Of a DNA stretch of 39,142 bases, positions 1 through 39,142 are shown piece by piece. The notes beneath the pieces are model-generated. The model was not told where the DNA came from, ran no database searches, and saw only the letters and a program-made list of their open reading frames with translations. The DNA is taken from positions 1-39,142 of the forward strand of contig JAUTXP010000060.1 in assembly GCA_030837965.1 (NCBI GenBank), written 5' to 3'. Within the stretch, counting starts at the first letter, position 1. Every line of letters starts with the position of its first letter. A program made the translations under genes and the position numbers. The DNA is from Acidimicrobiaceae bacterium. Its GTDB lineage: Bacteria; Actinomycetota; Acidimicrobiia; Acidimicrobiales; JAUTXP01.

Positions 1-43
1 GGCCATCGCGAGCGAGCAGCTCAGCCGGGAAGATCTTCCTCAT
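1..43 (-). CDS. Start of an unidentified gene (partial, runs off the left edge)
   Basis: Only the first 14 codons are present, reading MRKIFPAELLARDG. The ATG at 43-41 overlaps the TGA stop of the upstream ferritin-like gene (ATGA arrangement), so the two are probably translationally coupled and in one operon. Too little sequence remains to identify the product. Confidence 0.5.
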   Translation of the reverse strand, partial: MRKIFPAELLARDG

Positions 44-696
44 GCCCCCACCTCCGAGGTGACTTGCGTGTTCCCAATTGAACCAGGCCCGGCGATCCCA
101 CCGGCGGCGAGCAGCAGCTTCTCGAGCTTGACCTGGTGCGCAGCGGCCCGTTCGACCTCTTCGTCCGTCTCGATGAGGCTCTGGATGATCATCTCGCCGT
201 CCCGCCAGTCCTCGAACTCGTCCTGCAGGATGAAGGTGAGCGATCGGATGGTGGGCGCATCCGTGATGCTGGACGTGTTGTTGAGGTGGTACGTGTAGGC
301 CGCGATCTTGTGCGGGATCAGCACTCGATAGACGCCCACCAACTTCTCGATGGTCTGGTCCGGTGCCTCGGGCTCGGTCATGGCCTCGAAGAAGGCCTCG
401 ACGTGCTCGTTGGCGGGCGCGGTCAGCCGGTCGGTGTTCATCTCCCGCAACTCCGGCAGACGCTTGTTGAACAGGTCCGCGTGCCACGCGTGCTTGTAGG
501 TGTGGGTGCCGAGCCGCATCTTCACGTCGAGCTCGGGGACCGTGGCCACCCACCCGCCGAGGGCCTCGAACAAGCGCATCTCGACCCACTTGTAGTGGCC
601 GACCCGCCTGGCCGTCTCCTCCACGGTGAAGCTGCCCGGCAACTCCCTGCGGTCCCACGGGGCGAACGCAGGACGGGGCTTTTTGGGATCGGCCAT
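40..696 (-). CDS. Putative ferritin-like (helical, metal-binding) protein
   Basis: This is a 218-residue soluble protein rich in helices, Glu, His and Trp. Near residues 35-75 it has a segment with an E-x-x-L-F-E pattern followed by H-x-x-K-H-A-W-H-A-D. A second helical segment near residues 150-175 contains a D-E-x-x-D-W-x-x-G-E pattern. Two such Glu/His-bearing helix pairs are reminiscent of ferritin-like di-iron proteins, but I cannot name a family and metal binding is an inference. The ATG at 696 is chosen because the reading frame upstream of it is low-quality sequence running into the next gene. The gene follows the EamA exporter with a 53-bp gap and is coupled by ATGA to the partial gene at the window edge. 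Confidence 0.6.
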   Translation of the reverse strand: MADPKKPRPAFAPWDRRELPGSFTVEETARRVGHYKWVEMRLFEALGGWVATVPELDVKMRLGTHTYKHAWHADLFNKRLPELREMNTDRLTAPANEHVEAFFEAMTEPEAPDQTIEKLVGVYRVLIPHKIAAYTYHLNNTSSITDAPTIRSLTFILQDEFEDWRDGEMIIQSLIETDEEVERAAAHQVKLEKLLLAAGGIAGPGSIGNTQVTSEVGA

Positions 697-749
697 CGGT
701 CTCTCGTCCTCCAAGTCGTTCGCCGTGGGTCGTGCGGGTGACAGCGGTG

Positions 750-1610
750 TCAGCTTCGCGCAGCGACGAGGCGGCGGGCGACTGGCGCCTCGGCCACAGC
801 GATGCCCGCCAGGATCAGCCCCGCGCCCACCAGCCCGTGCAGCCCCAGTCGCTCGCCGGTCAGCGCGCCGAGCAGCGCCGCGGCCACCGGCTCGAGCATC
901 AACAGCAGCGACGTGCGCGACGGGCCTACGCGCCGCTGCCCCCACACCTGGAGGGAGAAGGCCAAGGCCGTCGCCGCCGCGCCGGTGTAGGCCGCGGCCA
1001 GCCAGGCTCGGAGCGGGAAGTGGTAGCCGCCGGTGAACAGCCCGATCACCAGGCAGACTCCGCCCACCACGGCCAACTGCACGACGTTGAGCAAGGCCGT
1101 GTCGTAACGGGGGGACAGCTCCGAGAGCAGCACGATGTGCACGGCGAAGGCGAAGGCGCATCCGACCGTCAGCAGCTCGCCGCGGCCCAGATGCGAGGCG
1201 CCGCCGGTCAGCGTCAACAGCCCGGCGGTGGCCAGCACCACGCCCGCCACCACCGGTGCGTCGGGGAGCCGGCGCAGCCACAGCGCGGCAATCACCGGAA
1301 CAAGGACGACGAGCAGGTCGGTCACGAACGCCGACACCGAGCTTGACGTGTATTGCAGGCCGACGGTCTGGAACAGATAGCCGGTCAGCAGCGCGGCGCC
1401 GCACACCACGCCCGCGCGCACCAAGCCGGGCTGCGGATCGCGTCGTTCTCTCTTAGGGCGACCGGCGAACGGGGCCAGCAGGGCGGCGCCGAACACGAAC
1501 CGCACGCCGAGGAACGACGCCACCGGGGCCAACGCCACTGCGTCCTTCACGACGAGGAAGGTCGAGCCGAACAGCACGGCCGCGGCGGCGACGGCCAGAT
1601 GGGCCCGCAC
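750..1610 (-). CDS. EamA/DMT-family membrane transporter
   Basis: The product is a 286-residue polytopic inner-membrane protein with about ten hydrophobic segments in two homologous halves, the usual layout and length of EamA (drug/metabolite transporter) proteins. The N-terminus carries the family's F-G-S-T-F-L-V-V-K pattern near residues 14-22, and the second half has the R-V-G-P-S-R-T-S stretch typical of the repeat. Such proteins export amino acids, metabolites or drugs; the substrate here cannot be read from sequence. The start is GTG at 1610, placed directly after the TGA of the NAD synthetase gene with no spacer, so the two are almost certainly co-transcribed. Confidence 0.85.
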   Translation of the reverse strand: MRAHLAVAAAAVLFGSTFLVVKDAVALAPVASFLGVRFVFGAALLAPFAGRPKRERRDPQPGLVRAGVVCGAALLTGYLFQTVGLQYTSSSVSAFVTDLLVVLVPVIAALWLRRLPDAPVVAGVVLATAGLLTLTGGASHLGRGELLTVGCAFAFAVHIVLLSELSPRYDTALLNVVQLAVVGGVCLVIGLFTGGYHFPLRAWLAAAYTGAAATALAFSLQVWGQRRVGPSRTSLLLMLEPVAAALLGALTGERLGLHGLVGAGLILAGIAVAEAPVARRLVAARS

Positions 1611-3305
1611 TCAGCCGCGGTAGCGGTTGGTGATGGGCACGCGGCGGTCCTTGCCGAAGGCCTTCGGCGTCACCCGCACCCCAGGCGGCGACTGGCGCCG
1701 CTTGTGCTCGGCCAGATCGACCAGCCGCACGATGCGGCGGACCAGTTCCGGGTCGTGCCCCGCGTCGATCAGCTCGCCCGCGGTCACGTCGTCCTCGACG
1801 TAGGCCTCGAGGATGGGGTCGAGCACCTCGTACGGCGGCAGCGACTGGTCGTCGCGCTGGTCCGGTCGCAGCTCGGCCGAAGGCGGCTTGGTGATGACCT
1901 CATCGGGGATGCGCCCGCACCGCCGGGCCAACTCGAACACCAGCGTCTTGGGCACGTCCTTGATGACCGCGAAGCCGCCCGCGGTGTCGCCATAGAGGGT
2001 GAAGTAGCCCACTGCCATCTCGCTCTTGTTGCCCGTCGTCAGGACCAGCCAGCCCAGCTTGTTGTTGAGGGCCATCAAGGTGATGCCGCGGATGCGGGAC
2101 TGGAGGTTCTCCTCGGCGACGTCCTCGCCTCTTCCCGCGAACGACTCGGCCAGCATCGACGTGAGCGCGGCATGGGCGGGCTCGATGGCGATGGTGCGGT
2201 AGTCGATGCCCAGGCTTTCGGCCAGGATGCGCGCATCGTCCTTCGACCCCTCGCTCGAATAGCGCGAGGGCATGGACACACCGTGCACATGCTCAGCGCC
2301 CAAGGCGTCCACCGCGATGACGGCGACCAGGGAAGAGTCGATGCCGCCGGACAGGCCGATGACCACGTCGGTGAAGCCGTTCTTGCGCACGTAGTCGCGA
2401 GTGCCGAGGACGAGGGCTTGGTACACCTCGTCGAGCGGGTCGAGGGCGGGCAGCACGCCGGGGCTGCGCCGGTCCTCGTTGGCGTTGGGCGCCGGCGTCA
2501 CGTCGAGCACGGGAAGGGCGGGCGCGGTGGCCCTGCCCCTCGGGTCGAGCAGTCGCTTGCGGAACGTGGGCCTCACCTCGATGTCGACCACCATCACGTG
2601 CTCCGCGAACTGCGGGGCCGAGGCCAGCACATGGCCGTCGGCGTCGAGGACGAGCGACGCGCCGTCGAACACCAACTCGTCCTGGCCGCCCACCTGATTC
2701 ACGTAGACGAGGGCGCACGACGCGTCCGCAGCCCGCGTGGCCAGCATGCGCTCGCGCTCGGCCAGCCTGCCTGCGTAGTACGGGGACGCGTTGATGTTGA
2801 GGACCAGTTCGGCACCCCCGGCGGCCTGGTCGGACATGGGCCCGTCCGGGCTCCAGATGTCCTCGCAGATGGTGATGCCGCAACGCACGCCTGCGATGCG
2901 GAACAGCGTGAGCGGCTCCGTGCCCGGCGCGAAGTAGCGCTGCTCGTCGAAGACCGCGTAGTTGGGCAGCAGGCGCTTGTGGTAGCGGCCGACCACGTTG
3001 CCGTTGGCGCAGACCGCGGCCGAGTTCAGCAGGTCCCTCCGCTGGTCCACGTAGCCGACCACGGCCGCGCACCGCCCGGTGCGGGCGGCCACCTTGTCCA
3101 GTGCCTCCAGGTTGTCGGCCACGAACCCGGGCTTGAGCAACAGGTCCTCGGGCGGATAGCCGGTGATGGCCAACTCGGGGAACAGGGCCACATCGGCCCC
3201 GGCCTCCTCGGCCTGCTCCAAACCGTCGAGGATGCGCGAGACGTTGCCCTCCAGGTCGCCCACCACAGTGTTGAGCTGGCAGGCGGCGACGCGCACTCTG
3301 GCCAT
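1611..3305 (-). CDS. nadE: Glutamine-dependent NAD(+) synthetase
   Basis: The enzyme converts nicotinic acid adenine dinucleotide to NAD+ using ATP and ammonia released from glutamine. The 564-residue protein has both expected domains. The N-terminal nitrilase-type amidase domain (about 1-270) shows the Glu in FPELAITGYPPEDLL, the Lys in HKRLLPNYAVFDEQRYF and the catalytic Cys in ITICEDIW. The C-terminal synthetase domain (about 290-564) has the PP-loop GLSGGIDSSL and the TTGNKSE motif. Length and domain order fit the bacterial two-domain type. The start is ATG at 3305. Downstream, the EamA gene begins immediately after the stop. Upstream, 101 bp separate it from the divergent MarR gene. Confidence 0.96.
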   Translation of the reverse strand: MARVRVAACQLNTVVGDLEGNVSRILDGLEQAEEAGADVALFPELAITGYPPEDLLLKPGFVADNLEALDKVAARTGRCAAVVGYVDQRRDLLNSAAVCANGNVVGRYHKRLLPNYAVFDEQRYFAPGTEPLTLFRIAGVRCGITICEDIWSPDGPMSDQAAGGAELVLNINASPYYAGRLAERERMLATRAADASCALVYVNQVGGQDELVFDGASLVLDADGHVLASAPQFAEHVMVVDIEVRPTFRKRLLDPRGRATAPALPVLDVTPAPNANEDRRSPGVLPALDPLDEVYQALVLGTRDYVRKNGFTDVVIGLSGGIDSSLVAVIAVDALGAEHVHGVSMPSRYSSEGSKDDARILAESLGIDYRTIAIEPAHAALTSMLAESFAGRGEDVAEENLQSRIRGITLMALNNKLGWLVLTTGNKSEMAVGYFTLYGDTAGGFAVIKDVPKTLVFELARRCGRIPDEVITKPPSAELRPDQRDDQSLPPYEVLDPILEAYVEDDVTAGELIDAGHDPELVRRIVRLVDLAEHKRRQSPPGVRVTPKAFGKDRRVPITNRYRG

Positions 3306-3406
3306 GGGGAAAGCCTAACGACGCGAGCCGTCGCCAGCGGACGGGTTATGGAGCGGGCCGCGGGCGGACGCAAAGGAGTCGTTCGTCACCTAACCTTTCG
3401 CTCCCT

Positions 3407-3841
3407 ATGGAATCCCTCGCCCGGCGGCTCGTGCTGACGGCCAAGGCCATGCGGGCCCACTTCGAGGCTCACTTGGCCGAGGCCGGGTCGAGCCTCACCT
3501 TCTGGCTGGTGCTGCGGCGCCTGTCCGAACAGGACGGCCTCAGCCAGCGCCAGCTCGCCCAACACCTGTCCGTAGAGGCCCCCACCCTCACCCGGCACTT
3601 GGACCGCATGGCGGCTGAAGGCCTGCTGGTCCGCACCCAGGACCCGGCCGATCGCCGGGTCACCCGCATCTCGCTGACCCCGGCGGGCAGGCGCACGCAT
3701 CGCAAGCTGGTCTCCATCGCCGAGGACTTGGAGCAGGAGTTCCAGTCGTTGCTGTCAGCGCGGGACGCGGTCGTGTTGGAGCGGGCATTGACCCGCATCG
3801 ACCAGCACTTGGAGGAGGTGGGCGCCCGTGCCGTCGGATGA
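3407..3841 (+). CDS. MarR-family transcriptional regulator
   Basis: A 144-residue protein with the winged-helix core of the MarR family. It has the recognition region QRQLAQHLSVEAPTLTRHLD at about residues 45-64, the wing pattern DPADRRVTRISLTPAGR near 80-97, and a C-terminal dimerisation helix. MarR proteins usually repress neighbouring efflux genes until a phenolic or drug-like ligand binds. Its end overlaps the GTG start of the ABC ATPase gene by 14 nt, so regulator, ATPase and permease form one translationally coupled operon. Local control of that exporter is therefore likely. No clear Shine-Dalgarno precedes the ATG, so the transcript may be nearly leaderless. Confidence 0.92.
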   Translation: MESLARRLVLTAKAMRAHFEAHLAEAGSSLTFWLVLRRLSEQDGLSQRQLAQHLSVEAPTLTRHLDRMAAEGLLVRTQDPADRRVTRISLTPAGRRTHRKLVSIAEDLEQEFQSLLSARDAVVLERALTRIDQHLEEVGARAVG

Positions 3842-4787
3842 GGTCATTCGCACCGAGGGCCTGACCAAGGTCTACCCGGGCGGTCTCACCGCCGTGGACC
3901 ATCTCGACCTGTCCGTGCAGGCCGGCGAGATCTTCGGTCTGCTCGGGCCCAACGGGGCGGGCAAGACGACGACGGTGGGCATGCTCACCACTCGGGTGCA
4001 GCCCACTGCGGGCACCGCGTGCGTGGGCGGGGTCGACGTGGTGGCCCAGCCCGCGCTGGCCAAGCAGGCCATCGGCGTGGTGCCCCAGACCAACACGCTG
4101 GACCGGGCCCTCACCGTCTGGGAGAACCTGTACTTCCACGGCCGCTACTTCGGGATGTCGGCGCGCGACTCGAAGGCCGCAACCGACGACGCCTTGCAGA
4201 AGTTCCGGCTGGCCGACCGGGCCGACGCCGACACCATGGCCCTCTCGGGCGGCATGGCCCAGCGGCTCATGGTGGCCCGGGCCATCCTGCACCGGCCCCG
4301 CATCCTGTTCCTCGACGAGCCCACCGCGGGCCTCGACCCGCAGAGCAGGCTTGCCCTCTGGGAGATCCTCGGCGAGCTGCACCAGGAGGGTCAGACCATC
4401 CTCATGTCCACCCACTACATGGAGGAGGCCGACCAGCTCTGCGACCGGCTGGCGGTCATGGACCACGGCCGCATCCTGGCCTTGGACACGCCCGCCGAGC
4501 TGAAGCGGTCCGTGGGAGCAGACACCGTCGTCCAGGTGACGGCCGAGGGCGATGCGTCGTCGTTGCAGTCGCTGGCCGACCTGTTGGCCGAAAAGGTGGA
4601 CGGGGCCTTGCGGGCCGAGGTCGTGGACGGCGTGATCCGCGTCTACCTCCGGGGCGGGCAGGGCGCGCTGCCCCGCGTGGTGATGGCCGCCGAGGCCGGC
4701 GGGTTCACCGTCACCGACCTGTCCATGACCGAACCCACGTTGGAGACCGTCTTCATCAGCCTCACCGGGAAGGACCTGCGCGAATGA
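3828..4787 (+). CDS. ABC exporter ATP-binding protein (DrrA-like)
   Basis: This is the cytoplasmic ATPase of an ABC-2 type exporter. The 319-residue protein has Walker A GPNGAGKT near residue 41, the signature LSGGMAQRL, Walker B ILFLDEPTAGLD and the switch His in STHYMEEAD. A C-terminal extension of about 90 residues resembles that of daunorubicin-resistance-type (DrrA) ATPases. The GTG start at 3828 lies inside the end of the MarR gene, and the stop overlaps the permease start (ATGA). Drug or lipid export is typical of the family; the substrate is unknown. Confidence 0.95.
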   Translation: MPSDEVIRTEGLTKVYPGGLTAVDHLDLSVQAGEIFGLLGPNGAGKTTTVGMLTTRVQPTAGTACVGGVDVVAQPALAKQAIGVVPQTNTLDRALTVWENLYFHGRYFGMSARDSKAATDDALQKFRLADRADADTMALSGGMAQRLMVARAILHRPRILFLDEPTAGLDPQSRLALWEILGELHQEGQTILMSTHYMEEADQLCDRLAVMDHGRILALDTPAELKRSVGADTVVQVTAEGDASSLQSLADLLAEKVDGALRAEVVDGVIRVYLRGGQGALPRVVMAAEAGGFTVTDLSMTEPTLETVFISLTGKDLRE

Positions 4788-5614
4788 CCGCCGCCGTTGC
4801 CACCGTCGACACCGCCTTGGCCCGCCGAGGCGCGCTCATCGCCTTCCGGGCCCAGTTGCTGCGAGACATGCACGTGCTCCGCAAGACCAGCAAGGTCTTC
4901 CTGCTGCGCACCGTCATGCAGCCTGCCCTGACCGTGTTCGTGTTCACCTACGTCTTCCCGAAGATCGGCCAGGGCATCGGGGGCGGGCGGGGCGCCGACG
5001 AGTTCTCGACCCTGCTCGTGCCCGGCGTGATGGCCACCGCGTGCATCTTCCAAGGCATCCAGGCCGTGGCCCTGCCGCTGGTGCAGGAGTTCGGCTACAC
5101 CCGCGAGATCGACGACCGGGTGCTGGCCCCGTTGCCCGTTTGGGCCGTGGGGCTGGAGAAGCTCATCGCCGGCGCGCTGCAAGGCGTGCTGGCCGCGCTG
5201 GTGGTCTTCCCGCTCGGCGCGGTGATCCCGGCCACGCCCGTGCACCTGGCCATCCACTGGCCGCTGGTCCTCACCATCATCCCGCTGGCCACCCTGCTCG
5301 GCGCCGCGCTGGGGCTGGCCATCGGGACCACGGTCGAGCCCAGGCAGGTGCCGCTGGTGTTCAGCGTGATCGTCATCCCGATGACGTTCCTGGGCGCGGT
5401 CTACTACCCGTGGGACCGGCTCGGGCCCATCTCCTGGCTGAAGTGGGCCGTGCTCATCAACCCGCTGATGTACATGAGCGAGGGCTTCCGTGCCGCGCTG
5501 ACCAAGGGCATCCCGCACATGTCGCTGCCCTACATCTACGCGGCGATGCTCAGCTACACCGCGCTGCTGGCCTGGGCCGGCATCCGCGGCTTTCGCAAGC
5601 GCGTCGTCCAGTAG
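4784..5614 (+). CDS. ABC-2 type exporter permease
   Basis: A 276-residue inner-membrane protein with about six transmembrane segments. It carries the ABC-2 permease hallmark near residues 195-215, a hydrophobic stretch followed by MTFLGAVYYPWDRLGP. It pairs with the ATPase immediately upstream, whose stop codon overlaps its ATG. The length matches DrrB/NodJ-like permeases. It is the last gene of the MarR-ATPase-permease operon and is followed by a GC-rich hairpin before the convergent mscL gene. Confidence 0.93.
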   Translation: MTAAVATVDTALARRGALIAFRAQLLRDMHVLRKTSKVFLLRTVMQPALTVFVFTYVFPKIGQGIGGGRGADEFSTLLVPGVMATACIFQGIQAVALPLVQEFGYTREIDDRVLAPLPVWAVGLEKLIAGALQGVLAALVVFPLGAVIPATPVHLAIHWPLVLTIIPLATLLGAALGLAIGTTVEPRQVPLVFSVIVIPMTFLGAVYYPWDRLGPISWLKWAVLINPLMYMSEGFRAALTKGIPHMSLPYIYAAMLSYTALLAWAGIRGFRKRVVQ

Positions 5615-5615
5615 C

Positions 5616-5635
5616 GGCGCGGTCCGTGCCGCGCC
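5616..5635. terminator. GC hairpin between convergent permease and mscL genes
   Basis: The arms GGCGCGG (5616-5622) and CCGCGCC (5629-5635) pair perfectly over 7 bp with a 6-nt loop. They fill the 21-nt gap between the stop codons of two convergent genes, so the element could end transcription from either side. There is no T-tract, so the assignment rests on position and structure. Confidence 0.5.
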
Positions 5636-6022
5636 TCAGGCGCGCGTGCGGAGGATGTCGCGGATCTCGGCCAGGAGCATGGCCTCGTCCGACGGCGGCA
5701 CGGCCTCGTCCGAGGGCACGTCGGTGCTGGCCCGCAGGCGCTGGGCCTTGGCCGCGGCCTTGAGGATGGCGAACATCACCGCGGCGACGATGACGAAGTT
5801 GAACAACGCGTTGAAGAAGGTGCCGTACTTCAACACGCCGTCGCCCACCTTGAGGGTGAGGAAGTCGAAGTCCGGCCTGCCGCCAATGGCGGCGATGAGA
5901 GGCGTGACCACGTCTCTCACCAACGACTGGACGACCGTGTTGAAGGCCACGCCGATGATCACCGCGGTGGCCAGGTCGAGCAGGTTGCCGCGGAACAGGA
6001 ACTGCTTGAACTCTTTGAACAT
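5636..6022 (-). CDS. mscL: Large-conductance mechanosensitive channel
   Basis: MscL opens under membrane tension and releases small solutes during hypo-osmotic shock. The 128-residue product has the diagnostic N-terminal amphipathic helix (MFKEFKQFLFRGNLLDLATA), the pore-lining first transmembrane helix VIIGVAFNTVVQSLV, a periplasmic loop, the second helix FVIVAAVMFAILKA and a charged C-terminal helix EAMLLAEIRDIL. Length is normal for the family. It is a single gene, separated by a 118-bp gap carrying a hairpin repeat from the upstream glutamine synthetase gene on the same strand. Confidence 0.97.
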   Translation of the reverse strand: MFKEFKQFLFRGNLLDLATAVIIGVAFNTVVQSLVRDVVTPLIAAIGGRPDFDFLTLKVGDGVLKYGTFFNALFNFVIVAAVMFAILKAAAKAQRLRASTDVPSDEAVPPSDEAMLLAEIRDILRTRA

Positions 6023-6045
6023 GGCGACCAGCTAACCCCAAAACG

Positions 6046-6094
6046 CGACTGGAGGACATAGGCACACCCAACGGGTGGCTATGTCCTCCAGTCG
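6046..6094. repeat. Dispersed hairpin repeat, copy 1
   Basis: The 16-bp arms CGACTGGAGGACATAG (6046-6061) and its complement (6079-6094) enclose a second small stem, CACCC (6065-6069) with GGGTG (6073-6077), around an AAC loop. A near-identical element lies at 36256-36298 about 30 kb away. The shared core is 43 nt with 2 differences: one in the 3-nt apical loop and one in the internal loop, so both stems are conserved. Here it sits between two co-directional minus-strand genes, where it could terminate the glutamine synthetase transcript before mscL. Confidence 0.85.
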
Positions 6095-6140
6095 GCGAAG
6101 GCCGCGGGGCCGGGCCCGGGGGCGGCCAGTCGGGGAAGGG

Positions 6141-7142
6141 TTAGTCGCCCAACGCGCCGCAGCAGGTCTCGACGATGAGCCGGGTCACCACATACGGGTC
6201 GCAGTTCGCGTTCGGCCTGCGGTCCTCGATGTAGCCCTTCTGCTCCACCTCCACCTGCCACGGGATGCGCACCGACGCGCCCCGGTTCGACACGCCATAG
6301 CTGAACTCGGTCCACGGCGCCGTCTCGTGCAGGCCGGTGAGCCGGTGCTCGATGTCGGCGCCGTAGTTGGCCACGTGCTCGTCGGCCCGCTTGCCCAAGG
6401 CCTCGCAGGCGGTGATGACGGCGTCGTAGTTCTCGCGCATGGCCTTGGTCGAGAAGTTGGTGTGGGCCCCGGCACCGTTCCAGTCGCCCTTCACCGGCTT
6501 GGGGTCGAGGGTGGCGGCGATGCCGAAGGGCTCGGCCGTGCGATACAGCAGCCAGCGGGCCATCCAGAGCTGGTCGGACACGTCGAGCGGCGAAAGCGGG
6601 CCGACCTGGAACTCCCACTGCCCGGGCATGACTTCGGCGTTGATGCCGGACAGGGAGAGTCCGGCCTTCAGGCAGTTGTCGAGATGGGCCTCGACCACCT
6701 CACGGCCGAAGACCTCGTCGGCGCCCACGCCGCAGTAGTAGAAGCCCTGCGGGGCGGGGAAGCCGCCTTCGGGAAAGCCGAGGGGGCGGCCCGTCTTGAA
6801 GAACGTGTACTCCTGCTCGATGCCGAACAGCGGCTCCTGGGCCTTGTACTTCTCGGCCAGCGGCGTGAGCAGCGAGCGGGTGTTGGTGGGGTGCGGCGAC
6901 ATGTCGGTGAGGAGCACCTCGCACATGACCAGCTTGTCGTCGCCGCCGCGGATCGGGTCGGGGCAGGAGAAGACCGGCTTCAGCACGCAGTCGGACGCCT
7001 TGCCGGGCGCCTGGTTCGTGCTCGAACCGTCGAAGCCCCAGATGGGGAGGTCGGCGCCGTCGTCGAGGACCTTGGTCTTGGACCGCAGCCGGGCCGTGGG
7101 CTCGGTGCCGTCGATCCAGATGTACTCAGCCTTGTAGCTCAC
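6141..7142 (-). CDS. glnII: Glutamine synthetase, type II (GSII)
   Basis: The enzyme makes glutamine from glutamate, ammonia and ATP in the cytoplasm. The 333-residue protein is the short eukaryote-like GSII form, also found in some actinobacteria and rhizobia. It shows YIWIDGTEPTARLRSKTK at the N-terminus, WGFDGSSTNQAPG, FGIEQEYTFF, the NAEVMPGQWEFQVGP motif, GDWNGAGAHTNFST and a C-terminal EDRRPNANCDPY. GSII lacks the adenylylation loop of GSI, so control is probably transcriptional. The start is GTG at 7142, supported by AAGGA about six bases upstream. It diverges from a GSI-family gene across about 133 bp. Confidence 0.97.
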   Translation of the reverse strand: MSYKAEYIWIDGTEPTARLRSKTKVLDDGADLPIWGFDGSSTNQAPGKASDCVLKPVFSCPDPIRGGDDKLVMCEVLLTDMSPHPTNTRSLLTPLAEKYKAQEPLFGIEQEYTFFKTGRPLGFPEGGFPAPQGFYYCGVGADEVFGREVVEAHLDNCLKAGLSLSGINAEVMPGQWEFQVGPLSPLDVSDQLWMARWLLYRTAEPFGIAATLDPKPVKGDWNGAGAHTNFSTKAMRENYDAVITACEALGKRADEHVANYGADIEHRLTGLHETAPWTEFSYGVSNRGASVRIPWQVEVEQKGYIEDRRPNANCDPYVVTRLIVETCCGALGD

Positions 7143-7275
7143 AGTTGATCCTTGCTCGAAGGGTCCGGCGGGGTCGGACCGACGTTACGCAATCAGCAGT
7201 TTCTCACCCGTTGCTCTTTGATGAACGCTGTGTGAACTGGGGCGGTTGGGCATATCCGGGTGTCAACATGGCCCG
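7143..7275. promoter_or_regulatory. Divergent promoter region between two glutamine synthetase genes
   Basis: This 133-bp gap must hold promoters for both genes. It contains GTTAC at 7184-7188 and GTTTC at 7199-7203, two GlnR-half-site-like words, but their 10-bp spacing and order do not match the usual GlnR box. I therefore do not claim a site. Shared nitrogen control by the nearby GlnR-like protein is inferred from gene order only. Confidence 0.35.
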
Positions 7276-8607
7276 GTGCAACAGCAACGGGAGTATGTCC
7301 TACGGACGGTCGAGGAGCGCGGCGTGCGCTTCATCCAGCTTGAGTTCACCGACGTGCTGGGCACGCCGAAGGCCTTCAACATCACGCCCGCCGAGTTGGA
7401 GAACGCCCTCGAAGAGGGGATGACGTTCGACGGCTCGGCTGTCGACGGCTTCTCCCGCGTGCAAGAGGCCGACGTGCTCGCCCACCCGGACGCCAAGACG
7501 TTCCAGATCCTGCCCCTGCCTGGCGAGGCGTCGGTGGCCCGCATGTTCTGCGACATCACCCACTTGGACGGCACCCCGTTCGGCGGCGACCCCCGCAACG
7601 TGCTGCGCCGCTCGTTGGAGCGGGCCCGGGAGCGCGGTTTCTCCTTCTACGCCTCTCCAGACCTCGAGTACTTCTACTTCGCCGACGGCTCGCCCGCCCA
7701 GGCGCTCCGCCCGCTCGACAACGGCTCGTACTTCGACCTGACCACCACCGACCTGCCCACCGAGGTGCGCAAGCAGACGGTGCTCACCCTCGAGGACATG
7801 GGCATCCCGGTGGAGAAGTCGCAGCACGAGGACGCGCCCAGCCAGCACGAGATCGACCTGCGCTACACCGATGCGCTCACCATGGCCGACACCGTGATGA
7901 CGACGCGCATGCTGGTGAAGGAGGTGGCCGCCCGCAACGGGCTGTACGCCACGTTCATGCCCAAGCCGTTGGCGGGCGTGCAGGGCTCGGGCATGCACAC
8001 CCACATGTCGCTGTTCGAGGGCGACACCAATGCCTTCCACGACCCAGGTGACGAATACGGCCTGTCGAAGGTGGCCAAGGGCTTCATCGCCGGGCTGCTG
8101 ACCCACGCCCGCGAGATCACGGCCGTCACCAACCAGTGGGTCAACTCCTACAAGCGACTGGTCATCGGCTACGAGGCCCCGGTCTACGTGGCGTGGGCCC
8201 GCAACAACCGCTCCGTCGTCGTGAACGTGCCCCACGCCAAGAAGGACAAGAAGGAGTCGACCCGGATCGAGTACCGGGCACCGGACCCGGCCTGCAACCC
8301 CTACCTCGCCTTCGCGGTGATCCTGGCCGCCGGGCTCAAAGGCGTGGAGGAGGGCTACGACCTGCCCGAGCCCACGGAGACGAACCTGTACCAGTCGACC
8401 CCCGAGGAGCGGCTGGCCGACGGCATCACCACGCTGCCCGGATCGCTGGCGGACGCCGTGGCGGAAATGGAGCGCTCGGAACTGGTCGCCGATGCCTTGG
8501 GCGAGCACGTCTTCGAGTGGTTCATCCGCAACAAGAAGGCGGAATGGGCCGAGTACAAGACGCAGGTGACCCAGTTCGAGCTCGACCGCTATCTCCCGCG
8601 GCTGTAG
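7276..8607 (+). CDS. Glutamine synthetase family protein, type I (GSI)
   Basis: The product (443 residues from the GTG at 7276) has the GSI fold. An N-terminal beta-grasp domain contains QREYVLRTVEERGVRFIQLEFTDVLG in pattern (about residues 4-29) and the MTFDGSAVDGF motif. The catalytic domain contains GSGMHTHMSLF, VNSYKRLVIGYEAPVYVAW and RIEYRAPDPACNPYLAF. Length and start match GlnA2-like actinobacterial enzymes. A longer frame from a TTG at 7246 adds ten residues not expected in the family, so the GTG is preferred, although no strong ribosome site precedes it. A Tyr lies in NLYQSTPEE, near where adenylylated enzymes are modified; whether it is modified is open. A polyamine- or other amine-specific ligase cannot be excluded. 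Confidence 0.9.
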   Translation: MQQQREYVLRTVEERGVRFIQLEFTDVLGTPKAFNITPAELENALEEGMTFDGSAVDGFSRVQEADVLAHPDAKTFQILPLPGEASVARMFCDITHLDGTPFGGDPRNVLRRSLERARERGFSFYASPDLEYFYFADGSPAQALRPLDNGSYFDLTTTDLPTEVRKQTVLTLEDMGIPVEKSQHEDAPSQHEIDLRYTDALTMADTVMTTRMLVKEVAARNGLYATFMPKPLAGVQGSGMHTHMSLFEGDTNAFHDPGDEYGLSKVAKGFIAGLLTHAREITAVTNQWVNSYKRLVIGYEAPVYVAWARNNRSVVVNVPHAKKDKKESTRIEYRAPDPACNPYLAFAVILAAGLKGVEEGYDLPEPTETNLYQSTPEERLADGITTLPGSLADAVAEMERSELVADALGEHVFEWFIRNKKAEWAEYKTQVTQFELDRYLPRL

Positions 8608-8609
8608 CC

Positions 8610-9290
8610 ATGGAGCCCCTCCTGATCTTTCCCGACCCCGCGCCTCCGCCGCTGGCCCAGGCCCTCGACCTCGGCGGCTACCCGTGGAAGGCGGTGGGCA
8701 CGGCCGACGCCGCGACCCGCACCGAGCCCGAGGACGGCTGGTCCGGTGCCATCGTCATGGCCGACGAGGACCCCGAAGGCGCCTTCTCCCTCTGCCGCAC
8801 GCTGCGCAAGCGCGACCTTCCTATGGAGCCGCTGCTGCTGTTGGTGTCGGGCACGCAACTGGCCGACCTGGAACTGCGAGAGGACCTGTTCGACGACTTC
8901 TGCATCACGCCGTTCCACCCGCGTGAGCTGGAGGCCAGGCTCAAGCACCTGTTCTGGCGAACCGGCCGCGGCACCCGGCCCGAACTGGTCGAGTACGGCC
9001 CGCTGGTGCTGAACCTGGAGACCTATCAGGCCTACGTCAGCAACAAGCCGCTGGACCTCACGTACATGGAGTACGAGCTGCTGAAGTTCTTGGCCACCCA
9101 TCCCGGCAAGGTCTTCACGCGCGAGACGCTGCTGTCGCGCGTGTGGGGCTACGAGTACTACGGGGGGGCCCGCACGGTGGACGTCCACGTGCGGCGGCTG
9201 CGGGCCAAGCTGGGCGAGGAGCACGCCAACCTCATCCAGACCGTGCGGTCGGTGGGGTACCGCTTCGGCCAGCCCCGCTGGTCGCTCTGA
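8610..9290 (+). CDS. GlnR-like orphan response regulator
   Basis: A 226-residue OmpR/PhoB-type regulator whose C-terminal winged helix (about 130-222) closely follows actinobacterial GlnR. It has LDLTYMEYELLKFLATHPGK, then VFTRETLLSRVWGYEYYGG, then RTVDVHVRRLRAKLGEEH. GlnR controls nitrogen assimilation genes, including glutamine synthetases. The gene starts 2 nt after the GSI gene and is two genes from GSII, which supports a nitrogen role. The N-terminal receiver domain (1-115) is degenerate. Aligning LCRTLR with GlnR's equivalent places Met50 where GlnR has its phospho-acceptor-type Asp, with Asp52 the nearest acid. Phosphorylation-independent action is therefore likely. No histidine kinase gene is adjacent. 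Confidence 0.85.
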   Translation: MEPLLIFPDPAPPPLAQALDLGGYPWKAVGTADAATRTEPEDGWSGAIVMADEDPEGAFSLCRTLRKRDLPMEPLLLLVSGTQLADLELREDLFDDFCITPFHPRELEARLKHLFWRTGRGTRPELVEYGPLVLNLETYQAYVSNKPLDLTYMEYELLKFLATHPGKVFTRETLLSRVWGYEYYGGARTVDVHVRRLRAKLGEEHANLIQTVRSVGYRFGQPRWSL

Positions 9291-9317
9291 GCCGCGGGTC
9301 GTAGGCTCACCCGCTCG

Positions 9318-11039
9318 ATGCGGGGACGGCTGCTGCGATCGGTCTTGGCGGCCACCGCCGGCTACGTCCTCATCACCTGTGTCTTCTACTGGCACGGCGT
9401 GCGCCACATGGGCGCCGCCTTCGTCTCCGACGGGGGCGACGGGGCCGACTTCCTCTGGGCCTACTGGCACCTCCCGCACGCCCTGCTGCACGGGCACAAC
9501 CCCTTCAGCGCCACCGGCATCTTCTTCCCTGTCGGCGTGCGCCTCGGCTTCCACACGACCACGCCCCTCGAGGCCTTCGCCATCTGGCCGCTGGCCAAGG
9601 TGGTGGGCGAGGTATTGGCCGTCAACTTGGTCAACCTCGGCGCGGTGGTGCTCACCGGCCTGGGCGGCTGGGTGCTGGCTCGACACGAATGCCATGACGA
9701 CCGGGCCGCGTTCGTGGCGGGCGCGGCCTTCATGCTCTTGCCGGAGCACACCGGCCGCATCAACGGCCACTGGAACCTGAACCACGCGTGGGTCCTGCCC
9801 TTCGCGTTGTGGGCCCTGCTGCGCCTGTACGACAAGCCGAGCGCCCGTCGGGCGCTGGTGCTCGGTGCGTTCGTCGGCGTGGCCTTCCTCACCGACCTCA
9901 CCTACTTCGTGTTCTGGCTGGGCGCGGCCGTGGTCATCGCCGTGGCCCGCCGGCGCGAGACGGCGGCCCTGGCCCGGCGTCTGGCCGTGGGCGCGCTGGC
10001 CGCGGCCGTGCTGTGCGCGCCGGTGGCGCTGCCCATGGTCATGGACCTGCGCCACCACGAACTGGACCCGCTGCCGCAATTCGGCGGGGCCCAGGAGCAC
10101 TCGGCCGACCTGCTCGGGTTCTTCACGCCTTCGACCCAGCACCCGTTGTGGGGCAGGCTGTTCCACGCCGTCAAGGGCACGGTCTTCGGGCTGGAGGAGT
10201 ACCCGTACGTCGGGCTGCTGATCCTCGGCCTGGCCCTCTACGCCGTGGTCCGACGCCGGCGGCTCGGGCCCGTCGGGCCGTGGCCGGTCATCGCCGCCGG
10301 CTTCATGCTGCTGGCCCTGGGCCCGTACCTCCATGTGAACGGCTGGACCGGCGGACGCTTCGAGTACATGGGCTTTCGCTTCTCGGTGCCCCTCCCGTTC
10401 ATCGTCTTCCACGACCTGCCCGTGCTCTCAGGGCTGCGCATCCCCGGGCGCTTCTCGATCATGGGCGGACTGGCCTTGGACGTGACGGCCGCGGTGGCCC
10501 TGGCCCGTCTCGTGCGTGGCCGCGCCGTTCGGGTTCAGTGGGTCGCGTGCGCGGTGGCCCTCGTCGTGGTGGTGGTCGACCTGCTGCCGCCGCCGCCCAC
10601 GCCGTTGCAGCCCGAGGCCGTGCCCGCGGCCTATCGGGCCATCGAGCGCAGTCCCGATCAAGGCGCGGTCCTCGAAGTCCCGCTCACGTGGCGCGACGGG
10701 TTCGGCCAGGTCGGCGACGTCGCCAACAACGACGTGCTGCTCTACTACGCGACCAAGCACCATCGCCCGGTGGCCAGCGGCATGATCGCCCGCCTCCCCA
10801 ACAAGCGCCGCGCCGCGCTGTACGGCTTCCCCGTCTATCGACAGGTGCTGTCGTTGCAGCACCAGCCAGGGTTCACCGACAAGGTCGACTTCAGCGACGC
10901 CGACCTGCGGGCCATGGGCATCGGCTTCGTCGTGTACCACCGCAGCAGGCCCATGCCCGACGTGCTGGCCTACGTGCAGGGCCTGGGCTTGCCGCAACTG
11001 GCCGACGACGGCGACACCGTCGTGTGGCACGTGCCTTGA
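9318..11039 (+). CDS. Polytopic membrane protein, GT-C glycosyltransferase-like
   Basis: A 573-residue integral membrane protein with about ten to eleven hydrophobic segments and a soluble C-terminal domain (about 430-573). The first external loop after the N-terminal helix carries acidic residues (SDGGDGADFLWAYWHLPHAL), and the next loop has an HGHNPFSATGIFFPVG pattern. This is the layout of GT-C lipid-linked-sugar transferases, which use loop acids for catalysis. I cannot assign a donor or acceptor. It starts 27 bp after the GlnR-like gene on the same strand but shows no functional link to it. A weak hairpin follows the stop. Confidence 0.7.
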   Translation: MRGRLLRSVLAATAGYVLITCVFYWHGVRHMGAAFVSDGGDGADFLWAYWHLPHALLHGHNPFSATGIFFPVGVRLGFHTTTPLEAFAIWPLAKVVGEVLAVNLVNLGAVVLTGLGGWVLARHECHDDRAAFVAGAAFMLLPEHTGRINGHWNLNHAWVLPFALWALLRLYDKPSARRALVLGAFVGVAFLTDLTYFVFWLGAAVVIAVARRRETAALARRLAVGALAAAVLCAPVALPMVMDLRHHELDPLPQFGGAQEHSADLLGFFTPSTQHPLWGRLFHAVKGTVFGLEEYPYVGLLILGLALYAVVRRRRLGPVGPWPVIAAGFMLLALGPYLHVNGWTGGRFEYMGFRFSVPLPFIVFHDLPVLSGLRIPGRFSIMGGLALDVTAAVALARLVRGRAVRVQWVACAVALVVVVVDLLPPPPTPLQPEAVPAAYRAIERSPDQGAVLEVPLTWRDGFGQVGDVANNDVLLYYATKHHRPVASGMIARLPNKRRAALYGFPVYRQVLSLQHQPGFTDKVDFSDADLRAMGIGFVVYHRSRPMPDVLAYVQGLGLPQLADDGDTVVWHVP

Positions 11040-11042
11040 GTT

Positions 11043-11060
11043 CGGCCATCGGGGTGGCCG
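11043..11060. terminator. Small hairpin between convergent genes
   Basis: CGGCCA (11043-11048) pairs with TGGCCG (11055-11060) around a 6-nt loop, a few bases after the membrane protein stop and just beyond the stop of the convergent small gene. It has no T-tract; the terminator role is inferred from position. Confidence 0.35.
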
Positions 11061-11076
11061 GGGGCGCTCGGCCGCT

Positions 11077-11235
11077 CTAGCGGTTGAGGTCGATCAGCTC
11101 GCTGCCCTGGTAGCGGTCCTCGGCGTCGTCGCGCAGGAAGAAGCCGAGGATGGCGCTGGCCACCGCGCCCGACATGAGCACGCTCACGGGGATGGCGATC
11201 ACGATGGCGACGAGGACGAGCACGGGGCCGATCAC
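11077..11235 (-). CDS. Small single-pass membrane protein
   Basis: A 52-residue protein: one strongly hydrophobic segment (residues 2-34, IGPVLVLVAIVIAIPVSVLM and on) followed by a short charged tail rich in Asp and Glu (RDDAEDRYQGSELIDLNR). Function is unknown. The GTG at 11235 is chosen because it gives the hydrophobic segment at once, and ATG codons just upstream are out of frame. A GAGGA lies immediately before it, closer than ideal, so a start at a later GTG (codon 5) is possible. It follows the RidA stop by seven bases on the same strand. Confidence 0.65.
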   Translation of the reverse strand: MIGPVLVLVAIVIAIPVSVLMSGAVASAILGFFLRDDAEDRYQGSELIDLNR

Positions 11236-11242
11236 GTCCTCA

Positions 11243-11593
11243 TCATTCCCCGACTCGGGCCCATGCCTCCACCTCGACCCTGGCACCGAGGGGCAGGGCC
11301 GCCACGCCGAGGGCGGAACGGGCCGGCCGGTGGTCGCCGAAGGCCTCCATGTAGGCCGTGTTCATGGCTGCATAGTCGGTCATGTCTGCCAGGAAGACGG
11401 TCGTCTTCACCACGTTTTCGAGCGACGCCCCCTCGCCCTCCAGCAAGGCCTTGACGTTGGCCACGGCCTGGGTGGTCTGGGCCGCGGCGTCGCCCTCGAT
11501 CAGGGCGCCGTCGCGCAGGGCGACCTGCCCTGAGCACACGAGCCACTCACCGGCTCGGACGACTGGTGTGTAGGGACCGACAGGCTTGGTCAT
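11243..11593 (-). CDS. RidA/YjgF/Rid-family enamine/imine deaminase-like protein
   Basis: RidA-type proteins hydrolyse reactive enamine/imine intermediates, such as 2-aminoacrylate, to keto acids and ammonia. The 116-residue protein begins with the family pattern GPYTPVVRAGEWLVCSGQVAL. It retains the C-terminal signature RPARSALGVAALPLGARVEVEAWA, including the substrate carboxylate-binding Arg. It is slightly shorter than the canonical ~125-130 residues. The ATG at 11593 overlaps the TGA of the upstream molybdopterin-fusion gene (ATGA), so the two are coupled. Confidence 0.92.
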   Translation of the reverse strand: MTKPVGPYTPVVRAGEWLVCSGQVALRDGALIEGDAAAQTTQAVANVKALLEGEGASLENVVKTTVFLADMTDYAAMNTAYMEAFGDHRPARSALGVAALPLGARVEVEAWARVGE

Positions 11594-13155
11594 GGGGTTC
11601 CTTTCGTGGGCCAGGTCGATGGCAGGCCGTCGGCCAGCCAGGCCGCGGCGGCCACCGCGGCGAAGACTGCGTCGGAGCCGTTGACGGGCGTGGCGCCCGG
11701 GTGCGGCTCGCGTTGGTCGGTGTCGATGTCGGTGTCCATGTCGACCTCGGTGTCGATGTCGACCTCGACTGCGGGCATGTCCTTGGCCCGCAGGATGCCG
11801 AACGAGCGGATGGTCAGATCGTGGGCCACGCCCTCGTCGTCCACCACGATGCCCTCACGTCGCACCCAGCCCAAGGCCATGTGGGCCGCGCCGATGCAGT
11901 ACGAGCGCAGCACGACCTCGTCGAGGACGGGTCCGCAGGACACGGTGACGCGCAGGGCGCCGGCATCGGTGAAGGCGGCGGTGGCCCGAGCCCCGTTCGG
12001 CGCGGTGATCGACGGGTCCTTGTTCAGGGCGGCCATGAGGATGGCGGCCTCGGCCCAGCCCGCGGCCCGGATGCGCGCCGACGTGGGCGGGCCGGCGACG
12101 TCGACCTCCTCCACAATGAGGTCGGGGGCGGCGGCGCGGATGGCGGCGGCGATGCCGTCGGTGCGCACGACGCGCATAACGCCAGAGCCGTCGTGGTTGA
12201 CGCCCGCCGCGATGGGCGGGCGCTTGGGGCCGAGGCGCACCACGTCCTCGCGCGACAGCAGGACGCGCACCGGCCTGCCGTGCTCGTCGGCCAGGCGCCG
12301 GGCCACGGCGGGAACGGGTGAGTCGGCCTTGCCGCCGAAGGCGCCGCCGTTGGCCAAGGGTGTGACCGGCGTGCCGCCCGGCTCGCACCACGATGCGTCC
12401 GGCTCCAGGTAAGCGGGCTCGACCCAGGACGTCTGAAGGGTGAGGTCCCAGTCGCCCGGCGGCAGGTCGAGGGGCGGGCGGGGGTCGAGCGACGTGCGCC
12501 GCCCTTGTCGCTTGCCCGCCTTGGCCCTGGCCTCAGTGAGCGATTCACCCACGGCCCAGCCGCCCCATTGGTCGGGCACGGCCACGAGGGCGTCGGGCGG
12601 GGCGGTGTCGTCGGCGAAGCCCGCTTGGCCGAGAGCGACGTGGGGGCCGACGGCTTGGGCCACGCCCCCTTCGAGCTCGGCCCGTCGAGTGGCGGCTTCG
12701 AAGTCGCGTTGTGGCGCGGCGGCCGGAGTCTGTTGGCTCTTGTGGGCGACCGCATCGAGGATGGTGCGCCAGCCCGTGCACCGGCACAGGTGGGCGAGCA
12801 AGGCGTCCTCCGGCTTGGAGGTGGAGGCGTGCAGCCGCAGGATGATCCCGGGCGTGCAGAAGCCGCACTGGCTGGCCCCGCATGCGGTGAAGGCGTCGGC
12901 CCAGGACCGGCGGTCGGCGTCGGGCAGGCCGTCGAGGGTGGTCACCTGACGGCCTGCGATTCGGCGGACGGGCGTCACGCAGGCCACGCGGGGGGCGCCG
13001 TCCACCAGCACCGTGCAGCAGCCGCATTGGCCCTGCGGGCTGCACCCGTCCTTGGGGCTGCGCAGGCCGAGTCGATCGCGAAGCGCCTCAAGGAGGGAGG
13101 CCCCGTCGTCGGGCACCTCGACGTCGCGGCCGTCGACGTGAAACCGAACGGGCAC
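11590..13155 (-). CDS. [2Fe-2S] protein fused to a short molybdopterin-binding (xanthine dehydrogenase-like) domain
   Basis: The 521-residue product begins like the small subunit of xanthine dehydrogenase/CO dehydrogenase. A plant-type [2Fe-2S] domain has KDGCSPQGQCGCCTVLVDG at about 37-55, followed by the helical second cluster domain with CGASQCGFCTPG and CRCTGW. After a linker it continues into about 330 residues resembling part of the large subunit, with LANGGAFGGKADSP, RPVRVLLSREDVVRLGPKRPP and a final GSDAVFAAVAAAAWL. Normal large subunits are over 700 residues, so most of the molybdopterin domain is absent. The GTG start at 13155 fits the family N-terminus. It is only 22 bp from the divergent Tat lipoprotein start and is coupled to the RidA gene. 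An Asp-rich repeat (DIDTEVDMDTDIDTDQ) lies near residues 480-495. Confidence 0.8.
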   Translation of the reverse strand: MPVRFHVDGRDVEVPDDGASLLEALRDRLGLRSPKDGCSPQGQCGCCTVLVDGAPRVACVTPVRRIAGRQVTTLDGLPDADRRSWADAFTACGASQCGFCTPGIILRLHASTSKPEDALLAHLCRCTGWRTILDAVAHKSQQTPAAAPQRDFEAATRRAELEGGVAQAVGPHVALGQAGFADDTAPPDALVAVPDQWGGWAVGESLTEARAKAGKRQGRRTSLDPRPPLDLPPGDWDLTLQTSWVEPAYLEPDASWCEPGGTPVTPLANGGAFGGKADSPVPAVARRLADEHGRPVRVLLSREDVVRLGPKRPPIAAGVNHDGSGVMRVVRTDGIAAAIRAAAPDLIVEEVDVAGPPTSARIRAAGWAEAAILMAALNKDPSITAPNGARATAAFTDAGALRVTVSCGPVLDEVVLRSYCIGAAHMALGWVRREGIVVDDEGVAHDLTIRSFGILRAKDMPAVEVDIDTEVDMDTDIDTDQREPHPGATPVNGSDAVFAAVAAAAWLADGLPSTWPTKGTP

Positions 13156-13177
13156 GGCCGCAGGATAGGTTGGCCCG

Positions 13178-14038
13178 GTGCGCGATCCGGTGAGTCGAAG
13201 GTCGTTCCTCCTCGCGTCCGCAGGTGTGGTGGCGGCGACAGCTGCGGCGTGCAAGAAGCAGGACAACGAGATCAAGGTGTCGCCCAAGGACACCGCTGAC
13301 TCGGGGTCGCTGCCGAAGGACTTGAGCCTGGTGGTGGCGTCGTACATCCACGTCACTGGTATCGAGCAGCGGCTGTCGCTGGCGCTGATTCAGGGGACGG
13401 GGAGCTACACGGCCACCGGGCCGGTCGACATCACCATCGACGGCCAGCCCGCCACGGCCGAAGTGCACCGTGAGGGCATCCTGCTGCCGTACTTCTTGCT
13501 GCGACACCGGTTCGACACCACGGGCGTGCACGACATCGAGGCCAAGGTGGGGGGCCGCACGCTGAAGACGGTGGTCGACGTCACCGACCCGGCCGCCACC
13601 AAGGTGCCCTTCCCCGGCAAGCCCATGATCCGAGCGGCCACGCCCACCGTCGCCGACGCCAAGGGCGTGAGCCCGGTGTGCACCCGCAAGCCCGCCTGCC
13701 CGCTGCACGACGTGAGCCTGGACGCGGCGCTCGACGAGCACCGGCCGCTGGCCGTGCTGTTCGCTACGCCCGCCCTGTGCCAGTCCCGGCTGTGCGGGCC
13801 GGTCCTCGACAACCTGCTGGCCGCGCGCGACGAGTTCTCGGCCAAGGTGCGCATGCTGCACGTGGAGATCTACACCGACCTGTCAGGTAAGACCATCACG
13901 CCCGGGGTGACGGCCTACAACCTCGAGTCGGAGCCGTTCCTGTTCCTGGCCGGGGCCGACGGCGTGGTGCGCGAGCGCCTGGACAACGCCTACGACAAGG
14001 CCGAAGTCCGCCAGGCCCTCACCCGCCTGGTCGCCTGA
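13178..14038 (+). CDS. Tat-exported lipoprotein with thioredoxin-like domain
   Basis: The 286-residue protein starts (GTG at 13178) with a twin-arginine motif SRRSFLLASAG and a hydrophobic stretch ending in a lipobox-like AAAC (Cys25). It is therefore predicted to be exported by Tat and anchored as a lipoprotein. Residues 40-150 form a beta-rich domain. Residues 165-286 look thioredoxin-like (LAVLFATPALCQSRLCGPVL, then LHVEIYTD, then EPFLFLAGADGVVRERLD). The Cys pair is C-x4-C rather than CxxC, so redox activity is uncertain. An additional Cys pair lies in CTRKPACPLHD. It diverges from the [2Fe-2S]/molybdopterin fusion gene, suggesting shared control. Confidence 0.75.
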   Translation: MRDPVSRRSFLLASAGVVAATAAACKKQDNEIKVSPKDTADSGSLPKDLSLVVASYIHVTGIEQRLSLALIQGTGSYTATGPVDITIDGQPATAEVHREGILLPYFLLRHRFDTTGVHDIEAKVGGRTLKTVVDVTDPAATKVPFPGKPMIRAATPTVADAKGVSPVCTRKPACPLHDVSLDAALDEHRPLAVLFATPALCQSRLCGPVLDNLLAARDEFSAKVRMLHVEIYTDLSGKTITPGVTAYNLESEPFLFLAGADGVVRERLDNAYDKAEVRQALTRLVA

Positions 14039-14104
14039 CCCCGCCCCACGCCGCCGCACGCATCACGCCGGACTTCACGCCGCGTCCCCACGCCCGCGGC
14101 CCTT

Positions 14105-14160
14105 TCGCATTTGGGCGTACTTCCGGCTGGTTTTTGTGGGTCAACTACACCCAAATGCGA
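14105..14160. repeat. Long-loop inverted repeat between convergent genes
   Basis: TCGCATTTGGG (14105-14115) is the exact reverse complement of 14150-14160, separated by 34 nt that are unusually AT-rich for this window. It lies in the 183-bp gap between the lipoprotein gene and the convergent ErpA-like gene, and nothing else recognisable is in that gap. It may be a transcription terminator or a relic of a dispersed repeat. Confidence 0.55.
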
Positions 14161-14221
14161 TCAGCCACGCGGTCCGGGCACGGCTTGCGCGCCCGGGCGG
14201 GGCGGCCCGGGACTTGGGGCG

Positions 14222-14608
14222 CTAGGAGAAGGACTGGCCGCAGCCGCAGGTGCGGGTGGCGTTCGGGTTGTTGATGCTGAACCCGGCCCCCTGGAGCCCG
14301 TCGCTGTAGTCCAGCGTGGCGCCCACGAGAAGCTGGGCGCTGGCCGGGTCGACCACGACCCGCACGGCGCCGAACTCGGTGCGCACGTCGTCGTCGGCCG
14401 TGTCCGAGTCGAAGAACATCTCGTAGCTGAAGCCTGAGCACCCGCCCGGGCGCACGGCCACCCGCAGGGCGAGCTGGTCGTTGCCTTCCTGGGCCAGGAG
14501 TTCGGCGACCTTGGCTGCGGCGCTGTCCGTCAGCGCGATCGGGGCGCCCGGCTCGGCGACCTGGGTCGGAGCCTCGGTCTGGGTCTCGCTGGTCTCAGTG
14601 GTGCTCAT
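14222..14608 (-). CDS. Iron-sulfur cluster insertion protein, HesB/IscA/ErpA family
   Basis: A-type carriers hold and deliver Fe-S clusters to apo-proteins. The 128-residue product has a Thr/Glu-rich N-terminal extension of about 22 residues, then the family domain. Its three conserved cysteines are present: one in RPGGCSGFSYEMFFD (about residue 57) and two in TRTCGCGQSFS at the C-terminus. A good ribosome site (GGAGG, five bases before the ATG at 14608) supports the start. It lies 12 nt downstream of a SufR-like regulator on the same strand, with Mrp diverging beyond that, so the three form a small Fe-S cluster neighbourhood. Confidence 0.94.
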   Translation of the reverse strand: MSTTETSETQTEAPTQVAEPGAPIALTDSAAAKVAELLAQEGNDQLALRVAVRPGGCSGFSYEMFFDSDTADDDVRTEFGAVRVVVDPASAQLLVGATLDYSDGLQGAGFSINNPNATRTCGCGQSFS

Positions 14609-14620
14609 AGGGCCTCCAGG

Positions 14621-15268
14621 CTACCTCAGGGCCAGGTCCACCTGGCACGGATCACGATCCTCGAGCGTGGCGAAACGAGCTACGTCGGCGCCCCCGAGAA
14701 CGTCGACCATGCCCTCCACCATTCCCCGGTGCAGGTGGCACACCAGGTCGGGGAAGGCCTCGGCCAGCGGACGGAACGGGCAGCGGGTGAAGGCGATGGT
14801 GGTCACCGTGCCGTCCACCGCCGACTCGGGGTCGAAGCCCAGGTCGGCCAATTCGGCCCGCACCGCCTCCACGCACGCGCTCCCCGCCCTGGCCTCGCCC
14901 CGGCGCCGGCCGTGGTCCCTGGCCACGTCGGCCACCGTGTCGCCATCGGGCCCGAACATGGCGGCCAGGTTGGCCAGGAGGGCGGCGAGGATGGGGTAGC
15001 CCGCCGACTCCAAGCCGAGCGAAGGGGCGTCCGCAGCCAGCGAGTACCGGTGCTGGGGCCGCCCCACCGTGCCCCGGTTGTCGACCTCGATATGCAGCAG
15101 GCCCACGTCGCGCATGCGCTCCAGGTGCGGACGCACCGTGTTGGCGTGCAGCCCCAGCTCGGCCGCGATGTCGGCCGTGGACAAGGGCACGGCCGAGCGG
15201 GCCAGCTCGAGGTAGATGGCGTAGCGGGTGTTGTCGCCCAACGCCTTGAACACCTGCAGCCGGTCCAC
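14621..15268 (-). CDS. SufR-like (ArsR-type HTH) regulator with cluster-binding cysteines
   Basis: The 215-residue protein has an N-terminal winged helix (residues 5-75; LSTADIAAELGLHANTVRPH is the recognition region, with a wing RGTVGRPQHRYSL). Its C-terminal half contains Cys in FTRCPFRPLAEAFPDLVCHLH, with the pair spaced by 13 residues. A third Cys lies near the end (DPCQV), and another Cys is in the middle (SACVEAV). SufR-type repressors use such cysteines to bind an Fe-S cluster and sense cluster demand. Adjacency to the ErpA-like gene and the divergent mrp gene supports that role. The GTG at 15268 is the likely start; an AAGGAGG lies over 20 nt upstream, too far to be its ribosome site. 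Confidence 0.8.
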   Translation of the reverse strand: MDRLQVFKALGDNTRYAIYLELARSAVPLSTADIAAELGLHANTVRPHLERMRDVGLLHIEVDNRGTVGRPQHRYSLAADAPSLGLESAGYPILAALLANLAAMFGPDGDTVADVARDHGRRRGEARAGSACVEAVRAELADLGFDPESAVDGTVTTIAFTRCPFRPLAEAFPDLVCHLHRGMVEGMVDVLGGADVARFATLEDRDPCQVDLALR

Positions 15269-15308
15269 AGGCTGAATTTAGCAGGCCGCCTCCTTGTAAA
15301 CTCGGGAC

Positions 15309-16496
15309 GTGCCCCTCGCCACCCAAGACGCCGTCCACACCGCGCTGCGGGGCGTGATCGATCCCGAGCTGGGCGACAACGTGGTCGACCTGGGCATGGT
15401 CCAGCGGGTCGCGGTCGACGACGGCGTGGCCGACGTGACCATCGCCCTGACCACCGCGGGCTGCCCGCTGCGGGCCCAGTTGCAGCGGGACGTGAAGGAC
15501 CAGGTCGGCGCCGTCCCCGGCGTGGCCGACGTCAAGGTCCACTTCGGCGAGATGACGGCGGAGGGCAAGCGGGCCTTGATGGACCGGGCCCGGTGGAAGG
15601 CGCGCGACGAGGTCCGTACCGACATTCCGTCCACCGCTCGGGTCGCGGCAGTGGCGTCGGGCAAGGGTGGCGTGGGCAAGTCGTCGGTGACCGCCAACCT
15701 GGCCGTGGCCCTGGCCTCTCGGGGCCTGTCCGTCGGCGTGCTGGACGCCGACATCGGCGGCTTCTCCATCCCGCGCATGCTCGGGCTGGAAGGCCGCAGG
15801 GTCGAGGCGGTGGACAAGAAGATCGTGCCCCTGGAGCTGCCCGTCGGCGCCCCTGGGAGCGGGGGCGGACTGCTCCAGGTCGTGTCCATGGGCTCCATCG
15901 ACGGCACGGGCGAGGACGAGGCCGTCATGCTCCGCGGCCTCATGCTGAACCGGGCCGTGCAGCACTTCTTGGAAGACGTGCGCTGGAGCCCGGCCCTCGA
16001 CTACGTGCTGATCGACATGCCGCCGGGCACGTCGGACGTGCAGATGGGCTTGGCCCGCATGGTGCCCAGGACCGAGATGCTGATCGTCACCACGCCCGCC
16101 CTGGCCGCTCAGAAGGTGGCGGCCCGAGCCGCGGACATGGCCCGCAAGGGGTATCTGCGGGTGGCGGGCGTCATCGAGAACATGTCCGCCTTCGTGTGCG
16201 AGCACGGCCAGTCCTACGCGTTGTTCGGCGAGGGCGGCGGGCGGCGACTGGCCGAGCAGATCGGGGTGCCGCTGCTCGGGTCGATCCCGCTCGACGCGTC
16301 GGTGGCCGCAGGCGGTGACGCGGGCAGGCCCGCGGCCCTGGGCCAAGGTCCGGTGGCCGAAGCCTTTGCGGCCTTGGCCGAGCGGGTCGTCACCCAGGCC
16401 CTGCCGCCCATCGAGATGGCGGGCTGCACGGCCCGCCTGTTCGACCAGGTCGAGTCCGCCCTCGGCCCCGCGGCCACCCGAACCCCCACCCCCTGA
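15309..16496 (+). CDS. mrp: Mrp/ApbC-type Fe-S cluster carrier ATPase
   Basis: Mrp proteins are P-loop ATPases that bind and transfer Fe-S clusters. The 395-residue product has an N-terminal MIP18/DUF59 domain (about 1-95, including VIDPELGDNVVDLGMV and TTAGCPL). The ATPase follows, with Walker A SGKGGVGKSS near residue 118, DADIGGFSIPRMLG and LIDMPPGTSDVQM. In place of the usual C-x-x-C after ENMSAFV it has C-E-H-G, so only one of the two bridging cysteines is present; another Cys lies in AGCTARLF. The GTG start at 15309 is 40 bp from the divergent SufR-like gene. Confidence 0.93.
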   Translation: MPLATQDAVHTALRGVIDPELGDNVVDLGMVQRVAVDDGVADVTIALTTAGCPLRAQLQRDVKDQVGAVPGVADVKVHFGEMTAEGKRALMDRARWKARDEVRTDIPSTARVAAVASGKGGVGKSSVTANLAVALASRGLSVGVLDADIGGFSIPRMLGLEGRRVEAVDKKIVPLELPVGAPGSGGGLLQVVSMGSIDGTGEDEAVMLRGLMLNRAVQHFLEDVRWSPALDYVLIDMPPGTSDVQMGLARMVPRTEMLIVTTPALAAQKVAARAADMARKGYLRVAGVIENMSAFVCEHGQSYALFGEGGGRRLAEQIGVPLLGSIPLDASVAAGGDAGRPAALGQGPVAEAFAALAERVVTQALPPIEMAGCTARLFDQVESALGPAATRTPTP

Positions 16497-16498
16497 AA

Positions 16499-16529
16499 CT
16501 TTTCCACAGCACCTGCTGCTGTGGAAAAG
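16499..16529. terminator. Hairpin, family B copy 1, between convergent mrp and kinase genes
   Basis: The arms CTTTTCCACAGCA (16499-16511) and its exact complement (16517-16529) form a 13-bp stem with a 5-nt loop, CCTGC. It begins two bases after the mrp stop and ends one base before the kinase stop on the other strand. The same 13-bp arms recur at 21136-21180. A two-way terminator is the likely role, though no T-tract follows. Confidence 0.7.
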
Positions 16530-16530
16530 A

Positions 16531-18261
16531 TCAGAAGCGGCGGCGGGGGATGGGCAGCGACAGGCGGAACGACGAGCCCCCCTCGGTCCTGGCCTCGTAC
16601 CAGACCCGCCCGCCCATGGCCTCGACCAGCCCGCGCACCAGCGACAGCCCCAGACCGGTCCCCCGCGACCGGTCTCGGTTGCGGCGGCCAAGGGTTCGGG
16701 CCCGGTTGAACAGCGTCCCCACCACCGCCGCGGGCACGCCGTCGCCGTGGTCGGCCACCCGCAGCTCGACGAACCCTGACTCGGGGTCGTCGAGCAGGTC
16801 CACGTATACGGGCGGGGCCCCGTGCTGGAGCCCATTCTCGACCAGGTTGGCGATGACCTGTTCCAGCCTGCGGGGGTCGGCCATGACGGTGATGCCGCTG
16901 GGCACGCGGATCTCGACCGTGCTGGTGTCGCCGTCCACCGCGGCCAGGGCGGCCTCGGCGATGGCGGCCACGTCGACCGGCCGGGGCGTGAGCAGCAGGG
17001 CCTGGGCCTCCAGCCTGCTCATGTCGTACAGGTCGTCGGCCAGTCGGGACATGCGCTCGGCCTGACGGCGGATGGACCCGCCCATGCGCCGGATGCGGGC
17101 CGCCTCCAACTCCTCGGCGTGCGACTCCAAGGTCGCGCCCAACCCGAGGATGGTGGTCAGCGGGTTGCGCAGGTCGTGGGTCACCAAGGCGAGGAACTCG
17201 TTCTTCTCGGCCTCCAAGTCGTGGGCCGTGGTGACGTCGCGCACGACGCCCTGGAACCCGTGCAGCTCGCCGTCTTGCAGGCGCGGAAGCGTCCGCACAT
17301 CGAGCACCCGGCGGACGCCGTCGGCCCGGGCGATGGTCAGCTCGAACCGCTGGGCCGCGTGCGCGGTCGACTCGGTGATGAGCGAGTTGACCGGCACGCT
17401 CTCCTCCAACGGCTGGAGCACCTCGGACAATCGGGTCCCCTCAAGCTCCGCGGCCGTGCGGCCCACGATGATGGCCAGGGACTCGTTGACGTAGGAGATG
17501 CAGCCGTCGAGGTCGACCTCATAGATGCCGTCCGAGGAGTGCTCGACCACGTTCTGATAGCGGGCCTTGGCCTCCTCCTCCCGGCCCAGGATGGCGGCCC
17601 AGTAGCCCTGGGCCAGCGCGTCCGTGAGCCGGTCCATGGCGGGCAGCACGCGGGTGAGCAGCAGGGACAGAGCCAAGCCCCAGTGCCGCCCCCGCTCCTC
17701 GGCCAACTCCACCGCCGTCTGCACCACCAGGTCCCGCGAGATGCGCAGGATGACGAGCAGTTGGGGCAGGGGCGAGCCCTCCCACGCGGCCGCCGCGCCC
17801 ACCTCCTGGAGGTCGCCGACGAGGGCCTCGTCCACCTCCGCGCCCAGCCCGGTCACCGCAAGGATGGCCTCGAAGCGGGACTTGGCCTGGTCGATGAAGC
17901 GGGCCTGCTCGGTGATGGTCCAACCCGTGGCCTCGGGAAAGACGGCGGAGAAGATCTCGAAGGCCCGACGGGCCATCTCGTCGGCCCGTCCGTCGAGGGC
18001 GTCGAGGAGGGCCTGTGGATCGGCCGCGCCCGTGCCCTCGACCTCGAGGCCCATCATGGCCCCGATGCCGTTGTCGGCGTTGCGGGCGAGAAAGGCCTTG
18101 AGGTCGGCCATGGGCAGCCGGAAGTCGCCCGACCCCGCGGCATCGGGCGTCAGATAGCCCGCGCCCACCAAGGCCTGCACGGCCTCGACACTCAGATTGA
18201 GGTACTCGGCAGCCTCGGGAAGGGTGACCGTCGGCCGTTGTCCAGGAGGTCGATCCGCCAT
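16531..18261 (-). CDS. Soluble PAS histidine kinase with N-terminal excisionase-like HTH
   Basis: The 576-residue protein has an unusual order of domains. Residues 10-60 resemble a MerR/excisionase helix-turn-helix (TLPEAAEYLNLSVEAVQALV, then a wing and LKAFLA). Residues 80-230 are helical and unassigned. A PAS domain spans about 233-345. The HisKA domain has phospho-acceptor His362 in THDLRNPL. The ATPase domain follows, with N-box VIANLVENGLQHG, G1 ADHGDGVP and G2 RGTGLGLSLV. There is no membrane segment, so it should be cytoplasmic. No response regulator is adjacent; the nearest single-domain receiver is at 31917. ATG 18261 is chosen for its GGAG two to three bases upstream and because the longer frame adds non-conserved basic sequence. 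Confidence 0.88.
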   Translation of the reverse strand: MADRPPGQRPTVTLPEAAEYLNLSVEAVQALVGAGYLTPDAAGSGDFRLPMADLKAFLARNADNGIGAMMGLEVEGTGAADPQALLDALDGRADEMARRAFEIFSAVFPEATGWTITEQARFIDQAKSRFEAILAVTGLGAEVDEALVGDLQEVGAAAAWEGSPLPQLLVILRISRDLVVQTAVELAEERGRHWGLALSLLLTRVLPAMDRLTDALAQGYWAAILGREEEAKARYQNVVEHSSDGIYEVDLDGCISYVNESLAIIVGRTAAELEGTRLSEVLQPLEESVPVNSLITESTAHAAQRFELTIARADGVRRVLDVRTLPRLQDGELHGFQGVVRDVTTAHDLEAEKNEFLALVTHDLRNPLTTILGLGATLESHAEELEAARIRRMGGSIRRQAERMSRLADDLYDMSRLEAQALLLTPRPVDVAAIAEAALAAVDGDTSTVEIRVPSGITVMADPRRLEQVIANLVENGLQHGAPPVYVDLLDDPESGFVELRVADHGDGVPAAVVGTLFNRARTLGRRNRDRSRGTGLGLSLVRGLVEAMGGRVWYEARTEGGSSFRLSLPIPRRRF

Positions 18262-18342
18262 TACTCCTACTTCTGTCCTGTGCCTAGGGGTTCGACGGCA
18301 AGGAATGGACATCCCCCTGGGAACGTCTTTCGTCACCAGAAC

Positions 18343-19191
18343 TTACGTGTGAATTGGATGAGACGGACGCGCTGGTCGCCAGACGGTGCCGATGTCGTCG
18401 CCGTCGGCGGCCGTGACCTCGCCCTCTGCGGCCAATTTTCGCAAGTGGGCCCAGACCGAATAGCGGGCGATGGGGTGCAGCAGGTCCGGCACGTCGACAT
18501 AGACGGCCTCGACCAGTTCGTCCACCGTGGCCTGCCCCTGCTTGGTCAACGAGGTCGAGATGGCCGACTCCCGCATGGCCCGATGGGCCAGGTACTCCTC
18601 GACCTTGGCGTGGCCGTCCTCGATGAACGGGCCGTGACCGGGCGCCACCGCGAAGGCCTCGACCTCACGCAGCTTGGCCAGCGCGTCGAGGTAGGCGCGC
18701 ATGTCGCCGTCGAGCGGGGCGATGACCACCGTCGACCCGCTCATGATGTGGTCGCCGCTGAACAGCAGGCGTTGGTCGGCCAGGTGGTAGCAGAGGTGGT
18801 TCGAGGCATGGCCAGGCGTGTGGATGGCGGTCAGGCGAAAGCCCGTGCCCTCGACCGCGCCGCCGTCGCCCAGCACCTCGTCGGGCTCGAAGCCGTGCCG
18901 CTGGTCGAAGCCCAGCACCTGGGCCCCCGTGCGCTGCTTGAGCCCGACCGCGCCAGGCGAGTGGTCCGGGTGGGTGTGGGTGACGAGGATCCAGCGGATG
19001 CGGCCTGCGCCCGCCGCGGCCACCGCGTCGAGGTGGGCCTCGTGGTCGACCGGGCCTGGGTCGATCACGGCCACGTCCTCGGTCCCGATCAGGTAGGTGT
19101 TGGTGCCGGGCCCGGTCATGATGCCGGGGTTGGGGGCCAGCACTCTGCGGACGTTGGGCGTGATGGGCACCACCTCGCCCGGCGTCATCAT
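18343..19191 (-). CDS. Metallo-beta-lactamase-fold hydrolase
   Basis: A 282-residue cytoplasmic hydrolase of the MBL fold (residues 1-210), with a C-terminal winged-helix-like domain (about 220-275) like LACTB2-type or actinobacterial homologues. The metal ligands are visible: THTHPDHS, the His in HTPGHASNH, the Asp in FSGDHIMSG and the His in APGHGPFI. The substrate is unknown; LACTB2-like proteins are nucleases and others are thioesterases. It starts at ATG 19191, four bases after the Nudix stop, so the two are coupled. An ATG one codon later (19188) is equally possible. Confidence 0.9.
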   Translation of the reverse strand: MMTPGEVVPITPNVRRVLAPNPGIMTGPGTNTYLIGTEDVAVIDPGPVDHEAHLDAVAAAGAGRIRWILVTHTHPDHSPGAVGLKQRTGAQVLGFDQRHGFEPDEVLGDGGAVEGTGFRLTAIHTPGHASNHLCYHLADQRLLFSGDHIMSGSTVVIAPLDGDMRAYLDALAKLREVEAFAVAPGHGPFIEDGHAKVEEYLAHRAMRESAISTSLTKQGQATVDELVEAVYVDVPDLLHPIARYSVWAHLRKLAAEGEVTAADGDDIGTVWRPARPSHPIHT

Positions 19192-19195
19192 GGGC

Positions 19196-20092
19196 TCAAA
19201 CGCGGACCGAGCCGGGCGGCGGCGGCACGGCCTCGTCGTAGCCGGGATCGCCGGGCAGGAGGATGCGAACGCCCTCGCCGTCGGCCTTGATGCGGGGCAG
19301 GATGGTGGGCACCTCCTCGATGGCCGCGGCCGCGGCCAGCAGGTCGGCACTGCGGTCGAAGCGGGCGATGGCCTCGAGGTTCTTGATGGTCGGGAAGATG
19401 ATCTCGAACTCGCCTTGGGCATGGCGGTCGAGCGCCTCTTGCGGGCCGATCCACGTGTTGGCGATGGTCTCGCGGTCGTCGTGCAGCGGCACCTGCTCGG
19501 GCGGCGCGGCGGTGACGAAGAAGCGGGTGTCATAGCGCCGGGACGGGCCGACGGGCGTGATCCAGTGGCTGAAGTAGTGGATCTGGTCGACGGCCAGTCG
19601 CAGGCCCTCCTGCTCGCACACCTCCAGCAGGCGGACCTCGCCGCTGTCCACCTGCTTGCGGTGCGCGTTGAACCGCTTCGCCACGTCCGGGTCCTTGAAC
19701 GAGATCACCCCGCCGTCGCGGCCATCGCCCGCCCCGTCGACCGCGTTGGCCAGCAGGACGCCTGCCTCCTCGAAGCACTCGCGGATGGCCGCCACCCAGT
19801 AGGCCAGGCCGCCCCTGTCCACGCCCAGCAGAACGCTGGCCTGGTCGTCGGAGCGTCCTTGGCAGACGGACTCCAAGTCGGCGTGGCGATCGGCCTCGTC
19901 CACGGCCCCGCCGGGGAAGACGTAGGCGCCGCCCACGAAGTCCGAGTTGAGGTTGCGCTTGAGCATGAAGACCTCGATGCCGCCGCCCTGCTCGGCGGGC
20001 CGGTCCCTGACCAGCATCACCGTGGCTGCGTCCCGCACGGGCGTGTCCGGCCGCGGACTGCCGGCGGACGCTTCGGGCGGGCGATCGGTCAT
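19196..20092 (-). CDS. Nudix hydrolase, NUDT19/NUDT7 (CoA-diphosphatase)-like
   Basis: The 298-residue protein has a Nudix domain in the long-insert arrangement. The fold begins with ATVMLVRD and GGAYVFPGGAVDE, and the catalytic helix is AIRECFEEAGVLL, giving the R-E-x-x-E-E-x-G core. About 45 residues separate the Gly-rich strand from the helix, as in NUDT7/NUDT19-type acyl-CoA diphosphatases. Activity on CoA derivatives is inferred. It diverges from the pseudo-protease gene across 104 bp and is followed by the metallo-beta-lactamase gene. Confidence 0.88.
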   Translation of the reverse strand: MTDRPPEASAGSPRPDTPVRDAATVMLVRDRPAEQGGGIEVFMLKRNLNSDFVGGAYVFPGGAVDEADRHADLESVCQGRSDDQASVLLGVDRGGLAYWVAAIRECFEEAGVLLANAVDGAGDGRDGGVISFKDPDVAKRFNAHRKQVDSGEVRLLEVCEQEGLRLAVDQIHYFSHWITPVGPSRRYDTRFFVTAAPPEQVPLHDDRETIANTWIGPQEALDRHAQGEFEIIFPTIKNLEAIARFDRSADLLAAAAAIEEVPTILPRIKADGEGVRILLPGDPGYDEAVPPPPGSVRV

Positions 20093-20196
20093 CGGCGCAA
20101 GCCTAAGCCAGCCCGTGTGGCTGCTCGAAGGCCGGGCCAGGCTGCCCGGAAGGCTGCCCAGAAGGGGCTGAGCGGCCCCGCTACCGTGATCGGCGA

Positions 20197-21126
20197 ATGG
20201 ACGAGCCCCGCTGGCGAGACCGACTCGTGCCCCGGACCGTGCTGGGCCTGTCCGTGCTGATCCTGGCCTTCGCCATCGGCGCCGCCTTCAGCGGGGTCGT
20301 GTTCTATTCGTATTACGAGTTCCGCAAGGACACGTCGGAGAAGCGCACGGCCAAGTTCGTCGAGGGCTTCGACCAGCGCTTCGCCACGGCCCAAAAGACG
20401 ATCGACGCCGAGCGGGAGAACGCCAAGGCGGAAATCGCCAAGGAGCTGGAGCCGCTCAAGAAGATCAGGGCCGAGGGCGAAACGCTCGACGGGCTGGTGA
20501 AGAAGTCGGGGCCCGCGGTGTGGTTCGTGCGCACCCTGGACGGGGCCGGTCAGCCGTCGGTGGGCTCGGCGTTCGTGGTCGCCTCGGACAACTCGCAGTC
20601 GCTGATGCTCACGTCCTTCACCACGGTCGAGGCCGCCACCCACAACCCGGGCCCGCAGGTCACCGTGCGCAAGGGAGACCAGGAGGTCAAGGCCACGCTG
20701 TGGACGTGGCAGCCGGACCGGGACCTGGCCCTGCTGGTCGTGCCCAAGGGCAACCAGCCCAAGCTCGACTTCGCCGAGACCAACCCGCCCCTCAAGACGG
20801 GCGAGCGGGTCTTCGCCCTGTCCGGGCTGGGCGCGGCGGGCGCGGCCATCACCCAGGGCTTCGTGGCCGACGTGTCGTCGGCCGGCATCCAACACGACGC
20901 CACCATCGGCCCCGCCTTCCAAGGCGGACCGCTGGTCAACTCGGACGGCAAGGTGCTGGCCGTGTCGTCGCGCTCGTACGGGCCGCTCGGGTTCCGCACC
21001 GACTCGGTCTGGTTCGGTGTGCCCATCCGGGCCGCGTGCGACCGCATCCTCAAGTGCCCCTCGGGCGCGGTCAGCGGCGCCGGCGACCGCTCGGCCCAAA
21101 CCCCCGCCCCCGCCCCACCCCCCTAA
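20197..21126 (+). CDS. Membrane-anchored trypsin-like protein with degenerate active site
   Basis: The 309-residue protein has one N-terminal transmembrane helix (residues 14-40), a charged coiled-coil-like stretch (43-95), then a chymotrypsin/HtrA-type double beta-barrel (100-285) facing outside. The catalytic Asp is retained (Asp176 in DRDLALLVV). The His position in the L-T-N-x-H motif is Thr142 (LTSFTTV), and the Ser position in G-N-S-G-G is Gln242 (AFQGGPLVN). It is therefore probably not a protease and may bind peptides or partners. The tail is Pro/Ala-rich. It converges with the class A PBP gene across a strong hairpin. Confidence 0.8.
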   Translation: MDEPRWRDRLVPRTVLGLSVLILAFAIGAAFSGVVFYSYYEFRKDTSEKRTAKFVEGFDQRFATAQKTIDAERENAKAEIAKELEPLKKIRAEGETLDGLVKKSGPAVWFVRTLDGAGQPSVGSAFVVASDNSQSLMLTSFTTVEAATHNPGPQVTVRKGDQEVKATLWTWQPDRDLALLVVPKGNQPKLDFAETNPPLKTGERVFALSGLGAAGAAITQGFVADVSSAGIQHDATIGPAFQGGPLVNSDGKVLAVSSRSYGPLGFRTDSVWFGVPIRAACDRILKCPSGAVSGAGDRSAQTPAPAPPP

Positions 21127-21135
21127 CCCCCACCC

Positions 21136-21180
21136 CCCTCATCTTTTCCACAGCACCCCCTGCTGTGGAAAAGATGAGGG
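21136..21180. terminator. Hairpin, family B copy 2, between convergent genes
   Basis: A perfect 20-bp stem: CCCTCATCTTTTCCACAGCA (21136-21155) with its complement at 21161-21180 and a CCCCC loop. The inner 13 bp are identical to the hairpin at 16499-16529. It fills the gap between the pseudo-protease and PBP stop codons. A bidirectional terminator is likely. Confidence 0.75.
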
Positions 21181-21185
21181 AGGGG

Positions 21186-23432
21186 TCAGCCGGAGCGGGG
21201 GAACAGGGTGGTGGACGTGGTCGAGGTGGTCCCGCCGCCACCACCACCGCCGCCTCCTCCCCCGCCGCCTTCGTCGATGGTGGTGGACGTCGTGGTGGTC
21301 GGGGGCTCGGCCGTGGGCGCGGACGGCTCCACGATGTAGGGCCCGCCGCTGCCGGTGTCGTCGGCCGAGCGCCGGTTGCCGGGGTCGAAGCCCTGGCGGG
21401 CCTGACGCTGCAAGGCGTCGGCCAGCGGCTTGATCGGGGCGGGCTGGTTGAAGTCGGTGACGGGCACGTCGTGCAAGGCGTCGGACATGAAGTTGTGCCA
21501 GGTCTGCGCTGGGATGGTTCCGCCGAAGACGCGCGCCACGCCCTTGATCCGCACCAGCGGCGTGCTCTGGTTGTTCGAGTAGCCCATCCATACCGCGGTC
21601 GACAGGGTCGGCGTGTAGCCCACGAACCAGGCGTTGGTGTAGTTCTGGCCGGTGCCGGTCTTGCCCGCCGCAGGCCTGCCGATGTTGGCCCGGGTGCCGG
21701 TCCCGCCGGTGATGACGCCCCGCAGCACGTCGGTGACGTTGTCGGCCACGACCTCCTCGATGACCCGGTCGCCCTTGGGCTTGGAGTTGTCCTCCAAGAC
21801 CTTGCCCTCGCCGTCGATCACCTTGAGCACGGGCGTGGGCGCGATCCGAACGCCTCGGTTGGCGAACACGCCGTAGGCCGAGGCCATGTTGAGCGGCGAC
21901 ACGTCGAGGACGCCGAGCGCGTAGTTGCCCGAGCAGGTGTGGAACTGCGGGCTGTACCAGGCCGAGTCGATCCCCAGCTTCTTGGCCATCTCGCCCGCCT
22001 CCTTGCAACCCACATCCCTCACCAGTTGGGCGAACACGGTGTTGATCGACTTGACCGTGGCCGTGCGCAGCGAGGCGCTGCCGCCGCCCTCCCCCTCGTT
22101 GTTGTGGATGTCGCAGTTCGGGCCCTTGCACCCGGGCACGTGGAACACCCCAGGCGCGGGATAGACCTTGTTGGGCGAGTACCCCTTGGCGAAGGCTGTG
22201 GCCAGCACGAAGGGCTTGAACGACGATCCCGGCTGCCTGCCGCTGCCCCCGCCGGCCACGCTGTCGCCATCCCAGCACGTGGCCCGCACCTCGACCTTGA
22301 TGCGCGCATTGGCGGGCTGGCGCGGGCACCCGCCCAAGGCCAGGTTGACCTCGGACGAGCCGAAGTCACGCCCGCCGACCAAGGCCTTCACGTAGCCGGT
22401 CGGCGGCTCCACCGCGACCAGCGACATCTCCAGCGGCGACTTGGTCCCCTTCAACTGGTCGGCGACCGTCTTTTCGGCCGAGGCCTGGATGTCGGGGTCG
22501 AGCGTGGTCTGGATGCGCAGGCCGCCCTTGAAGACCTTGGCGGGCCCGTACTTGGCGATGAGGTAACGGCCCACGTAGTCCACGAAGTACGGGAACTTGG
22601 TGTTCTGCTGCTGGGGCGGGAACACCACGGTGGACGGCCCCGGCGGCGGGCCCTTGGCCGCCAGCCACACCGTCTGGGCCGCGGCCTCGTCGTGCTGCTC
22701 CTGGGTGATGCGGCCTTGGGCCAGCATCTTGTCGAGGACCAAGCGCCGCTTGGAGTCCGCCCCCGCCGGGTTGCCCCGCGGCTCGTACCGGCTGGGCGCG
22801 GGGATGAGGCCCGCGAGCATGGCCGACTCGGACAGCGTGAGCTGGGCCACGTGCTTTCGGAAGTAGGTCTCCGACGCCGCGCCCACGCCGTATGCGCCCT
22901 CGCCGAGGTAGATGTTCGACAGGTACTTGAAGAGGATCTCGTCCTTTTCGAACTCGCGGTCGAGCTGGCTGGCCAGGATGGCCTCGCGGACCTTGCGCAC
23001 CACCGTGCGCTCCTTGTCCGTGTAGGCGTTCTTGACGTACTGCTGCGTGATGGTCGACCCGCCTTGGACCACGCCCTTGCTGCGCAGGTCGGCGAGCAGG
23101 GCGCGGGCACTGCCGCGCAGGTCGACGCCGCCGTGGCCGTAGAAGCCGCGGTCCTCGGCCGCGATCACGGCCTGCTTCAGTTGCTCGGGGATGTCCTCCT
23201 TGCGGACAGGGATGTTCTGCTCGAACTCGCGGAACACGCCGATCTCCTGGCCGTTGCCGTCCAGCACCGTGCTCACCCGCGATGCGGCCAACTCCTTCGG
23301 CTGGGGGATGGTGGCGGGCAAGGGCGCGAACAAGAAGGTGGCCAGGATCGTGGCCGTCACGGCCATGGGGACGGCGGCCGAGCACAGCAGGAACAGCGCG
23401 ACTGCGCGCAAGACGGCCCGCACGCCACTCAT
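21186..23432 (-). CDS. Class A penicillin-binding protein (PonA2-like)
   Basis: A bifunctional peptidoglycan synthase: glycan polymerase plus DD-transpeptidase, anchored in the inner membrane. The 748-residue protein has an N-terminal transmembrane helix (10-38). The GT51 domain includes catalytic Glu93 in AAEDRGFYGHGGVD and QGGSTITQQYVKN. The transpeptidase domain has nucleophile Ser403 in the SSFK motif, SINTVF and KTGTG. A Cys-containing insertion lies around residues 369-440. The C-terminus lacks a PASTA domain and instead ends in Pro/Thr-rich and 13-residue poly-Gly low complexity (about 705-748). Its ATG overlaps the Rieske gene stop (ATGA). Confidence 0.94.
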   Translation of the reverse strand: MSGVRAVLRAVALFLLCSAAVPMAVTATILATFLFAPLPATIPQPKELAASRVSTVLDGNGQEIGVFREFEQNIPVRKEDIPEQLKQAVIAAEDRGFYGHGGVDLRGSARALLADLRSKGVVQGGSTITQQYVKNAYTDKERTVVRKVREAILASQLDREFEKDEILFKYLSNIYLGEGAYGVGAASETYFRKHVAQLTLSESAMLAGLIPAPSRYEPRGNPAGADSKRRLVLDKMLAQGRITQEQHDEAAAQTVWLAAKGPPPGPSTVVFPPQQQNTKFPYFVDYVGRYLIAKYGPAKVFKGGLRIQTTLDPDIQASAEKTVADQLKGTKSPLEMSLVAVEPPTGYVKALVGGRDFGSSEVNLALGGCPRQPANARIKVEVRATCWDGDSVAGGGSGRQPGSSFKPFVLATAFAKGYSPNKVYPAPGVFHVPGCKGPNCDIHNNEGEGGGSASLRTATVKSINTVFAQLVRDVGCKEAGEMAKKLGIDSAWYSPQFHTCSGNYALGVLDVSPLNMASAYGVFANRGVRIAPTPVLKVIDGEGKVLEDNSKPKGDRVIEEVVADNVTDVLRGVITGGTGTRANIGRPAAGKTGTGQNYTNAWFVGYTPTLSTAVWMGYSNNQSTPLVRIKGVARVFGGTIPAQTWHNFMSDALHDVPVTDFNQPAPIKPLADALQRQARQGFDPGNRRSADDTGSGGPYIVEPSAPTAEPPTTTTSTTIDEGGGGGGGGGGGGGTTSTTSTTLFPRSG

Positions 23433-23755
23433 GTTCGCATCCCGTCGGGGATCTCCACCTTCACCTCGTCGCCATCGACGGTCACCGCATACACGGGCAG
23501 GTCGCCCGCGGTGCGGGCGCCCACGACCTTGCGCCCGGTGGCCAGCTCGTACACCCACCCGTGCCACGGGCACACCACGCAGCCGTCGACCACCAGCCCG
23601 TCGGCCAGCGGTCCGCCCAGGTGCAGGCAGTGGTCCTCGACTGCCCGCACCTCGCCGCCCACCAGGAACACGGCCACGTCCGTCCCGCCCACCCGAACCG
23701 GCAGCCCGCGCTCGGGTTGCAGCGCGCTGAGGCGGCAGGCGGTGTAGACGGGCAC
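23429..23755 (-). CDS. Small Rieske [2Fe-2S] ferredoxin-like protein
   Basis: A 108-residue soluble protein with both halves of the Rieske motif: C-L-H-L-G-G at about residues 43-48 and C-P-W-H-G-W at about 62-67. It is NirD/BphA3-like in length and probably carries electrons to an unidentified oxygenase or reductase. It begins with GTG at 23755, 18 bp from the divergent selA start, and is translationally coupled to the downstream PBP gene, an unexpected partner. Confidence 0.92.
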   Translation of the reverse strand: MPVYTACRLSALQPERGLPVRVGGTDVAVFLVGGEVRAVEDHCLHLGGPLADGLVVDGCVVCPWHGWVYELATGRKVVGARTAGDLPVYAVTVDGDEVKVEIPDGMRT

Positions 23756-23773
23756 ATCCGTAGTCTGTCTGGC

Positions 23774-25039
23774 ATGTCGGAGACCGAGGGTTCAGCGCCG
23801 TCGGGCGGCGACCGGCCGCCGTCCGTCGACGCCCTTGCCCGCGACCTGGCCGACACCGGCCTCCCCCATCCGCTGCTGGTCGACGTGGCCCGCCGGGCCA
23901 TTGCCGACGGCGACGTGGCGGCCGCCCGTTCGCACGCCGAGGCGCTGGGCCGGGCCTTGTTGCAGCCCGTGGTGAACGCCACCGGCGTGCTGCTCCACAC
24001 CAACCTGGGCCGGGCGCCAATGGCCGTCCAGGCCGACGCCCGCTACACCAACTTGGAGCTCGACCTGGCATCGGGCCGACGCGGCTCGCGCTCGGCCCAT
24101 GCCGCTTCCCTGCTGGCCCGGCTGTGCGATGCCGAGGCCGCGCTGGTCGTCAACAACGGGGCCGCGGCGGTGCTGCTGGTGCTGGCCGCGCTGGCCGGTG
24201 GCCGCGACGTGGCCGTGAGCAGGGGCGAGCTGGTCGAGATCGGCGGCGGCTTTCGCGTGCCCGAGGTGCTGGCCCAGTCCGGCGCGCGCCTGGTCGAGGT
24301 GGGCACCACCAACCGCACGCGGCTGGCCGACTACCGCGGGGTCGACGCCGACCTCTACCTCAAGGTCCATCAGTCCAACTACCGCATCGTCGGGTTCACC
24401 GAGAGCGTGTCCGTGCGCGACCTGGCCGAGGCCGTCGACGGCCCGGTGGTGGTGGACTTGGGCAGCGGCCTGATCGACGCGGCCTGCCAGTGGCTTGCGT
24501 CCGGCCCGCCCGCGTGGCTGGCCGACGAGCCCGCGGCCCGACAGGCGTTGGCCGACGGGGCCGCCCTGGTCACCTTCTCCGGCGACAAGCTGTTCGGCGG
24601 TCCCCAGGCGGGCGTCATCGCGGGCCAGAAGGAGTTGGTGGACAGGTGCGCGCGCCACCCGCTGGCCCGGGCTTTGCGCCCTGGACAGTTGGTCTTGAAC
24701 GCCATGCAGCAGACGGCCCTCGCCTATCTGCGCCGCGACGGCATGGCCATCCCGTTCTGGCGCATGGTCTCCGTGCCCGTCGAGGAACTGCGGGCCAGGG
24801 CCGCGTCGATGATCGCGGGAGAGGTGGTGTTGTGCGAGTCCGTGCCGGGCGGCGGGTCGGTGCCCGGCCTGGCGATCCCCTCCGCGGGCGTGGCCTTGGA
24901 CGGCGACCGCACGGCCGAACTGCGGGCCGCCGACCCGCCGATCATCGCCCGCGTGGTCGACGGCAGGACCGTGCTCGACCTTCGCACCGTCGACCCCGCC
25001 GACGACGGCGCCTTGGCCAAGGTGCTGTGCGCGTTGTAG
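23774..25039 (+). CDS. selA: L-seryl-tRNA(Sec) selenium transferase
   Basis: SelA converts seryl-tRNA(Sec) to selenocysteyl-tRNA(Sec) using selenophosphate; it is a PLP enzyme. The 421-residue product has the family features [41 protein letters not shown] and VEVGTTNRT. The PLP-binding Lys272 lies in [14 protein letters not shown]. It is somewhat shorter than the ~460 residues of the E. coli enzyme, mainly at the N-terminus. Its last 13 nt overlap the selB start, so the two are coupled. A selenoprotein gene lies about 8 kb downstream. Confidence 0.96.
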
Positions 25040-26832
25040 CCACCGCAGGCCACGTCGACCACGGCAAGTCGACCCTGGTGCTGGCCCTCACCGGGATGGA
25101 CCCCGACCGCTTCGCCGAGGAGAAGGCCCGGGGCCTCACCATCGACTTGGGCTTCGCATGGGGCACGCTGCCTTCCGGTCAGGAGTTCGCCTTCGTGGAC
25201 GTGCCCGGGCACGTGCGCTTCATCAAGAACATGCTCGCCGGGGTGGGCGCGGTCGACGCCTGCCTGTTCGTGGTGGCAGCCACCGAGGGATGGAAGCCGC
25301 AGTCCGAGGAGCACTTGCGCATCCTCGAATTGCTCGGGGTGCGGGCGGGCGTGGTCGCCCTGACCAAGATGGGACTGGTCGATGACGAGTGGCGTGAGGT
25401 CGCGGCCTTGGACGTGGCCGACCGGGTGGCGGGCACGTTCCTGGCCGACGCCGAGGTGGTGGGAGTCGACGCGGTGGCCGGGGTGGGCCTGGTGGAGTTG
25501 CGCCAGGCGCTCGACCGTCTGTTGACCCGAGTGCCCGGCGCGCTCGACGTGGGCCGGCCCCGGCTGTGGGTCGACCGGTCCTTCGCGGCCAAGGGCTCCG
25601 GCACCGTCGTGACCGGCACGTTGGCGGGCGGTCCGTTGGCGGTCGACGACGACGTGGAGCTGTGGCCGTCAGGTCTTCGTGCTCGGGTCCGCGGGCTGCA
25701 AAGCCACAAGTCGGCGCTCCATCGGGCGGACCCGGGGCGGCGACTGGCCGTCAACCTGGCAGGCATATCGCATCACGATGTGTCGCGGGGCTTTGCCTTG
25801 GTGCGGCCGGGCCAGTGGGCGCCGACCAGGACGGTGGACGTGTCGTTGTCGGTGCTGGCCGCCCTCGACCACGACGTGTCCCGGCGGGGCGCGTACGTGG
25901 CCTACATCGGGTCGGGCGAGCACCCGGTGAAGGTGCGGCTGCTCGGGCGTGCGTCGGCCGTGCGGCCCGGCGAGGTGGGGACGGCCAGACTGCACCTGCC
26001 TCTCCCTTTGCCCCTGCTGCCGGGCGACCGGTTCGTGCTGCGTGAGAGCGGACGGGCCGAGACGGTGGGCGGGGGCGAGGTGCTCGACGTGGCCCCTGTG
26101 CTGGCCGCGGCCAGGGCCGCGCCCGACCGGTCAGTGGCCCGGGTGGTGGCCGAGCGGGGGTGGGTGGAGGCCGACGTCTTGGAGCGGCTGACGGGGACGC
26201 GAGTGGCGCCGAACGTCGGGACCTGGGTGGTCGACCCGGGCGCCCTCGCCGAGCGCCAAGGGCTCTTGGCCGACATGGTGGCCGCCGCCGGGACGCGGGG
26301 CCTGGACGTGGCCGGGCTGGACACCCGAGACCGCCTCGTGCTTGCCACCGTCAGTTCGGTCGTGGTGCGGGACGGCCGGGCCCAGAACGAAAGCGCGGCC
26401 GAGCCGGCGTCGCGCGAGGAGCATCCCTTTCTGCTTGCCCTCAAGGCCTCGCCGTTCTCGCCGCCGTCCCCCGACGGGTTCGATCGGGGCGAGGTGCGGG
26501 ACCTGGTGCGGGCCGGCCTGGTGGTCGAGCGCGACGGCGTCTACTTCGCGGCGGAGGCAGTGGAGGCGGCCGCAGGTACCGTCGCCCGGCTGCTGGCCGA
26601 ACAGGCCGGGCCTCAGGCCCAGGCCGGAGGCCCCCAGGGCGACAGCGGGGCCGAGGGCCTGACCGTTTCCGAAGTGCGGGAGGCGCTGGGCACCAGCCGC
26701 AAGTTCCTGCTCCCTCTGTTGGCCCACCTGGACGCCACCGGCGTGACCCGACGGCGGGGCGACCTCAGGATTGGCGGTCCTCGTCTTCCAACGACTTGGC
26801 CAGGCGGGCCACCGGCAGCACGTTCGTCATGA
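25027..26832 (+). CDS. selB: Selenocysteine-specific translation elongation factor
   Basis: SelB is a GTPase that carries Sec-tRNA to the ribosome and binds the SECIS hairpin with its C-terminal winged helices. The 601-residue protein starts with GTG at 25027. It shows G1 GHVDHGKST (8-16), the switch region [14 protein letters not shown]3 DVPGH, and TKMGLVD in place of NKxD, as usual in SelB. Domains II-III follow, then winged-helix repeats (about 350-590), the last reading [24 protein letters not shown]. The final ~25 residues extend past the usual end and overlap the convergent hydrolase gene by 68 nt. Confidence 0.95.
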
Positions 26833-27658
26833 CCTCGCCGAAGGCGTCGGGGTCGGCCAGCAGCCACGAGTGGGTGCCCTCCACCACCTCGCCCTCGTTG
26901 CCGATGGCCTGACACAGGTCGTCGAAGCTGGCCCGCGGGATGATGCGGTCCTTGTCCCCCCACAGCACGACGACCGGCAGCTTGCGGGCCTTGAGATCCT
27001 CGAGCTCGTCGCGCAGGTCGGCCTGACGGGCCAGGTTGGCCACCCGCACGAAGGCCCGCGGGTTGCGCACCAGGTTGGGCAGGGCGTCCTCGAGCACGAC
27101 GGGCAGCACCTTGGTGATCTGGCGTGGCGTCAGGAGGTCGGCCGGGAAGTGGATGCCCCAGTCCCACAGCGGGCGCTGGGCCATGGACCGGCCGGTGCCG
27201 TTCACCTTGGACGCCGCGTTGGGCGTGCCCGCCGACCAGGCCGAGCCGCCCACCGAGTTGATGAGGACGAGGGTGCGGACCCGGTCGGGGAAGTCGTGGG
27301 CGAACTGGATGGAGACCCCGCCCCCGAAGCTGTGGCCGACGACGAACACGGGCTCGTCGACCTTGACCGCGGTGAGGAACTGATCGACCCAGTCGGCGTA
27401 GCCGTCGAAGGAGAACTGGCGGGCGGGCAGGTCGGGGGTGCCGCCGAAGCCGGGCAGGGCCGGGGCGTAGACCCGGTTGCCCATGCGGACCAGCCGCTTC
27501 AAAGCCCGCTTGTAGCTGTGCTGGCCCAGCCCCCAGCCGTGAAGAAAGAGGATGGGCGTGCCCTCGCCTGCCACCCCGTACAGGGCGGTGCGGCCGTCGA
27601 CAGTGGTCCGCTTCCAGACCAGATGCCCGGGTTCAGCGTGCGGCAACGACAGGGCCAT
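26765..27658 (-). CDS. Alpha/beta hydrolase
   Basis: A 297-residue cytoplasmic alpha/beta-hydrolase. It has the oxyanion-region motif FLHGWGLG, the nucleophile elbow GHSFGGG (Ser at about residue 109), the acid in LWGDKDRIIP and the His in EGTHSWLL. Family members include esterases, haloperoxidase-like enzymes and C-C hydrolases; the substrate cannot be told. It converges with selB and overlaps its 3' end by 68 nt, both frames being well conserved up to that point. The WhiB gene lies 67 bp upstream on the same strand. Confidence 0.92.
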   Translation of the reverse strand: MALSLPHAEPGHLVWKRTTVDGRTALYGVAGEGTPILFLHGWGLGQHSYKRALKRLVRMGNRVYAPALPGFGGTPDLPARQFSFDGYADWVDQFLTAVKVDEPVFVVGHSFGGGVSIQFAHDFPDRVRTLVLINSVGGSAWSAGTPNAASKVNGTGRSMAQRPLWDWGIHFPADLLTPRQITKVLPVVLEDALPNLVRNPRAFVRVANLARQADLRDELEDLKARKLPVVVLWGDKDRIIPRASFDDLCQAIGNEGEVVEGTHSWLLADPDAFGEVMTNVLPVARLAKSLEDEDRQS

Positions 27659-27725
27659 CGGCTGTTCACGATAGACCTTTTGCTCGCGTTTGCAAGCACC
27701 TGCTGGGGACGGCCGACGGGGCCGG

Positions 27726-27989
27726 TCAGCCCGCCTTGTGGGTCAGGAGCTGCTTGCGCTCCATCTCGTTGAGCCCGCCCCAGATCCCGTGCGGCTCACG
27801 GATGCGAATGGCGTACTCGAGACAGGGCTTGCGCACCGGGCAGGTGGCGCAGATGGCCTTGGCCCGCACCTCCCTGTCCTCCTTCTCGTCCTTGCGCTCG
27901 AACGAGGTGGGCGGGAAGAACACCGCGGCCTGCGGGCCTCGGCATGCAGCCTTGAGCTGCCAAAGGTCATCGATGTGTTGCACGCTCAC
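27726..27989 (-). CDS. WhiB-family iron-sulfur transcription factor
   Basis: WhiB-like proteins are actinobacterial [4Fe-4S] regulators that often act with the principal sigma factor. The 87-residue product has the four cysteines (one in KAACRGP, two in ICATCPV, one in KPCLEYA) and the GIWGG turn. The C-terminus is short with few basic residues after the turn (NEMERKQLLTHKAG). The GTG at 27989 is the likely start, with a second GTG two codons later. Which WhiB class it belongs to is not clear; position near a PBP and an ArsA pair recalls mycobacterial whiB4, but the sequence itself is not obviously WhiB4. Confidence 0.93.
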   Translation of the reverse strand: MSVQHIDDLWQLKAACRGPQAAVFFPPTSFERKDEKEDREVRAKAICATCPVRKPCLEYAIRIREPHGIWGGLNEMERKQLLTHKAG

Positions 27990-28048
27990 GGGTAGTGCCC
28001 CCCTTTCCGCCCAGCGACCCTAACCCCTCCCGGGAGACCCGTAAAGGG

Positions 28049-29338
28049 TCAACTTTCGCGAGCGCTGGTGCTCTGACCAGGGGTTTTGCCCCCGATCGGG
28101 GGCCGGTTCGCGCCCTCAGTGGCGACCCGATCCCGGTAGTCCCGTGCCCCACCACTCTCCGGCTCGACCTCGAGCACAAACCCGTCGATTCCCACCACTC
28201 GCACCGTTTGGCCCACGGCGATCGGTGTGGCCCGGTTCGTCCGGGCTCGCCAAGGCGCACCTTTTATCTCGACGGTGCCCTCGGGGTGGACGGCGGCCAG
28301 GGCCAGGCCCAGTTCGCCCACCATGGCCTGGCGTCCGATGGTGGGCGTGGAGAAGCGGGCCCGCACCATGGCGGGCATGCCCGCCACCATGAACAGGGCC
28401 ACGCCCGCCACCACGGCCACGAGGGTGAACCACGACGCCCGCTGGCCCGCGTACAGGCCCACGCTGCCCACGGCCAGGCTCACGGTGCCGATGACGGTCC
28501 ACGTGCGGGGCGTGCCCGCCTGGAGGTCGACGGCGTAGCCGAACAGGCCGAGCACGACCAGGCCGACGGCCCACGGCCGGGTGGGCAGCACGGCCAGCCC
28601 GTAGGCCGACAGCACCAGGCACACGGCGCCCGTCACCGCGGCCACGCCGATGCCCGCGGTGTAGAACTCGAGGACTATCAGGGCCAGTCCCACGACCAGA
28701 AGCAGAAAGGCCACCGACGGGCTGGCCGCGGTGTGCAGCAGTTGGGCCACCATCCCTGGCTTGGCATTCACCACTCGGACCGTGATCTCGCGCCGGGGCT
28801 GCCCGCCTCGGGGCACGACCTTGGCCGTGTCCAGGCCCCGGTCGTCCAACTGCACGAGGAAGTCGCCGATGGTGGGCGCGCTGAACTGCACGAGCCCTTG
28901 GGCGATGGCGTCCTCGTCCTCGACCGGGTCGGAGGAGTCGCCCACGTTGGTCCCTGGGGCCACGCCCTTGAACTGGGCCCCGCCCAGGAGGTCGAAGGCC
29001 TGGCCGTAGGCCTTGGCCCCGGTCGGCCCAACCCAGACGGCGACGGGCACGCGGGACTCGGCGACCTGTCGCCGCAGTCGGGCCAGCCTGCTGGGGCCGA
29101 GGACGCCGCCTCTGGAGTTGAGCTGCAGCAGCACGGCGACGGCCTGGGTGCGCTCGGCTTGTCGCAACGCGTCGCCAATGGCGTCGGCCACGACGGGGTC
29201 GACCAGGCCGCTCACTTGGAGGACGGCGACGTGCCTGCTCGGTGGTGATTTGGCCCCGACCGGGGGCGCGGCGATGACGGCAATTGCGGCCGTCGATGCG
29301 GCCAAAAGCACGAAGAAGGCTGTCGCTAGTCTGCGCAT
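28049..29338 (-). CDS. NfeD-family membrane protein with degenerate ClpP-like protease domain
   Basis: The 429-residue protein has a signal peptide or N-terminal helix (4-29) and a ClpP-class domain (35-215; VAVLQVSGLVDPVVADAIGDAL, LLQLNSRGG, PVAVWVGPTGAKA, VAPGTNVGD). Four to six transmembrane helices follow (about 235-370), then a C-terminal OB-fold NfeD domain (385-425). Active NfeD proteases have an A-S-A-G serine motif where this protein reads A-Y-G-Q (residues 110-113), so it is probably inactive. NfeD proteins usually act with stomatin/SPFH partners in membranes; none is encoded here. Its ATG is 4 bp from the divergent ArsA gene. Confidence 0.85.
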   Translation of the reverse strand: MRRLATAFFVLLAASTAAIAVIAAPPVGAKSPPSRHVAVLQVSGLVDPVVADAIGDALRQAERTQAVAVLLQLNSRGGVLGPSRLARLRRQVAESRVPVAVWVGPTGAKAYGQAFDLLGGAQFKGVAPGTNVGDSSDPVEDEDAIAQGLVQFSAPTIGDFLVQLDDRGLDTAKVVPRGGQPRREITVRVVNAKPGMVAQLLHTAASPSVAFLLLVVGLALIVLEFYTAGIGVAAVTGAVCLVLSAYGLAVLPTRPWAVGLVVLGLFGYAVDLQAGTPRTWTVIGTVSLAVGSVGLYAGQRASWFTLVAVVAGVALFMVAGMPAMVRARFSTPTIGRQAMVGELGLALAAVHPEGTVEIKGAPWRARTNRATPIAVGQTVRVVGIDGFVLEVEPESGGARDYRDRVATEGANRPPIGGKTPGQSTSARES

Positions 29339-29342
29339 TCCA

Positions 29343-30305
29343 ATGGACCCCGCCGGGTTTTGCACCCAGTCGCGTGTGCTCATCGTCGCCGGGAAGGGCG
29401 GCGTGGGCAAAACCACGGTGACGGCGGCGCTGGCCCGCATGGCCGCCTTGTCCGGGCTGACCACGCTGATCATCGAGGTCGAGGGCAAGAGCGGGATCGG
29501 GTCCGCCTTCGGCCGGCGCGAGCCGCTCACCTACGAAGAGGTCGTGCTGGCGCCCGGCGGCGGACCGGACGGAGCTGCCGACGTGCGGGCCCGGACCCTG
29601 ACCCCCGACGACGCCTTGCTCGAATACCTCGAGGACCACGGCATGCGGCGCATCTCGCGGCGGCTGCTCTCGTCCGGCGCCATTGACGTGGTGTCGACCG
29701 CGGTACCCGGCATCAAGGACATCCTCGTGCTGGGCAAGGTCAAGCAGTTGGAGCGCTCGGCCACGGCCGACTTGATCGTGCTCGACGCGCCCGCCGCGGG
29801 CCATGCGGTCACGTTCCTCACCAGCGCCGCGGGCCTGCTGGACGCAGTGCGCATGGGCCCCATCCGCACCCAGGCCGAGGACGTGATCGACCTGCTCTCC
29901 GACCCGGCGCGCTGCCAGGTGCTGTTGGTCACGCTGCCCGAGGAGACGCCGGTCAACGAGGTGGTGGAGACGGCGTTCAAGCTGGAGGACCGGGTCGGCG
30001 TCCAGTTGGCGCCCGTCGTCGTCAACGGCCTGTACCCGCCGGTCGACGGGCTCGACGCGGACCCGGTGGAGGCGGCCGCCGCGGCCGACGTGTTCCTGCG
30101 TCCGGGCGAGGCCGAGGCCTTGCGGGACGCGGCCCGCTTCCGCATGGACCGCACCGAGTTGCAGTCCGAGCAGGTGGGCCGGCTGGCGGCGGCCCTGCCC
30201 CTGCCGCAGTTGGATCTGCCGTTCCTGTTCACCACGGAGTTGGGCTTGGCCGAGGTGGACGGCCTGGCCCGGGCCTTGGCCGACTCGGTGTCGACCCTGC
30301 CGTGA
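29343..30305 (+). CDS. ArsA/Get3-like ATPase, first of a pair
   Basis: A 320-residue P-loop ATPase of the ArsA/Get3 (anion-transporting/tail-anchored-protein-targeting) group. Walker A is VAGKGGVGKTTV at about 14-25, with LIVLDAPAAGHAVTFL as the switch II-like region and VNGLYP as a late conserved strand. In Mycobacterium a pair of such proteins is encoded next to a WhiB gene and ponA2, as here. The ATG at 29343 leaves only 4 bp to the divergent NfeD start. A GTG at 29376 in VLIVAGKGG is an alternative start. The gene is coupled (GTGA) to the second ATPase. Confidence 0.9.
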   Translation: MDPAGFCTQSRVLIVAGKGGVGKTTVTAALARMAALSGLTTLIIEVEGKSGIGSAFGRREPLTYEEVVLAPGGGPDGAADVRARTLTPDDALLEYLEDHGMRRISRRLLSSGAIDVVSTAVPGIKDILVLGKVKQLERSATADLIVLDAPAAGHAVTFLTSAAGLLDAVRMGPIRTQAEDVIDLLSDPARCQVLLVTLPEETPVNEVVETAFKLEDRVGVQLAPVVVNGLYPPVDGLDADPVEAAAAADVFLRPGEAEALRDAARFRMDRTELQSEQVGRLAAALPLPQLDLPFLFTTELGLAEVDGLARALADSVSTLP

Positions 30306-31456
30306 ACGCGACTGGGGCTGGGGCTGGCGCGGGGGCTGGGGCGGGGGCGGGCGCGCTTTCGGCCGTCGTGGCCGAGCGCCAGATCGTCGTGTGCTGCGGG
30401 TCGGGCGGGGTGGGCAAGACGACGACGGCCGCGGCGCTGGCGTTGGAGGCGGCCCGTCGAGGACGGCGTGCATGCGTGGTCACCATCGACCCGGCCAAGC
30501 GGTTGGCCGACGCCCTGGGGCTCGAGGAGCTGACCAACACGCCGGGCCGCATCGAGGGCGATTGGCCGGGCGAGCTGTGGGCCTTGATGCTCGACACCAA
30601 GTCCACCTTCGACGAGCTGGTGGTGCGGTACTCGGACGACCCCGTGCAGGCCCAGCGCATCCTCGAGAACCGGCTGTACCGCAACATCTCCGGCGCCCTG
30701 TCGGGCACGCAGGAGTACATGGCCATGGAGAAGCTGTACGAGCTGCACGAGGAGGGCCGCTTCGACATCGTCGTGGTCGACACGCCGCCCACCCGCAACG
30801 CCCTCGACTTCCTCGATGCGCCCAGGCGGCTGACCCGGTTCTTGGACAACCGGGTGTTCCGGTTGCTGATGACGCCGACGCGGGCGTATCTCCGGGCCGT
30901 CAGCGTGGCCACCCAAGCCTTCCTGCGCACGGTGTCGAAGGTGGTGGGGGGCGAGGTGGTGGCCGACGCGGTCGCCTTCTTCCAGGCCTTCGAGGGGATG
31001 GAGGCGGGTTTTCGGGAGCGGGCCCAGCACGTGCTGTCGCTGCTGTCAGACCCTCGTACGGCGTTCGTGCTGGTGGCCTCGCCCCGGCGCGACGCGGTGG
31101 ACGAGGCCCTGTACTTCGCCGAGCGGCTGCACGAGTCGGACATCGAGGTGGAGGCGCTGGTGGTGAACCGGCTGTACCCGCGCTTCGGCGGTTCTGGGTC
31201 TGGGCCGGCGGGGGCGGCGGTCGGGGGGTCGGCGGCTGAGGCCCGGTCCCGGGCGACGTCGTTGGCGGGCACGCCGCTGGCCGGGCTGTACGCCAACCTC
31301 GCTGATTTTCGGGAGGTGGCCGAGCGGGAGGAGGCCCACTTCGCGGCGCTGGCCGAGCGGGTCGCCCCTGCGCCCATCGCCCGGGTGCCTTTCCTGGCCG
31401 CCGACGTGCATGACGTGGCGGGCTTGGGCCGGGTGGGCGAGTACCTCTTCGCCTGA
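30302..31456 (+). CDS. ArsA/Get3-like ATPase, second of a pair
   Basis: A 384-residue partner of the preceding ATPase. An N-terminal Ala-Gly repeat (residues 4-18, from a GC-rich tandem) precedes Walker A VCCGSGGVGKTTTAAALA. VVTIDPAKRLADALGL and VVVDTPPTRNALDFLDAP (switch II) follow. These are standard ArsA motifs, and no transmembrane segment is present. A Gly/Ala-rich insertion lies around residues 298-312. The GTG at 30302 overlaps the previous stop, indicating a two-gene operon and probably a heteromeric complex. Confidence 0.92.
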   Translation: MNATGAGAGAGAGAGAGALSAVVAERQIVVCCGSGGVGKTTTAAALALEAARRGRRACVVTIDPAKRLADALGLEELTNTPGRIEGDWPGELWALMLDTKSTFDELVVRYSDDPVQAQRILENRLYRNISGALSGTQEYMAMEKLYELHEEGRFDIVVVDTPPTRNALDFLDAPRRLTRFLDNRVFRLLMTPTRAYLRAVSVATQAFLRTVSKVVGGEVVADAVAFFQAFEGMEAGFRERAQHVLSLLSDPRTAFVLVASPRRDAVDEALYFAERLHESDIEVEALVVNRLYPRFGGSGSGPAGAAVGGSAAEARSRATSLAGTPLAGLYANLADFREVAEREEAHFAALAERVAPAPIARVPFLAADVHDVAGLGRVGEYLFA

Positions 31457-31477
31457 CCCCTCGCTTGCGCGGGTCGG

Positions 31478-31828
31478 CTAGGTGGGCTGGGTCTCGGCCA
31501 GAAGGGCCTGGGCCGCGTCCTCCACCGTCTCGGCCACGGTGACGATTCGGTCGAAGCCGGTGGTGCGCAGGAGGCGGGTGAGGGTCGGGCGGTTGCAGGC
31601 CACGGCCACGTCGCCGCCCAGTTCCCTGGCCCTGCGGATGCCGCCGATCAAGGCGCCCAGGCCCGCGGAGTCCACGAATGGGACCCCCGACATGTCGATC
31701 AAGAGTCGGGGATTGGAGGCCAGTTCGGCCAAGGCCTGGCGGAACTGGCTGACGGTGAAGGCGTCCAGCTCACCGACCGGCCGGCAGACGGTGTACCCAT
31801 CGGCCTGGTCAGTCTGGATGTCGAGCAC
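31478..31828 (-). CDS. STAS-domain protein (anti-sigma factor antagonist type)
   Basis: The 116-residue protein is a single STAS domain: VGELDAFTVSQFRQAL, then LLIDMSGVPFVDSAGLGALI with the potential phospho-Ser in DSAG. Such proteins bind anti-sigma or signalling partners in a phosphorylation-dependent way. A TTG two codons upstream would be only one base from the ribosome site. The GTG at 31828 is seven bases from AAGGAG (31836-31841) and is chosen. A single-domain receiver gene diverges 88 bp away, suggesting a small signalling module. No anti-sigma factor or sigma factor is adjacent. Confidence 0.93.
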   Translation of the reverse strand: MLDIQTDQADGYTVCRPVGELDAFTVSQFRQALAELASNPRLLIDMSGVPFVDSAGLGALIGGIRRARELGGDVAVACNRPTLTRLLRTTGFDRIVTVAETVEDAAQALLAETQPT

Positions 31829-31835
31829 GGGCAAA

Positions 31836-31841
31836 CTCCTT
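31836..31841 (-). promoter_or_regulatory. Ribosome binding site AAGGAG for the STAS gene
   Basis: AAGGAG on the minus strand lies seven bases before GTG 31828 but one base before TTG 31834. It decides in favour of the shorter start. Confidence 0.7.
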
Positions 31842-31916
31842 GGCGTTCGAGCGCCGCCGGCGCGGCCTGACGGCGGGCAGATGGTACCCAGCGGCGGGGG
31901 CGGTTACCCTCGGCCG

Positions 31917-32324
31917 GTGCCTGAGGTGCTGATCGCGAGCGATGAAGCATGGGTCCGCGAGGAGGTCCGATCTGTCCTTTCTGGGCGGGAGGACGTGACC
32001 GTGCGGGAGGTGGCGTCGGGTCTTTCCGCGGTGGCGGCGGTCCACGAGCGGGCGCCGGACCTGGCCGTGCTCGACCTCCAGATCGGCAACATGGGCGGCG
32101 TGGCCACGTGTTTGGAGCTGCGGCTCGACGAGAGCGCGGGGCGGCTCCCCCACGTGCCCGTGATCATTCTCTTGGACCGCAGGGCCGACGTCTTTCTGGC
32201 TCGGCGGACCGAGGCCGAGGGGTTCCTGGTCAAGCCGCTCGACCCGATCAGGCTGCGCCGGGCCGTCGAGGCCGTGCTCGGTGGGGGGACGTACGAAGAC
32301 GCCGCCTACCGCCCTGCCTCGTAG
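31917..32324 (+). CDS. Single-domain response regulator (CheY-like receiver)
   Basis: The 135-residue product is a receiver domain without an output domain. It has acidic residues in LIASDEAWVREEV, the phospho-acceptor Asp in LAVLDLQIGNMGG and the conserved Lys in GFLVKPLD. The start is GTG 31917. It diverges from the STAS gene and is followed 11 bp later by the CBS-domain gene. It could take phosphate from the orphan kinase at 16531-18261, but nothing in the sequence links them. Confidence 0.88.
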   Translation: MPEVLIASDEAWVREEVRSVLSGREDVTVREVASGLSAVAAVHERAPDLAVLDLQIGNMGGVATCLELRLDESAGRLPHVPVIILLDRRADVFLARRTEAEGFLVKPLDPIRLRRAVEAVLGGGTYEDAAYRPAS

Positions 32325-32335
32325 CGGCGCATTCC

Positions 32336-33160
32336 ATGTGGTTTCGGCGTTCCGCTGGGTCGGCCGAGTCGGCCGAGTCGGGCGGGTCGGGCGGGTCAGG
32401 CGGTCAGCCGACCGCCGCCGACCAGCACGCGGCGTCGATCCGGGCCGCGCTGGAAGGGCTGGGAGACACGGTCGTGCGCGAGGTCATGACGCCGCGCGTC
32501 GACGTGGTCGCACTGCGGTCGCCCGTCTCGCCTGAAGACGTGGTGCTCGCGGCCAAGGAGTCCGGGCACTCGCGCTTTCCCGTCTACGAGCAGGATCTGG
32601 ATGACCTGGTCGGGGTGCTGTACGTGAAGGACCTGTTCCGCAGCGGCGGCGTCGTGCGGCTGCGCCAGCCCTTCGTGGTGCCCGAGACTGCGCCCGTGTT
32701 GGCCGTGCTCTCCCAGATGCGGGTCGGTCGCAACGCGTTCGCCGTGGTGGTCGACGAACACGGCGGGGTTGAAGGCGTGTTGACGGTGAAGGACCTCGTC
32801 TCGCAACTTGTCGGTGAGCTGCCCGACGAGTTCGACCGGGCCGAGGAGGCTGAGATCTCCCGGGTCGACGCGTCCCGGTGGCTGGTCGACGGGGCGTGCC
32901 CGGTCGACAGGTTGCAGGAGGAGTTGGGGCCGCTCGGCCTGCGGCTGCCGTCGGGGGAGTACGTGACCGTGGGCGGGTTCCTGTTCGACCGCTTCGGCCG
33001 CATTCCCGGGGAGGGGGACATGCTGGTGTACGGCGGGTGGGAGTTCCGCGTCAGCGAGATGGACCGCCGCCGGATCGCCAAGACTGTGGTGCGCGCCCCC
33101 TCAGGTACGATGGGCGACGGTTCTCCGGCCAGTGCGCCCGCGAGCGCCAACGGGAAGTAG
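32336..33160 (+). CDS. CBS-pair protein with CorC/HlyC transporter-associated domain
   Basis: A 274-residue cytoplasmic protein. A Ser/Gly/Glu-rich N-terminus (residues 6-30, from short DNA tandem repeats) is followed by two CBS domains (about 50-170; REVMTPRVDVVAL, SRFPVYEQDLDDLVGVLYVKDLF, FAVVVDEHGGVEGVLTVKDLV). A CorC_HlyC domain comes next (about 185-265; LPSGEYVTVGGFLFDRFGRIPG). It lacks the DUF21 membrane domain of full-length CorB/CNNM-type transporters and resembles soluble CorC/YbeX. Its last codons and TAG stop lie inside the tRNA-Pro gene. Confidence 0.9.
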   Translation: MWFRRSAGSAESAESGGSGGSGGQPTAADQHAASIRAALEGLGDTVVREVMTPRVDVVALRSPVSPEDVVLAAKESGHSRFPVYEQDLDDLVGVLYVKDLFRSGGVVRLRQPFVVPETAPVLAVLSQMRVGRNAFAVVVDEHGGVEGVLTVKDLVSQLVGELPDEFDRAEEAEISRVDASRWLVDGACPVDRLQEELGPLGLRLPSGEYVTVGGFLFDRFGRIPGEGDMLVYGGWEFRVSEMDRRRIAKTVVRAPSGTMGDGSPASAPASANGK

Positions 33161-33228
33161 CGCAGCTTGGTTAGCGCGCAGCGTTCGGGACGCTGAGGCC
33201 GCGGGTTCGAATCCCGCCTTCCCGACCA
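33151..33228 (+). tRNA. tRNA-Pro (anticodon CGG), CCA encoded
   Basis: A full cloverleaf can be folded by eye. The acceptor is CGGGAAG (33151-33157) with CTTCCCG (33218-33224). The D stem is GCGC/GCGC, and the anticodon stem CAGCG/CGCTG has loop TTCGGGA (anticodon CGG). The T arm is GCGGG-TTCGAAT-CCCGC. The discriminator is A, followed by encoded CCA at 33226-33228. The first ten bases overlap the end of the upstream CBS-protein gene. Confidence 0.97.
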
Positions 33229-33291
33229 CAAACCCGCAAGTCGGCGCCCCCCACCACCCCCCGCCCCCCCACCGCCACCCCTCTTCCCCGC

Positions 33292-33338
33292 TTCTGGGCA
33301 CCTTTTCTTGTCATATGGCGAAGAAAAGGTGCCCAGAA
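33292..33338. terminator. Strong 18-bp hairpin downstream of tRNA-Pro
   Basis: TTCTGGGCACCTTTTCTT (33292-33309) pairs perfectly with 33321-33338 around an 11-nt loop. It lies 64 nt past the tRNA 3' end in a C-rich gap, and probably ends the tRNA transcript before the next operon. It resembles the other long T4/A4-containing hairpins in the window but has a different sequence. Confidence 0.65.
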
Positions 33339-33399
33339 CGGAGGAGGGCCCGGGGGCGCCGGGCGGCGCCGTGGGGCCGGTCGGAGGAAGAATGGGGGC

Positions 33400-33828
33400 A
33401 TGACCACTGACCGATTCGCCCGGGGCGTGGCCCTCCTCGGGGCCGTGTTCTGGCTCGTGTTCGGTGTGTGGGCCTTCGTGTCGCCGCACTCGTTCTTCGA
33501 CACGATCGCCACGTTCAAGCCCTACAACAAGCACTTCCTCCACGACGCGGGCGCTTTCCAGATCGGCTTGGGCCTGGCCCTGCTCCTCGGATTGACGCGG
33601 CTCAACACGCTGGCCACGGTGCTGACGGCCAGCGCGGCGGCGTCCGTGTTCCACGAGTTGGCCCACATCCTCGACAGGGACCTGGGCGGCAAGACCACCG
33701 ACCCGATCGGCCTCGGCATCATCGCCCTCCTCACCATCGCAGCCGCGGCCGCGGCGTGGCCTTTGACCGGCCCCGCCTCGAGCCAGCCGCAGCCCCAGCC
33801 GCACCCGAAGCCGAAGGCGAAGCCATGA
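33400..33828 (+). CDS. Small four-helix membrane protein
   Basis: A 142-residue inner-membrane protein with four predicted transmembrane segments (about 8-30, 48-64, 68-87 and 100-122) and a Pro/Lys/Gln-rich tail. The loop after helix 1 has SPHSFFDTIATFKPYNKHFLHDAG, and a HELAHILDRD motif follows helix 3. The pattern is similar to small DUF4345-like membrane proteins; function is unknown. Its TGA overlaps the ATG of the selenoprotein gene (ATGA), so the two are translationally coupled and may act together. Confidence 0.82.
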   Translation: MTTDRFARGVALLGAVFWLVFGVWAFVSPHSFFDTIATFKPYNKHFLHDAGAFQIGLGLALLLGLTRLNTLATVLTASAAASVFHELAHILDRDLGGKTTDPIGLGIIALLTIAAAAAAWPLTGPASSQPQPQPHPKPKAKP

Positions 33829-34370
33829 GGCTCCTGCGCAGGCTGCGCGCCTATCTCCGCATCGCCCGCAAGGCCACCCGCAACCAGAACGACCTGATGA
33901 AGCACCTGGTCCGTCGGCCTGCCATCCTCGCCGCCGTCGGCGGCTACGAGACGGCGGTCATGTTCAGCAACAAGGTCGAGCCCCGCCTCAAGTACCTGGC
34001 TTCCGTGCGGGCGTCGAGCCGGGTCGGCTGCCCCTTCTGACTCGACATCGGCTCTGCCGTGAGCAGAGCGATGGGCGTCGACGACGAGACGCTGGCCGAC
34101 ATCAATTCCTGGCCGCAGAGCGATCGCTTCACTCCCGTCGAACGACTCGGCCTGCAACTGGCCGACGCCATGACGTCGACGCCGGCCGAAGTGCCCGACG
34201 AGCTACGCGAGCAGCTCCTCGAGCATCTCACCCCGACCCAGTTGACCGAGCTGGCCTCGGCCATCGCTTGGGAGAACCACCGGGCCAGGCTCAACCGGGC
34301 CTTGGGCGTGCGGGAAGTCGGCTTCTCGGACGGGGCCTTCTGCGTGCTGCCGCTCCGAGACGACGTGTGA
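33825..34370 (+). CDS. Selenoprotein of the AhpD/carboxymuconolactone decarboxylase-like family (UGA at codon 72 read as Sec)
   Basis: Read conventionally, a frame starting at ATG 33825 stops at TGA 34038-34040. The same frame continues open to a TGA at 34368-34370. The joined 181-residue protein reads as one AhpD-like domain. It has LKYLASVRASSRVGCPF-U-LDIGSA (Cys69, Sec72; normally C-x-x-C), then FTPVERLGLQLADAMTSTP, then LTELASAIAWENHRARLNRALG. The position of TGA at the second redox residue, a SECIS-like hairpin right after it, and selA-selB in the window make Sec insertion far likelier than a pseudogene. AhpD-family proteins are thiol peroxidases or disulfide reductants. It is coupled to the upstream membrane protein gene. 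Confidence 0.93.
34038..34080 (+). promoter_or_regulatory. Sec UGA codon and bacterial SECIS-like stem-loop
   Basis: After the TGA (34038-34040), GCTCTGC (34051-34057) pairs perfectly with GCAGAGC (34063-34069) around the loop CGTGA. The stem extends through ATC/GAT with a bulged G, and CGAC (34043-34046) with GTCG (34077-34080) across an internal bulge. The second loop base, a G, lies 19 nt after the UGA, within the distance known for bacterial SECIS elements bound by SelB. Confidence 0.85.
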
Positions 34371-34405
34371 CGCATTTGGCATTGCCTCCTCGCCGCCCGT
34401 CAGGA

Positions 34406-34428
34406 AAGATACGTACAGCCTGTATCTT
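34406..34428. promoter_or_regulatory. Palindromic operator-like site upstream of the DinB-like gene
   Basis: AAGATAC (34406-34412) and GTATCTT (34422-34428) are perfect inverted arms 9 bp apart, in AT-rich sequence just before the ribosome site of the next gene. It also contains the overlapping near-palindrome TACAGCCTGTA. The size and symmetry suit a TetR-type dimer, and a TetR gene lies one gene downstream. TATCTT within it could be a -10 box. Confidence 0.6.
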
Positions 34429-34452
34429 ACTGGCCTGACTGAGGAGGAAGAC

Positions 34453-35127
34453 GTGGCGCTCCCGCGCGAAGAGGTAGTGCAGGGCACGGCCGAAGGGCTG
34501 GCCCAGTTCGAGGAGCTGCTCCGCTCCCTGGACGACGAGGCCTGGCAGAAGCCGACGCGCTGCGAAGGCTGGACCGTGGCCGACGTGGCCGCCCATGTGG
34601 TCGGCACCATGACCATGATCACCAACGGCCAACTCCAAGAGCTGACCGACCCCGACCATGTGAACCGCCAGACCGCGGAGCGCAAGGGCCGCACGCCCGC
34701 GCAGTTGGCCGACGAGCTTCGGGACGCGGCCAAGCTCGGCAACGACCTGGTCGGCTCCTTCGACGACGCGGCCTGGGGCGGCCCACCCCCTCTGGAGATC
34801 CCCGGCACTCTGGGCCAGGCCGTCGAGGCCATCTGGTACGACACCTATGTCCACACCGAGGACATCAACGCTGCCACCGGCCGCGCCCCCGAGCGGGGGC
34901 CGGGCCTGAAGGTGGCCGTCAGCCATGTCACCGATGTGCTCGACCAGCAGGGCTGGGGGCCGGCCACGTTCGCATTCGACGGCCTGCCCGAGATCGCCAT
35001 CGGCGGCGGGGGCGGCAAGCAGGTGACCGGCGACCCGCTCACCTTCGTGCTGGTCGCCACGGGCCGAGAAGACCCGTCGGTCCTCGGGCTGGACGACACC
35101 GTCAACATCTACCGGCCCCAACCGTAA
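34453..35127 (+). CDS. DinB/mycothiol-dependent maleylpyruvate isomerase-type protein
   Basis: A 224-residue cytoplasmic protein of the actinobacterial DinB-like family, which uses mycothiol in isomerisations or conjugations. It starts with LPREEVVQGTAEGLAQFEELLRSL and has the family WQKPTRCEGWTVADVAAHVVG motif, whose His is a likely metal ligand. A second metal-site region is IWYDTYVHTEDI, and a C-terminal SCP2-like beta domain follows (about 150-224). The GTG start at 34453 is strongly supported by GGAGG six bases upstream. The palindrome at 34406-34428 and the TetR gene downstream suggest induced expression. Confidence 0.88.
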   Translation: MALPREEVVQGTAEGLAQFEELLRSLDDEAWQKPTRCEGWTVADVAAHVVGTMTMITNGQLQELTDPDHVNRQTAERKGRTPAQLADELRDAAKLGNDLVGSFDDAAWGGPPPLEIPGTLGQAVEAIWYDTYVHTEDINAATGRAPERGPGLKVAVSHVTDVLDQQGWGPATFAFDGLPEIAIGGGGGKQVTGDPLTFVLVATGREDPSVLGLDDTVNIYRPQP

Positions 35128-35281
35128 GCGGGCCGGGCCGCAGCCCGCTCACGCGCGCTCCGCAGGCGGCGGCCGGTCGGCCCCGGCCGCTGCTTGAGCG
35201 GCACCACGGCTCACCGACCGGCACGCCCGCTGCCGGCATCATCAACGCCGCCCACCTCGGGGCGCCCTCAAGACGGAACCC

Positions 35282-35917
35282 ATGACGACCAAGGCCGAAC
35301 AGTCGGACGCAACCCGCAAGGCCCTCGTGGCCGCGGCGCGCGACCTGTTCGCGGCCAACGGGTTCGCGGAGACGCCCACCGAGGCCGTCGTTCAGGCCGC
35401 GGGCGTCACCCGCGGCGCGCTGTACCACCACTTCAAGGACAAGACGGCCTTGTTCCAAGCCGTCTACGAGGACCTGGAGCAGGAACTGGTCGGCCGGGTC
35501 GCGGCCGAGGTCGAGGGCCTCACCGACCCGCTGCGCATCCTGCGCCGGGGTTCGGAGGCCTTCCTCGATGCGTGCCTCGACCCGGCCGTCATCCGGGTCG
35601 TGCTGCTCGAAGGGCCGTCCGTGCTGGGCTGGAAGTGCTGGCGCGAGATCGACCAGGCCTACGGGCTGGGCATGGTCAGGGCCACGCTCGACCTGGCCAT
35701 GAGCGCGGGCGTCATTCGCAAGGCGCCGCTCGAAGCCCTGTCGCACGTGCTGCTCGGCGGGCTGGTCGAAGGCTCGATGCTGCTGGCCAACGCCGAGGAC
35801 CGGGGTAAGGCCCGCATCGAAGTGGGCAAGGCGGTACGCGTCCTCATCGATGGACTGGCCGTGGACAAGCCCCCGTCCCGCGCCGCCTCACACCCGGCCC
35901 GACGCCGCCGGCCCTGA
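35282..35917 (+). CDS. TetR-family transcriptional regulator
   Basis: The 211-residue protein has the TetR N-terminal HTH (residues 9-56): ATRKALVAAARDLFAANGF, then PTEAVVQAAGVTRGALYHHF. A helical ligand-binding domain follows, with the common LRRGSEAFLDACLDPAVIRVVLLEGPSVLGW pattern. The C-terminal ~15 residues are basic and low-complexity. It lies 154 bp after the DinB-like gene on the same strand; that gap shows nothing else recognisable. It may control the DinB-like gene through the upstream palindrome. Confidence 0.93.
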   Translation: MTTKAEQSDATRKALVAAARDLFAANGFAETPTEAVVQAAGVTRGALYHHFKDKTALFQAVYEDLEQELVGRVAAEVEGLTDPLRILRRGSEAFLDACLDPAVIRVVLLEGPSVLGWKCWREIDQAYGLGMVRATLDLAMSAGVIRKAPLEALSHVLLGGLVEGSMLLANAEDRGKARIEVGKAVRVLIDGLAVDKPPSRAASHPARRRRP

Positions 35918-35953
35918 CATCAGCAGCGGCCGCGGCCGGCATGCTCGGACGGC

Positions 35954-36268
35954 ATGGACCTGGCCCATTTCCAACAGCTCATGGCCGACCAGTACGGCCG
36001 GCGGGACACGGCTCGCGGCGTGGATGCGACGGTCGCCTGGCTGACCGAGGAACTGGGTGAGCTGGCCCGAGCCGTGCGCAAGGGCAGCAGGGCCGAGCAG
36101 GTCCACGAGCTGGGCGACGTGCTGGCCTGGCTGGCGTCACTGGCCGACCAACTCGGCCTGTCCATGACCGAGGCCGCCGACCGCTACGCCCACGGTTGCC
36201 CGAAGTGCGGCTCCACCCCGTGTGACTGCCCCCACCCGGCCCCTTCCCCGTCGGACTGGAGGACATAG
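35954..36268 (+). CDS. MazG-like nucleotide pyrophosphohydrolase
   Basis: A 104-residue all-helical protein with the MazG metal-binding pattern: EELGEL in the second helix (about residues 32-37) and ELGDVLAWLASLAD in the third. Such enzymes hydrolyse NTPs or dNTPs to monophosphates. After the domain, a Cys-rich tail (CPKCGSTPCDCPH, about 80-92) could bind a metal. The final codons TGG-AGG-ACA-TAG come from the dispersed hairpin repeat at 36256-36298, so the last three residues W-R-T are repeat-encoded. Confidence 0.9.
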   Translation: MDLAHFQQLMADQYGRRDTARGVDATVAWLTEELGELARAVRKGSRAEQVHELGDVLAWLASLADQLGLSMTEAADRYAHGCPKCGSTPCDCPHPAPSPSDWRT

Positions 36269-36298
36269 GTACACCCAGCGGGTGGCTATGTCCTCCAG
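36256..36298. repeat. Dispersed hairpin repeat, copy 2, carrying the stop codons of both flanking genes
   Basis: The 13-bp arms CTGGAGGACATAG (36256-36268) and its complement (36286-36298) enclose the small stem CACCC/GGGTG with an AGC loop. It matches copy 1 at 6046-6094 in every paired base of its core. Both convergent genes end here, at TAG 36266-36268 and 36288-36286, each with the C-terminal residues W-R-T. It is a likely bidirectional terminator. Confidence 0.88.
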
Positions 36299-37620
36299 AC
36301 GCGCTTGGGGGTTGGGGGGCGCAGGGCGGGCCACACGACGCGGGCGATGTCGGCGGCCAGGTCGGCGGCCGGGCGCTCGCCCTCCATGCGCACCACACCC
36401 CAGCGCCCGCACTCCTCCCGATACAGCCGCACCTGCCGGGCCAGTTGGGCCTCGTCGTACTGGTCGACTTTGCGGGCCACCGCGGTGGCGGGCTCGACGT
36501 CTAGGTAGAACGCGGCCGAGGCGGGCGGCGACAGCGCCCGCACGATCCATCGCTGGAACCGGTACGGCCGCGACTCGCCGTAGCGATAACGGAGATGAAC
36601 GGCCGAGTCGAGCACGTACCGGTCGCACACCACCACCCGCCCGGCCTTGATGTGGTCCCGGGTCTGGCGTCGATGAGCCAGCCCGTTCTCCAACGCGACC
36701 AGCGTTGACCATACGAACGTGAGGAACCGGCTCTCATAGCGGAGCCTGCGCACGTCGTCGGAGAGTCGGGAAGGGTCGACGTCGACTGGACTTTGCGCCC
36801 CCGTCGCAACCCCGGCCCCCGTGCCCGACGTGCCCCTCCGCCGGCGGCCCGCTACCACGGCCAGCACCCGCTTGCCCGCCCGACCCACCTTCCACAGGCG
36901 CTCGTTGAACGACAGCCGGGTCCACACCCGAACCGACTCCACGCCCAGCCCGTCGAGCAAGGCCATCAGGGCCTCGGTCTGACTGGTCTTGCCCGACCCG
37001 TCCACGCCGGACAGGGCCACCACCACCCCCGCCCGGCGCCCCGACCCGAGCACGGCCCGCCACGCCCTCGCCCCGCCCACCTCCTGAGCCAAGGCCGCGG
37101 CCCGCTCCGACAAACCGGCGGGCTTGGCCTGGGCCAGCAGGTCGAGAGCGCCCACCGCCTTCCATGCAGGCGCCTCGGCCCGCGCCCGACTCCACGCGTC
37201 GGGGTCCTCGGCCACGGCCGCGTCGACCCGGGCCCGCCTGCGGTCGTCCAGCGGCCCACCGCGAACCAGACGGCGGGCCAGGATCAGCAGTTGGTGGTGG
37301 GGCGCGGGCCGACACACGCGCTCGCATCCGTCGAGCGCGATGGCGGCGTCGAACAGCGCGGCCTCGGCGTCGGGCGGCAAGCCCCACGACCGGGCGGGCA
37401 CCAGTTCGACGGCCAGCGGACGGGCTGGGTCGAGGCGCGCCCAGGCCTTGGCCCCGCTGGGGACGAACCCGTCGGCTTCGAGCGCGTCCCGCAACGCGGC
37501 CAACGACGCTCGGCGAGCCACCACGTCCAGGTCGCGTCCGCCGGGGGGCGGCGAGCCGAACACGACCACCCGGTCGAGCGCGGCCGCGTCGATGAGGGCG
37601 ACGATCGACATGTCGGTCAT
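36286..37620 (-). CDS. Nucleotidyltransferase-like domain fused to a thymidylate kinase-like domain
   Basis: The 444-residue protein has an N-terminal half (about 10-190) resembling a minimal nucleotidyltransferase, with VVVFGSPPPGGRDLDVV (the G-S and D-x-D elements) and later VELVPARSW. The second half is a P-loop kinase of the thymidylate kinase superfamily: Walker A SGVDGSGKTSQ (204-214), the DRYVLDSAVHLRYRYGE motif, and AAFYLDVEPATAVARK with a lid-like region. True dTMP kinases are about 210 residues and single-domain, so the substrate may differ. The ATG at 37620 overlaps the ATP-grasp stop (ATGA). The last residues W-R-T and the stop lie in a hairpin repeat. Confidence 0.82.
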   Translation of the reverse strand: MTDMSIVALIDAAALDRVVVFGSPPPGGRDLDVVARRASLAALRDALEADGFVPSGAKAWARLDPARPLAVELVPARSWGLPPDAEAALFDAAIALDGCERVCRPAPHHQLLILARRLVRGGPLDDRRRARVDAAVAEDPDAWSRARAEAPAWKAVGALDLLAQAKPAGLSERAAALAQEVGGARAWRAVLGSGRRAGVVVALSGVDGSGKTSQTEALMALLDGLGVESVRVWTRLSFNERLWKVGRAGKRVLAVVAGRRRRGTSGTGAGVATGAQSPVDVDPSRLSDDVRRLRYESRFLTFVWSTLVALENGLAHRRQTRDHIKAGRVVVCDRYVLDSAVHLRYRYGESRPYRFQRWIVRALSPPASAAFYLDVEPATAVARKVDQYDEAQLARQVRLYREECGRWGVVRMEGERPAADLAADIARVVWPALRPPTPKRVWRT

Positions 37621-38687
37621 CCCAGCGCCTTGCGCCCGGCCCGCCGGGCCAAGGCCAGCACGGACAACACGCCGGGCAGCGCGTCTCGCCCATCCCACAC
37701 CACCGGGACCGACCGGCGGCCCTCTCGCAGCGTCTCGCGCAGGTCGGCCACAAGCCCACCCCTGCGCTCGGCCAGGGCCCGGCGCACGTCGCCCTCCAAC
37801 CACGTGTACCGGACCCCAGGTCTGGCCTGGCCAACCGCCGAAGGCCGGTCGCCCGCGGCCAGCGAGACCAACAGGTCCGTCACCGGCAGGCCCGCACCAA
37901 TGCTCAATGCCAGCGACCCGAAGAGGCGGCCGTTGAGATCGATCAACCGCCCCTCGAGGAACTGGGCCTGGGCCACACCCCACCAGCCGAGGTGGGTCAG
38001 CAGGCGGCGGACCAGCTCGACTTGGGCGGGGTCGGCCGACTCCGTTTCGGCCCGCGAGCTCACGCCTGCGGGCTGCGGCCACACACGCACGGCCCGTTGT
38101 TGCACATGCCCGAGCAGCGAGCCGTCCAGCGCGGCCACCACGATGATGGCGGTGAGGTCGCCGCCCAACACCTCCTGCACCAAGGGCTCTGCGCCCGCGC
38201 CCCGCAGCGCGGCCACCACCCGCTGCGGATCGTCGGTGACCACCGCCTCGGACCGGCCCGACAGCCCGTGCGACCGGGCCTTGACCACCGCGGGCCCGGC
38301 CCAGTCGTCAGGCAGGGTGCGGGGCACGGGCAGTCCGACCGCGGCCGCGGCCTCGGAAACCGTGCGCTTGTCGAGCAGACGCTCCACGGCATCGCCAGGG
38401 AAGGCCAGCCTGGTCCGTCGCGGCGGGCGGCGGGCCAGTCCCAACAAGGTCGCGTCGCTCGCAGGCAGGACGACATCGGCGTCCACCGCTTCCACCGCGT
38501 CGGTGAACGCAGCCGGGTCCTCGCCGGGCCAAGGGATGCGATGGCGGCCCGCGACGTGACGCGAACGCGACACCATGGCCTCGTCGCCGGGGCCGCCCAC
38601 GTGGACCTCGTGACCGGACGCGGCCAGGGCCCGCACGGCCGCCAGCGCGCCGCGGTTCTCGCCTTCGGCCAACACCAGCACGCGCAT
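37617..38687 (-). CDS. ATP-grasp ligase-like protein
   Basis: The 356-residue protein has the ATP-grasp layout. An N-terminal Rossmann-like domain (MRVLVLAEGENRGALAAVRALAASGHEVHVGG) is followed by a central ATP-binding region (LLDKRTVSEAAAAVGLPVPRTL, GPAVVKARSHG, EPLVQEVLGGD). The Mg-binding end is GVAQAQFLEGRLIDLNGRLFGSLALSIGAG. Such enzymes join carboxylates to amines or thiols through acyl phosphates; the substrate is unknown. Its ATG shares one base with the upstream TGA (TGATG). It sits between the APH-like and kinase-like genes in one coupled operon, suggesting a shared biosynthetic or cell-surface pathway. Confidence 0.87.
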   Translation of the reverse strand: MRVLVLAEGENRGALAAVRALAASGHEVHVGGPGDEAMVSRSRHVAGRHRIPWPGEDPAAFTDAVEAVDADVVLPASDATLLGLARRPPRRTRLAFPGDAVERLLDKRTVSEAAAAVGLPVPRTLPDDWAGPAVVKARSHGLSGRSEAVVTDDPQRVVAALRGAGAEPLVQEVLGGDLTAIIVVAALDGSLLGHVQQRAVRVWPQPAGVSSRAETESADPAQVELVRRLLTHLGWWGVAQAQFLEGRLIDLNGRLFGSLALSIGAGLPVTDLLVSLAAGDRPSAVGQARPGVRYTWLEGDVRRALAERRGGLVADLRETLREGRRSVPVVWDGRDALPGVLSVLALARRAGRKALG

Positions 38688-39142
38688 CAGCGGCACACCG
38701 CGTCGAGCATGCGCCGGGCCGTCACCGTTCGGGCATCGTTGGGACCGAACCGCAGCCGCCGTCCCAGTCTGCGCACGAAGAAGGCGACCACCAGCGAGTC
38801 GTGCAACGGCGCGGGCACGCCCACGGCCGCGGCCGCGTCGAGGGCGGCCCGGCGGGCACCGGCGAAGAAGGGCGAGCGGTCCCACGCGGCCTCGAACCCG
38901 GCGGCCACCGACTGCTCGGACGCCCCCGATCGGGCCAACACATGGTGGAACCAGGACACGGCCGCGTGGAGCACATCGAAGCCGGGCACGCCGTCGTCCA
39001 CGGCCGTCTCCCAGTCGACCAGGCCGGTGACCTCGCCTTTGTCCACCAACCAGTTCTGGCCCGACAAGTCGCCGTGTCGCAACACGGACACCGGCACCCG
39101 GCGCACGTCGCGCGCCGCGGCCGCGACCGCGGGCCGCACCGC
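38687..39142 (-). CDS. Aminoglycoside phosphotransferase (APH)-like kinase, partial
   Basis: The frame is open to the right edge, so the N-terminus is missing; about 151 C-terminal residues are present. They contain the Brenner motif HGDLSGQNWLV (catalytic Asp and Mg-binding Asn) and the DFG-like element GLVDWETAVDDGVPGFDV, typical of the APH/choline kinase fold. The substrate may be a sugar, an amino alcohol or another small molecule; antibiotic resistance should not be assumed. It is the first visible gene of the minus-strand operon and is coupled to the ATP-grasp gene. Confidence 0.88.
   Translation of the reverse strand, partial: AVRPAVAAAARDVRRVPVSVLRHGDLSGQNWLVDKGEVTGLVDWETAVDDGVPGFDVLHAAVSWFHHVLARSGASEQSVAAGFEAAWDRSPFFAGARRAALDAAAAVGVPAPLHDSLVVAFFVRRLGRRLRFGPNDARTVTARRMLDAVCR

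Follow-up and report, generated by a model that had tools for sequence, protein, structure and literature searches.

A CMD/AhpD-fold gene from an Acidimicrobiaceae bacterium with a probable selenocysteine codon that alternates with cysteine among its homologues

Introduction

Selenoproteins with a carboxymuconolactone decarboxylase (CMD) domain and AhpD-like selenoproteins, both with a CxxU motif (U, selenocysteine, Sec), were reported from the Sargasso Sea in 2005 (PMC1088965) and from the GOS data in 2008 (PMC2398784), and they also appear in later reviews (PMC9312934, PMC13188914). As described in those accounts, the CMD-like (PF02627) and the AhpD-like (COG2128/YciW, TIGR01926) sets have the same domain and motif as the gene analysed here, and share with it the use of Sec for the second Cys and a bacterial SECIS element directly downstream. 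CMD/AhpD-like selenoproteins of the CxxU type have thus been known since 2005, and the present gene adds another. It lies in a window (the whole stretch of DNA analysed) of 39,142 nucleotides from an Acidimicrobiaceae genome (assembly GCA_030837965.1, contig JAUTXP010000060.1). We infer, with a probability of about 95%, that positions 33825-34370 encode a single thiol-redox protein of the CMD/AhpD fold, in which the UGA of codon 72 is decoded as selenocysteine.

The branch to which this protein belongs is marked by the sequences CPFULDIGSAV, WENxRARxN and a C-terminal GFSDGAFC; its comparison with the 2005 and 2008 sets is one with their published descriptions. The best match among NCBIfam models is NF053654, GroundWater_YciW (residues 17-162, E = 2.7e-27), a 'YciW-related (seleno)protein' family whose very name indicates selenoproteins. 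The window protein scores 95.7 bits against a curated cutoff of 310 and is therefore not filed under that family. Literature searches for selenoproteins in Acidimicrobiia and for a link between CMD and DUF4345 returned nothing relevant. Genes of this kind are easily misannotated as pseudogenes or as two fragments.

A continuous reading frame across an internal TGA

The gene (33825-34370, forward strand) translates into 181 residues, MRLLRRL...SRVGCPF-U-LDIGSAV...DDV, with one internal TGA, at codon 72 (34038-34040), besides the terminal one. That its own stop is a TGA too counts against reading codon 72 as Sec. The initial annotation had described two frames in the same register split by a single TGA, the first ending in Cys-Pro-Phe and the second starting with LDIGSA, and had assigned both halves to one domain. 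Translation of the interval gives one frame with both motifs in place, and the Pfam CMD model (PF02627) matches across the internal TGA, over residues 32-114, at a score of 40.6 bits (cutoff 23). The expected result of mechanical gene calling was also recovered: the list of open reading frames has a truncated frame ending at 34040 and a second one starting at a GTG (34059-34370). The motif Cys69-Pro-Phe-Sec72, the putative active site compared across 66 homologues below, occupies positions 34029-34040. The genome carries a single copy of the gene.

Selenocysteine and cysteine forms among homologues

The search for homologues covered 59 relatives, the GTDB contigs and, at the ranks of phylum and order, 396 and 397 genomes. 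It gave 66 loci, counting that of the window, with a readable codon opposite Sec72. This codon is TGA in 26 loci, encodes Cys in 40, and is never anything else, a distribution that excludes chance. The proposal that the TGA replaces the second Cys of a C-x-x-C motif, to be checked by aligning position 72, agrees with this alignment, where each of the 66 sequences has one or the other. Two doubts had been raised along with it, that homologues might end before this position and that the TGA might be a base-call error; the 40 Cys homologues continue through the position, and the same TGA is found in 26 homologues that include several phyla.

The closest TGA form is 62% identical (L021), and three others come from MAGs or records of Neomarinimicrobiota, Sumerlaeota and Planctomycetota (Phycisphaerae) (L052, L054 and L055). 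Cys is found in the Nocardioides-type relatives L051 and L053. Further in-frame TGAs within the aligned stretches are confined to L088, L089 and L092, at or just beyond the C-terminal end, where they look like ordinary stops. In a maximum-likelihood tree, the two forms were exchanged four to six times, with at least three of these exchanges forced by well-supported branches, and the clade of the window gene (support 100/99) is itself mixed, with 11 Sec and 4 Cys forms. The 26 Sec and 40 Cys sequences illustrate Cys/Sec exchange cleanly, within a branch that lies outside the cutoffs of existing models.

Weaker CMD matches in the order (L025, L027, L039, L045 and L048) also have TGA at the codon of the second Cys, in the motifs CHLU, CKTU, CGYU, CPTU and CPIU. 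By their sequences they are several further putative Sec-containing CMD subfamilies, so that the use of Sec appears broad in this fold.

Selenocysteine machinery of the genome

The initial annotation had placed selA and selB in the same window, and both were identified on the forward strand: selA (L-seryl-tRNA(Sec) selenium transferase) at about 23774-25039, with an inferred start codon (TIGR00474, 392 bits), and selB (Sec-specific elongation factor) at about 25024-26832, overlapping the end of selA and with an approximate start (TIGR00475, 279 bits). The gene for tRNA-Sec (selC, anticodon TCA) is on contig C30 and selD is on contig C45. The genome therefore has selA, selB, selC and selD, the set expected alongside a bacterial selenoprotein. 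It is predicted to hold at least two selenoprotein genes, because its gene for the alpha subunit of formate dehydrogenase, FdhA (G000:C24:25597-28389, L114), has an in-frame TGA at 1903, in the context QARI-U-HSSTVPG, and a SECIS-like hairpin with the loop GGTCT; by these features FdhA is the second, canonical one. Elsewhere in the window, a frame on the reverse strand (11590-13356) includes a stretch that matches the Fe-S subunit found in enzymes of the xanthine dehydrogenase type, with 'selenium-dependent xanthine dehydrogenase' as top profile at a score far under its cutoff.

Across the homologues, SelB scored over its cutoff in 21 of 23 genomes with a TGA form, against 12 of 27 in which only Cys forms were found (Fisher p = 0.0007, uncorrected for kinship). 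The two TGA-form genomes without SelB over the cutoff are 60% and 68% complete.

These patterns bear on the alternative that survives best, in which the UGA is read as some other amino acid, through near-cognate decoding or suppression by Trp. Suppression of UGA is a general occurrence in bacteria and could in principle act here. But the residue aligned with codon 72 in the forms that lack TGA is always Cys, the sel system of the genome is complete, and the presence of SelB follows the TGA form, which together make such a reading very unlikely. Under the selenocysteine reading, SelB and tRNA-Sec would decode the UGA of codon 72, steered by a hairpin just 3' of it.

A SECIS-like hairpin downstream of the TGA

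A hairpin, GCTCTGC-CGTGA-GCAGAGC, lies at 34051-34069 on the forward strand and is separated from the TGA by ten nucleotides, CTCGACATCG. The published model of the bacterial SECIS asks for a loop of 3-9 nt, a stem of 4-16 bp, a G in the first two positions of the loop, a distance of 16-37 nt from the UGA and a minimum free energy of at most -7.5 kcal/mol (PMC13188914). The window hairpin fits these constraints, with a stem of 7 bp, a 5-nt apical loop (CGUGA, with G in position 2, followed by U) that begins 17 nt past the TGA, and an energy of -16.6 kcal/mol, so that the search for a SECIS proposed by the initial annotation had a positive outcome.

The hairpin is conserved beyond this gene. 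Across an alignment of 17 TGA forms, 98% of the stem stays paired, two pairs having changed on both sides in a compensatory way, and the covariation score exceeds those of all 500 shuffles and of all slid controls. Hairpins that fit the model with a stem of at least 6 bp were found in 23 of 26 TGA forms vs 3 of 40 Cys forms. Compared with synonymous-codon shuffles, folding is stronger in the TGA group than in the Cys group (Mann-Whitney p = 4e-6, uncorrected for kinship); the window's own hairpin is only moderately unusual by this measure (p = 0.066), a point against the Sec reading.

Could the TGA be spurious, a miscalled base, or have arisen recently as a nonsense mutation, in a gene that is truly of the Cys form or is a pseudogene? 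Cys forms, with TGC or TGT, are common in the family and differ from the observed codon by a single base. Yet the TGA recurs across several phyla and many separate genomes, in 26 homologues altogether, these forms carry a hairpin mostly missing from the Cys forms, and the half of the gene downstream of the TGA is fully conserved. With TGA forms in Neomarinimicrobiota, Sumerlaeota and Planctomycetota, an error or a pseudogene is practically excluded. There is scarcely any chance, too, that the locus makes two proteins, an N-terminal fragment stopping at the TGA and another starting at GTG 34059: both frames are present mechanically, but the CMD domain crosses the junction, 40 homologues have a continuous frame with Cys at that point, and the GTG codon sits inside the loop of the conserved hairpin.

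Structure and putative active site

With Sec inserted at residue 72, a redox pair of the C-x-x-Sec type, Cys69-x-x-Sec72, would sit where a helix begins in the AlphaFold2 model (computed with Cys in place of Sec), which is all-helical and has a pLDDT of 82. The model matches crystal structures of CMD/AhpD proteins, namely 7xw1 (TM 0.93 by target length), 2ijc, 2gmy and Bmp8. With the AhpD of M. tuberculosis and the P. aeruginosa AhpD/PA0269 (7xw1, 2ijc, 2o4d), the window protein has in common the fold and the position of the CxxC motif. Its likeness to the debrominase Bmp8 (6ohi, 6ohj; profile match over residues 27-162, TM 0.74) is at the level of the fold, with an identity of about 20%.

The initial annotation had called the protein AhpD- or CMD-like. 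The CMD domain stands, and the protein is of the CMD/YciW type, not an AhpD proper. The proton relay of AhpD comprises what we take to be E118 and H137 of the M. tuberculosis enzyme, the Glu presumably 12 residues before the first Cys and the His 4 after the second. The window gene has Tyr at the corresponding position 57 and Gly at 76, and all 66 sequences have G, N, A or L at the latter. Unlike the M. tuberculosis AhpD, the window protein thus has neither catalytic residue; we rejected the name 'AhpD' for it on this account, and its chemistry may differ from that of AhpD.

Three residues are invariant in the 66 sequences: Cys69, Asp74 (two after Sec) and Arg155. The C-x-x-Sec site is most likely the active site, probably of the peroxidase or disulfide-reductase type. 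In such a scheme, the selenol of Sec72 would attack the oxidant and Cys69 would then resolve the selenenyl-sulfide. A candidate for a third redox Cys is Cys173, shared by 54 of 66 sequences; it belongs to the GFSDGAFC tail, a part of the model with low confidence.

The upstream membrane protein and the gene neighbourhood

Directly upstream, positions 33400-33828 (forward strand) encode a small membrane protein with weak similarity to DUF4345, below the cutoff. The ATG of the selenoprotein gene overlaps its stop codon (ATGA), as also in L062, and the two genes are therefore probably translationally coupled. In 13 of the 66 loci (7 Sec and 6 Cys forms), a homologue of the membrane protein is encoded directly 5' of the CMD gene, and in four loci, all Cys forms, it is fused to CMD in one open frame (L067, L068, L076 and L078). 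The consensus of this family centres on PRxFYxxFP...GPYNEHLxxDAGA...PHxxxH. Among the copies scanned, no Pfam or NCBIfam model scored over its cutoff, except CMD itself in the fusions.

Adjacency and fusion point to a shared function of the two proteins on the membrane side, and the CMD redox protein is probably coupled to this upstream partner. Whether they form a dedicated two-part redox module of the membrane, for Sec and Cys forms alike, is more doubtful, and we regard it as a tentative idea that is rather unlikely as it stands. The membrane partner would in that case anchor the CxxU enzyme or supply it with electrons, sometimes as one fused chain, and such a module would represent a selenoenzyme system that is new to the literature. 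The portions of the published accounts of the 2005 and 2008 CMD/AhpD-like sets on which we drew make no mention of such a neighbour or fusion partner. The conserved gene pair and the natural fusions give a concrete lead to the working partner of this CMD branch.

The genes corC and tetR do not keep their places near the CMD gene as a set among relatives, and an Rfam scan of the window reported only a tRNA-Pro, at 33151. Directly downstream of the CMD gene, positions 34453-35127 (forward strand) encode an MDMPI_N/DinB-like protein, similar to mycothiol maleylpyruvate isomerase; a protein 52% identical to it is also directly downstream in L073, and this neighbour gives a weak hint at mycothiol.
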